Source: a virus. From it: 40,124 bases of DNA. Made by a program: the position numbers and the translations under genes. Where the stretch lies: IMG/VR virus record IMGVR_UViG_3300003323_000929, positions 1 to 40,124 of that record; one strand, given 5' to 3'. Every line of letters starts with the position of its first letter. Within the stretch, counting starts at the first letter, position 1. Of this stretch, positions 1 to 40,124 are shown in pieces. The notes under the pieces were generated by a model that saw only the letters and a program-made list of their open reading frames with translations, was not told the origin of the DNA and searched no databases.

Positions 1-654
1 GTCGGCGATGATCAGGTCGGGCTGGTCGTCACCACGGACCTGATTCAGCCACAGCATGAGCATCATCTGCTCGATCGTGGTCGGGCCGGCCGTAACACCT
101 GCGGAACCGTCGAGCGGAGCCGCAAAGGAGTTGACCGCCGACTGCCAAAACGGGTACTGGGTCGAGTCGATGCCGCCGACCGTGCCCAGGCCGTTGTCCG
201 GGATGATGACCTGCAGACCGCCGATCTGGTTCGGCAGCGAGCCGTCGCCATAGGCGTCGAACGAGAAGTTGTTCTTGAAGGTGTTCATCGCGTTCTTCAG
301 ACGCGACTTGGCCAGGTTGATGATCCGGCTTTCACCAGAGTTCTTGCGCAGTTCTTCGCCGCTCGCCAGGATGTTGATAGCGATTTGGCGCCACACGTAC
401 TCGGCAGCCGTGAACACTTCGCTGGCGCCGATGTTGAGCACATCGTAGCCGGAGAAGCGCTGGTAGGTCGAGTTGGCGGCGTATTCCAGCGGTTCCACGA
501 TCGTCAGACCGCCGTCCTCGGTGCGCTTCAGGCCCTTTTTCATCAGGCGGCGCAGGAAGGCGTTGTTGTTCGTGAAGTTGTCACGGAAGGTCTTTCCGTG
601 CTTACGGAACGTGGTGGTTACCAGTTCCGTGAAAATGGCGTTCGGACTTGCCAT
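1..654 (-). CDS. Major capsid protein, N-terminal two-thirds (gene runs across the window ends)
   Basis: Encodes the first 218 residues of a protein starting MASPNAIFTELVTTTFRKHG. The ATG at 654 follows a good ribosome site (AAAGGGG, about 6 bases away). The frame is open to base 1, where the last codon (bases 3-1) is Asp. The in-frame continuation is at 40124-39798, giving residues ...LIIAD-NSYFQYYE... and a total of 326 residues, a normal length for an HK97-fold coat protein. Position directly after portal and scaffold genes supports the assignment, as does the overall type (repeated 'QIGGLQ', 'PDLIIADN' segments seen in phage coat proteins). The coat protein would form the icosahedral shell around the scaffold. 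The subfamily within the HK97 fold is not determined here. Confidence 0.9.
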   Translation of the reverse strand, partial: MASPNAIFTELVTTTFRKHGKTFRDNFTNNNAFLRRLMKKGLKRTEDGGLTIVEPLEYAANSTYQRFSGYDVLNIGASEVFTAAEYVWRQIAINILASGEELRKNSGESRIINLAKSRLKNAMNTFKNNFSFDAYGDGSLPNQIGGLQVIIPDNGLGTVGGIDSTQYPFWQSAVNSFAAPLDGSAGVTAGPTTIEQMMLMLWLNQVRGDDQPDLIIAD

Positions 655-666
655 GATGTTGCCCCT

Positions 667-1812
667 TTAACGGTTTTGGAGATTTCGATACACTTCTTTC
701 ATGGTGTCGTCGATACTTCCGACCGGGGCCGTCGGACCGCCGCTACGGGATGATTCTCGGACGTTCGTTCGAGAAGCTTTCTTGGCTCGTTCCAACTTTT
801 CTGCCGCTTCCTTGTCCGCCTTGGCTTGCCGGTCTGCGGATTCCTTGGCGAGAGCTGCGGCTCGGAGTTGGGGGTTGGCCCAGCGAGCTTTCTCGTATGC
901 ATCTTGGAGTGACTGTCCCGACCGGAGGAAGGGAAGCATGTCATCCAACGCTTGGGCTGCATCCGGGTTCTTCGCAATGAAGGAATCGAATTCAGCTTCA
1001 GCTCGTTGGCGCAGGGCTCGTTCATCTGCCTTTTGCCGCGCCTCCAATGTGGATTTTACCCCCGTGAGTTCTTCCCGCAAGCGAGCGACTGCGGGATCTT
1101 CGTAAGCCGGCTCCCCAGCTTGTTGGAAGAGCTGATCGGGGGTAAGACCAGTTTCCTTGAACAGACCGCGAAAAGCAGCAGCCTTTTGTTCCGGGGTGCC
1201 ACGGGTGATGCTGGCGTAGGTCTGCATCAGGTAGTTGATGGCTTGGCCGGGGGAGGCCGAAACCTGCTGCATGACCTCTTGGAAGGGGGCCATGGACTGA
1301 GCCATTTCCTGGGCGAACTGGATTGCGGGCTTGGCATTCTCATAGCCCTTGAAGAAGTTCTCTTCCCGGCGATGAATTTCCTGTTTGATGTGTTCCGGCA
1401 GAGCCGCATAGTCCTGCGCAAGGCCGGCTTTCCAGCTCTTGGGCATGACGTTCACATCACCAACAGGCGGATGAATGCCACTCTCATCGCGTGCGCGCTC
1501 TTCTTCAGTGCGCGGGTCCTGCAGAGCCTCTTGAGCAGCCGGGTCCGGCTTTTCTTCGGAAGTGGGTTGCTCCTTGCCTTTATCCACGGTTTCGACGACT
1601 TCGGACTCTTCCCCGGAATCCCCGAAAGCCTCGTCCATGGCCGCAAGGCCACGCTCTACCAGCTCGGTATCACGCTTGCCAAAACCCTCCGGAGGAGTCC
1701 AATCTCCCCCGCCACTATCAACGCTGCCGCCGCCAGCAGTACCGCCATATCCGCCCAGTTCCCCGGCTTCATTCCAATACCCCCGCGAAATCAGCATTTT
1801 TTTGATGTTCAT
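667..1812 (-). CDS. Head scaffolding protein
   Basis: 381 residues, highly charged, with a Gly/Ser/acidic N-terminal third (about residues 15-115), a middle segment with MPKSWKAGLAQDYAALP near residue 125, and long Ala/Glu/Lys/Arg-rich predicted coiled helices from about residue 240 to 350. Such proteins assemble inside the procapsid and leave before DNA packaging. The assignment rests on gene order (portal, zinc ribbon, this gene, major capsid) and on composition. The MPKSWK...LP.HI..EI..RE segment is, from memory, typical of podovirus scaffold-type proteins. The start has a clear AAAGGGG ribosome site. There is no protease gene nearby, consistent with a P22-like scaffold that exits intact, but that is inference. 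Confidence 0.8.
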   Translation of the reverse strand: MNIKKMLISRGYWNEAGELGGYGGTAGGGSVDSGGGDWTPPEGFGKRDTELVERGLAAMDEAFGDSGEESEVVETVDKGKEQPTSEEKPDPAAQEALQDPRTEEERARDESGIHPPVGDVNVMPKSWKAGLAQDYAALPEHIKQEIHRREENFFKGYENAKPAIQFAQEMAQSMAPFQEVMQQVSASPGQAINYLMQTYASITRGTPEQKAAAFRGLFKETGLTPDQLFQQAGEPAYEDPAVARLREELTGVKSTLEARQKADERALRQRAEAEFDSFIAKNPDAAQALDDMLPFLRSGQSLQDAYEKARWANPQLRAAALAKESADRQAKADKEAAEKLERAKKASRTNVRESSRSGGPTAPVGSIDDTMKEVYRNLQNR

Positions 1813-1823
1813 TTGAATCCCCT

Positions 1824-2195
1824 TTATTCAACGGAAAGGCCCATTTCCTGGGCCGTAGTGTTAACCGCAACTTCGATCTCGGTTTCAAGCTTTTTCAGCC
1901 GCTCTTGAGCCTTTTTAGGTTCTTCGGCAGACTCTCCAGGTTCCAGAATTCGACATCCGGACCGCTTCAAGTCCTCGATATGCTGTTTTTTCCCTTCGAC
2001 CCATTTGCCGGTGGCCGGAGAGATGTACCCCGGATAGTCCACAGCAATCATGGGCTTCGAGATGACCTTTGTCATGGGTTTGTCTGCATGGCAGCCCGGA
2101 GTCTCGCACATTTGAGGCTGCAAATAGTCCTCCAGTTTGAGCAACCGAGTCTGCTTTTTCTCGCAATTGTTGCAGATATACTCATACAGCGGCAT
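1824..2195 (-). CDS. FmdB-like zinc ribbon protein
   Basis: 123 residues beginning MPLYEYICNNCEKK, the classic opening of FmdB/regulatory zinc-ribbon proteins. Two cysteine pairs, CNNC and CETPGC, would bind one zinc. The rest is charged with a helical C-terminus rich in Glu and Lys. A longer start two codons upstream (2201) exists, but the purine-rich AGGGGA lies only 1 base from it and about 7 bases from the ATG at 2195, so I take 2195. The gene overlaps the portal stop and precedes the scaffold. Zinc-ribbon genes of this kind are seen in phage head clusters, but their role is not known. It could be a nucleic-acid or protein adaptor in head assembly. Confidence 0.75.
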   Translation of the reverse strand: MPLYEYICNNCEKKQTRLLKLEDYLQPQMCETPGCHADKPMTKVISKPMIAVDYPGYISPATGKWVEGKKQHIEDLKRSGCRILEPGESAEEPKKAQERLKKLETEIEVAVNTTAQEMGLSVE

Positions 2196-4437
2196 TTCCA
2201 TTCCCCTTTTTGGCCTTGTTTTGGCGGTTTTGTTGGTTCACATTCTGAACCTGTGCGGCAATGATCTTGGCTTGAGCCGCGTCTGCAGTTGCTTGACGTT
2301 TTGCCGCGATAGATTCCATGTCGACCTGATGTTGCAGGGCCATCTTTTCCATTTCCATGGCATGCTTACGCTCAGCCATCTCCAGTTCCATCTGCATCAT
2401 GCGCTGGTCATTGACCATTTTGGCCTGTTCCATCTGCATCCGCTGTTGGTCCTGTTGCTGCTTCATCTGGAACTCTTGTTGAGCCTGCTGCATCTCCATT
2501 TGCTGCTGTTGTTTGGCAGCATCTTGGTCTTGCTGTCCCGGAGGCGGAGGCTGCACCGCTTTCAGCAGTGTATCTTCGACTTCCTGTCCCAGGCGGAACC
2601 GAGCCACGAACGCGATGATGAAGGATTTAGCTGCATCGAACGGCAAGAAGCCACCAGTAACCGCCGGAGTGAGCGCTTGAATCATCTGGGTCAGGCCCGT
2701 CATGATTTCCGCGAGTTCCGCCTTGTCCTGCTTCACGTCATCGGCCAGGGTCGAATCGGTTTCAATGTCAATCCGATACTGCCGCTGCACCGAATTTCGC
2801 AAGAAAGCAATCACATCCTCCCAGGTCGGGCTTTCCAGAATCTGTTTGACCTGCGGGGGCAGCTGCGGCTGTTGCGGAGGTTGTCCGGGTTGCGGAGGCT
2901 GTGCAGGCGGCATGGGTTGCTGTTGCAGAGCCTGTTGAATCTGCATCTTGTCCGCAGCCGACGGTAACTTAACCCCCGTAATATCGGCAAACTTCTCCTT
3001 ATCATACTGGCTGCACATGATTTCAGCCATGATACGAATGCAATTCCGCGCGAATTTCTGCACTCGTCCCTGCATGTCTTGCAAACGAAGCGTGCCCCAC
3101 CGGTTCTTGATATCTTGAGCGGTTGCAGTTTCAGAAGCGACCGACGCGCCGCGAATGATATCAGAAATGCCTGTGACTTCATAAATCACTTGCTTGACTT
3201 GCTGACGCTGATTCCACAACTCCTGAATCACCGGAACATAGTCTTGAATAGGCACCAAGAAAATACTGGCACTCAGGCCCTTATCCAGCCCGGCCGCGTT
3301 GGTGATCGGAACCAGGACGTTTTCTTCGGCATCCAGCACTTTGGCAATGTCGTCGATCAGCGCAGAATACATCCCGCGCACGCGCATTGCTCGGATCAGG
3401 CCCTTCAGCCGGCGGGTGATTTCTTCAAGCTCCTTTGCCTGCGCCTTATAGAACTTATACAGGGGAACCGGAATCATGTTGCGTACTTTGCGAGCCAACA
3501 CCAGCGGTTCCGGGCACGGGAAAAAGCCACTGAGGCCCAACGGGTCGTCAATCGGCTCTTCCAGCGGGCCACACTCGTACCCATCGCAGATGTTGTATAC
3601 CTTGCGTGTGGTCTTGTCCCAGATCTGATAAACCGTGCAAACCATGGGAGCGCCGTCCAGCTCGTTGGAATTCTGCCCCGTCGGCTGTTCATCCGCCTCG
3701 ACCGTCTCGGCCATCGACTTGTAAGTCACCAGTCGGGAGACCTCGGGCCAAGTGGCGTCCATGTCCGTCTTGGTGTAGATGTACACCCGTGCAACCCACG
3801 GAACGCGTTTCCAGGTCTTGGCGTAGCCATACAAGAACTGGTCGTAGGGAACCAACTCGGGATGGATGTTCTCGTTGGCCACCTTCTGAATGGTCTTTTC
3901 TTCATCCTGGTCCACGCTCGGAGTGTCTCGCTCCTGCAGCTCTTCCAAGTCCTCTTCCGGTTTGCTTTCGCGCTTGGACGGAACTTCGACAAACTTCGCG
4001 TCGTAGTTGAACCACGCCTGTCCACGGCCCGGTACCAGGGAAGATAGCACGACCCCGCTCATGATGGAGTCGAACTCGCAGAACTCATCGTCGTTGGTGT
4101 CCAAAGTCCACTGCAACGACTTATTGAGCATGTCTGCCGCTGCAGCCGCAACCGGGCTCGGCTCGCTCTTGATTCGACGCACCGTAGCCGGCTTTGGTGT
4201 AGCCGAATAAAGTGCCGGCATCAACGTTTCCGTGTTGCTGTACAGAATGTTGAAACTCTGCTCCGTCACAGCTTCGTAGATATCGAGCACTTCCCTAGCC
4301 TCTTTGCGCCATTGCTTTTCTCGCTTCAGCGCATCACCCATCTGGTTGAGCCAGTACCGGACAAGATCCGCGTTCTTCTGCGCTTCAGCATTTTCCGGTT
4401 CGGTGCTCGGGCTCGGAACCTTCGTAACCTCATCCAT
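2182..4437 (-). CDS. Portal protein (P22-type)
   Basis: About 751 residues from MDEVTKVPSPS. Forms the dodecameric ring at the packaging vertex through which DNA enters and leaves. Seen directly: the N-terminal W-LNQMGDALKREKQWRKEAREVLDIYE helix region, a stretch ending YALYSATPKP-like near residue 75-85, a central body, and a long Gln/Met/Glu-rich C-terminal helix (about residues 640-745) of the sort that forms the barrel in P22-like portals. Length is close to the 725 residues of P22 gp1. A 15-codon longer frame starts at 4482, but the ATG at 4437 has AAGGAAAG at good spacing. It overlaps the terminase stop by 8 bases, implying coupled translation. Confidence 0.88.
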   Translation of the reverse strand: MDEVTKVPSPSTEPENAEAQKNADLVRYWLNQMGDALKREKQWRKEAREVLDIYEAVTEQSFNILYSNTETLMPALYSATPKPATVRRIKSEPSPVAAAAADMLNKSLQWTLDTNDDEFCEFDSIMSGVVLSSLVPGRGQAWFNYDAKFVEVPSKRESKPEEDLEELQERDTPSVDQDEEKTIQKVANENIHPELVPYDQFLYGYAKTWKRVPWVARVYIYTKTDMDATWPEVSRLVTYKSMAETVEADEQPTGQNSNELDGAPMVCTVYQIWDKTTRKVYNICDGYECGPLEEPIDDPLGLSGFFPCPEPLVLARKVRNMIPVPLYKFYKAQAKELEEITRRLKGLIRAMRVRGMYSALIDDIAKVLDAEENVLVPITNAAGLDKGLSASIFLVPIQDYVPVIQELWNQRQQVKQVIYEVTGISDIIRGASVASETATAQDIKNRWGTLRLQDMQGRVQKFARNCIRIMAEIMCSQYDKEKFADITGVKLPSAADKMQIQQALQQQPMPPAQPPQPGQPPQQPQLPPQVKQILESPTWEDVIAFLRNSVQRQYRIDIETDSTLADDVKQDKAELAEIMTGLTQMIQALTPAVTGGFLPFDAAKSFIIAFVARFRLGQEVEDTLLKAVQPPPPGQQDQDAAKQQQQMEMQQAQQEFQMKQQQDQQRMQMEQAKMVNDQRMMQMELEMAERKHAMEMEKMALQHQVDMESIAAKRQATADAAQAKIIAAQVQNVNQQNRQNKAKKGNGNAAV

Positions 4438-5911
4438 TTTGTCTTTCCTTGTTTTTGCGCAACGCAGCAAGCATATCTTCAAACTTCATCTGAGTAACCC
4501 CGCGGACAACCTTCATCTCCTCGGGGACCCTGATTCGAGGAATCCAGGGCCGACTCATGCAGCCATATCGGGTTTCGTCGAGGGCATGGTCTTCCTGATC
4601 CGTGTCCAAATCCTCGGGGTTCTTTTCATCTGACTGCACCGATTCAATCGTTCGAATCGTGTCTTCACAGCCCTCGGAAAAGTACAGCATCGGATCGCCA
4701 ATCGGAAGCCCATCCAAACCCAGCTCCCCATCCAGCCGCCACCGCATTTGCTGCCATCCGGCCATCCGAGCGTTATCAGCCTTACCCCACGAAACACCAG
4801 CAATCAGCATCATCTCTGCAATACTCGGACCGCCGTCCTGCTTAAAGATGCTCGGGTCAGCCGTGCCATACTTCACCCTGATCATCTGCTCAATTTCGCG
4901 GTTCCGAATGCCCTTTGCCACCTGATCCGCGTTCATTCGCAGACCTACGTTCGGTTTGCCGGGTTCCATCCCGTACCACTCATGATATTTAAAAAGGGCG
5001 CCGTGCGGGAGGCCCCAGGTACCGTCCGAAATCGCATACCAACCGATGCTGAATGGTTTGGCCGAACCCCAGTCCATAGCTCGAAACCGAACCGCTCCGA
5101 CCGGGATTTTCAGGTCATACGCCATCGGAAGGACGTGACGTTCGCGCCTGAAATTATTGAAAAACACCCCGTCGACGGCATCCCAGTCACCTGTCAGCCA
5201 TGCCTTGACCAACTCCGCAGAACCGGACTGGTGGAGACGTGCCACATAGGTCGAGTCGCCATCCAAAAGCAGCTTGTTATCGGACAGTTTGCTCGGAATG
5301 AACACGCGGTCGATCTTAACTGTCTTACCCGTGAACGGATTTGTAAATTCTTCCCAGAAAACTTCATACCCGCGCGGATTCGGGGTGATATAGCGTTCCT
5401 TCACCCAGTGATGGCCAGGACCGCCGGGGTTACCTGTAAGGCGCATACCACAAGGCACGCCAGCACCGCTTCGGAGCGTCGCACGAAGTTTGTTGATCGG
5501 GTCCGGACTGGGGAAGTTAGTCGCTTCTTCGATGTAAACACGAGTATAGGCGTGCCCTTGGTACTCTTCTGCATCGGAGTCCCGCTCCAAGTAGCGAAAT
5601 TTGAGACGAGCCCCGTTCGGCATCGTGAATTCTGCTTTCGACTCATTGTATTTTGCCCCCAGTGGCTTGAAAAGGGTTTTCGCCCGCGCGATAACCTCTT
5701 CCAACTGCTTGAATTTGCGCCGGAAAAACACTCCGATGGCGTTTTCGCCATACATAGACGAATGGTTGAGCCAATCGCCCAAGCTGGAGTCAGTTTTCCC
5801 GCCCCCGCGCGCCCCTCCGAAGAAAACTTCCGTAACAGGGCACGTAACCAGGGCGGTTTGAGGCCCTGGCTGCGGTTGCCAAACGATGTGACGAACAGTT
5901 TCTTGAATCAT
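4430..5911 (-). CDS. terL: Terminase large subunit
   Basis: 493 residues. The motor that pumps and cuts phage DNA. The ATPase half has a Walker A loop GGARGGGKTD at about residues 32-41 and a Walker B-like YTRVYIEEATNFP near residue 125-137. The C-terminal RNase H-fold nuclease has candidate acidic residues in FRAMDWGSAKP (about residue 280), TADPSIF (about 353) and the DHALDETRYG segment (about 450). Length is normal for the family. The start at 5911 overlaps the end of the upstream gene, and the 3' end overlaps the portal gene. The headful or cos mechanism cannot be settled from the sequence; absence of terminal repeats in the closed molecule would suit a circularly permuted headful packager. 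Confidence 0.96.
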   Translation of the reverse strand: MIQETVRHIVWQPQPGPQTALVTCPVTEVFFGGARGGGKTDSSLGDWLNHSSMYGENAIGVFFRRKFKQLEEVIARAKTLFKPLGAKYNESKAEFTMPNGARLKFRYLERDSDAEEYQGHAYTRVYIEEATNFPSPDPINKLRATLRSGAGVPCGMRLTGNPGGPGHHWVKERYITPNPRGYEVFWEEFTNPFTGKTVKIDRVFIPSKLSDNKLLLDGDSTYVARLHQSGSAELVKAWLTGDWDAVDGVFFNNFRRERHVLPMAYDLKIPVGAVRFRAMDWGSAKPFSIGWYAISDGTWGLPHGALFKYHEWYGMEPGKPNVGLRMNADQVAKGIRNREIEQMIRVKYGTADPSIFKQDGGPSIAEMMLIAGVSWGKADNARMAGWQQMRWRLDGELGLDGLPIGDPMLYFSEGCEDTIRTIESVQSDEKNPEDLDTDQEDHALDETRYGCMSRPWIPRIRVPEEMKVVRGVTQMKFEDMLAALRKNKERQNG

Positions 5912-6498
5912 ACCAACCGCTCCAAAGCCTTATTTAGGAGAAAAGCGGTCTGAATTGCATTGAGTTTGATTTGCTGCCATTCGATTTCCGAAAACTCGTC
6001 AAAAAGTTCCAGAATATCTTTACCGTGATCAGGGTCATGCTCGCAGTGATAGCGCAGAGTTCGACATAGAGGCTTTCCATGAATTGCTTCAAACTCCTCA
6101 ATTCGGTCAATTGGAAGTGGAAAGCATTCCAAAACAGCCATGTAACCCAAAATTGTAGCAGGACTACCATGAAAGACATGATAATACTGACTTCCTACCA
6201 GCACAGGCACATCAGGATTCAGCAAAGCCTTGCATGGATCTACGCCCGCAGTCATTAGGTCCGAATGAAGCCACTCGGCATGTCCCGATTCTTCCACTAA
6301 GTGGCGCATAAAATAATCCCGAATCCTCCCAATCGGCTCGAAATACACAGCCCGCTCTAATAGGGGCTCGCTCGCCACGATAACCTGCCACATCAGCACC
6401 AAATTCTTGATGAAGTTTTCCTTTTTGGAAAAGTCAATCGGGACTGCTTGGTCCCGAATCGTTTTTATCGTGCTGATCAAATCCCCTGCTCGTCGCAT
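5908..6498 (-). CDS. Heme-oxygenase-like diiron oxidase (HDO) family protein
   Basis: 196 residues, all predicted helix. The segment HLVEESGHAEWLHSDLMTAG (66-85) and the later RYHCEHDPDHGKDILELFD (149-167) match the conserved blocks of proteins annotated as iron-containing redox enzyme / HO-like diiron oxidases (relatives of CADD, UndA and the SznF HDO domain). Candidate metal ligands are E44 or E48, E70, H73, E124 (in GYMAVLE), H151, D155 and H158; H151-x3-D155-x2-H158 is the family's HxxxDxxH pattern. No haem-binding signature is needed. It lies between a membrane protein gene and terL, overlapping terL by 4 bases, with AAGGA at good spacing before its ATG. Hand counts give about 43% GC (5941-6060) against 52-62% in parts of terL, suggesting late acquisition. 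The substrate is unknown. Confidence 0.78.
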   Translation of the reverse strand: MRRAGDLISTIKTIRDQAVPIDFSKKENFIKNLVLMWQVIVASEPLLERAVYFEPIGRIRDYFMRHLVEESGHAEWLHSDLMTAGVDPCKALLNPDVPVLVGSQYYHVFHGSPATILGYMAVLECFPLPIDRIEEFEAIHGKPLCRTLRYHCEHDPDHGKDILELFDEFSEIEWQQIKLNAIQTAFLLNKALERLV

Positions 6499-6500
6499 AG

Positions 6501-6737
6501 TCAGTCCTTGTCAGCTTTTCCGTCTAGTTTGTCCCGAATCCAGTTCAAAGTATCCTGAACATTTTTGATATCATCTCGGTAGTCGTCCTTCCGTACGAAA
6601 TCCGAGTTCAATGTAACAACGATGGAGCGAACTTCCAATTGCAGAGACTTGAAAGCGTGCCACAACACCACACCCAGTGCCCCAACCAGCGCTCCGCATA
6701 CCGCAAAGACGAGATTGAACATAGCTTGGTAATCCAC
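6501..6737 (-). CDS. Small single-span membrane protein with C-terminal amphipathic helix
   Basis: 78 residues, GTG start with a strong GGGGGG ribosome site. Residues about 6-27 (MFNLVFAVCGALVGALGVVLWH) form one membrane segment. The rest is charged, with DFVRKDDYRDDIKNVQDTLNWI and a terminal DKLDGKADKD. Short phage proteins of this plan (N-terminal span, then a helix with 'RKDDYR..I..I...L..I..KLDGKADK') often sit near lysis or packaging genes and have been suggested as holin-like or accessory lysis factors; none of that is shown here. It sits just upstream of the HDO gene, so a functional link between the two is possible but unproven. Confidence 0.6.
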   Translation of the reverse strand: MDYQAMFNLVFAVCGALVGALGVVLWHAFKSLQLEVRSIVVTLNSDFVRKDDYRDDIKNVQDTLNWIRDKLDGKADKD

Positions 6738-6761
6738 GTAGACCCCCCGGTGTTATGGAAA

Positions 6762-7073
6762 TTAGTTGCCCGCGCCGAATGAAATATCGACTGTGGTGCT
6801 GCCAGTGACCTGGATCACACTCCAAGTGCCGCCGGGTGGGCAACTGATGGTGACGCTGGAGTTCGGAGAAACCAGCATGGATTTTGTTGCATCGGCCACG
6901 GCTCCGCTACCACCCGGACCAGCGACTTCGACGCGCAGAGCGTTGGTCCCGCCACTGTTCACAACACGCATTTGCGTTGCATTTGTCGGAATCGAAGCCG
7001 CAGCACTAGCCGCACCGCCGGTCGTTGCCTGTACCGCACTTAGCGGAATCGGGGAAAAGGGAAAAAGTTGCAT
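6762..7073 (-). CDS. Small Gly/Ser/Thr-rich protein, probable virion component
   Basis: 103 residues, rich in Ala, Gly, Ser, Thr and Val with no predicted membrane span; beta-strand-like composition (TQMRVVNSGGTNALRVEVAG, then SSVTISCPPGGTWSVIQVTG). This resembles small head decoration or tail-accessory beta-sandwich proteins, but I recognise no family. The ATG at 7073 has AGAGGA 5 bases upstream. It lies between small terminase and the membrane protein in the late unit, so it is likely made late. A virion role is inference from composition and position only. Confidence 0.55.
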   Translation of the reverse strand: MQLFPFSPIPLSAVQATTGGAASAAASIPTNATQMRVVNSGGTNALRVEVAGPGGSGAVADATKSMLVSPNSSVTISCPPGGTWSVIQVTGSTTVDISFGAGN

Positions 7074-7082
7074 GATATCCTC

Positions 7083-7541
7083 TTAGGATTTGTTCTCGAC
7101 AACATCGACCGGCGCATGTTTGGCCGACCAGCTGTCCACGGATTGTTCGGGCTGCGGCATCATAGCCACATAGTTATTAACCTGCACCGCATTGCCGACG
7201 TTTCGGGCGCCGAAGCCCTTGGCCTTGGCAGCTACTTCCATCGCCTTCATGGCCAGTTCCGGGTCACGGCTGTTTTGCAGCTGCTCCTGCACAACCTCCA
7301 TGCTCTGATGGATCAGTGCCTCGAACTTGTTTTCCAGCGTATCGATCAGCACCGGATTGACCAACTCGGCCTTGCGCTCTTTCAACCGAGCCTGAAACGC
7401 GTCGGAACTCACGACCCGGCTGCACCACGTTTCCGTGTAACCAAATTGGTGGGCAATCTGCCGCATCGAGGCTGCGGGATTTGCAATGATCAGGTCGATC
7501 ATCGCGTCATGGGTGTAACTTAGTTTAGTAATAGCGTTCAT
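7083..7541 (-). CDS. terS: Terminase small subunit
   Basis: 152 residues from the ATG at 7541; a GTG two codons upstream (7547) is possible, but AGGCGGTGG is better placed for the ATG. The N-terminal part (about residues 6-50) is a helix-turn-helix: AMIDLIIANPAASMRQIAHQ followed by FGYTETWCSRVVSSDAFQAR. The middle is a helical oligomerisation region and the C-terminus is short and disordered. This is the architecture of phage small terminases that recognise the packaging start and stimulate the large subunit. It is the first recognisable packaging gene of the leftward late unit, about 1.2 kb before terL, with three unrelated genes between them. Confidence 0.82.
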   Translation of the reverse strand: MNAITKLSYTHDAMIDLIIANPAASMRQIAHQFGYTETWCSRVVSSDAFQARLKERKAELVNPVLIDTLENKFEALIHQSMEVVQEQLQNSRDPELAMKAMEVAAKAKGFGARNVGNAVQVNNYVAMMPQPEQSVDSWSAKHAPVDVVENKS

Positions 7542-7550
7542 TTCCACCGC

Positions 7551-7817
7551 CTAGTAATAGGTCTGCGTGGGCGCTGTAACCGGCCCACCGCCAGGGGAGC
7601 CCTGCCGCATGTTTTGCATCATCTGCGCCAGAATCGCCATCCGGTTCGCATCTTGCGCGGGTGCCACTGCATTTGCAGCAGGGGCCTGGGGCCGTTTCCC
7701 CATACCGCCAAGCATCGAAAGCAGGGTGGCCGGGTTCATCCCGCTGGTATCTGCCACCGAACCCTCCATCCCGCGCATTTCCAGCGGGTTATCCGCAACT
7801 GTGTTCATCTGGCCCAT
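7551..7817 (-). CDS. Hypothetical protein, first gene of the leftward unit
   Basis: 88 residues starting MGQMNTVADNPLEMRGMEGS. Met-, Ala-, Gly-, Pro- and Gln-rich, with a central LLSMLGGMGKRPQAPAANAV segment and a MAILAQMMQNMRQ helix near the C-terminus. No family recognised. The ATG at 7817 has CGGAGA about 6 bases upstream. A longer open frame reaches 8246 but runs through the control region and has no ribosome site, so I reject the extension. It ends 10 bases before the small terminase start and is probably translated first on the late message. Confidence 0.55.
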   Translation of the reverse strand: MGQMNTVADNPLEMRGMEGSVADTSGMNPATLLSMLGGMGKRPQAPAANAVAPAQDANRMAILAQMMQNMRQGSPGGGPVTAPTQTYY

Positions 7818-8182
7818 AGCCGTATCTCCGCGTCCAAATTGCCTTAAGTCTAGCCTCTGGCGGGGTTCGGGGCAATGTCTAGCCTGCCCTCGGTCGTGGG
7901 TTCCGTTTGGCCGAGGAACTGATGTCCACTTTACGGAATGTCCATACCTTGTACTTTCCGGAATTTTTGGCGAAGTCCCGAAAACCTCCTCTACGCACCC
8001 GGCCAAGGGCCGCATGGGAACCCTGGCCCCCTCATCCGGACAACCGGGGGTGGGGTCTGGCACGGATGTTGCAGTGGGGCGAGCTAGAAAGAAAATGCGC
8101 GCGGGCGTGCGGGCGCGCGAATATACTAGGGAGGGATGGTAGTCAAGGTGCAGAGTTAGAGGAAAAACTCTAGAGACAGGGC
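7818..8182. other. Divergent control region between late (leftward) and early (rightward) units
   Basis: About 365 bases with no convincing gene. It holds two related motifs, CACTTTACGGAATGTCCA (7928-7945) and CTTTCCGGAATT (7954-7965), the first nearly identical to a motif at 12580-12597. It also holds a GC-rich tract around 8050-8120, a leftward promoter candidate (8120-8146), and a 6-bp hairpin AGAGTT/AACTCT at about 8153-8172. Open frames that cross it have no ribosome sites and GC-skewed, arginine/proline-rich translations. Confidence 0.6.
8120..8146 (-). promoter_or_regulatory. Candidate leftward promoter for the late unit
   Basis: Read on the minus strand: TTGACT (8146-8141), 15 bases, TATATT (8125-8120). 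Both boxes match the sigma-70 consensus at five of six positions, though the spacing is two bases short. It faces the late genes, leaving a leader of about 300 bases before the first gene at 7817. Confidence 0.45.
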
Positions 8183-8211
8183 TTGCACATTCCGGAGTGT
8201 GAACATACACT
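8183..8211 (+). promoter_or_regulatory. Candidate early rightward promoter
   Basis: TTGCAC (8183-8188), exactly 17 bases, TACACT (8206-8211). It is well placed upstream of the first rightward gene at 8245. The spacer contains ATTCCGGAGTGTGAACA, which shares ACATTCCGGAG with the leader of the leftward gene at 30950, so a regulator could bind between the promoter boxes. Confidence 0.6.
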
Positions 8212-8244
8212 GGGTACATCGAAACACAACACACGGAGAGCAGC

Positions 8245-8367
8245 ATGACACACGGCCAACGGGCAAAAATGATTGCGAAGAGTCTCGGGGTGTATACGGC
8301 GGCCCGGTATCTCTACCGTCGCGGGTACTCGATTGAGGCAGCGCGTTGGATTCTTTTGGGGGTATAA
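8245..8367 (+). CDS. Small early protein, 40 residues
   Basis: Starts MTHGQRAKMIAKSLGVYTAA and ends ARWILLGV. Basic and helical with alternating aromatic and arginine residues (TAARYLYRRGYSIEAARW). It has a good ribosome site (CGGAGA, 5 bases from the ATG) directly behind the candidate early promoter. Small proteins with this AARYLxxRGYSxEAA pattern occur, as I recall, in other phages without known function. First gene of the early unit, so a host-takeover role is possible, but that is inference. Its stop codon lies inside a TATAAT at 8363-8368. Confidence 0.6.
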   Translation: MTHGQRAKMIAKSLGVYTAARYLYRRGYSIEAARWILLGV

Positions 8368-8393
8368 TCCCACTCACAGCCCCGCGTGCGGGG
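8363..8393 (+). promoter_or_regulatory. TATAAT box followed by a GC hairpin in a gene leader
   Basis: A perfect TATAAT (8363-8368) has no recognisable -35 box. It is followed by a CCCCG-CGTG-CGGGG hairpin (8380-8393) with no U-run, lying 43 bases before the ATG at 8437. It could be a leader stem, a weak attenuator or an RNase-resistant 5' end. Confidence 0.35.
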
Positions 8394-8436
8394 TTCTGGG
8401 GGCGATTTTGCCCGGTCTAGAAATAGAGGGTCTATC

Positions 8437-8949
8437 ATGAGCAAGAAAGAGCAACGACTGGTTGTAAGCACGGATGAGTTCAAGGGCTCGATCACGTGGA
8501 ATTTCAACGGGTTTGAGCCGCTGGTGTTTTCGGTCGGGGATGTGTGGGAGGATTTGAACCGCATGCACCCAGTCGCCGCCCGGGCGATGATGCACGGATT
8601 CAAGCAAAAAATCAACGATGCCGGAGCGCTGGCTCGGGACACGGCCACGGGCCGGGCGGATAATGCCCTGCGCGTGGAGAAAATGCGCGCAATGGCGGAG
8701 CGGCTGGCCCATGGCGAGTGGGAGATGCAGCGCACGGGCGGGGGCGGGGTTGGCAATTTGGTTCGTGCCTTGGCCGAGTTCCTCGACAAGCCCGTGGGCG
8801 AAATCAAGGACAAGGTCTCCGCCATGTCCAAAAAGGAAAAGACGGCCCTGCAGCTCCATCCGGAAGTGGCCAAAATCCTCGCCCGGATGGACGCGGAAGC
8901 CGGCTCCGGCATCGACGCGGGCGAATTGCTGGCCGGTTTGGGGGAGTGA
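8437..8949 (+). CDS. Early phage protein, paralogue of the gene at 11894
   Basis: 170 residues from MSKKEQRLVVSTDEFKG, with AGAGGG 7 bases before the ATG. An N-terminal beta region (WNFNGFEPLVFSVGD) is followed by HGFKQKINDAGAL near residue 55-67, then a helical C-terminal half containing NLVRALAEFLDKPVGEI and KEKTALQLHPEVAKILARM, and ends IDAGELLAGLGE. The same order of blocks occurs in the protein at 11894-12490 (HGLKQKIGDEIAGL, LLRALVEVTGK, EKKALRNSPEIAPVVAKI, VDTGALLSQL), so the two are paralogues. Proteins with this HGLxQKLxD plan are common in phage early regions and have no assigned function that I know of. Confidence 0.7.
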   Translation: MSKKEQRLVVSTDEFKGSITWNFNGFEPLVFSVGDVWEDLNRMHPVAARAMMHGFKQKINDAGALARDTATGRADNALRVEKMRAMAERLAHGEWEMQRTGGGGVGNLVRALAEFLDKPVGEIKDKVSAMSKKEKTALQLHPEVAKILARMDAEAGSGIDAGELLAGLGE

Positions 8950-8962
8950 GCGGGAAGTGCAT

Positions 8963-9012
8963 ACCGGGAGCCGTTCGGGTGCGGAATTTTGCAACCCGGG
9001 TGCCCTCCCGGT
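8963..9012. repeat. Nested inverted repeat (potential cruciform or RNA stem)
   Basis: Outer arms ACCGGGAG (8963-8970) and CTCCCGGT (9005-9012) enclose inner arms CGGGTGC (8976-8982) and GCAACCCG (8991-8998, one bulge). It lies just after the gene ending at 8949 and before the 11-bp repeat array. It lacks a U-run, so it is not a typical terminator. Confidence 0.55.
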
Positions 9013-9026
9013 TAAATCCACCAAAT

Positions 9027-9070
9027 CCACGTTTGCCGTTCGAGTGCCGTGTGTATGCCGTGCAGGTGCC
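9027..9070 (-). repeat. Iteron-like array, left arm: four 11-bp units
   Basis: Read on the minus strand, four contiguous 11-bp units each begin GGCA: GGCACCTGCAC, GGCATACACAC, GGCACTCGAAC, GGCAAACGTGG (9070 to 9027). Their one-helical-turn phasing puts the GGCA elements on one face of the DNA. The array is an inverted copy of the one at 9221-9264, with the last unit identical in both. Confidence 0.75.
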
Positions 9071-9128
9071 TTGCAGCATTCGATTTTTTGACCGATCCCC
9101 GCATACTTTCCTTCACCCCTACCCCTCC

Positions 9129-9152
9129 TATTTGAATTTTTTTTTATTATAA
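9129..9152. other. AT-rich tract between the two inverted iteron arrays
   Basis: Bases 9129-9152 are nearly all A or T, with a run of nine T (TTTTTTTTTATTATAA). It lies between the arrays and is flanked by CTCCT and AGGAG. Easily melted DNA beside phased repeats is the usual layout of iteron-type origins, but nothing here proves an origin. Confidence 0.5.
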
Positions 9153-9220
9153 GGAGATCACATAGGGTAGATGGTGAGGAGGAGAAAGGTGGCTCAGTCT
9201 GAAAAATCGCAATGCGACAT

Positions 9221-9264
9221 GGCACACACGGGGCATACACATGGCATACGGTCGGCAAACGTGG
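9221..9264 (+). repeat. Iteron-like array, right arm: four 11-bp units
   Basis: Four contiguous units start at 9221, 9232, 9243 and 9254: GGCACACACGG, GGCATACACAT, GGCATACGGTC, GGCAAACGTGG. Spacing is exactly 11 bases throughout. This is the mirror image of 9027-9070. No convincing gene runs through it. Confidence 0.75.
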
Positions 9265-9306
9265 ATTATGTGGGTTGCGAGCGGGCGGCGTACGGGAGTC
9301 TAGTCT

Positions 9307-9337
9307 GGCTTGTGAGCGGCAAACGTGGGCGTATAAT
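9307..9337 (+). promoter_or_regulatory. Promoter overlapping two further iteron units
   Basis: TTGTGA (9310-9315), 16 bases, TATAAT (9332-9337), upstream of the gene at 9400. The -35 box and spacer lie inside two more in-phase 11-bp units, GGCTTGTGAGC (9307) and GGCAAACGTGG (9318). The second is the third copy of CGGCAAACGTGG in this region. A protein bound to these units would block this promoter, suggesting autoregulation. Confidence 0.6.
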
Positions 9338-9399
9338 GGCATGTGGGGTATGGCCCGATGGGTGGGCGGAACCCACGACAATTTACAGGAGATTGTGCA

Positions 9400-10068
9400 A
9401 TGGCACGGAGCAAGAGGGCGAACAATTACCCGCCGAGTTTTCAAACGATTCTGGAAACGGTTATTGCAACCGGGGAGCCGTTTGTATTTCCGCCCGATTT
9501 TCAGGGCTACCGGTTGGCGGGATTGCGCTCGACGTATCAAGCCTATTTGAAAGCCCTTGTAACCGAGTGGCAAGAGGCGAAACCCACGGATTTGCATTAC
9601 GCGCATAAAAAGCGGCTGGGTGAATTGGCCGAACGCGGTATCGTGCGAATCAAAGACGGGCAGGTGATGCTTGAGGATAGGCACAATGACGGGTTGGAGC
9701 GTGCGTTGCAAGCGTTGCTCAAATCTCGCGGGATCAAAACGCAAGAAGAACAAGCCTTTGACCAAGTTCAACGCGAATTAGGGCTGGCAAGCGCTACCAC
9801 AACTCAACCTCGGGTCGATGCGGCCGATTTGTTCCTACAACGGAACAGCACGCAACGCGTGGGTTCTCTGCAACCCCCGCACGATCAGTCGAATACACCG
9901 ATGCAATTCGATGTGACGGTGCACCGGGATGCGCAGGGGGAGCAGAGAATTGTGCGAGTGAAACCCACGACCGGCGCACCAGCCCCCACAATCGCGGACG
10001 GGTGCCAATTTTGCGGCGGGTATGGCTGTGAAAAGTGTGAACCCACGGGCGGGAACTCCAAGCCATGA
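9400..10068 (+). CDS. Hypothetical protein with C-terminal zinc-knuckle
   Basis: 222 residues from MARSKRANNYPPSFQTILET, with AGGAGA 7 bases before the ATG. The N-terminal 110 residues look helical and charged. A long linker (about 120-195) contains Gln/Pro-rich sequence, and the end has CQFCGGYGCEKCEP, a four-cysteine cluster that could bind zinc. No family recognised. It is the first gene behind the iteron-overlapped promoter, so it is a candidate for the protein that binds those repeats, but that is only positional inference. A longer frame starting upstream at 9343 lacks a ribosome site. It ends with an ATGA overlap with the next small gene. Confidence 0.65.
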   Translation: MARSKRANNYPPSFQTILETVIATGEPFVFPPDFQGYRLAGLRSTYQAYLKALVTEWQEAKPTDLHYAHKKRLGELAERGIVRIKDGQVMLEDRHNDGLERALQALLKSRGIKTQEEQAFDQVQRELGLASATTTQPRVDAADLFLQRNSTQRVGSLQPPHDQSNTPMQFDVTVHRDAQGEQRIVRVKPTTGAPAPTIADGCQFCGGYGCEKCEPTGGNSKP

Positions 10069-10172
10069 ACGATGATCCCGAAAGCCGCTTCTGGCTCCTC
10101 ATTGCGGCATTGAGCTTCCTTGGGCTATTGATTTGCCTGAACGGTATATGGTTGATGGGCGGGTTTAATTAG
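10065..10172 (+). CDS. 35-residue membrane peptide
   Basis: Starts MNDDPESRFWLLIAALSFLG and consists of an acidic N-terminus followed by one membrane segment (about residues 9-31, WLLIAALSFLGLLICLNGIWLMG). Its ATG overlaps the stop of the preceding gene (ATGA), indicating translational coupling. No family recognised. Confidence 0.5.
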   Translation: MNDDPESRFWLLIAALSFLGLLICLNGIWLMGGFN

Positions 10173-10250
10173 CATTCTTGCCCAGGCCCGCCGGAGACCA
10201 TTCAAGCATATCGCGTACAACAACTGACCAACAATCAGAGAGAACCCACC

Positions 10251-10574
10251 ATGTACAAAATCCTGACCGCAACCAACGGCGAACCCGCGAGCGCCGAAGA
10301 GCAAGAATTGATCCGGGGTTTGCTTCGTCTTTCCAACGTCATGCAGATGCATCCGCAAGCCACTGAACATTTCCTGACCACGACCATGCTCACCATGGTC
10401 AAAAATCCGGAGCGGTACATTGAAACGCTCAAACAGGCGATTCGGGACAACCATACGGAAGACATTACCGACGCCGAGGGCGTGACCAATATCCAGCTCT
10501 TGCATTTTCGCAAGACAATGCTCGAATGGCTCGGGAGCGATTGGGGGCTGGAATGCGTATCTATTTCATTGTGA
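10251..10574 (+). CDS. Hypothetical early protein, 107 residues
   Basis: Starts MYKILTATNGEPASAEEQEL. Soluble and largely helical (ELIRGLLRLSNVMQMHPQAT, then MLTMVKNPERYIETLKQAIR). AGAGAGAA lies a few bases before the ATG. The C-terminus overlaps the next gene by 22 bases. I recognise no domain. Position in the early unit suggests a host-modifying or regulatory role, but nothing in the sequence shows one. Confidence 0.55.
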   Translation: MYKILTATNGEPASAEEQELIRGLLRLSNVMQMHPQATEHFLTTTMLTMVKNPERYIETLKQAIRDNHTEDITDAEGVTNIQLLHFRKTMLEWLGSDWGLECVSISL

Positions 10575-10777
10575 TTGGCGTCGCCATGGGTGCGGTTGTG
10601 CTTCATCACCTGTGGCATGCAATCGAGTCGTTCGAGGAGGAGCCGTGGACGGGCGAACACCCGCGAGCAAATCCCAGAGAACGCAATCTACCGCGCAATC
10701 GACTGGCCCGACATAACCAAATCCGTCAAAAATTCGCAGAACAGCATTGGAACGACGTTCATAACTGGAGACAATAA
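10553..10777 (+). CDS. Small membrane protein with basic tail
   Basis: 74 residues starting MRIYFIVIGVAMGAVVLHHL, a single N-terminal membrane span or uncleaved signal, followed by an acidic patch (ESFEEEPW) and a basic, Arg/Asn-rich tail. It starts inside the end of the preceding gene with GGGG nearby and ends in a TAATG overlap with the MazG-like gene. It could be an inner-membrane early protein. I do not see the pattern of a spanin or a known holin. Confidence 0.5.
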   Translation: MRIYFIVIGVAMGAVVLHHLWHAIESFEEEPWTGEHPRANPRERNLPRNRLARHNQIRQKFAEQHWNDVHNWRQ

Positions 10778-11160
10778 TGTCAAAATTGCAAAAATGGACC
10801 CCGACGGACGACCAGTTAATGCTGCGTCGGATGGGAAAACTAATCGAAGAGCTTAATGAGCTTTCGGTTGTAGCAGCGCGATGCATCATTCAGGGCATAG
10901 ATGAGGTAGACCCAAGTTCTCAACTGGTTAACAAAGACAGATTGGAACGAGAAATTGCTGATGTATACGCTCAGCTAGACTGCACCGTAATGGCATTAAA
11001 GCTAAATCAGCATTTTATTTTTACACGGAAGAAAGACAAAATCGGGCAAATGGCTGAATGGGAATCGATGTTTAATGACGAACGGTGTAAAACTTGCCCC
11101 TATCCGGGTTGTCCTGATCCGTTTTTTGCAAAACCGCCTTGCGCCCTTTGTTATGAGTAA
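10777..11160 (+). CDS. MazG-like nucleotide pyrophosphohydrolase with C-terminal Cys cluster
   Basis: 127 residues. The helix KLIEELNELSVVAAR carries the EExxE metal site, and the later LEREIADVYAQLDCTV carries the ExxD site typical of all-alpha NTP pyrophosphatases (MazG/dUTPase-2 superfamily). These hydrolyse (d)NTPs to monophosphates and are common in phages, where they may tune nucleotide pools or host alarmone signalling. The C-terminus has an extra cluster CKTCPYPGCPDPFFAKPPCA plus another Cys, a possible zinc site not needed for catalysis. It starts TAATG behind the membrane-protein gene. Local composition is more AT-rich than its neighbours. Confidence 0.68.
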   Translation: MSKLQKWTPTDDQLMLRRMGKLIEELNELSVVAARCIIQGIDEVDPSSQLVNKDRLEREIADVYAQLDCTVMALKLNQHFIFTRKKDKIGQMAEWESMFNDERCKTCPYPGCPDPFFAKPPCALCYE

Positions 11161-11188
11161 CAAACTGGAAGTAAGCCAAGCCTAGCCA

Positions 11189-11228
11189 AAATGCCGTAAT
11201 GTACAAACCCCACACATACCGGAGTTAA
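11189..11228 (+). promoter_or_regulatory. Leader motif shared with the gene at 30950
   Basis: AAATGCCGTAATGTAC (11189-11204), 13 bases, then CATACCGGAGTT before an ATG. The same 16-mer, the same 13-base spacing up to the CAT of the distal box and nearly the same CAT-CCGGAGTT box precede the leftward tail gene at 30950. The distal box includes the ribosome site (CCGGAG). No sigma-70 -35 box is evident. Confidence 0.5.
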
Positions 11229-11231
11229 ATC

Positions 11232-11726
11232 ATGAAATCAGCCCTTATCATCGTCGGCACAATCTCAGCCGCATTTCTTCTCTCAATACCTGACCGGGCA
11301 CAATGCCAGGAGCGAGAGATTCGTCCAGACGTCTTGGTGTTCGGCGTGAGCAAGCACTCCACCACACGTCCGACCAATGACTTCAATTTCGGACTCGGAG
11401 CGGAAGCGGCGTATCGAACAGCCGGGGATCGTACGGGCTGGTCATGGGAGCCGTTCGCAGGCGGGTTTGCGATGCGCGATTCGCTGTACAAACTCGGCGG
11501 AGCGGCGTACGGCGGCGCACGGGTGCGCCACACGTGGGAATCGGGCACGTACGCCGACATTTCGTTGCGTGCGGGGTATATGGTCGATGAGCATTTCCGA
11601 GGCGTTGCAGCCCTCCCTACTCTGGGTTTTGGCTACAAGTCTGTCGGGGTCGAAATCGCATACATTCCCAAGCGCCCGACCACATACGGTTCGGTCTGGA
11701 CGATGTTCCTGCACTTGCAATTCTAA
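11232..11726 (+). CDS. Outer-membrane beta-barrel protein with signal peptide
   Basis: 164 residues. Residues 1-26 are a signal peptide (Lys, hydrophobic core, cleavage after a Cys/Gln-rich DRAQCQ region). The mature part alternates polar and aromatic residues in strand-like stretches (VFGVSKHSTTRPTNDFNFGL, WEPFAGGFAMRDSLYKLGGA, YADISLRAGYM) and ends in LHLQF, the C-terminal aromatic signature read by the BAM machinery. It resembles small Lom/PagP/PagL-like barrels in plan; catalytic identity is not established. It sits alone with its own leader motif, like a moron. A likely role is surface change such as blocking superinfection or altering lipid A, by analogy with Lom-type proteins. Confidence 0.68.
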   Translation: MKSALIIVGTISAAFLLSIPDRAQCQEREIRPDVLVFGVSKHSTTRPTNDFNFGLGAEAAYRTAGDRTGWSWEPFAGGFAMRDSLYKLGGAAYGGARVRHTWESGTYADISLRAGYMVDEHFRGVAALPTLGFGYKSVGVEIAYIPKRPTTYGSVWTMFLHLQF

Positions 11727-11784
11727 CCAGTCCGAGTGTAGCCCAAGCCCTCGGAGTGCAAGTCCAAGAGTGTTAAAACTATGG

Positions 11785-11812
11785 TTGCATATTCGACGGC
11801 CCCGAGTACAAT
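11785..11812 (+). promoter_or_regulatory. Candidate promoter upstream of 11894
   Basis: TTGCAT (11785-11790), 16 bases, TACAAT (11807-11812), about 80 bases before the next ATG. This is the best sigma-70-like match in the 167-base gap between the outer-membrane gene and the gene at 11894. Confidence 0.55.
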
Positions 11813-11893
11813 GGAATCACCACGCGGCGATGAGCCCGAGGGGATCAACCAACCGGGCACCGCGCCCACCCAATCCAAAACGGAGAAATCAAA

Positions 11894-12490
11894 ATGACGG
11901 AAGCAGCAACCCAGGCAAAGAAGAAGGCACCTGAAGTCACGTCGGTCACAATGGAAGACGGCCGCGTGGTCGAGTTCGCCGGCAAGCGCAAGCTGCTGAA
12001 GGAATCGATCAAGGACGAGCACGGCGTACCCGCAGTGCGTTTCGACTTCGTGAACGGCAAGACCCGCACGGTACAAATCACGGTCGGCGCCAGCGATGAG
12101 AACAAGAACGGCCTGCTGACTGAACTGGCCCAGCACGGTCTGAAGCAAAAGATCGGTGACGAAATCGCCGGTCTGGAAAACATCGATGACGCGATCCTGG
12201 CCGTGGACGACCTGATCGACGATCTGAAGGCTGGCAACTTCAACAAGGTTCGTGAAACCAACGGTCTGGCCGGCGCCTCGGTCCTGCTTCGCGCCCTGGT
12301 CGAAGTCACGGGCAAGGATGCCGAGCAGATCCGCGCCTTCCTCAAGGACCGCACCGCCGCCGAAAAGAAAGCCCTGCGCAATTCGCCGGAAATCGCCCCG
12401 GTCGTGGCCAAGATCGAAGCCGAAAAGGCCAAGAACAGCAAGGCAGCCGAGGTCGACACCGGCGCCCTGCTCAGCCAACTCGCCGCGTAA
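11894..12490 (+). CDS. Early phage protein, paralogue of the gene at 8437
   Basis: 198 residues from MTEAATQAKKKAPEVTSVTM, with ACGGAGA 7 bases before the ATG. A short charged N-terminus precedes two beta stretches (RFDFVNGKTRTVQITVG), then AQHGLKQKIGDEIAGL, a helical region with VDDLIDDLKAG, LLRALVEVTGKDAEQI and EKKALRNSPEIAPVVAKIEA, and it ends EVDTGALLSQLAA. The block order matches the protein at 8437-8949. It is flanked by a good promoter and a strong terminator, so it appears to be a single-gene unit probably expressed at high level. Function unknown. Confidence 0.75.
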   Translation: MTEAATQAKKKAPEVTSVTMEDGRVVEFAGKRKLLKESIKDEHGVPAVRFDFVNGKTRTVQITVGASDENKNGLLTELAQHGLKQKIGDEIAGLENIDDAILAVDDLIDDLKAGNFNKVRETNGLAGASVLLRALVEVTGKDAEQIRAFLKDRTAAEKKALRNSPEIAPVVAKIEAEKAKNSKAAEVDTGALLSQLAA

Positions 12491-12543
12491 GCAGCCGAGG
12501 GAAAACGAAGCGCAGCCCAGACCCCTGCGCGGATACCAAGAAT

Positions 12544-12566
12544 GGCCCAAGAATTGGGCCTTTTTT
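12544..12566 (+). terminator. Rho-independent terminator
   Basis: GGCCCAA-GAA-TTGGGCC (12544-12560) is a perfect 7-bp stem followed by TTTTTT (12561-12566). It ends the single-gene unit at 11894-12490. Confidence 0.85.
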
Positions 12567-12579
12567 GGGGCCAAGGGAT

Positions 12580-12607
12580 CACTTTCCGGAATGTAAATCA
12601 AGTGAAC
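12580..12607 (+). promoter_or_regulatory. Recurring CACTTTCCGGAATGTA motif (site B)
   Basis: CACTTTCCGGAATGTAAA (12580-12597) differs from 7928-7945 at only three positions. Extended to 12607 (ending AGTGAAC), it matches 16602-16626 at 20 of 25 positions. It follows directly after the terminator and precedes the next gene, as expected of a promoter or operator restarting transcription. Confidence 0.5.
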
Positions 12608-12865
12608 GATACCAAGTACCTCATGAACTGGAACGGCCGAGTTTTTGACTCGGGGTACCAGAAGCCCGGAGAGCTTCACACGCTGGAGACTCGGGAGCTG
12701 CAGGAAGTGTGGGGCGTTGATCCGGAACCGAGTGCACGGTTTGTCACTGTGATTTGGGCATTTCGGCGGGTGAATGTATCTACGATATGGGCGAACACGG
12801 GATTCCAAGAAACACACTACTATGAGTTGCTCGGCGTGCTGCCGGTTTCGGAGACATTGCAATGA
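12602..12865 (+). CDS. Hypothetical protein, about 87 residues
   Basis: The open frame extends back to 12542, but that start lies inside the terminator. I take the GTG at 12602 (then NDTKYLMNWNGRVFDSGYQK), though an ATG at 12623 is possible; neither has a strong ribosome site. The body is mixed alpha/beta with aromatic residues (VTVIWAFRRVNVSTIWANTG), and the stop overlaps the next ATG (ATGA). No family recognised; the start is uncertain. Confidence 0.5.
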   Translation: MNDTKYLMNWNGRVFDSGYQKPGELHTLETRELQEVWGVDPEPSARFVTVIWAFRRVNVSTIWANTGFQETHYYELLGVLPVSETLQ

Positions 12866-13107
12866 GGCGCGGATTTTATCACGATGAGCCGGATTATACC
12901 TGTCCGCAAATTGATTCAGCTATTGATATGCTGGAGGATTTGCGAAAGTCCAGCGATGAAGTTAGACAGTGGGCACGACGGAAAGCCGATGAACTGGAAG
13001 GTGCTCAGGAAGAAATTAGTGCGCTGGAAACAAAGGTTTCAGAGTTGGAAGATGAGGTCGAGACTCTGAAGGATCGGATCAAGGAACTGGAAGAACAAAA
13101 TGCGTAA
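12862..13107 (+). CDS. Coiled-coil protein, 81 residues
   Basis: Starts MRRGFYHDEPDYTCPQIDSA. From residue about 22 to the end it is a continuous charged heptad-like helix (LETKVSELEDEVETLKDRIK), very likely a dimeric or trimeric coiled coil. It overlaps both neighbours by a few bases, so it is part of a coupled string of small genes. No function can be assigned. Confidence 0.6.
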   Translation: MRRGFYHDEPDYTCPQIDSAIDMLEDLRKSSDEVRQWARRKADELEGAQEEISALETKVSELEDEVETLKDRIKELEEQNA

Positions 13108-13363
13108 ACTCGGGCAGTGGAACAGATACACCGTGACCGTAACCATGCCGCGAGGGCAGAAATTACAGGTCGATTGTCGGGTGTATTGGGGCTATCCGGC
13201 TACCGGATTCGAACCCCGCGAACATGACGAACTGGACATTGAGCATGTCTTGGTTGTTGAAGATGACGTAGTCGCCATCAACATCGACGAGTTGCTGTCC
13301 GAGTTGAACGTCGATTATGGGTATCTCGATCCCTTGGTCTGGAAGGAACTCGAAAAGCTGTGA
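13100..13363 (+). CDS. Hypothetical acidic protein, 87 residues
   Basis: Starts MRKLGQWNRYTVTVTMPRGQ with GGAAG before the ATG. A beta-rich N-terminal half (YTVTVTMPRGQKLQVDCRVY) is followed by GYPATGFEPREHDELDIE and a very acidic second half (VVEDDVVAINIDELLSELNV). I have seen the 'P..REhDELDIE' pattern in small phage proteins of unknown function. Overlaps the coiled-coil gene upstream. Confidence 0.58.
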   Translation: MRKLGQWNRYTVTVTMPRGQKLQVDCRVYWGYPATGFEPREHDELDIEHVLVVEDDVVAINIDELLSELNVDYGYLDPLVWKELEKL

Positions 13364-13408
13364 ACGAAATTCAATATCAGAGCCTTATGGCTCAATGGGA
13401 GTGGGAAG

Positions 13409-13588
13409 ATGAAGGCAAGCGTGGAGTATTCGGAGGAAGATGTAAATCGGCTGATAGCTCGGGACATTCTGACGAAATTTCACCAGAAAATCGAGCCGCA
13501 CAAAGTGGCTTGGCACCGAGACCCGGAAACGGGAAATATTTATCTAAAAGTTGACATCGGCGAAGCCGTTAAAGAAACCAATCGGTAA
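13409..13588 (+). CDS. Hypothetical protein, 59 residues
   Basis: Starts MKASVEYSEEDVNRLIARDI and continues LTKFHQKIEPHKVAWHRDPE to a TAA at 13586. It has a purine-rich ribosome site (GGGAGTGGGAAG) before the ATG and looks like a compact alpha/beta small protein. A different frame (13360-13554) overlaps it but has poorer composition and is rejected. No family recognised. Confidence 0.5.
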   Translation: MKASVEYSEEDVNRLIARDILTKFHQKIEPHKVAWHRDPETGNIYLKVDIGEAVKETNR

Positions 13589-13600
13589 TGGGGGCTGGAA

Positions 13601-14002
13601 ATGGAACTCAATGACCTGCTGGCTTCGGCCATGAGAGGGCAGGAAGAAAAGGCCGCAATCCACGCGGCGAAGAAAACGCTTGTCACAGCCCGCACCGGGA
13701 GCGACGAGTTTATCAAGGCGAATGAATACGTTCGCCAATGGGAGCAGGAAAACCTCTGGAGCCAAGTTGCTCTAGAACTCCAGATGACGGAAGAGACTTG
13801 CACCTGTGGGAACAAGCATCTATTCGTCGGGGGTCTTATGTTGGTGAGCCAGCATAAGCAACACCCCGACCGCATCACGATGAAGGCCGTTCTCGATCCC
13901 GCATCGCACCCGGAACTCCCCAAACGCACCCACATCCGCCCGATCGCTGTCCACATCTGTCCCTCGTGCGCCCTTCAACACAATTTCCCCGACTGGAAGT
14001 GA
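13601..14002 (+). CDS. Hypothetical protein with two Cys pairs
   Basis: 133 residues from MELNDLLASAMRGQEEKAAI. The N-terminal half is helical and charged. The C-terminal half holds CTCGNKHLFVGG and ICPSCALQHN about 45 residues apart, which could form a zinc ribbon. The region between (QHKQHPDRITMKAVLDPASH) is unremarkable. GGGG lies before the ATG. Probably a small metal-binding early protein; I do not recognise the family. Confidence 0.58.
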   Translation: MELNDLLASAMRGQEEKAAIHAAKKTLVTARTGSDEFIKANEYVRQWEQENLWSQVALELQMTEETCTCGNKHLFVGGLMLVSQHKQHPDRITMKAVLDPASHPELPKRTHIRPIAVHICPSCALQHNFPDWK

Positions 14003-14005
14003 CCC

Positions 14006-14206
14006 ATGAAAAAGAAAGTTGAAAAGCAAATCCGTGTCGAGTTCTTGATGCCGGCCAGCATGCACGCCAAGATGATGCTGCGGCTGTATTCGCCCCTGGA
14101 AGAGCGGGTTCCGTACGGGGCAATTGCCAAGTACATGAACGATCTGGTTCGGGAGGATCAGAAAGAGAAGACGCAGCAAGCGGAGATTGTAAATGCGCTT
14201 CCGTAA
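14006..14206 (+). CDS. Small basic protein, possible ribbon-helix-helix DNA binder
   Basis: 66 residues starting MKKKVEKQIRVEFLMPASMH. A short basic strand (KQIRVEFLMP) is followed by two helices separated by EERVPYGAI, a size and layout compatible with Arc/MetJ-type ribbon-helix-helix folds. Similar small proteins (strand, 'P..LHAKLMLRL.SPLEERVPYGAI') occur in other phages as hypothetical proteins. GGAAG lies before the ATG. A DNA-binding role is inference. Confidence 0.52.
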   Translation: MKKKVEKQIRVEFLMPASMHAKMMLRLYSPLEERVPYGAIAKYMNDLVREDQKEKTQQAEIVNALP

Positions 14207-14387
14207 CCTCCAACAGCTCACCCAGCATCATAACTGGTGCCACTACATGATCCGGGGCATGGTGGCGGCGGTCAGTACAATCGGCCACTGGTTCCCGTCC
14301 CCGGCCGTGGAGCAAACGAAACGGCAGTTGTGGTCACTGATGTACGCGGTTGATCATGAGTACAACCAGAAGGCCAAAAAATTCTAG
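14193..14387 (+). CDS. Hypothetical protein, 64 residues
   Basis: Starts MRFRNLQQLTQHHNWCHYMI. Rich in His, Trp and aromatic residues, with a basic C-terminus (YNQKAKKF). It starts inside the end of the preceding gene. No family recognised; overlap-coupled small early gene. Confidence 0.48.
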   Translation: MRFRNLQQLTQHHNWCHYMIRGMVAAVSTIGHWFPSPAVEQTKRQLWSLMYAVDHEYNQKAKKF

Positions 14388-14396
14388 GGGGATGTA

Positions 14397-14621
14397 GTGG
14401 AAGAGAAAGATATTGACGGGCTTTCGCTTGACATTGCCATGGTCCTTGATTTGGAATATGCCGACGCACGAAGTGCGGTTGAGCGAGTGCTGGATAGGAT
14501 CAAACAGCAACAGCACACGGCAACGGTCCATTACAGCCTAAACCGTCATGGGGCATTTACTGCAACTACAATTTTCAACGGCAAAATTCCCCCGGAAGGC
14601 ACCAAACTATACACTCATTGA
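14397..14621 (+). CDS. Hypothetical protein, 74 residues
   Basis: Likely GTG start (MEEKDIDGLSLDIAMVLDLE) with AGGGGGAT just upstream. A helical N-terminal half (ARSAVERVLDRIKQQ) and a strand-rich C-terminal half (TATVHYSLNRHGAFTATTIF). Acidic overall. No family recognised. It ends 7 bases before the large gene at 14629. Confidence 0.48.
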   Translation: MEEKDIDGLSLDIAMVLDLEYADARSAVERVLDRIKQQQHTATVHYSLNRHGAFTATTIFNGKIPPEGTKLYTH

Positions 14622-14628
14622 GGCTAAC

Positions 14629-15798
14629 ATGTCCGAAAAACTCGCAAAAAACCTGTTCATCCAAACGGCCGAAGAAATGCAAGCCAAAATGCCCAAGGCA
14701 AGTCCGCTGGTGATTGCTAGTGCCATTGCGGTGAAGGCAATTCAAGAAATTCAGGAGCTTGTGCAGAAAGACAATGAACAGCTGCAAGACCTGGAAAACG
14801 CAATTCGGGAAATTGCAGAGTTCGCTCATGCTCGGAGCACAGGGCCGGCTGTCCCGGATGATCTTTGGCGGATTCGGGGACTGGCTTACGATGCCATGGA
14901 CATGGTGTCGAATGTGACGGTTTCGGCCGATCCTGCACCCGCAGCGGCGCAGGCGGGGTTGAGCGAAGATGCCAAGCGCCTTGAGCACATTGTGGCGATT
15001 GGCTGGGAAGGGCTTCGCCGAGCATGGGAGCGCTTTGGCGAGGACCATCAATGTGAAACCGCGCTTGAAGAGATTCGCGCCGTGATTGATGCGGACCTCT
15101 CCCGCGCCCCTGCCACGCCGCAGAGCGAGCAAACCGCGCCGCATGTCGGTACTTTGGAAATCGGTTCGGACGGCGAATATTCATTCCGGCCGAACCACGA
15201 AGAAATTCGCCGCGTTAAGCCCGCTTTCGGACAACGCTCCACGTTGCACCGCGTTTGTCTCGCCACCCAATCCGCCCAGCCTGCCGAGCCGAAGCCCAAA
15301 GGGTGCGATTGCGATTTTCAAGGCGCTCATTCATTCGATTGTCCTGCAGCGGAACAGCCTGCCGAGCCGAGCGGGGATAAGCGTAAGCACTTCGATGAAG
15401 TGACTGAGCGCCTGCTGAAAGGGCAGAACAGCTTTTCGGCCAAAGTTGCGAATATCGGGCAGCAAATCGTTCCGGAGTCGGATGAGGTGTTGCGTCTGCA
15501 CATTGAAATGGCTGGGCTACGTCAACAATTGGACCGCGCCAATAACCGCGCTGACAACGCTGTAGCCCTATCTAATCATCTACAAGACAAGCTCACCGCG
15601 CAGTCCGGTCAGCGGGCGGGCGTAGGGGGATTGCCGCAGTACACGTGGGAAATGGGTGAGGCCGCAAACCGCTATCATGCGCAGTTCAAAATGGCGCATC
15701 CGCTCCCTGCGCAATGGCGCTGGCACGAGCTGTGGGGCACCATGCTGGCCGCCGCGCCCGCACCGGCAGCGCAGACGCAAGCGGAGAAGAAAGAATGA
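14629..15798 (+). CDS. Ea22-like hypothetical phage protein
   Basis: 389 residues from MSEKLAKNLFIQTAEEMQAK, with TGAGG 6 bases upstream. Multipart: a helical N-terminal region, Ala/Pro linkers (ADPAPAAAQAG), a short CDCDFQGAHSFDC segment, a coiled helix (EVLRLHIEMAGLRQQLDRAN) and a C-terminal YTWEMGEAANRYHAQF...WHELWGTMLAAAPAP. The last segment and the mosaic organisation resemble the Ea22/accessory-gene class of phage proteins assembled from exchangeable modules. Function unknown. Its stop overlaps the next ATG (ATGA). Confidence 0.58.
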   Translation: MSEKLAKNLFIQTAEEMQAKMPKASPLVIASAIAVKAIQEIQELVQKDNEQLQDLENAIREIAEFAHARSTGPAVPDDLWRIRGLAYDAMDMVSNVTVSADPAPAAAQAGLSEDAKRLEHIVAIGWEGLRRAWERFGEDHQCETALEEIRAVIDADLSRAPATPQSEQTAPHVGTLEIGSDGEYSFRPNHEEIRRVKPAFGQRSTLHRVCLATQSAQPAEPKPKGCDCDFQGAHSFDCPAAEQPAEPSGDKRKHFDEVTERLLKGQNSFSAKVANIGQQIVPESDEVLRLHIEMAGLRQQLDRANNRADNAVALSNHLQDKLTAQSGQRAGVGGLPQYTWEMGEAANRYHAQFKMAHPLPAQWRWHELWGTMLAAAPAPAAQTQAEKKE

Positions 15799-16448
15799 CT
15801 CAACTTGTCCCCCGCACCGAACTTCTCCAGTGGATGCGTGAAAACCAAAGTTACGATGCCGCACAATCTCCTGAGTATCAGGAAGTTTTGCAAAAACTAC
15901 GCACCGGCTGCGTCCTCAACCTAACTGAATGGCAACTTGCCTCGGAGTGGTACAATGCGCGAAGAAATTTGGAAAACCTACAAAGCACTCTCTCCGGACA
16001 GCAAGGAAGCGGCAGTCATTCGAAGAGAGACCTGTCAAAAGATACTGACGGACAAGCGTTTCAGGGTGAAAGCTCTGGACTCCCAGGGAATTCACTTGCA
16101 TGTGAGCTTCGGGACATGGCTGGCTCAATATTGGCCAACGACGAACAGGTGGCACATTATGAAGCCAACTCTTCCGAAAAACAGAAAGTCGGGGACGGGG
16201 CTCCGGAGGCTAGTAGTGCTGATGAAGCAAGACCCCAGCCGGGTGCAATCCTGGGATCGTACCGACTGGCAACGCCTTCGGGATTTGTCGTCTTCGTAGC
16301 GGTGCAAGGTGAGCGTGCGCCGCAACTTAAGATCGGGGTCGGTCTGGGCCTTGCCGGGGATCTGGACCTTTACCGCGCCCTCGAACACGGGGCATTTGTC
16401 AACCTGCAAAACATCGTGGAGATTTGCAATGCTTCAGACCTTCTATAA
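15795..16448 (+). CDS. Hypothetical protein, 217 residues, overlapped by a nested gene
   Basis: Begins MTQLVPRTELLQWMRENQSY directly at an ATGA overlap with the preceding gene, so the start is credible. The first 55 residues look like a normal helical domain, and the last 70 (ILGSYRLATPSGFVVFVAVQ ... LYRALEHGAFVNLQNIVEIC) look like a normal beta/alpha domain. The middle (about residues 55-145) is Ser/Gly/Glu-rich and unstructured, and exactly this stretch is overlapped by a plausible gene in the +1 frame (15955-16299). Either it is a true dual-coding overlap or the two ends belong to separate or frameshifted proteins. Confidence 0.45.
   Translation: MTQLVPRTELLQWMRENQSYDAAQSPEYQEVLQKLRTGCVLNLTEWQLASEWYNARRNLENLQSTLSGQQGSGSHSKRDLSKDTDGQAFQGESSGLPGNSLACELRDMAGSILANDEQVAHYEANSSEKQKVGDGAPEASSADEARPQPGAILGSYRLATPSGFVVFVAVQGERAPQLKIGVGLGLAGDLDLYRALEHGAFVNLQNIVEICNASDLL
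15955..16299 (+). CDS. Nested gene: hypothetical protein with WPTTNRWH motif
   Basis: 114 residues starting MREEIWKTYKALSPDSKEAA, with GGAGTGG 5-6 bases before the ATG. It contains HLHVSFGTWLAQYWPTTNRW followed by a basic stretch and GTGLRRLVVLMKQDP. Phage proteins with a 'YWPTTGKW...G...LLKL' pattern are familiar to me as small conserved hypotheticals, and the composition is that of a folded protein. It lies entirely inside the frame of 15795-16448, in the +1 frame. AGA/AGG arginine codons are more frequent here than in neighbouring genes. Confidence 0.55.
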   Translation: MREEIWKTYKALSPDSKEAAVIRRETCQKILTDKRFRVKALDSQGIHLHVSFGTWLAQYWPTTNRWHIMKPTLPKNRKSGTGLRRLVVLMKQDPSRVQSWDRTDWQRLRDLSSS

Positions 16449-16602
16449 CATCGGCGCGACAATGGGGCTATCGGCGTTGGTTGCGACAATAATCGTCGGG
16501 TGCATGTGGGTGGGTATGCGCTCAATTTTCGCATTCTACGACGGCGTAGTCTGGGCATGGCGCCGCATGTCTGCGTGGCTCCGGGGAACGGATCGGGTAT
16601 AA
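16429..16602 (+). CDS. 57-residue membrane protein
   Basis: Starts MLQTFYNIGATMGLSALVAT, with a single membrane span of about 25 residues (LSALVATIIVGCMWVGMRSI) and a basic/aromatic C-terminal helix (WAWRRMSAWLRG). GGAG lies 7 bases before the ATG. It overlaps the end of the preceding frame by 20 bases. No family recognised. Confidence 0.52.
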   Translation: MLQTFYNIGATMGLSALVATIIVGCMWVGMRSIFAFYDGVVWAWRRMSAWLRGTDRV

Positions 16603-16626
16603 TTACGGAATGTACAACGAGTGAAC
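16598..16626 (+). promoter_or_regulatory. TATAAT box fused to recurring CGGAATGTA motif (site C)
   Basis: A perfect TATAAT (16598-16603) with only a poor -35 candidate is followed at once by the motif ATTACGGAATGTACAACGAG (16602-16621) and AGTGAAC. This pattern matches the one at 12583-12607 at 20 of 25 positions. About 30 bases downstream, ACATTCTACGGAG leads into the ATG at 16657. Confidence 0.5.
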
Positions 16627-16656
16627 AAACCGGGTTCACATTCTACGGAGCAAACG

Positions 16657-16863
16657 ATGTATCCGATTGACATGCAGGCAAAAATCAACGAGTGGCGCGA
16701 AAAGGCGAAGGCCGGCACACTGACCGAAGCAGAGGCGATTGAAGCGATTGCACTCTTGCGCCAGGGCAACCGTGCCGCTGCAGCCGTGGGTTCGGCAAAG
16801 GCGAAGAAAGAAAAGGCCGCGCCGGACGCGAATAGTTTGCTGGATCAACTCAAGGGGCTTTGA
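16657..16863 (+). CDS. Conserved small phage protein, 68 residues
   Basis: Starts MYPIDMQAKINEWREKAKAG, followed by TLTEAEAIEAIALLRQGNR, an Ala/Lys linker and the C-terminus PDANSLLDQLKGL. ACGGAG lies 6 bases before the ATG. Proteins of this plan (short helix-turn-helix-like N-terminus, Ala/Lys linker, acidic-LL-L tail) occur in many podoviruses as unnamed small proteins. The final D-A-N-S-L-L-D-Q-L matches the C-terminal motif of the 8437 and 11894 proteins, hinting at a common binding partner. Confidence 0.62.
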   Translation: MYPIDMQAKINEWREKAKAGTLTEAEAIEAIALLRQGNRAAAAVGSAKAKKEKAAPDANSLLDQLKGL

Positions 16864-16864
16864 A

Positions 16865-17218
16865 ATGCGCACAGCGGAAAAGAAGCTATGGATGTATGCA
16901 GTGTATACAGAATGGAGTGAAGAGCCGGAATTCCATTTACTCGAATGCGAGGACATGAGCAGTGTTGGGGGCACCCACTCAGCTTTTGTTCGAGTGGAAG
17001 CAAATCCGGTGGTGATAACACATAGTTTGGATGAAAATGTGAAGCTTCCCACCAAAGCAGAAGCATTTATCAGTGTGTTGCAAGCTCAGAAAAAACTCGT
17101 TGCGGCTGAGTACCAGAAACGAGTCACTGAACTCGACAACATGATCCAAAAACACCTGGCTCTTCCGAACGAAGTGAAGTCAGCGACAGAGGTCGAAAGT
17201 GACGATTTCTCCTTCTGA
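16865..17218 (+). CDS. Hypothetical protein, 117 residues
   Basis: Starts MRTAEKKLWMYAVYTEWSEE directly after the preceding stop, with AGGGG a few bases upstream. N-terminal half beta-rich (EPEFHLLECEDMSSV), C-terminal half a long helix (AEAFISVLQAQKKLVAAEYQ) ending in an acidic tail (ESDDFSF). No family recognised. The 3' end overlaps the nuclease gene by 20 bases. Confidence 0.55.
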   Translation: MRTAEKKLWMYAVYTEWSEEPEFHLLECEDMSSVGGTHSAFVRVEANPVVITHSLDENVKLPTKAEAFISVLQAQKKLVAAEYQKRVTELDNMIQKHLALPNEVKSATEVESDDFSF

Positions 17219-18182
17219 CCGCATCGGGGACCACATTCCGTTCCCCGACACTATCGACAGTACCATGCTCGGCACGTTCCGTTCGTGCCCGCAGAAGTAC
17301 TTCCGCACATACATGCAGCACTACAAACCTCGCGGCGAATCCGTGCATCTGATCGCTGGTGGGGCGTTCGCCGAAGGGCTCGAATATGCGCGAAAAGCTT
17401 TCTACATCGATGGCAAGACTGATCGGGAAGCAGAAGCAGCCGGTCTGGTGGCTCTCATTCGTAAATACGGAGATTTTCAGCCACCCATCGAGTCCCCAAA
17501 GAGTCTTGAGCGAGTTGCGGGAGCACTTGCTTTCTATTTCGACCGATACCCGCTGGGTCAAGACGGGGCCATCCCTATTGACCGACAGGGAGTGCGAGGA
17601 ATTGAGTACAGTTTTGCTGAACCGCTCCCGTTTGCGCATCCACAGACTGGCGACCCAATCCTTTACACAGGTCGCTCTGATCTACTGGCCGATTTTGCTG
17701 GGGGCCGTTACGCCTTCGATGAAAAAACGACTACATCACTTGGTGCCACGTGGGGCGCGCAATGGGACATGCGTAGTCAGTTTACTGGATATTGCTGGGC
17801 GAGTAGCCAGTCCGGGTATCCGCTTAACGGAGTCGTGGTCCGAGGAGTCAGCATCCTTAAAACCCAGTACGATACCCAGCAAGTTCTGACTTACCGGCCC
17901 GCGTTGATGCTGGATCAGTGGGAACGACAAGTCGTGCGGGACTTGGAGCGTCTGCGCAAGTGTTGGGAAGAAGACTATTTTGACTTCAACCTCGACCACG
18001 CATGTACGGAGTACGGCGGATGTTCGCTCAAGCGGGTGTGCACAAGTCCCGATCCACAATCTTGGCTCGATACCGATTTCGAGATCAGGATTTGGGACCC
18101 ACTCAAGCGGGAAGAGGTTGCTGTGAACCCGCGCGAGTATGTGGAAGAGCATATCGAACTGGTTATCGGGAGGCAAGCATGA
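17199..18182 (+). CDS. PD-(D/E)XK nuclease, Cas4/RecB-like
   Basis: 327 residues from a GTG at 17199 (MTISPSDRIGDHIPFPDTID). The N-terminal LGTFRSCPQKYFRTYM is the opening of RecB/Cas4-type domains. The catalytic core is TGRSDLLADFAGGRYAFDEK (GRSD aspartate, then D-E-K), followed by QFTGYCWASSQ (QxxxY). The C-terminal CTEYGGCSLKRVC together with the N-terminal Cys would give the four-cysteine Fe-S staple of Cas4/AddB proteins. Expected to be a 5'-3' or endonucleolytic DNA processing enzyme used in recombination or end resection. It opens a block of DNA-metabolism genes that includes a RecA-like ATPase, an exonuclease and an ssDNA-binding protein. Confidence 0.82.
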   Translation: MTISPSDRIGDHIPFPDTIDSTMLGTFRSCPQKYFRTYMQHYKPRGESVHLIAGGAFAEGLEYARKAFYIDGKTDREAEAAGLVALIRKYGDFQPPIESPKSLERVAGALAFYFDRYPLGQDGAIPIDRQGVRGIEYSFAEPLPFAHPQTGDPILYTGRSDLLADFAGGRYAFDEKTTTSLGATWGAQWDMRSQFTGYCWASSQSGYPLNGVVVRGVSILKTQYDTQQVLTYRPALMLDQWERQVVRDLERLRKCWEEDYFDFNLDHACTEYGGCSLKRVCTSPDPQSWLDTDFEIRIWDPLKREEVAVNPREYVEEHIELVIGRQA

Positions 18183-18367
18183 AGTGTGAAGTGTTCAAGC
18201 AGTTCAATATTCAACTCACGTTGCATCTCAGCGCAGAAGAAGCGTCGGCATTGGTGTTGCTGATGCAGAATCCGCGCTCGGACAACGAACTTCCGGTAGA
18301 AAAGGTTGTCCGCAGTGAAATCTTCACCAAACTTCAGGGGGCACTGAAAAATGCTCTGGGTGCCTAA
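18179..18367 (+). CDS. Hypothetical protein, 62 residues
   Basis: Starts MKCEVFKQFNIQLTLHLSAE at an ATGA overlap with the nuclease stop. Strand (FNIQLTLHLS), helix (AEEASALVLLMQ), linker, then helix (RSEIFTKLQGALKNALGA). Coupled translation with the nuclease suggests a related job, but no family is recognised. Confidence 0.52.
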   Translation: MKCEVFKQFNIQLTLHLSAEEASALVLLMQNPRSDNELPVEKVVRSEIFTKLQGALKNALGA

Positions 18368-18764
18368 CGAGCACTATCCCTGGGTCACACAGTATATCAT
18401 GATCGGGGATCATATTTATCCCCCGTTCGATCGACCCGCATGCTGGTACAGCGAAGAAACTAAGGAGGTTGTATGGGCGTCACAGGCCGTCCTTGTATGT
18501 CCGTGGACTCAGAAGGTCTGGGCGCGGATGCCGATTCTTGGACAAGAAAAAAATTCCTTTGCGATCCTTGCGGCCTCATCCCCTGGCCAGTTTTCCGTGA
18601 ATGGGAACGTGCCGGGATCAGTAATTCCAATGTGGCCGAATCTATTGCATCAACCCTGGATCAGGTACCTGAACCGGGAAATTCTGAACCGTGAGGTTCT
18701 TTTACACTGTGACTTTTGGGAGAAAAAAGAATGGCGGGACAAAACATCAAGCGAGGCTCCGTAG
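18351..18764 (+). CDS. Hypothetical protein, 137 residues
   Basis: Starts MLWVPNEHYPWVTQYIMIGD with GGGGG about 9 bases upstream. Trp/Pro-rich, with aromatic stretches (WARMPILGQEKNSFAILAAS, MWPNLLHQPWIRYLNREILN). It overlaps the genes on both sides. An alternative frame, 18473-18694, has a perfect AAGGAGG ribosome site inside this gene and a CDPCG segment, so which frame is used after about 18473 is uncertain. No family recognised. Confidence 0.45.
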   Translation: MLWVPNEHYPWVTQYIMIGDHIYPPFDRPACWYSEETKEVVWASQAVLVCPWTQKVWARMPILGQEKNSFAILAASSPGQFSVNGNVPGSVIPMWPNLLHQPWIRYLNREILNREVLLHCDFWEKKEWRDKTSSEAP

Positions 18765-19135
18765 GGGTGGCGAAGGCAGAAAAGGCTGTGAATTACAGCA
18801 AAGACGCACAACCGGTTCCTCGGACGGGTACGCAAGGGCTGAAAGCCTACTTCAATGAACCGGAGTACCTTGATCCAGTGCCGGGACCGATCAACCCCAT
18901 CGGTACGAGGTTGGTTCAGCTGTACGACGAGCTGAACGAGTTGCAGAAACACATGTTCAGCTTGCAAGCTGCCATCCATCCGGTACTGATGCCCGATGAC
19001 CAGCAGCCGGGCGAAACCAGTCTGGCATGCGAAATCGGCATGTCTCCGATGGAGTGCTCCATTCAGAACTGTCGAGACAAGGTGTTGACGTTGAACAACC
19101 ACGTCACGTACCTGCTCAGCGTCGTTCGCCTCTAA
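18731..19135 (+). CDS. Hypothetical protein, 134 residues
   Basis: Starts MAGQNIKRGSVGVAKAEKAV with GGGAGAAA before the ATG. After a disordered N-terminus come PINPIGTRLVQLYDELNELQ, HPVLMPDDQQPGETSLACEI and a final helix (CRDKVLTLNNHVTYLLSVVR). Seven-cysteine clusters are absent; only two Cys flank the last helix. It lies just upstream of the ATPase gene. No family recognised. Confidence 0.55.
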   Translation: MAGQNIKRGSVGVAKAEKAVNYSKDAQPVPRTGTQGLKAYFNEPEYLDPVPGPINPIGTRLVQLYDELNELQKHMFSLQAAIHPVLMPDDQQPGETSLACEIGMSPMECSIQNCRDKVLTLNNHVTYLLSVVRL

Positions 19136-19181
19136 GCAGCAAGGGCCGGCGGACCCTTTCCGCCAATCTACAGAGAAAGCC

Positions 19182-20081
19182 ATGACCGAGCAAGCTCAGG
19201 CATTGATGAATGCCGAAATCAACGAAATGAACGACGAAACCCTCCCCGGGTTCAACGTCATGCTCCAAGGGGAATCCGGCGTGGGCAAAACCCACTCCAT
19301 CGGAACCTTGGTTGAAAGCGGTATGGAAGTGTTCTACTTGTGCCTCGATCCGGGCCGGGAATCGCTGGCAGGTTTCTGGACCGACCGCGGGAAGAAGATT
19401 CCGCCCAATCTTCACTGGCAAACCATTCGCACCCTCCCGCAGGGCTTCTCCGAACTGAAAGACATTGCGCAGAAGATCAATCAGTTCAATTTCGAGATGC
19501 TGACCAAGATGGTCGACCCGAATAAGTCGAAGTACGATCAGCACGTCAAGCTTCTCACGGCGCTGTCCAGTTTCCAGGACGAACGCACCGGGAAGAATTA
19601 CGGCGCGGTTGACCGGTGGGACACGGATCGCGTCCTGGTGATCGACAACCTATCGGGCCTCAGTGACATTATCATGAACAATGCCACGGGCGGCAAACCG
19701 GTCAAGAACCAGGGCGAATGGGGCATTGCGCAGACCCAGGTCGAAGTTCTGCTCAAAATGCTCACGGACGGGTGCAAGTGCCACTTCGTGCTTCTGGCGC
19801 ACGTGGAAAAGGAGCTGGACGAAATCAACGGCGGCTACAAGACCATGGCTTCGACCCTGGGTAAGAAACTCGCCCCGAAACTCCCCAAGATGTTCTCTGA
19901 CGTGGTTCTGGCCGAGCGTAACGGCACCAATTGGACCTGGAGCACCACAGCCAACGGCGTGGCGTTGAAGACCCGGAATCTCCCACTTTCGGACAAGCTT
20001 CAACCCGACTTCGGCGCCATCGTGAAAAAGTGGGAAAGCCGAGGTGGTAAGCGGCTCGAAACCAAGGAACCGATCAAGTAA
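19182..20081 (+). CDS. RecA/AAA-type ATPase (Sak4-like recombination or replication factor)
   Basis: 299 residues. Walker A is GESGVGKTHS (about residues 30-39), Walker B is VLVIDNLSGLSD (about 150), and HFVLLAHVEKE (about 200) is the sensor/motif 3 strand. The C-terminal third contains KTMASTLGKKLAPKLPKMFS and a beta segment. This is the short phage AAA/RecA-like family often beside DUF669 ssDNA-binding proteins, where it is thought to act as a single-strand annealing/recombination motor. Its neighbours here (Cas4-like nuclease, DnaQ exonuclease, DUF669-like protein) fit that role. A replicative function is an alternative. Confidence 0.8.
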   Translation: MTEQAQALMNAEINEMNDETLPGFNVMLQGESGVGKTHSIGTLVESGMEVFYLCLDPGRESLAGFWTDRGKKIPPNLHWQTIRTLPQGFSELKDIAQKINQFNFEMLTKMVDPNKSKYDQHVKLLTALSSFQDERTGKNYGAVDRWDTDRVLVIDNLSGLSDIIMNNATGGKPVKNQGEWGIAQTQVEVLLKMLTDGCKCHFVLLAHVEKELDEINGGYKTMASTLGKKLAPKLPKMFSDVVLAERNGTNWTWSTTANGVALKTRNLPLSDKLQPDFGAIVKKWESRGGKRLETKEPIK

Positions 20082-20116
20082 GTAGTATCCCCAACCAATA
20101 ACAAAGGGAGTTTTAC

Positions 20117-20845
20117 ATGACCGCATACTTATACGACCTGGAAACAACTTCGGCCGATCCGGAAAAGGCCAAGCCGGTGCAGGCGGCAGCCATCGCTTTC
20201 GACATTGACCCGAACGGGGTTGTCGAAGACCCGAGCAGCCACAATTACCAGTACTACGACGCCGGCGAAGAGTCGAGCAACGGGGCACTGGCTGTTCACG
20301 GCATCAGCCGACATGAGGTTCTGGCTCGGGAAGACTACATTGTAGCTACCGACTTCAGCACCGAAGACGTGGCACCCGGCATGACCTACATGGTCGGCCA
20401 TAACATCGGCTACGACTACAAGGTCGCCGGGGAACCGCCCAACATCAAGACTATCTGCACGCTGAAGATCATCCGGAATCTGTTCCCGGAGTGGGACAGC
20501 CACACGCTCGGTGCAACGGCCCTCTATGCAGCGGAACATTATCTGGGCGACAAGGGCGGCATGCTCCAACGCCTACGGGAGGCCCATGACGCTCGCTGGG
20601 ACGTCCTCATCAATCTGGACGTACTCCGCTTCATCGTCGGCACGCTCAAAATTCAGTCTCTTGACGACCTCTGGTTTCAGTACAACCAAACCCTGCGCTA
20701 TCCGACGGTGTTCTCCTTCGGCAAGCACAAGGGCCGGCGCATTGCTGAAATCGCCAAAGAAGATCGCGGCTATTGTGGCTGGATTCTCCGCCAACCCGAC
20801 ATGGACGCGGATGTCGTAACCGCAGTTAGCCGTAGTCTGGGTTGA
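20117..20845 (+). CDS. DnaQ-like 3'-5' exonuclease with ExoX-type C-terminal domain
   Basis: 242 residues. Exo I is YLYDLETTSADP (D and E), Exo II is MVGHNIGYDYKV (D), and Exo III is EAHDARWDVLINLD (His and D), a full DEDDh set. The C-terminal 45 residues (SFGKHKGRRIAEIAKEDRGY, then GWILRQ) match the DUF3820/ExoX C-terminal domain of the FGKYKG type. Expected to degrade or proofread DNA 3' ends. AAAGGGAG lies before the ATG. It stands between the ATPase and the ssDNA-binding protein. Confidence 0.85.
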   Translation: MTAYLYDLETTSADPEKAKPVQAAAIAFDIDPNGVVEDPSSHNYQYYDAGEESSNGALAVHGISRHEVLAREDYIVATDFSTEDVAPGMTYMVGHNIGYDYKVAGEPPNIKTICTLKIIRNLFPEWDSHTLGATALYAAEHYLGDKGGMLQRLREAHDARWDVLINLDVLRFIVGTLKIQSLDDLWFQYNQTLRYPTVFSFGKHKGRRIAEIAKEDRGYCGWILRQPDMDADVVTAVSRSLG

Positions 20846-20926
20846 CGCCGGGTCACATCGGCGCCATACTCAAACCCGAGCCCACCGGCTCATTTCTCAA
20901 AGCAACTTCTCATAGGAAACAGCAAA

Positions 20927-21388
20927 ATGTCCGTTAGCCAATTTGATCCGCAAGCATTCCTGCAAGCAACCTTCGAAGAAAGCAACAGCACTGAAAGCAT
21001 CCCGGTCCCCATCGGCGAGTTCCCGGGTATGGCCGAAAAGGTCGATATCACCCCGTGGGCATCGCGTGACGGCTCGAAGTCCGGCCTGAAGCTCCAGGTT
21101 CTCTGGAACATCATGGACGACAGCGTACGCGAAGTCACCGGCCGCGCCGAAAACAAGGTCCGTCAAGACATCATGCTCGATATCACCGACACCGGCATGC
21201 TGGACATGGGCAAGGGCATGAACGTGCGTCTGGGCAAGCTGCGCGAGGCTATCGGCCTCAACGTGCCCGGCCAACCGTTCGGCTTCCCGATGATCCAGGG
21301 TCGCATGGCAAAGGTGAAGATCAAGCACCGTCTGGGCGAGCAGCCGGGGGAAATCTTCGCAGAAGTCGAAGCCGTGAGCAAGCAATAA
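20927..21388 (+). CDS. DUF669-like single-stranded DNA-binding protein
   Basis: 153 residues. Starts MSVSQFDPQAFLQATFEESN. The PVPIGEFPGMAEKVDITPWA and LKLQVLWNIMDDSVREVTGR segments, a predicted OB-like beta layout and a C-terminal KVKIKHRLGEQPGEIFAEV follow the DUF669 plan. Such proteins coat ssDNA and accompany phage AAA ATPases and polymerases. It is followed by a strong terminator, so it probably closes an operon and can be made at high level. High codon bias toward GC-ending codons supports strong expression. Confidence 0.72.
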   Translation: MSVSQFDPQAFLQATFEESNSTESIPVPIGEFPGMAEKVDITPWASRDGSKSGLKLQVLWNIMDDSVREVTGRAENKVRQDIMLDITDTGMLDMGKGMNVRLGKLREAIGLNVPGQPFGFPMIQGRMAKVKIKHRLGEQPGEIFAEVEAVSKQ

Positions 21389-21415
21389 GGGGCTAACTGC
21401 CCCTGTGTAGCACAG

Positions 21416-21448
21416 CCCCCGGTAGCTTTTGGTTATCGGGGGTTTTTT
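21416..21448 (+). terminator. Rho-independent terminator
   Basis: CCCCCGGTA (21416-21424) pairs with TTATCGGGGG (21433-21442) in a stem with one irregularity, followed by TTTTTT (21443-21448). It lies 28 bases after the ssDNA-binding protein gene. Confidence 0.85.
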
Positions 21449-21628
21449 ATTCTAAGATGTTGAACCGCTCCGGGCGTTTTGGGGGCGTGTGTTGAGGGTG
21501 GGGTTCGGGCACCGGTTCGGCGCAATGCCGGGCCATTGCGAGCGGGTTGCAACGATCCGCCGCCGACCTCCCTGGTCAGCATAGCCCCGAAAGATTCCGG
21601 TTTGTCCACACACCGTACATTCCACAAA
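21449..21628. other. 180-base leader before the ParB-methyltransferase gene
   Basis: No gene. It contains CCGTACATTCCACAAAATG (21613-21631), whose complement GGAATGTACGG carries the GGAATGTA core recurring elsewhere and which runs into the ATG at 21629. I found no strong sigma-70 promoter, yet transcription must restart here after the terminator. Confidence 0.4.
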
Positions 21629-22969
21629 ATGCAAACAATCTCTACGCAACGCATCGTCATTGGCGAGAATCGTCAGCGCCGTCAATTCGACCCGGAGGCT
21701 CTGCAGGCCCTTCGGACGTCCATTGTAACCCGGGGTCTCATGCATCCCGTAGTTTTGAGGAAACTTGAAGATGGGTCTCTTAAATTGGTTGCCGGCGAAC
21801 GGCGTCTTAAGGCAGTCACCGAAGCACATTTCCTTGGGCAGACGATTGGATTTGGCGAAGGGATCGTCCCCGCGGGTGAGGTACCCTATACGCTCATTAC
21901 GGCACTCGATGAGCTGGCAGCAGAAGAAGCTGAACTGGAAGAAAACGCAGTTAGAGAAGACCTCACGTGGCAGGAACGTGCGGCAGCCCTACAACGTCTG
22001 GATGCGCTCCGGCGTAAACAGGCTTCCGCGAAAGGTGAAGTATGGACCCCGTCGGATACTGCTTTGGAAGTTACTGACTCAAAGTCGGGCGGGGCTGCCA
22101 CTGAAGTTCGACAGGCTATCGCCGTGGCAAAAGCGCTGGAAGCGGCTCCTGAGAGTGCGGCTGTTCAAGCTGCGGCAAAAGCCGGGTCGGTGAAAGAAGC
22201 CTTCAAGATTCTCCAGCGGGAAGAAAATCGCCAAAAGTTCGCCGAGGTCGCTGCCGAAATTGCGGCCAAGCCGGCCGAAAGCAAACATCAACTCCATCAG
22301 GGCAGCTGCATCGAAATCCTTGCCCGCCCCGAGTTCGAAGCCAAGTTCGACCTCATCCTTTCCGACCCCCCTTATGGCATGAACGCTGACCAGTTTGGCG
22401 ACAGTGGTTCGGCCGAACGTACTCAAGGCGCACATCAATATGACGATTCCGTTGAATCCTGGCGTGCACTCATGCTGGAGTTCCTTCCCCTTTCCATCCG
22501 AGTCACAAAGCCACAGTCGCATATGTATCTGTTCTGTGACTTTGATCGTTTCCATGAACTCAAGAGAATGGCCGAAGATTCCGGCTGGACCGTCTTTAGA
22601 ACTCCGCTGGTTATGCGCAAACTTGGCCAAGGCGGCCGAGTACCTCTTCCAAACCACGGACCCCGACGTCAATACGAGCTGGTTCTTTACGCGTATCGGG
22701 GACAGCGACAAGTTTGTGCTATCCTTCCTGACGTTTTTGAAAGTCCACTCATTGACGAAAGACTGGGACACCCTGCAGAGAAACATCCAGATGCAATACG
22801 AAACCTTCTTCAGCGATCAGCGCATCCAGGAGATAACGTACTTGACCCGTTCTGTGGGTCGGGTCCAATCTTTGCAGCCTGTGAATCGCATGGAGCATTC
22901 GCTACGGGCATCGAGCTTGACCAAAGTTTTGCTGGGATGGCTGCGACACGGATCAAGGGGCTGAAATGA
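21629..22969 (+). CDS. ParB-like nuclease domain fused to DNA methyltransferase (DPPY class)
   Basis: 446 residues starting MQTISTQRIVIGENRQRRQF. N-terminal about 150 residues form a ParB/sulfiredoxin-like domain (EALQALRTSIVTRGLMHPVV, KLVAGERRLKAV, ELEENAVREDLTWQERAAAL), then a helical linker. From about residue 225 comes a beta-class methyltransferase: FDLILSDPPYGMNADQFGDS (motif IV DPPY) before VLDPFCGSGPIFAACESHG (motif I, FxGxG). It would methylate adenine N6 or cytosine N4. The pairing of ParB-like and methyltransferase domains is known in phages and mobile elements. No recognisable partner restriction enzyme is present, so protection from host restriction or marking of phage DNA is likely. 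A frame extending to 21479 is not supported. Confidence 0.85.
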   Translation: MQTISTQRIVIGENRQRRQFDPEALQALRTSIVTRGLMHPVVLRKLEDGSLKLVAGERRLKAVTEAHFLGQTIGFGEGIVPAGEVPYTLITALDELAAEEAELEENAVREDLTWQERAAALQRLDALRRKQASAKGEVWTPSDTALEVTDSKSGGAATEVRQAIAVAKALEAAPESAAVQAAAKAGSVKEAFKILQREENRQKFAEVAAEIAAKPAESKHQLHQGSCIEILARPEFEAKFDLILSDPPYGMNADQFGDSGSAERTQGAHQYDDSVESWRALMLEFLPLSIRVTKPQSHMYLFCDFDRFHELKRMAEDSGWTVFRTPLVMRKLGQGGRVPLPNHGPRRQYELVLYAYRGQRQVCAILPDVFESPLIDERLGHPAEKHPDAIRNLLQRSAHPGDNVLDPFCGSGPIFAACESHGAFATGIELDQSFAGMAATRIKGLK

Positions 22970-23163
22970 TTGAATATAACACAGGAACTCCAGGTGAAGT
23001 TGGGGTGTACGCCTGTAGAGTACGCGACCCCTACACTCCGGTGCTTTGGACAGACATGTTTTTAATGTGGATGGACAAACGCTGGTGGTATCTGCGGTCA
23101 GATCAACAGTTTCGGGGAGAAGTTGAATACTTTATCGGCCCGCTCCAAAGGAAAATGAAATGA
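22966..23163 (+). CDS. Hypothetical protein, 65 residues
   Basis: Starts MIEYNTGTPGEVGVYACRVR at an ATGA overlap with the methyltransferase stop. Tryptophan-rich (LWTDMFLMWMDKRWWYLRSD), a small beta-rich protein of the 'VYACRV...LFLMW.DG.WWY' type seen beside phage replication genes. Function unknown. It ends in another ATGA overlap. Confidence 0.6.
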   Translation: MIEYNTGTPGEVGVYACRVRDPYTPVLWTDMFLMWMDKRWWYLRSDQQFRGEVEYFIGPLQRKMK

Positions 23164-23369
23164 GCTACAAGGGGAGTTTTGAAACCAACGAAGGCGGACT
23201 GATATTGTTTGTTAAGTTCCGTCATGGGAACGGAGAAGTCAGCTCTCAGGTAATTGTTCCGTGGGATCAGTTGAGCCGTAGCCTCAATCCAGCTCGCTAC
23301 ATCGAAACCGTGATTGCCAAGGTCGTTTCCCGCACCATTGCGAGCCTGGAAGATGGGGAGGTCAGCTAA
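23160..23369 (+). CDS. Hypothetical protein, 69 residues
   Basis: Starts MSYKGSFETNEGGLILFVKF. Beta-rich N-terminal part, helical C-terminal part (RYIETVIAKVVSRTIASLED). It sits between the tryptophan-rich protein and the polymerase, joined by ATGA on its 5' side and TAATG on its 3' side. No family recognised. Confidence 0.55.
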   Translation: MSYKGSFETNEGGLILFVKFRHGNGEVSSQVIVPWDQLSRSLNPARYIETVIAKVVSRTIASLEDGEVS

Positions 23370-25060
23370 TGGAAACTTGGAATATGCACATCAAGCCGGA
23401 TGGGGCTCTGCATCCGCGCATTTATGTCTTGACCGAGTTTCCTTCCCCGGAAGAGATTATCCGGAACAAGCCTTTCTGCGGTTCGGTCGGGCATGCATTT
23501 GACAAGTTGCTGAACGAAGCAAACCTACTTCGGTCGGATTGCTATTTCAGCTATGCGTGTCTGAAGGGACTTCCTCCGGACAATAAGAACAAAATTGATG
23601 CGTACTATCCCAAGGCCAAAAAGGATGTACTGCATGGGTTTCACCAGTACCTACATGATCGGTGGGTTCACCCCGAGATTGCTAAGAGCCAGGAGCGAGT
23701 GAAGGAAGAAATTGCCCGGATTAAGCCAGACGTGATTCTGGCCATGGGCAATGCGGCGATGCACTTGCTCACGGGCCAGTGGGGAATTCAGGCATGGCGA
23801 GGAAGTCTTGATTACTATGAAGGCATTCCGGTAATCCCGACCTTTACCATGCAGTATCTTTTCCGGGTATGGGACCAACGCCCGGTCATTTTGAACGACC
23901 TGCTCAAGGTTCGCAAAATTCTCCTTGGAGAAGTTGCAAAAGAGCCCGAGTGGAAATTTACCATTCGCCCGACCTTTGAGCAGGTCGAAGAACGCCTGCT
24001 TTGGCTAATTAACCAGTGCGACAATGCCGACGACTGGTTTGCGGCTGGTGTCGATATTGAAACCCGGGGCGGTCACATCAACTGTATAGGTGTAGCATGG
24101 TCCACAACCGAAGCTATCTGTATACCTCTGATTTCACTGGAAAGACCTGGTGGGTATTTCGAACTAAAGCAGGAGGGTCGGATTGTATACCTCTTGTACA
24201 AGCTCCTCACCCACCCGCGTTTCAAGAATGTGGGCCAGAACTACTCCTACGATGTTCAGTATATTTTCAGGGCATGGCATTTCATACCCGGGAATCTTCA
24301 ACCTGGCGGCGTGGAAGATACCATGCTGATGCAGCATGTTCTCTACCCGGGCATGGAGAAAGGGCTTGGCTTCCTTTCCAGCTTACATTCGGAGCATCAT
24401 GTGTACTGGAAAGACGAAGGAAAGCTTTGGAATCCCAATATGCCCGAGGAAGAGCATTGGGAGTACAATGCGAAGGACTGCTGTCGAACCCTGGGAGTTT
24501 ACTACTCATTGAAGGAAACCCTGGAGAAAGAAGGGTTACTTTCCGTTTATCATAGACAGGCATATCGCTGCTGGCGTTCGGTGCTTATGGCAATGCTTCG
24601 CGGCGTTCGAGTTGATGAAGCCCGACGTCGCCAGATGCAGACTGAACTGTTCCAGAAGATCAATCAGATGCAGGCAAAGATTAATCGACTAGTCGGTCAC
24701 GAACTGAACGTCGATTCCAGCCCGCAGATGAAGCGTCTTTTCTATGAAGACCTCGGCCAGAAAATCATCTATGCCAAAAAGGCGAACGAACAGGGCATCA
24801 AAATGCCCACTGTCGACAGTGATGCTCTCGACACTATCATGGAACGTGAGCCACTGCTCGCACCTCTTTGCTGTGCCATCCAGGAGCTACGTTCCCTCGG
24901 TGTTTTTTACTCCACGTTCGCTTGTGCTAAACTTGACTACGACCGGCGGATGCGTAGTAACTACAACGTAGCCGGAACGGAAACATTTAGACTGGCAAGC
25001 CGGCAGAACCCGTTTGGTTCGGGCATGAATCTGCAGAATATTCCGAAGGGGAATGAGTAA
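23369..25060 (+). CDS. DNA polymerase family A, N-terminal half (UDG-like domain, 3'-5' exonuclease, thumb)
   Basis: 563 residues. Residues about 15-190 align by eye with family 4 uracil-DNA glycosylases (EEIIRNKPFCGSVGHAFDKL, IKPDVILAMGNAAMHLLTGQ, WRGSLDYYEGIPVIPT), but the GEAPG box is TEFPSPEE and the catalytic HP box is lost. Residues about 215-400 are a DEDDy exonuclease: GVDIETRGGHI, VGQNYSYDVQYIF, YNAKDCCRTLGVYY. The thumb and start of the palm follow, with RSNYNVAGTETFRLAS and the NLQNIP element eleven residues from the end. Then it stops. Motifs A, B and C are in the separate gene at 25279. It starts TAATG and is translated in the coupled operon. Confidence 0.85.
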   Translation: METWNMHIKPDGALHPRIYVLTEFPSPEEIIRNKPFCGSVGHAFDKLLNEANLLRSDCYFSYACLKGLPPDNKNKIDAYYPKAKKDVLHGFHQYLHDRWVHPEIAKSQERVKEEIARIKPDVILAMGNAAMHLLTGQWGIQAWRGSLDYYEGIPVIPTFTMQYLFRVWDQRPVILNDLLKVRKILLGEVAKEPEWKFTIRPTFEQVEERLLWLINQCDNADDWFAAGVDIETRGGHINCIGVAWSTTEAICIPLISLERPGGYFELKQEGRIVYLLYKLLTHPRFKNVGQNYSYDVQYIFRAWHFIPGNLQPGGVEDTMLMQHVLYPGMEKGLGFLSSLHSEHHVYWKDEGKLWNPNMPEEEHWEYNAKDCCRTLGVYYSLKETLEKEGLLSVYHRQAYRCWRSVLMAMLRGVRVDEARRRQMQTELFQKINQMQAKINRLVGHELNVDSSPQMKRLFYEDLGQKIIYAKKANEQGIKMPTVDSDALDTIMEREPLLAPLCCAIQELRSLGVFYSTFACAKLDYDRRMRSNYNVAGTETFRLASRQNPFGSGMNLQNIPKGNE

Positions 25061-25278
25061 TGACAAACTCTACATTTTTTCACTACGAAATTGGCACAGC
25101 TTTATTCTATAAAGGTGCCTCAACTCGCGGAGTTAATTTCGGCCTGGTTCAAGCAATCACGGTAACAATTGTGCAAGAATGCGCCACTGTTACTTACAAA
25201 ATAAACGATAGTTGGTTTGTGAAGGTCACCGATGATAAGGAAGTTGCCGAGAGCTGGCTTCTGCAGGAAGGTAACTAA
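25060..25278 (+). CDS. Small protein inserted between the two polymerase halves
   Basis: 72 residues starting MTNSTFFHYEIGTALFYKGA. Beta-rich (LVQAITVTIVQECATVTYKI, WFVKVTDDKEVAESWLL), resembling small SH3-like phage proteins of the 'VYKI...E..VF.S.EEL' type. Its ATG overlaps the stop of the upstream polymerase half (TAATG), and its stop abuts the ATG of the downstream half, so the three are one coupled string. No HNH, GIY-YIG or LAGLIDADG motif is visible. Confidence 0.65.
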   Translation: MTNSTFFHYEIGTALFYKGASTRGVNFGLVQAITVTIVQECATVTYKINDSWFVKVTDDKEVAESWLLQEGN

Positions 25279-26082
25279 ATGAGCAAACTCCTTTCCACCA
25301 TGAAGAAAGCGTACACAGAGCACAAGCTCCCCAACGTACGCAAGATGTTCATTCCTGACCCGGGCAAGATGATCTGCGACTCCGACTTGGATCGCGCCGA
25401 TCTTCAAGTCGTGGTTTGGGAAGCTGAGGACGAAGGACTGAAAAAAGCCCTCCGTGAGGGTCTCGATCTCCACTTATACAATGCCCGTGATGCCTTTGAT
25501 CTCCCCTACACCGATGATGAGATTTACGAAGGAACGGATTCTTGCGAGGAACTTAAGAAGAAATATTACCCGCAACGACAGGACGCGAAAATGGCTTGCC
25601 ATGCTACCAACTATGGAGCAAGCGCCCCCACCATCGCCCGAGTACTTGGTTGCACTGTCAAAGATGCCGAGCGCTTCATTAGCCGCTGGTTTGCTGCCCA
25701 CCCGGGAATTCTAGATTGGCATAAGAGAACTGCCAGGTCACTGGAAGAGCACCATGCAGTTTGGAATCGTTTTGGCTATAGACGATTCTATTCTGAGCGC
25801 TTGGACCGACTTTTGCCAGAAGCACTTGCATGGCAACCGCAGTCCACTGTAGCCTGTGTCATCAACGAGGTTTGGAATATAATCGAGGAAACGGAGTCTG
25901 ATCGAATCGAAGTGCTTATGCAAGTACACGATTCTCTAGTAACTCAGTTTGCAATCGAAGACACCGACTGGGCGGTGGCTCGGATCAAGGAGATTGGCAA
26001 CAGCGTTGTCATTCCCTATGACGATCCTCTGGTCATCCCCCTCGGATGCAAAACATCTAAGATATCCTGGGGCGACGTATGA
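25279..26082 (+). CDS. DNA polymerase family A, C-terminal catalytic half (motifs A, B, C)
   Basis: 267 residues from MSKLLSTMKKAYTEHKLPNV. KMFIPDPGKMICDSDLDRAD holds motif A (catalytic Asp), KYYPQRQDAKMACHATNYGA holds motif B (R, K, Y), and VLMQVHDSLVTQF is motif C, with Ser where most family members have Glu after the catalytic HD. It corresponds exactly to the polymerase sequence that should follow the NLQNIP element of the upstream gene. Both catalytic Asp residues are here, while the thumb and exonuclease are in the other chain, so activity should need both proteins together. No 5'-3' exonuclease domain is present. Confidence 0.88.
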   Translation: MSKLLSTMKKAYTEHKLPNVRKMFIPDPGKMICDSDLDRADLQVVVWEAEDEGLKKALREGLDLHLYNARDAFDLPYTDDEIYEGTDSCEELKKKYYPQRQDAKMACHATNYGASAPTIARVLGCTVKDAERFISRWFAAHPGILDWHKRTARSLEEHHAVWNRFGYRRFYSERLDRLLPEALAWQPQSTVACVINEVWNIIEETESDRIEVLMQVHDSLVTQFAIEDTDWAVARIKEIGNSVVIPYDDPLVIPLGCKTSKISWGDV

Positions 26083-26246
26083 TGCAAATACGCATCGAGG
26101 TTGAAGGCCGATCTGCCGTCGAACGTGACGCGAAAGAGTCGGAATTCATTTCCTGGTATTTCAGCGGCAAATTCCAAGACCAACCAATCAAGACCCTGTC
26201 ATGGACAGACCGTGACGGGGATCATAAACTCATTTTCGCAGAATAA
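26082..26246 (+). CDS. Hypothetical protein, 54 residues
   Basis: Starts MQIRIEVEGRSAVERDAKES at a TGATG overlap with the polymerase stop. Alpha/beta composition (EFISWYFSGKFQDQPIKTLS, then WTDRDGDHKLIF). No family recognised; its place in the coupled operon supports it being real. Confidence 0.55.
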   Translation: MQIRIEVEGRSAVERDAKESEFISWYFSGKFQDQPIKTLSWTDRDGDHKLIFAE

Positions 26247-26247
26247 A

Positions 26248-26520
26248 ATGGGACGACCAAAAGGGGATTTGTACCAGCCCGGGCACCGCTTCGGGAAACT
26301 GGTATTGACTCATGATGATGGCTATGTCATGCATGTCACATGTGATTGCGGGCGATCTAAGGTTGTCAAGCGGGGCAATCTAATTCATGGTCACACGAAA
26401 AGTTGTGGCTGTGAACGTCGCCGGAAGGCAAAAGAGACCGGGCAAGCTAACGCCGGGAAGCAGAAAAATATCATCGAAATCCCGCTAAATGTCGAATCGA
26501 AACTACCCAAGCTGGCTTGA
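26248..26520 (+). CDS. Small zinc-binding protein (CDCG/SCGC type)
   Basis: 90 residues from MGRPKGDLYQPGHRFGKLVL. It contains VTCDCGRSKVVKRGNLIHGH followed by TKSCGCERRRK, a four-cysteine pattern common in small phage DNA-binding proteins and the zinc modules of homing-type nucleases. The C-terminus is basic then acidic. It starts one base after the previous stop. A longer frame (26101) lacks support. A DNA-binding role beside the polymerase and helicase genes is plausible. Confidence 0.66.
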   Translation: MGRPKGDLYQPGHRFGKLVLTHDDGYVMHVTCDCGRSKVVKRGNLIHGHTKSCGCERRRKAKETGQANAGKQKNIIEIPLNVESKLPKLA

Positions 26521-27679
26521 CCAGTTTATAAAGTTTGCGGGATCGGGGGAGGCTCCAACCAGGATGTATTTCTGGACAGGAGTCTCTGCAATCGCTGGTG
26601 CGCTCCGGAGGCAGGTGTGGTTGGACTTCAAACAGTTCAAATGGTACCCCAACTTCTATATTGTGTTGGTTGCTCCACCGGGTATCGTTTCCAAATCCAC
26701 CACAGCGGGCATAGGTATGGATTTGCTACGAAGTGTCCCCGATGTGGTCTTTGGACCATCAGTGGTTACTTGGCAAGCCCTTATCACCGCTTTTTCGGAA
26801 GCGACCCGAAGCTTCGAACTGAACGGCGAGTTCTATCCTATGTCAGCAATGACATTAGAATCGTCGGAGTTCGGCAACCTACTGAACCCGCAAGACAAGC
26901 AGATGATTGACCTGATGGTCGAACTTTGGGATGGGAAGACCGGCACGTTTGAGAAAAAGACCAAGCATAGTGGTGACGACAAAGTCGAGAACCCTTGGAT
27001 CAACTTGATCGCATGTACCACTCCGGCGTGGATTGCAGGGAACTTTCCCGAATATATGATCGGCGGGGGTTTCTGTTCCCGGACCATTTTTGTCTATGCG
27101 GATCAGAAACGGGAATACATCGCCTATCCAGACGAAAACGTCATCACGGACTACGCCGAAGTTCGAGAGGGTTTGATCAAGGACTTGGAGCGGATCAGTC
27201 TACTCAAAGGCCAAATGACCCTGACCGACAGTGCTCGGAAGTGGGGGCGTGCTTGGTATATGGAGCACTATTCCAAGAAACACCACGCACTTGAAGGGGA
27301 TCGATTCGGCGGCTATCTCGCCCGGAAGCAAACCCATATCCACAAACTGGCTATGGTGCTTTCAGCGTCCGAGGGCGACACCCTTCAAATCACGGACTCG
27401 CATCTGGCTACAGCCGATGCCATGGTCACTGATTTGGAACTTGACATGCCGATGGTCTTTTCCAAGATCGGCCAGACCGAGGAGTCGGTCACTGTTGAGC
27501 GTATGATTCAGTGGATTCGTGGGACCCGCGAATGTGAGTTCAAAGAACTCTACATGCGCTTTCACACCCACTTTCCAGGCATGCGGGAGTTTGAAAATAT
27601 TATAGCCGGCCTAGTTGCTGCCGGCTATATCAGAAAAATCCAATCCGGAATGGAATGGAAGATTGTTGCTACTTCTTAA
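26489..27679 (+). CDS. DUF3987-like helicase/primase
   Basis: 396 residues from MSNRNYPSWLDQFIKFAGSG. The P-loop region is YIVLVAPPGIVSKSTT, where the usual GK[ST] glycine is replaced (SKST), followed by a Walker B-like MSAMTLESSEFGNLL and the segment INLIACTTPAWIAGNFPEYM. The C-terminal part (ERMIQWIRGTRECEFKELYM, then a GLVAAGYIRK winged-helix-like end) is typical of phage replicative helicase/primase-type DUF3987 proteins. It overlaps the zinc protein gene by 32 bases and is the last rightward gene. No separate DnaB-type helicase was found, so this is the best replicative helicase candidate. Confidence 0.7.
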   Translation: MSNRNYPSWLDQFIKFAGSGEAPTRMYFWTGVSAIAGALRRQVWLDFKQFKWYPNFYIVLVAPPGIVSKSTTAGIGMDLLRSVPDVVFGPSVVTWQALITAFSEATRSFELNGEFYPMSAMTLESSEFGNLLNPQDKQMIDLMVELWDGKTGTFEKKTKHSGDDKVENPWINLIACTTPAWIAGNFPEYMIGGGFCSRTIFVYADQKREYIAYPDENVITDYAEVREGLIKDLERISLLKGQMTLTDSARKWGRAWYMEHYSKKHHALEGDRFGGYLARKQTHIHKLAMVLSASEGDTLQITDSHLATADAMVTDLELDMPMVFSKIGQTEESVTVERMIQWIRGTRECEFKELYMRFHTHFPGMREFENIIAGLVAAGYIRKIQSGMEWKIVATS

Positions 27680-28253
27680 ACGAAGGGGGTTGCTGTGGGT
27701 TCCGAATGCCAAACCACCAAGTCACTACGGTTGTTGCCAGATACAGAATGGTTGTCGAAATATGCAGGCTCTGGGCCTGCAGTACTTCTACATTTGGCTG
27801 AGTGCCGATCGTTTTCAGGATGGCTGAAGTTTGTTCGTAAAGTTGCCAGCTCATCACCAGAAGAGCTAACGTTAGTGTCGGACGTACAACACCTCGAAGA
27901 AATTCGAGCAGGGCTAGAACTCGCAGCGAGAAAATATCGCCCTTGGCTGCATCAGCAGTCAGATAAGTGGCTCGGTCCGCTTGAAGAGATTGTGCAAATG
28001 CTTTTTGAGCTTCAACCGCCACTGCTCCTTCCTGCTCAATGGTCGCAACTTTACCTCGTTGTTCCCATTCGGCCTGCATGATAGCTAGGTCCTTGTCTTT
28101 GAGCTGCAATTCAAGCTCGGCCCGTTTCAGTGACGATTCGGCGTCGAGCTTTCTTGTTTGGAGGTCGAAAAACTTCTGAACGAGAACCCCAAGCAGCCCG
28201 GTCGCGCCCCCCGCGAACACACTGCCAAATACCGATAGCAGACTAGTTAGCAT
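27669..28253 (-). CDS. Holin-like protein (3 membrane spans, GTA-holin type)
   Basis: 194 residues. Membrane segments are seen at about 4-26 (LLSVFGSVFAGGATGLLGVL), 118-140 (LRGVVRPTLTLALLVMSW) and 166-183 (STTILYLATTVVTWWFGI), with a long charged helical stretch between the first two. This is the arrangement of the GTA_holin_3TM family. Expected to permeabilise the inner membrane at lysis. GGAGAT lies before the ATG, inside the end of the DUF5675 gene. It is the last leftward gene and overlaps the converging helicase gene by 11 bases. Confidence 0.72.
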   Translation of the reverse strand: MLTSLLSVFGSVFAGGATGLLGVLVQKFFDLQTRKLDAESSLKRAELELQLKDKDLAIMQAEWEQRGKVATIEQEGAVAVEAQKAFAQSLQADRATYLTADAAKGDIFSLRVLALLEFLRGVVRPTLTLALLVMSWQLYEQTSAILKTIGTQPNVEVLQAQSLHISTTILYLATTVVTWWFGIRNPQQPPSFKK

Positions 28254-28641
28254 TTTTTATCTCCAAGCGGAATGGCTTTCCATCCCAAAGTGTTTCAAAG
28301 TTACGAACTGCTGGTTGCGAAAGCAGAATAGCGGGTTTCCCCTCGATCTGCCCAAGTTTCTCACCCAATGCGATACAGCCATTGAGCTGAGAATACAGGT
28401 TGGCCGGATGAATCCGGATACCGGAGCGATTGGGGACCCCGTCAACCAGATATACACGCTTTTTGAACCTGGGTGAGTAGGTCCAATAGCAGTTATACTT
28501 ACCGGCCGGGATGGAGCTAATCGAACTCTGATTATCCCGCCACGGACGCTCTAGAGTGTGACACTCGAATCCGGACATAATCAACTGTCCGAAAGTACCA
28601 TACTCGGTAGAAGGTCCGCGCAGGATCAAAACGTCTGACAT
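28243..28641 (-). CDS. DUF5675 family protein, candidate cell-wall enzyme
   Basis: 132 residues. TFGQLIMSGFECHTLERPWR, SSIPAGKYNCYWTYSPRF and GIRIHPANLYSQLNGCIALG are the conserved blocks of DUF5675. The IHPANL...GCIALG part recalls the HG...GC active site of L,D-transpeptidases, though identity as an enzyme is not proven. It precedes the holin gene with an 11-base overlap, where phages usually put the endolysin, and no other lysin is evident, so it may be the lytic enzyme. AAGGGGG ribosome site at good spacing. Confidence 0.68.
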   Translation of the reverse strand: MSDVLILRGPSTEYGTFGQLIMSGFECHTLERPWRDNQSSISSIPAGKYNCYWTYSPRFKKRVYLVDGVPNRSGIRIHPANLYSQLNGCIALGEKLGQIEGKPAILLSQPAVRNFETLWDGKPFRLEIKNAN

Positions 28642-28650
28642 AAATCCCCC

Positions 28651-29961
28651 TTACATACGTGCGCTTACCGTTAATGGACTGGACTCAGTGTAAAGCATAC
28701 AAACTTGTCCGGTAGTAAGTCCACTAGCAACATTAGCTACAATGGCAGCTCCAGGTACGTTTGTCGCTCCGTAGGGAGAGGTATATGACGTTACCGGGAA
28801 AGATCCACTGCCGTTATACAGTCTATTGGAAGCTCCAGCAATATTCACGGACGTTCTCACCGGGCCGTTGCTTAGCAAAATAGTTGCAAGTGTAGCCCCT
28901 TGTGCATAGCCACAGCCAACAAACATGCCAGCAGGATACAGGATAAAATATCGCTGGCAGCGAGCCAATTCTTGCTGAAAATCAACTGTAGCAAATGGCA
29001 GTAAGGTATCAGAATCCACCCAAGAAACGTCAGTAATGTTCATCTGACGATTCAAAGTATCCAGTTGATTGGATTGGGTAGTGGCTGCTACAAAATTACC
29101 GGCTTGCCAAGCGTTTAGAGTTGAAGTTTGCCAGGTAGTACCTGCGGCAAAAGTAAAAGAAACTTCCGCGGCAAGCGCGTTACTGGTGACCCAAGTCCCG
29201 GTAGTATCTCCCGGAATTTGCACTGAATAGTCAGTCGGAGTTGTGGTAATATTAAAAGTGGTTACAAAAGACCGGTTATTCGCTGCATTTCTAATTGCAA
29301 CAGAAATAGTGGCAGCTTGTGAAGCCGATGCCCTAAAACGGAGCCATGAACTACGTGCTGCAGAACTTCCATAAAGAAGTCGACGAAGATAGTATCCTTC
29401 AATTCGTGTACCTTTTGTAGCAACATCCCCCGCCGCAAGCGAAGCTTTTGCGGTAGTAGTTTTTGCGAACATGTAGCACGGATCGAAATTTGATACAGAG
29501 CCCGTGGTAACTCCACATTGATATACGAACCCGGAACCAGCACCGTTCCCTATCCACTGATCTGCAAAATACCCAACAGCAGCGGTAATAGAAACGGGAG
29601 TTGTAGTTTCCTGTTGAATAGTTCCGTGAGGGTTAAGGATCAAGTTTGGACGACGCGTCGCATACAGCAAATCCTGAGCATCAGTGTAGTTCTTTTGCGA
29701 AGTATCCCCTGCCTGCATCTGAGCCAAGTTGACCGCGTCACCTGACAAGGTGCCCGTGGCAAGGTTCTTGATTTTCTTGAAGTTCCAGTCCAGATCGGCC
29801 GCTGGCTTGCCCTGACCATCCCGAGTAAGAACATTAGACAACCCATTAAATACATCAGTGAGTTGCTGGTTATACTGTGTTGCAAGAATGGTCGTACCCG
29901 GAACAGCTGGAAAAATCGGTGATGCAAGGGGCACAAAGTTTCCGTTACCATCGTAAGGCAT
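28651..29961 (-). CDS. Tail spike or tail fibre protein
   Basis: 436 residues from MPYDGNGNFVPLASPIFPAV. The first 95 residues (GTTILATQYNQQLTDVFNGL, LTRDGQGKPAADLDWNFKKI) are shared with the protein at 30444-30950. The rest is beta-rich, with the FQQELARCQRYFILYPAGMF pattern frequent near the ends of phage fibre proteins. It probably forms the receptor-binding trimer attached by its N-terminus. AAGGAA lies 7 bases before the ATG. Local base composition is lower in GC than in the structural genes upstream, typical of exchangeable receptor modules. Confidence 0.78.
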   Translation of the reverse strand: MPYDGNGNFVPLASPIFPAVPGTTILATQYNQQLTDVFNGLSNVLTRDGQGKPAADLDWNFKKIKNLATGTLSGDAVNLAQMQAGDTSQKNYTDAQDLLYATRRPNLILNPHGTIQQETTTPVSITAAVGYFADQWIGNGAGSGFVYQCGVTTGSVSNFDPCYMFAKTTTAKASLAAGDVATKGTRIEGYYLRRLLYGSSAARSSWLRFRASASQAATISVAIRNAANNRSFVTTFNITTTPTDYSVQIPGDTTGTWVTSNALAAEVSFTFAAGTTWQTSTLNAWQAGNFVAATTQSNQLDTLNRQMNITDVSWVDSDTLLPFATVDFQQELARCQRYFILYPAGMFVGCGYAQGATLATILLSNGPVRTSVNIAGASNRLYNGSGSFPVTSYTSPYGATNVPGAAIVANVASGLTTGQVCMLYTESSPLTVSARM

Positions 29962-29973
29962 GATCTATTCCTT

Positions 29974-30444
29974 TTAGGGATTCTTTCGCAAACTAACTGT
30001 ACGAATTACCCCGCCGCCATTATCAAAAGCGGCACCAGTATTATCAAGTCCCCATGTTGTAGCATCTATTTTACTAAGTACTTTAAAAGAAATACCTGAC
30101 ACTGACAACGATATGTTTTGATTAAGTCCCGGGGGAGCAGAAAAGTACACACGAATACTATACACGTTTGTTGCTGTTTGCACCTGGGTACAGGAGGAAG
30201 GCACACCTCCCCAAAAATCTGTTGCAGCAAAATTATAGGTTACATTGGGCCACGTACCATTAACCGGACCTGACGATGTATTTACAGCATTTCGTCCCTT
30301 CAAATCTTGCAAACTAATAGGGCCAGATAGCTTGTTGCATAACGCTCTAACAAGAGAATCTGCCAGTGTAATTGGAGCATTAGAAGAGTTTCCAAGCTCC
30401 ACGTTAACATCACTGAGAGTTATAGCTCCGGTGGGAGTTGTCAT
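29974..30444 (-). CDS. Small tail-associated protein
   Basis: 156 residues starting MTTPTGAITLSDVNVELGNS. The opening ITLSDVNVELG....PITLADSLVRALCNKLSGPISLQDLKGR is a pattern I associate with phage tail and fibre-accessory proteins. The C-terminal part is beta-rich and relatively AT-rich. It shares one base with the preceding gene (TAATG overlap), so the tail genes are translated in a coupled string. Confidence 0.65.
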   Translation of the reverse strand: MTTPTGAITLSDVNVELGNSSNAPITLADSLVRALCNKLSGPISLQDLKGRNAVNTSSGPVNGTWPNVTYNFAATDFWGGVPSSCTQVQTATNVYSIRVYFSAPPGLNQNISLSVSGISFKVLSKIDATTWGLDNTGAAFDNGGGVIRTVSLRKNP

Positions 30445-30950
30445 TATTGAAAGCCCCCCACATTACCAGATGCAAGGACCGATCCAGTTGACCTGGTATT
30501 TTTACTGAAATTTATTTGATTTGCGGATGGATCAAACTGAGCCCACCAGTTGGTTGTTGTGCTGTCGTAACCCAGATAGATTTTATTATCCGAACCAACC
30601 CATAACAGATTGATTTTTGTAGTTCCATCTGCGAGATAAGCTTGAAGTGGCACAGCATTACCAAGCACTAACTGAGCCTTCACCCGAGCATCGATGGCCG
30701 GAATCAGCTGATCCAAACGAACAGCGTCCGAGTTAGCTACCCCAGGAGCCAAATTAGTCAGCTTCTGGTTATTCCAGTTGATTGTGGCGTTAGGTTTGCC
30801 CTGCCCGTCCCGCGTGAGGCAATTGCTTAAGGCAGCGGCCATGTCCAGAATCTGCTGGTTATACTGGTTAGCGGTAATCGTAGTTCCAGCCACCGCCGGA
30901 AACAGCGGGGGAGAAACAGGATTGTAAACGCCGTTGCCATCGTAGGGCAT
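30444..30950 (-). CDS. Tail protein, paralogue of the spike N-terminus
   Basis: 168 residues from MPYDGNGVYNPVSPPLFPAV. Residues 1-90 parallel the N-terminus of the 436-residue spike (FPAVAGTTITANQYNQQILD, LTRDGQGKPNATINWNNQKL). The remainder (NLLWVGSDNKIYLGYDSTTT, WWAQFDPSANQINFS) is a short beta region ending in Gly/Phe. It may be a second fibre or an adaptor that shares an attachment site with the spike. CCGGAG ribosome site, within the leader motif shared with the gene at 11232. Confidence 0.72.
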   Translation of the reverse strand: MPYDGNGVYNPVSPPLFPAVAGTTITANQYNQQILDMAAALSNCLTRDGQGKPNATINWNNQKLTNLAPGVANSDAVRLDQLIPAIDARVKAQLVLGNAVPLQAYLADGTTKINLLWVGSDNKIYLGYDSTTTNWWAQFDPSANQINFSKNTRSTGSVLASGNVGGFQ

Positions 30951-30992
30951 GATAAACTCCGGAATGTTCTATCGCCGTACATTACGGCATTT
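30951..30992 (-). promoter_or_regulatory. Leader motif shared with the gene at 11232
   Basis: Read on the minus strand: AAATGCCGTAATGTAC (30992-30977), 13 bases, then CATTCCGGAGTT before the ATG at 30950. The 16-mer is identical to 11189-11204. ACATTCCGGAG is also found at 8187-8197. Confidence 0.5.
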
Positions 30993-33033
30993 ATTGTTGA
31001 CTGGTATCCGCGTTGGTTCCAACCGAAACGCCGCCGAGCAGGCCTTGAACCAAGGAACGCGCCTTTTCCGAGTTCGGGGGGATTCGGGCCAGCTCTTTCA
31101 ACTGCGCAATGCCTTCGGGGGAAGTTAGCATTTTGTCCAGAGCAGTGAGTGCACTGGCTTGATATCGAGCCTCGCCAGCTCGAGCCACCTTCTCAAACGG
31201 CAGGAACCCGAACACGCGCATCAGGTTGGAGGGTACGTTGTTGCCCGCTTCAGTTGCAATTTCAGCCGGATTCATGCCTCGAATGGTGGCCGGACGCTTG
31301 GCTTGCTGTGCGGCGATCTGCAGGAAATTTTCAAACCCCGGAAGCAAATCGGTGTCACGCATACCCTGCGCCCGGGCCATACCGACGAGCGTGTCCCGCA
31401 GCCCCTGCCGTTTGACCTCATTCCCGAACAAAGCGGAAACGTTGGATGCGAACTTGTCCGGAGTGCCATTCGGGCCAACATTGGTTAGCTCGCCCATCGT
31501 TCGGGCAAGGTAACTCTTGGCCGCGTCCAAGAATGCTGCTTGTTGGCCAGCTTGTCGCATGTTGCGTTCGGCGGTCAGGATGTTGCTTGTCCCGCCCGGG
31601 GTCGTGCCTTGCTTGAAGATACTGTCAGCAAGTGTCCGGGCGGCGTTCACATCTTCCTGCGAACCAGTCTTACCAGCCAACTGCCCGATAACTGACTTCT
31701 TGAGCGGGTCGACCAAATTCTCACTCATGGTCTTGTATAGGTCGTTGCCGGCCTTAAAAGCCGGAAACAGTTCTCCCATTTGCCCGCGAAGACTGTCAAG
31801 CACATCGCGCAGTTTCTTATCCTGGAAAGCATCGACACTGGCTTTGTTGAGCCCAGGAGCTTTGACGTCCCTATAAACCTGCTTGAGCACTTCGTTTAGT
31901 TGTGTCAAGTCGGTAATGGGGACGTTTTTAGGCACAGTTTCCTGCACCCCGGTGGCAAAAGTAGTGGGGCCAGCCGCAGGCTGCTTCACCGGATTCGGGA
32001 TTTGCAGACGACTGGCCAGGTTGTTCAGAGCATCACCGAGGGTAGTGTTGGGATATTTGGAAGCCAAGGTCTGCACCTGGGCTTGCATCCCCTTGACAAC
32101 ATCTTCGGGCAAAGTACCACCTTGCTCATAAAGCTTGGTAACGGCTTGAGTACGCAGCTGTTTCGCCTTGTTGATAACTTCCGTTGCGGCATCCTGCATG
32201 GAATTTGCCGCCGTGTTGGGCTGCACCACTTGCCCAGGAAGTTTTCCAGTAACTTGCTTGGCAATGTCTGCGAGTTGATTCGGCTGCGAATTCAGGATAT
32301 TCTGGATGCGCGGACCTAGCTCGGAGTTTGCCAGTGCATTTTCCAAGCTATCCACATTGGTGCGGCGACCGAGGGCTTGCCCCAAGGTGATGGGAGAACC
32401 GGCTTTGATGGCCACGTTCATCTTTTGCAAGGCTGCGGCAAGCTCTGCATCCGACACATCAGACAGAGCCCGACGAGCCAAATCAGCCGTATTGCCCCCT
32501 AGAGCCGCTTTGGCTGCGCTGGGAGCTGCACCTCCGGCAATTGCCCCGATCAGACGCCCCGGAGCACCCGCCACCCGCTCGCCAACTTCACCTCCCAGGC
32601 CGGACAGGGTGCCGGTAATAACTTTGGTGGCAACCGACCCAGGGCCAATGGCCATACCGCCAATACCCTGTCCTGCGGAATCGACGTACTTTTCAGCCGT
32701 ACCTTGAGGCGAATGCAGGACGTTTTCCAGGTCCTGTTTCGGGCTGTTCGTCTTGTCGATTTTGGCCTGAACTTCTGGCGAGTTTTTAAAAGCCCCACCA
32801 ACGTCCGGCATATTTGCAGCACCTTCCATGATCAGGTTCGGAAGGCTTGCAACGCCCTTCACAAGACCAGAGCCAAGTGCCTTCACCAATCCCCACGCGG
32901 AGTTGGGATCGGGAAGGTTTTGCTGCTGGGCGGCCGGAGCAGCGGGACTTGCAGGGGCTGCAGCTGCCGGGGTATCCGGAGCCTCGACTTCATAGCGAGC
33001 CCCATCAGGACCTTGAATCTCGTATCGCGGCAT
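30991..33033 (-). CDS. Internal virion / DNA-ejection protein, 680 residues
   Basis: Starts MPRYEIQGPDGARYEVEAPD, then an Ala/Pro linker, a Gly-rich hydrophobic region (residues about 100-190, with GPGSVATKVITGTLSGLGGE) and a very long helical body ending SEKARSLVQGLLGGVSVGTN. The N-terminal Y-E-I-xGPDG-x-x-Y-E-V is typical of podovirus ejection proteins. Expected to be packaged in the head and delivered into the host envelope with the DNA. It shares a TAATG overlap with the next upstream gene. Third and largest of three adjacent ejection-type proteins. Confidence 0.72.
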   Translation of the reverse strand: MPRYEIQGPDGARYEVEAPDTPAAAAPASPAAPAAQQQNLPDPNSAWGLVKALGSGLVKGVASLPNLIMEGAANMPDVGGAFKNSPEVQAKIDKTNSPKQDLENVLHSPQGTAEKYVDSAGQGIGGMAIGPGSVATKVITGTLSGLGGEVGERVAGAPGRLIGAIAGGAAPSAAKAALGGNTADLARRALSDVSDAELAAALQKMNVAIKAGSPITLGQALGRRTNVDSLENALANSELGPRIQNILNSQPNQLADIAKQVTGKLPGQVVQPNTAANSMQDAATEVINKAKQLRTQAVTKLYEQGGTLPEDVVKGMQAQVQTLASKYPNTTLGDALNNLASRLQIPNPVKQPAAGPTTFATGVQETVPKNVPITDLTQLNEVLKQVYRDVKAPGLNKASVDAFQDKKLRDVLDSLRGQMGELFPAFKAGNDLYKTMSENLVDPLKKSVIGQLAGKTGSQEDVNAARTLADSIFKQGTTPGGTSNILTAERNMRQAGQQAAFLDAAKSYLARTMGELTNVGPNGTPDKFASNVSALFGNEVKRQGLRDTLVGMARAQGMRDTDLLPGFENFLQIAAQQAKRPATIRGMNPAEIATEAGNNVPSNLMRVFGFLPFEKVARAGEARYQASALTALDKMLTSPEGIAQLKELARIPPNSEKARSLVQGLLGGVSVGTNADTSQQ

Positions 33034-34703
33034 TAGTCGATCCTCCGCAGAATCTTGAACCCGGACGGCAGACCAAGGGCTTCCGGCGTCGGAAGTTGGC
33101 CTTGCGACTGGTCAAACTTGTAGTCAAAGCCCTTCAAGCTGCCGTTGTTGCGCTGGTACTCATCCATGCGTTTGAACTGCGACAGGGTGTTGTTGCTCGA
33201 CTGTTCTAGACGATCCAAGATCTTGTCGAAAGCGGCCGGGTCGTTGTTGATCGACCCGATCATCTTGTCGATGTACTCACGGTCAGTGTCAGTAGGGTTG
33301 AAGCCCAACTGCTTAACCTGCGGGAGTGCCAACGATTTGAGAGTTGCCTGCAGATCTTGCGTGTTCGCCAATTGCTTCGGAGTGAGCTGAAAACCAAGGG
33401 CATTTGCAAAAGCCGCAGCACGCTCTTGTGTACTGGCAAACGCACCGCCAAAGGTTCCTCCCTTGAGGTTTTGACGAATCTGGTTAACCACCTTGAGCGA
33501 TTCACCAGCCTTTTGCGCTGCATCTCGTTGAGCCGTAACGAAGTCAATATCCTTGGTTCGCTGGGCTTGATCAGCAGCCGCGATGGATTTGTTCCAGGGT
33601 ACGACGCCCGTAGACCCTCCGGGTTGTGTTGGGGTACCATTGCCCCCACCCGCTCCCGTCGAGGCGCCCATGCGTTGCAACTCGGACGCAATCGCCTGTT
33701 TATCGGCGTCTGTTTTGGCGTTGACGTACTCGTTTCGCAGGATGGCCACACGGTCAGCATCACGGCCAGCTTGCACTGACGGGGGTATGACCATGTTGGT
33801 GGGGGTAGCTGTAGCCGGCAATGCCCCCGGGGCACCGACACCAGCTCCAGCAACTTGCGCCCGAGTCGGGTAAGCAGTACCTTGCGGGTTTTCAATCGGG
33901 TACGGGTCAAGTTGCGCTTTGGCCGATTCTTTCGCATAAGCGATTCGACCTGCTTGCTCCGCTTGCGGACCCATAATCCCTGCAACAGGACGAGCCGTCC
34001 CGTTCCCAGTCGGCTGAACCAGCATACCGGATTCGGGGATAACCATCGGCTTACCTCGGGTAAGCATCGCTTCGGCTAGTTGTTTGCCACTAGGATCAGC
34101 TGCCGCAGACACAGCAAATTCTTGCGGAGTGAGTCCAGGAGTAAGCTGGGCCACCACATCGGCAATCGTTCGACCCGGAACTTGTTGCGGAGCAGCCCCT
34201 TGAACAGGTTGCCCATCCGGACCAACCTGCGGCTGTGCAGGAACAGCTCCACCACCACCAACCAGACCCTTGATGAGCCGGGTGAACGGGGTGTTTTCCT
34301 TGTTCAAGGAATCCATGTCCGTTTGGCCCAGTTTCTGCATCTCCGGGTATTGGCTCAGAATAGCTTGAACCGCTTGCTGTCGCGTCGGGCCGTTCGCGGT
34401 TTGATCCGCATAGTTCGTAACTGCCTGATTGCGAGCCGCAAGGTAGTTCTTGGCCGCTTCGTTTTCAATATCGTTGACACGATCCTGTCCCTTCACCATG
34501 GCGAGAGTACCAAGGATGTTGGCCAGTGCGGTACCGGCGTTGGCCCCGCCGACATACACCTGACCTGCCATATGGCCTTGCGGCTGTTGCATGGCGTTTG
34601 CAGCCAAAGCCTCCAGAATCTTCTGTTTGGCCTGGGCTTGCTGGACGGTCTGGGTGTAGTCGTTAGGGACTACCAGCTGTTGAGGTTGTGCGGGTGTCGG
34701 CAT
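33033..34703 (-). CDS. Internal virion / DNA-ejection protein, 556 residues
   Basis: Starts MPTPAQPQQLVVPNDYTQTV. An open frame extends to 34802, but its extra 33 residues overlap the upstream gene and lack a ribosome site, whereas AAAGGTG lies 6 bases before 34703. Ala/Gln/Gly-rich with a helical N-terminus, a long Pro/Gly-rich middle and a helical C-terminal third (TKDIDFVTAQRDAAQKAGES). It lies between two other ejection-type genes in the P22-like gene order, supporting a role as an internal protein forming part of the DNA-delivery conduit. Confidence 0.68.
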   Translation of the reverse strand: MPTPAQPQQLVVPNDYTQTVQQAQAKQKILEALAANAMQQPQGHMAGQVYVGGANAGTALANILGTLAMVKGQDRVNDIENEAAKNYLAARNQAVTNYADQTANGPTRQQAVQAILSQYPEMQKLGQTDMDSLNKENTPFTRLIKGLVGGGGAVPAQPQVGPDGQPVQGAAPQQVPGRTIADVVAQLTPGLTPQEFAVSAAADPSGKQLAEAMLTRGKPMVIPESGMLVQPTGNGTARPVAGIMGPQAEQAGRIAYAKESAKAQLDPYPIENPQGTAYPTRAQVAGAGVGAPGALPATATPTNMVIPPSVQAGRDADRVAILRNEYVNAKTDADKQAIASELQRMGASTGAGGGNGTPTQPGGSTGVVPWNKSIAAADQAQRTKDIDFVTAQRDAAQKAGESLKVVNQIRQNLKGGTFGGAFASTQERAAAFANALGFQLTPKQLANTQDLQATLKSLALPQVKQLGFNPTDTDREYIDKMIGSINNDPAAFDKILDRLEQSSNNTLSQFKRMDEYQRNNGSLKGFDYKFDQSQGQLPTPEALGLPSGFKILRRID

Positions 34704-34716
34704 GTTGGCACCTTTA

Positions 34717-35586
34717 TCAGAACATTGCGAAGCCGAGAGCAGCCAAGCCGCCAAGCTGGCCAACAGTGCCCCACGTAGAAGCGTTATTAGCATTGGAGAC
34801 ATTGGTCTGGTTCAACGCCGCATTGTATCCGCTTTGCGTGGCTCCCATGAGGTCAGGGGCTTGAGCGTTGCCAGCTGCGCCCTGTGCACCAGATGGCATA
34901 TTAACCCCGAGCATCGAGCGGAGATTGTTCAGGGTATTCCAGTTGGTGGTGTACTTCTGAAGTTCCTGGCTCAGATAGCTATCTCGGGCCTTGTTGTTCA
35001 GGTCGGCATTGCTGTAAGCCTGTTGGAAGGCTTGCTGCTGTGCTTGCTGACCTTGCTGTACCGCCGCGTTGTTTGCTTGCTGGTATGCAGCCGCCTTATT
35101 TCGGTCGAACGTCGCCATCTGCTCCTTGTAAGCATCCGAGTTCGGGTCAAAGCCCTGATTCGTCAACTTGGTTTCAAGGTCAGTTTGTTGGCGCGTGAAT
35201 TGCGGATCGAGGTTGGCCGAATACTGATCGTAGACAGCTTTCACAGCCGCATTGCGAGCGTTGTCGCCAATCGAGCTGTCAACGTTGGTAACCATTGCCG
35301 GAGCACCGGCCCAATTCGGACCCTGATTTGCATTTGTAAATGCAGAACCAATGCTGCCCCGAGCCATCCCGCTTAAGTAATTTTGGCTGTTGAGATTAGC
35401 CTGCTGATCCGGGCTCAGCGTGGTGTTGAAGGTCTGACCATCCCAGCTGGTCGACCCATACGGATTGTTGGTGTTGATTCGTCCCAGCATCGTGTTAAAC
35501 AATGCTGTTTGCCGGTTTTGGTTCCCCTGCTCCTGAGCAACGCCAACGTAGTCAGGGGAGTCCGGTGCGCTCGATTTGCCGCCCAT
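34717..35586 (-). CDS. Internal virion / DNA-ejection protein, 289 residues
   Basis: Starts MGGKSSAPDSPDYVGVAQEQ, then Gln/Asn-rich sequence with NNPYGSTSWDG, and helices (FTRQQTDLETKLTNQGFDPN, AYQQANNAAVQQGQQAQQQA). The C-terminus is hydrophobic (GTVGQLGGLAALGFAMF) and could insert in a membrane. Small Gln-rich internal proteins with this MGGKSSAPxxPD..GVAxxQ start are common in podoviruses. AGGAG lies 9 bases before the ATG. It overlaps the GNAT gene by 35 bases. Confidence 0.7.
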   Translation of the reverse strand: MGGKSSAPDSPDYVGVAQEQGNQNRQTALFNTMLGRINTNNPYGSTSWDGQTFNTTLSPDQQANLNSQNYLSGMARGSIGSAFTNANQGPNWAGAPAMVTNVDSSIGDNARNAAVKAVYDQYSANLDPQFTRQQTDLETKLTNQGFDPNSDAYKEQMATFDRNKAAAYQQANNAAVQQGQQAQQQAFQQAYSNADLNNKARDSYLSQELQKYTTNWNTLNNLRSMLGVNMPSGAQGAAGNAQAPDLMGATQSGYNAALNQTNVSNANNASTWGTVGQLGGLAALGFAMF

Positions 35587-36010
35587 TTTCAGGCTCCTGT
35601 TTTAGCCACTTACATTCGTCTTTTTTCATCCCGTAGATCAGCAGAGCGCCGCACGGGTGGGCATCTTTCAGGGTCGCCTGAATCTTAAACCCAAGGTGTT
35701 CGTCGAAGCGCCGAGCTGCGTGGTTGTTTTCAGCCACAAGGCCGAGAACCAACTTGCAACCAAGCTGACGAAACGGATAGTCAAAGCATTTGAAGAGATA
35801 CTGCCGGGTCATCCACCGGGCTCCGGGCTCGGCGGCGACGTGCATCTGAATACTAGCACCGTTAAAATTGTCGTACAAGACTGCAGCAATGATCCGATCG
35901 TCTTGAACGAGTGCGATAGTCTTTCCGGACCCGGGAATAAAAGTGCCGCCTGTGCGGCGGCAAATCCAGTCTCCCACAAGGTCGTCGTGCCCCAGAAGGA
36001 TGCGCTTCAC
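35552..36010 (-). CDS. GNAT-family N-acetyltransferase
   Basis: 152 residues, GTG start overlapping the nozzle stop (GTGA). IIAAVLYDNFNGASIQMHVA and WMTRQYLFKCFDYPFRQLGC, then LVLGLVAENNHAARRFDEHL, and LGFKIQATLKDAHPCGALLI form the GNAT core (VLGLVAENNHAARR with the acyl-CoA pyrophosphate loop region, then LGF at beta 6). It would acetylate an amine or protein using acetyl-CoA; the substrate is unknown. Acetyltransferases inside phage tail/ejection gene clusters are known from other podoviruses as unexplained passengers. Confidence 0.7.
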   Translation of the reverse strand: MKRILLGHDDLVGDWICRRTGGTFIPGSGKTIALVQDDRIIAAVLYDNFNGASIQMHVAAEPGARWMTRQYLFKCFDYPFRQLGCKLVLGLVAENNHAARRFDEHLGFKIQATLKDAHPCGALLIYGMKKDECKWLKQEPENGRQIERTGLP

Positions 36011-37584
36011 AGGAATTCTCCGACTTCAAAGATATGGTCAGTTGTCATCCAGCGGCATTGCTCCCGATTGGATGTGACCTGAAGCATGGTAGCTGCGTAA
36101 TGCCCCACCCAAGCTGCGGCCGTGGCCCAAGACTGGTTGATCTGGAAGTCGGCTCCCCAGGTAGATGCATCCCATAGGGACGTGTCCCAGATACCGCCTG
36201 AAGGTGGCACTGGAGGAAGCTGACCCGTCAGAAACTCATCCCGGAAGTCCACGGCCAAGCCCACCAAGCTTGCTACGGAGGACACAACCTGAATATTGGG
36301 GCGAATCAACTTCCACTGCTTATTGTTGCCGGGATACCCGAAATGATCGTAGCCCGACTTACTCAGTGCCACAATGTTCGCGGTATCATCGGAGAAGCCT
36401 GTCCAGGCTTTGTACACAGCCGACCCCCTGCACATGTACAGGTTCGAGCCTAAAACTGCAAAATCTTGACCACCCATTCCTGTGAAACGGGTCCAGGCAT
36501 TTGTCTGTGTGTTCATGACAAACTGCACAGAGTTCGCAGCGTTGCCGCCGATCGGTACATTCACAAGGATGAATGGAGCCGTGCTGTATTGTATGCATGA
36601 CCACCCCTTCGTATTGCGGTTTTGAGCAACAGCCGAAATCCAGGCGTTGATGATCGTATCTGTAATGCTGATCGTACGGTCAATTGAGCTGGATTGGAAC
36701 GCCTTCGAAAGCGGATACAAACCGTCTTCCAAGACCACGAGCAAATCGCCTCCGAACTTGCAGAACGGACGCTGCCCGATGGGTTTGGCCAGGTTATACA
36801 CACCGACCAAGTTCCACGCGGTTGCGCTGCTCGGATCGGTGCCTTGGAACACTGCAAATTGCCCTTCGCTCGTTACGAAAACTGCCAGGTCATCCACACC
36901 CGAACCGCCGTCAAGCGTCCAGGTGCCCATCGCAACAAGCGTACCGCCCTTAGAAAAGATACCTTGGAGGGGGAACTCGGCTGCGCTGCCTGCAATCGCG
37001 CCGACGCCAAGGTAGAAAAAGCTCAATCGATTCGTCGGGATGAAGAAGAGACGGTTTTTAAAAACGTTCACATTAATCATCTGGCTCGACACAGCACCCC
37101 CGGCAAAAGTCAAAGCCGGGGATGAGGTAGCATTGAGAGCCTTCCACGAAGTTCCGTCATATAACTGAACATCGTCCGATCCGTTACATGCATGTAGGAA
37201 CCATCCTGCCGAATTCTGGAAGTTAACATACTGCATAAATCCGTTGGAAATGGTTGCTACCGCGGACCCAACTACACCTGCAGTTGTAACATCGAAAATC
37301 CCCGAATCCGTAGTGCAAAACAACTTCTGACCGGAAGCTGTTGAGGAGTATGCCATCAAAGTTCTGGTGTTGCCAGTAAACCCAGTCACATAAGACAAAT
37401 GACCCTGACGGGTTTCAACCCAACTTTCCCGGGGGAACCAGTTGTCAAGAACGATCGACTCGCCTTCCGGTACGCCTGCCCAAGGATCGCGGGCATTCCA
37501 CCCGTGAATCGGGGCCAACTTTGTCCCTGGCCGCGAAATGCGACGTTGGGAGGGACGCTTCGAAGCCAGGGGTTGACGTAGCAT
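36007..37584 (-). CDS. Tail nozzle / packaged-DNA stabilisation protein (P22 gp10-like)
   Basis: 525 residues from MLRQPLASKRPSQRRISRPG. Beta-propeller-like repeats through most of the length (LDNWFPRESWVETRQGHLSY, GQKLFCTTDSGIFDVTTAG, NGSDDVQLYDGTSWKALNA, LAVFVTSEGQFAVFQGTDPS), each ending in short aromatic-Gly strands. Phages of the P22 type use such a protein to seal the portal and hold the DNA in. Its place directly after the connector candidate supports this. No clear ribosome site is seen; translation may be coupled to the gene upstream. Confidence 0.72.
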   Translation of the reverse strand: MLRQPLASKRPSQRRISRPGTKLAPIHGWNARDPWAGVPEGESIVLDNWFPRESWVETRQGHLSYVTGFTGNTRTLMAYSSTASGQKLFCTTDSGIFDVTTAGVVGSAVATISNGFMQYVNFQNSAGWFLHACNGSDDVQLYDGTSWKALNATSSPALTFAGGAVSSQMINVNVFKNRLFFIPTNRLSFFYLGVGAIAGSAAEFPLQGIFSKGGTLVAMGTWTLDGGSGVDDLAVFVTSEGQFAVFQGTDPSSATAWNLVGVYNLAKPIGQRPFCKFGGDLLVVLEDGLYPLSKAFQSSSIDRTISITDTIINAWISAVAQNRNTKGWSCIQYSTAPFILVNVPIGGNAANSVQFVMNTQTNAWTRFTGMGGQDFAVLGSNLYMCRGSAVYKAWTGFSDDTANIVALSKSGYDHFGYPGNNKQWKLIRPNIQVVSSVASLVGLAVDFRDEFLTGQLPPVPPSGGIWDTSLWDASTWGADFQINQSWATAAAWVGHYAATMLQVTSNREQCRWMTTDHIFEVGEFL

Positions 37585-37587
37585 GAT

Positions 37588-38316
37588 TTATCGGGGACCG
37601 GGATTTGCCCAGGAACCGGGCGGAACGATGATGCCGGGGCCTTCCAGACGCCCTTTCTCGGCAACGTTGATGAAAGGCTTCAGGCCTGCGGGCATGGAGT
37701 AGCTTGCGCGGAGGGCCTCGTAGTTGCGGAACTCTTCCGTATAATCCAGGCCTTTTTCAGCCTTCCATTTCCAACGCAGACCAGCCTTCAGCACAGAATC
37801 ATCGACGACCGAAGTGTCGGCATCATCAGTGAAGTATCGCTTGTAGTTGCCGCCAGCATCCAAAATGCATTGCTGGGACAGGTATTCAAAAGCGTAGGTG
37901 TGGCCCGTCGGCGGGGTCGGTTGCAGCCACAAATGCTGCTTCCAAAAACGGAACCGTGGCAGCATGCCGGCGTTCAAAGCCATGTATTGCTGCCACTCAG
38001 TTTCAGTAATCGGGCCTTCGCATTCCAGGTGAGTCGTCCGGTTGAAGAAGGTTTTCGGAACAACCTTCCACATCGTATCGCCATTCGGAAGCAGACTGGC
38101 CACAGAGCCCTGATCCATCGAATTGATCGAAACGAAAACGCACTCACGCTGGAGCGGGGTAAAGTTGTCCCGAGTCACCAGATCATCCAGCAACTCATTC
38201 AGCAGTCCCAGCATCTGCAGCACCTGCGCATCCGTCGCACCGGAAACCGTAGTCGGAACTGGCACTGCGGTTCGCCGGCAGTGATCGGTCACAAGTTGGA
38301 GCAGAGTCTGGGACAT
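37588..38316 (-). CDS. Head-to-tail connector (P22 gp4-like candidate)
   Basis: 242 residues starting MSQTLLQLVTDHCRRTAVPV. TDAQVLQMLGLLNELLDDLV is followed by a WKVVPKTFFNRTTHLECEGP/ITETEWQQYMAL beta-alpha region and a helical C-terminus (DSVLKAGLRWKWKAEKGLDY). This plan, about 240 residues with a DQVLxxLGLLNELLDDL opening, is that of adaptor proteins that bind the portal and start the tail in P22-type phages. AGG lies about 9 bases before the ATG. Confidence 0.7.
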   Translation of the reverse strand: MSQTLLQLVTDHCRRTAVPVPTTVSGATDAQVLQMLGLLNELLDDLVTRDNFTPLQRECVFVSINSMDQGSVASLLPNGDTMWKVVPKTFFNRTTHLECEGPITETEWQQYMALNAGMLPRFRFWKQHLWLQPTPPTGHTYAFEYLSQQCILDAGGNYKRYFTDDADTSVVDDSVLKAGLRWKWKAEKGLDYTEEFRNYEALRASYSMPAGLKPFINVAEKGRLEGPGIIVPPGSWANPGPR

Positions 38317-38320
38317 GATC

Positions 38321-38935
38321 TTATACCTGGAATTGCGGCGGAGCGCTTTCCTTCACCGCTTTGGACGTGAGATTGGCTTCGGCCAGCAGCTTTTCGACAG
38401 CTTCCAGCCGCTCCTTCAGCATACGGTTTTCACCCTTGAGCGCGGTGATTTCTTCCACCGAACGGCCTGTCGAAGCGGCTTCGGCCAACCAGCGCTGAGC
38501 CTTTTCCTTGAGAGCTACGCCACCCATGCCCAGCCGGGTCAGAACCTCGGTGTTGGCATGGGCCAACTGTTCCACCGTCGTCACGTTGAGGTTGAGCAGG
38601 TTGCGGATCTGCGCGGGCGAGGCAACCGGCCAGGACTTGATCGGGGTGCCGTCTTCAGTCATTTCTTCGCCGGCTTTCCACTGCGAATACATGCGCTTCC
38701 AGGCGTCAACCCACTGCGCCGGAATGCGGGCATCTTCACCCATGGCCATGCTTTCCTGCTGCTTGATCCACTCGGCGTAGGGCTTTTCGACCCGATCTTT
38801 GCCACCGCGCGGAGTGATGATAGCATAGTCCACGTCGACAGCAACGTAGTGACCAGCTTCGATCGAGGCTGCACGGTCTTCGACCGGACGCTTCTCGAAC
38901 GTGACATGCGGCGGCAAGAGTTTTTCGTTATCCAT
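38321..38935 (-). CDS. Head-tail region protein with helix-hairpin-helix-like motif
   Basis: 204 residues from MDNEKLLPPHVTFEKRPVED with GGGGA before the ATG. Residues about 120-155 (LLNLNVTTVEQLAHANTEVL, then TRLGMGGVALKEKAQRWL) look like a helix-hairpin-helix unit. The C-terminal 45 residues form a charged coiled helix (ALKGENRMLKERLEAVEKLL). Located between the head protein and the connector, so probably a virion or assembly component. Family not recognised. Confidence 0.6.
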   Translation of the reverse strand: MDNEKLLPPHVTFEKRPVEDRAASIEAGHYVAVDVDYAIITPRGGKDRVEKPYAEWIKQQESMAMGEDARIPAQWVDAWKRMYSQWKAGEEMTEDGTPIKSWPVASPAQIRNLLNLNVTTVEQLAHANTEVLTRLGMGGVALKEKAQRWLAEAASTGRSVEEITALKGENRMLKERLEAVEKLLAEANLTSKAVKESAPPQFQV

Positions 38936-38964
38936 GAATCATCCCCAAACTGGTTATCTGTTCC

Positions 38965-38996
38965 CCAAAAAGCCCAAGGGACCGAAGTCCCCTGGG
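38965..38996 (-). terminator. Terminator hairpin with UUCG loop
   Basis: On the minus strand CCCAGGGGAC-TTCG-GTCCCTTGGG (38996-38973, one C-A mismatch) carries the extra-stable C(UUCG)G loop. It is followed by CTTTTTGG (38972-38965). It lies after the head-protein gene and before the HhH-like gene. Confidence 0.75.
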
Positions 38997-39021
38997 AATT
39001 TCGCGGGGGATTGGCGCGAAA

Positions 39022-39732
39022 TTAGGTGATGGCACCTTGCACGTACATGCCGGAGGGGGCTGCGACTTCGACGTAGCCCGTGTTGGTGAAGGTCAGGGTC
39101 GGCGAACCCGAGGCCGTCGGAGCGTTGTTCAGGATCGGATTGTCGTTGCTGTCGAAGCCGGCGACCACCGAGCTGGCGGCGATGCCGGTACCGGTAACAG
39201 CCTGCCCAATGAAGATGCCCGACGAGTTGTTGACCTGAACGGTCTTCGAACCGGCCTTGACCGATGCCATGGTCGTACGGGTAGCCGTCGATGCGCGCAT
39301 CACGGTGGCACCAAGCAGTTGGCGACCGGCCGAGTTGGCGTTGACGGAGCCTGCAGTCGTAGCGTCGATGCCCACCGTGTTGCCGGCTGCCACCGAGGCC
39401 ACCGCCAGAACCGGGATCATGCCGCCAGAGCGTTGGAACCAGCCCCACTGACCCACGGTCATGGCATCCTTGGCTACCACCACACCGCGACCGGTGTTGG
39501 CCGTGTTGGGCAGGGTTTTGGCCTGGAAGCCGTCATCGTAGCAGGACAGCTGGTTTGCTGCGATGGTGCCTGCGGCTTGCAGATAGATGAACTCACCTTC
39601 GCCGTAGATGCCATTCAGGTCATGGCCGGTCAGCATCGCGCCAGCGGGAAAGCGCTGCGTGGTGTCCGGGACGAAGAAGTCGTTCGGGCCGAGATTGCCC
39701 GAAACGGCGTCGACAATTGCATACTTGGTCAT
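39022..39732 (-). CDS. Head protein, probably decoration or capsid-associated
   Basis: 236 residues from MTKYAIVDAVSGNLGPNDFF with GGAGA 7 bases before the ATG. A longer frame to 39783 runs into the hairpin and has no ribosome site. Rich in Ala, Gly, Thr and Val, with beta-type stretches (GMIPVLAVASVAAGNTVGID, MASVKAGSKTVQVNNSSGIF). It lies directly after the major capsid gene. GC-rich, biased codons suggest high expression. A head-stabilising role is inferred from position and composition. Confidence 0.65.
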   Translation of the reverse strand: MTKYAIVDAVSGNLGPNDFFVPDTTQRFPAGAMLTGHDLNGIYGEGEFIYLQAAGTIAANQLSCYDDGFQAKTLPNTANTGRGVVVAKDAMTVGQWGWFQRSGGMIPVLAVASVAAGNTVGIDATTAGSVNANSAGRQLLGATVMRASTATRTTMASVKAGSKTVQVNNSSGIFIGQAVTGTGIAASSVVAGFDSNDNPILNNAPTASGSPTLTFTNTGYVEVAAPSGMYVQGAIT

Positions 39733-39761
39733 TTGGATTTCTCCGAAACTGGTGAAAGAAA

Positions 39762-39790
39762 CCGGGATGTACGGGGAATGCACATCCCGG
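39762..39790 (-). terminator. Hairpin terminator after the major capsid gene
   Basis: On the minus strand CCGGGATGT (39790-39782) and ACATCCCGG (39770-39762) make a perfect 9-bp stem with an 11-base loop, followed by TTTCTTTC, a weak U-run. It lies 8 bases after the capsid stop, so it may partly terminate or protect the capsid message. Confidence 0.6.
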
Positions 39791-39797
39791 AATTCTT

Positions 39798-40124
39798 TTA
39801 GGCCTTGAGAATGCCCTGACGGCGACGGTTCGAGCAGGTGATGTTGCCCATCCAGATCAACGGGATGATCGCCGCATCCTGGTTGTACGGACGCTGCTCG
39901 GGCAGTTCGGCCAGATCCGCATCTTGGTGGACGACCAGATTGAAGTAGTCGGTCATCAGGAAGTACATGCGGTTCGGCAGGATGCCGGAGCCACCGTCGA
40001 AAATAACGTCCGCACCCTTGTACTTCAGGCTGGTGAAGCCGCCGTCTGCCGAGCTGCCGCCGTTGTCGGTCGTGTAACGCTTGATCGACACCTGCGACAT
40101 TTCGTAGTACTGGAAGTACGAGTT
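39798..40124 (-). CDS. Major capsid protein, C-terminal third (continues at base 654-1)
   Basis: The frame is open at 40124 (first codon AAC, Asn) and ends after 108 residues, ...IPLIWMGNITCSNRRRQGIL-KA, at a stop at 39798. It continues in frame from the 218 residues at 654-1. The internal Met at 40100 is only an internal residue, not the start. Segment sequence FQYYEMSQVSIKRYTTDNGG, then YKGADVIFDGGSGILPNRMY is the C-terminal part of the coat fold. Confidence 0.9.
   Translation of the reverse strand, partial: NSYFQYYEMSQVSIKRYTTDNGGSSADGGFTSLKYKGADVIFDGGSGILPNRMYFLMTDYFNLVVHQDADLAELPEQRPYNQDAAIIPLIWMGNITCSNRRRQGILKA

What the first reader, a model, noticed from the sequence alone, without database searches (positions are those of the whole stretch)
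23369..26082. Family A DNA polymerase split into two coupled genes with a small gene between them
Seen: the first protein ends 11 residues after its NLQNIP element; the second begins just before the motif A region and contains motifs A, B and C. A 72-codon gene fills the gap with a TAATG overlap on one side and direct abutment on the other. Known: in intact polymerases these parts are contiguous. Inference: the enzyme must work as a two-chain complex (thumb/exonuclease plus fingers/palm), or the region is spliced. All three frames look intact and coupled, arguing against simple decay.
Basis: partly seen in the sequence, partly recalled or inferred. Interest (0 to 1): 0.75.

Follow-up and report, generated by a model that had tools for sequence, protein, structure and literature searches.

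The report
Phage DNA polymerase split in two
A phage makes its DNA-copying enzyme as two separate proteins with an unrelated small gene between them, and relatives show that this same loop of the enzyme has been cut open (or rejoined) many times in evolution, so the enzyme most likely works as two pieces that assemble together.

Summary
Window 23369-25060 encodes a 563-aa chain (UDG-like domain, 3'-5' exonuclease, thumb, first palm strands) that ends four residues after NLQNIP. A 72-aa orphan gene follows (25060-25278, TAATG overlap), then a 267-aa chain with motifs A, B and C (25279-26082).

Intron, intein, frameshift error and decay are all disfavoured. Of 163 loci with both halves, 33 (including the window and a cultured Vibrio phage) are split at this linker: 15 without an inserted gene, 18 with mostly unrelated inserts, from 50 aa up to a ribonucleotide reductase. 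A careful tree needs 14 split/intact changes, 11 forced. Both chains are under purifying selection like unsplit enzymes, and catalytic residues are kept. No second family A polymerase was found in the split phage records tested, nor a family B one in 12.

Best explanation: a two-chain polymerase that reassembles across a palm loop. The conserved Pro-Lys-Gly codons double as a ribosome-binding site, and once split, the junction accepts passenger genes.

Split phage polymerases are known (phage 25 gp43, family B; MEP401, family A). New here is the recurrence at one linker. Two-chain activity is inferred, not shown.

The parts
23369..25060 (+). Polymerase N chain, 563 aa: UDG-like domain, 3'-5' exonuclease, thumb and first palm strands; ends NLQNIPKGNE
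   Evidence: exonuclease motifs VDIETR, GQNYSYDVQY and YNAKD intact
23399..23881 (+). UDG-superfamily domain (residues 11-171 of the N chain)
   Evidence: PF03167, E 1.5e-12
24017..24523 (+). 3'-5' exonuclease domain (residues 217-385)
   Evidence: PF01612, E 7.7e-9
24629..25048 (+). N-terminal third of the family A polymerase domain (PF00476 columns 5-133)
25028..25045 (+). NLQNIP element, after which all 33 split loci break
25046..25051 (+). AAGGGG, codons of Lys-Gly that double as a Shine-Dalgarno for the next start
   Evidence: Anti-SD duplex -7.9 kcal/mol
25060..25278 (+). 72-aa probable passenger gene with no detectable relatives; GC 42.6% against 50-51% in the flanking halves
25265..25271 (+). 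AGGAAGG, Shine-Dalgarno of the C chain inside the end of the small gene
   Evidence: Anti-SD duplex -7.8 kcal/mol; 6.8% of random ATGs reach -7
25279..26082 (+). Polymerase C chain, 267 aa: palm core and fingers with motifs A, B and C
   Evidence: PF00476 columns 139-357, E 4.1e-23; AlphaFold2 model pLDDT 94
25384..25422 (+). Motif A region (DSDLDRADLQVVV; D36 and D41 of the C chain invariant)
25576..25614 (+). Motif B region (RQDAKMACHATNY)
25921..25935 (+). Motif C (QVHDS)

Best explanation
The phage's only detected replicative DNA polymerase is a family A enzyme made as two chains from one operon. The N chain (UDG-like, exonuclease, thumb, first palm strands) and the C chain (palm core, fingers, both metal-binding aspartates) fold separately and reassemble non-covalently across a surface loop between NLQNIP and the strand before motif A. 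Both are made by coupled translation of one message. The conserved Pro-Lys-Gly codons before the loop are a natural ribosome-binding site, so one small mutation that creates a stop/start pair is enough to split the gene without losing either half. Once split, the junction is an ordinary gene boundary, and small genes can land there at little cost. The 72-aa gene is most likely such a passenger. Shown: the anatomy, recurrence, selection, absence of intron, intein and homing-endonuclease signatures, and absence of another detected family A or B polymerase. Inferred: physical association, activity, the role of the Pro-Lys-Gly codons, and the order split-first, insert-later.
For: 33 of 163 loci are split at the same linker, 15 without any insert and 18 with mostly unrelated inserts. 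A careful tree needs 14 split/intact changes, 11 forced, 13-15 in bootstraps. Close split relatives differ in the insert: L009/L010, L117/L116, and L002, L153 against L155. Both chains are under purifying selection, pN/pS 0.15-0.35 in split pairs and 0.16-0.28 in intact pairs. Motif A and C aspartates are invariant in the split C chains. Split phage records, including a complete cultured Vibrio phage, have only these halves of PF00476, and 12 tested have no family B polymerase. The linker is a loop in a confident AlphaFold2 model (pLDDT 95; NLQNIP 537-542, loop 543-555) of an intact relative that matches Klenow-type structures at Z 33-36. The C chain alone is modelled at pLDDT 94. Window starts carry Shine-Dalgarno duplexes of -7.9 and -7.8 kcal/mol.
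Against: No protein or RNA data. The window's nearest relatives are only 46% identical and unsplit, so its own history of splitting is not resolved. Tree counts do not tell fission from fusion: shared C-chain N-termini (HQxLPN, MVAKTxxLPN) in non-sister lineages hint at some shared ancestry, transfer or re-fusion. The small ORF is an orphan and its translation is unproven. The Shine-Dalgarno difference between split and intact loci (p 9e-6) is not corrected for relatedness and vanishes among PKG-bearing sequences alone.
Confidence: 0.85

Rival explanations
1. The 72-aa gene is a working third subunit or regulator of the polymerase, and the insertion is selected for co-expression with the two halves.
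For: It sits between the halves in a coupled operon with good ribosome-binding sites on both sides. Some other inserts plausibly touch nucleotide metabolism: a ribonucleotide reductase in L173 and a deoxyribosyltransferase-like gene in L072.
Against: Inserts in different split relatives are mostly unrelated, and 15 split loci have none. Homologues of two inserts lie beside polymerase genes that they do not interrupt. The window insert has different base composition.
Confidence: 0.1
2. The region is spliced (group I/II intron) or joined by a split intein, so that one continuous polymerase is made.
For: Introns and inteins are common in phage polymerase genes. One relative, L067, does carry an in-frame intein at the Exo III motif.
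Against: No Rfam match; no extra RNA structure; no intein domain in either chain, while the same library finds the L067 intein; relatives split with nothing inserted.
Confidence: 0.03
3. A homing endonuclease invaded the gene and split it, and the small gene is its remnant or replacement.
For: This is the established route in T4-like phages (mobE in nrdA, mobA in gene 60, possibly seg in gene 43; PMC2988022). NLQNIP is a conserved DNA target.
Against: No homing endonuclease family was found in the inserts scanned; many splits have no insert; the inserts are mostly mutually unrelated.
Confidence: 0.07
4. Dead or decaying polymerase, or an assembly or sequencing error.
For: The sequence is one metagenomic contig; a single frameshift could create the no-insert cases.
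Against: A 219-bp coupled gene is not a base error. The same break recurs in a complete cultured Vibrio phage genome. Purifying selection holds on both chains of split relatives and catalytic residues are kept.
Confidence: 0.03

Closest known systems
Split family A DNA polymerase of Methylophilales phages MEP401/MEP402 (Zobellviridae; PMC10580990, OP830906)
   Same: Family A polymerase in two ORFs with a 77-aa unknown gene between; break lies between NLQN and motif A; the authors found it in most group I relatives.
   Different: The break is one loop further on (after NLQNFDGEIKTLFLSRYGE; C chain starts MILNADAKALEW). Its N chain starts directly with the exonuclease and is only 387 aa. The authors considered an intron; the passages read do not analyse recurrence at one linker.
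Split gp43 (43A/43B) of Aeromonas phages 25 and 44RR (family B; PMC2988022)
   Same: Replicative phage polymerase in two chains. The review reports that the phage 25 chains co-purify and are active, and that the insert may have entered an already split gene.
   Different: Family B polymerase; the insert is a seg homing endonuclease or an untranslated spacer.
[quoted passage not shown]
   Same: Same polymerase family, same linker, one 184-aa gene between.
   Different: About 36-41% identical; insert unrelated. No discussion of the split was found in the held papers.
Split NrdA of phage Aeh1 and T4 topoisomerase gp39/gp60 (PMC2988022)
   Same: Phage enzyme cut into chains that must reassemble.
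   Different: Different enzymes; cut by mob homing endonucleases.

Membership tests
Family A DNA polymerase (PF00476) | Profile match over the whole domain | tested here: met
   N chain columns 5-133, C chain columns 139-357, both over cut-off
Family A DNA polymerase (PF00476) | Catalytic aspartates in motifs A and C, and motif B R..K..Y | tested here: met
   D36, H217 and D218 invariant and K104 nearly invariant in C chains
Family A DNA polymerase (PF00476) | Polymerase activity | not testable with these tools
   Needs protein
Split phage DNA polymerase | Two separately encoded, complementary halves, with no unsplit copy in the record | tested here: met
   the record may not be a complete genome
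Split phage DNA polymerase | Chains associate and are active together | not testable with these tools
   Reported for phage 25 gp43 (PMC2988022), not for this family
MEP401-type split | Break at the loop after the strand that follows NLQN | tested here: not met
   Ours breaks one loop earlier
Group I or II intron | Conserved ribozyme structure in the insert | tested here: not met
   No Rfam match at E<=1; fold z -0.7
Split intein | Intein halves at the chain ends | tested here: not met
   The N chain ends 4 residues after NLQNIP and the C chain starts 16 residues before LPNVRK; no Hint/intein hit against a positive control in L067
Homing endonuclease insertion | HNH, GIY-YIG, LAGLIDADG or related gene in the insert | tested here: not met
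   None in the window or in the scanned inserts of relatives

The most novel reading that the evidence does not exclude
This polymerase family is naturally modular: it is cut at several loops (palm linker, exonuclease domain, UDG/exonuclease and exonuclease/thumb linkers), and separate chains give the phage an advantage, such as exchangeable halves, adjustable stoichiometry or binding of inserted partner proteins, rather than merely being tolerated.
Probability: 0.15. Interest if true: 0.8.

Novelty: new variant of a known kind. Interest (0 to 1): 0.62.

Why it matters
A replicative polymerase that is cut or rejoined repeatedly at one loop is a natural experiment in protein splitting. It names a break point that may work for engineered split family A polymerases, explains why annotators see 'partial' polymerases in phage genomes, and offers a testable rule: a conserved protein motif whose codons happen to be a ribosome-binding site is a hot spot for gene fission. 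It also shows a core replication gene acting as a landing site for passenger genes, up to a ribonucleotide reductase.

Tried and rejected
No DNA-level relative in 50,697 phage records. No relative of the 72-aa gene in viral contigs or phages or in any fetched locus. Close-relative scans with each chain alone gave no confirmed relatives; alignment queries were needed. Intron, intein and homing-endonuclease readings were tested and dropped. Recoding of TGA was considered: N chains end in TGA (17), TAA (12) and TAG (2), and in the six loci checked long ORFs end in TGA and in other stops too. Programmed frameshifting cannot explain cases with inserted genes but is not excluded for the no-insert splits. 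Overlapping stop/start pairs are enriched at the junction over other long ORF ends (19 of 28 against 107 of 294, p 0.002), but such overlaps are common in phages. A first Rfam call exceeded the size limit.

Full report
OBSERVATION. The window holds three tightly coupled forward genes at 23369-25060, 25060-25278 and 25279-26082. The outer two are complementary parts of one family A DNA polymerase: Pfam PF00476 is matched over columns 5-133 by the first and 139-357 by the second. The first chain also carries a UDG-superfamily domain and an intact 3'-5' exonuclease. The stop/start pairs are TAATG and TAA|ATG. The flanks are a ParB/N4-N6 methylase fusion upstream and a DUF3987 primase/helicase-like gene downstream. 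A similar order appears around the unsplit polymerase of Microcystis phage Mel-JY34. The window is a whole 40,124-base IMG/VR record.

RELATIVES. No DNA-level relative exists in the phage collection, but protein searches find the same UDG-exonuclease-polymerase architecture. Unsplit versions occur in MW202489 and Mel-JY34. Vibrio phage VS-ABTNL-3 is split at the same position, with a different, 184-aa gene between. Scans of IMG/VR gave 160 loci. Of 158 loci with both halves (counting the window and the phage records), 127 are continuous at this linker and 31 are split. Three of the 31 are near-copies of another (L043, L127, L147). Of five hits in bacterial or archaeal assemblies, two more are split, L172 and L173. 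In all 33, the N chain ends a few residues after NLQN-, and the C chain starts shortly before the PN-R/K segment that precedes motif A (alignment).

INSERTS. Fifteen of the 33 have no inserted gene; the two genes overlap, abut or are separated by a short gap. Eighteen carry one or more genes, including small CxxC proteins, a methyltransferase-like gene (L049), Lon/ChlI-like genes (L151, L172), a Phd-like antitoxin (L172), a deoxyribosyltransferase-like gene (L072), and a 572-aa ribonucleotide reductase (L173, PF02867 1.8e-107). All-against-all comparison shows the inserts are unrelated, except that the Lon-like gene recurs in L151 and L172. Homologues of two inserts lie beside the polymerase gene of relatives whose gene is not interrupted by them (L050; L101, L102, L116). 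No homing endonuclease family was found. The window's 72-aa protein has no relative anywhere searched, and its gene has lower GC (42.6%) than the flanking halves (50-51%).

EVOLUTION. A 127-row tree with the linker columns removed needs 14 changes of split/intact, 10 forced by supported branches. A careful 65-row tree under a mixture model also needs 14, with 11 forced and 13-15 across bootstraps. The count does not give direction. Close pairs show splitting without an insert (L124 beside unsplit L101), and inserts present in one split relative and absent in another (L117/L116, L009/L010, L002/L155). This favours splitting first and insertion later, at least in those clades. The window's nearest relatives (46% identity) are unsplit, so its own order of events is unresolved. 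Some C-chain N-termini are shared between non-sister split lineages (HQxLPN, MVAKTxxLPN), so part of the pattern may be shared ancestry with re-fusion, or transfer.

FUNCTION. In close split pairs both chains show pN/pS of 0.15-0.35, much the same as unsplit pairs (0.16-0.28). Motif A and C aspartates and the motif B positions are conserved. In 20 split records PF00476 is found only as these halves, apart from the host's own polymerase I in one bacterial assembly (and two records where only the C half reached the threshold). None of 12 records tested has a family B polymerase. A decayed or redundant polymerase would not look like this.

STRUCTURE. An AlphaFold2 model of unsplit L017 (69-row alignment, pLDDT 95) places NLQNIP at 537-542, the variable linker at 543-555 in a loop of slightly lower confidence (block means 85-90), and the PNIRK segment at 556. 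The fold from residue 188 on matches Klenow-type enzymes at Z 33-36 (Foldseek). The cut therefore runs through the palm domain at a loop, and both chains are needed to build the active site; this last step, and that the loop is at the surface, are inferences from the known structure of family A polymerases. The window's C chain alone is modelled at pLDDT 94.

WHY THIS SPOT. The codons for Lys-Gly after NLQNIP spell AARGGN, a Shine-Dalgarno core, just before the flexible linker. In the window the duplex energies with the 16S tail are -7.9 kcal/mol for the small gene and -7.8 for the C chain. Random ATGs average -2.6, and 6.8% reach -7. At the same codons, split loci average -8.1 and intact loci -5.2; among PKG-bearing sequences there is no difference. 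So the motif is a pre-existing feature rather than an adaptation to splitting. I infer that a single small mutation creating a stop/start pair here leaves a translatable second chain, which would make the site a fission hot spot. This is a hypothesis; the statistics are not corrected for relatedness.

ALTERNATIVES. Intron: no Rfam hit, ordinary RNA folding, splits without inserts. Intein: none in either chain, while L067's Exo III intein is detected. Homing endonuclease: none found. Recoding: not supported.

KNOWN WORK. A two-ORF family A polymerase with a small ORF between is described for phages MEP401/402 (PMC10580990). Reading that sequence shows its break one loop further on. For family B, the split gp43 chains of Aeromonas phage 25 are reported to co-purify and be active (PMC2988022). 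The present case is therefore a new variant of a known kind: a different family A lineage, a different break point, and a degree of recurrence and cargo variety that I did not find described in the held papers.

FURTHER BREAKS. The same polymerases are also broken elsewhere: inside the exonuclease domain (L024/L027, L029, L044, L060, and with two extra genes in Caulobacter phage Kuura), between exonuclease and thumb (L056, L084), at the UDG/exonuclease linker (L137/L138) and inside the UDG domain (L034). This supports the view that the enzyme tolerates being made in pieces; some of the no-insert cases could still be sequencing errors.

Noticed in passing
L024/L027, L029, L044, L060, L005 (matching window N-chain residues about 350-360): A second recurrent break site, inside the exonuclease domain just before the Exo III motif; mostly short gaps with stop/start pairs, and in Caulobacter phage Kuura two extra small genes lie between.
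   Followed up: partly
L067 3601-4420: An in-frame intein of about 255 aa at the Exo III motif (YN|CLTGD...VVVHN|CEDA; PF14890 8e-11) in a polymerase that is also split at the palm linker.
   Followed up: partly
L173 4099-5814: A ribonucleotide reductase gene (572 aa) lies between the two halves of the DNA polymerase in a contig binned as Dokdonella.
   Followed up: partly
L172 4831-5979: Four small genes between the polymerase halves, including a Lon/ChlI-like and a Phd-like antitoxin gene.
   Followed up: partly
L056, L084, L137/L138, L034: Further breaks with inserted DNA between exonuclease and thumb, at the UDG/exonuclease linker and inside the UDG domain.
   Followed up: no
window 23399-23881: The polymerase N chain begins with a UDG-superfamily domain; its role (uracil sensing or structural) is unknown.
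   Followed up: no
C-chain N-termini of L008-L010, L108, L116, L117, L124 and of L049, L072, L080: Short shared N-terminal peptides (HQxLPN; MVAKTxxLPN) in split lineages that are not sisters on the tree.
   Followed up: no
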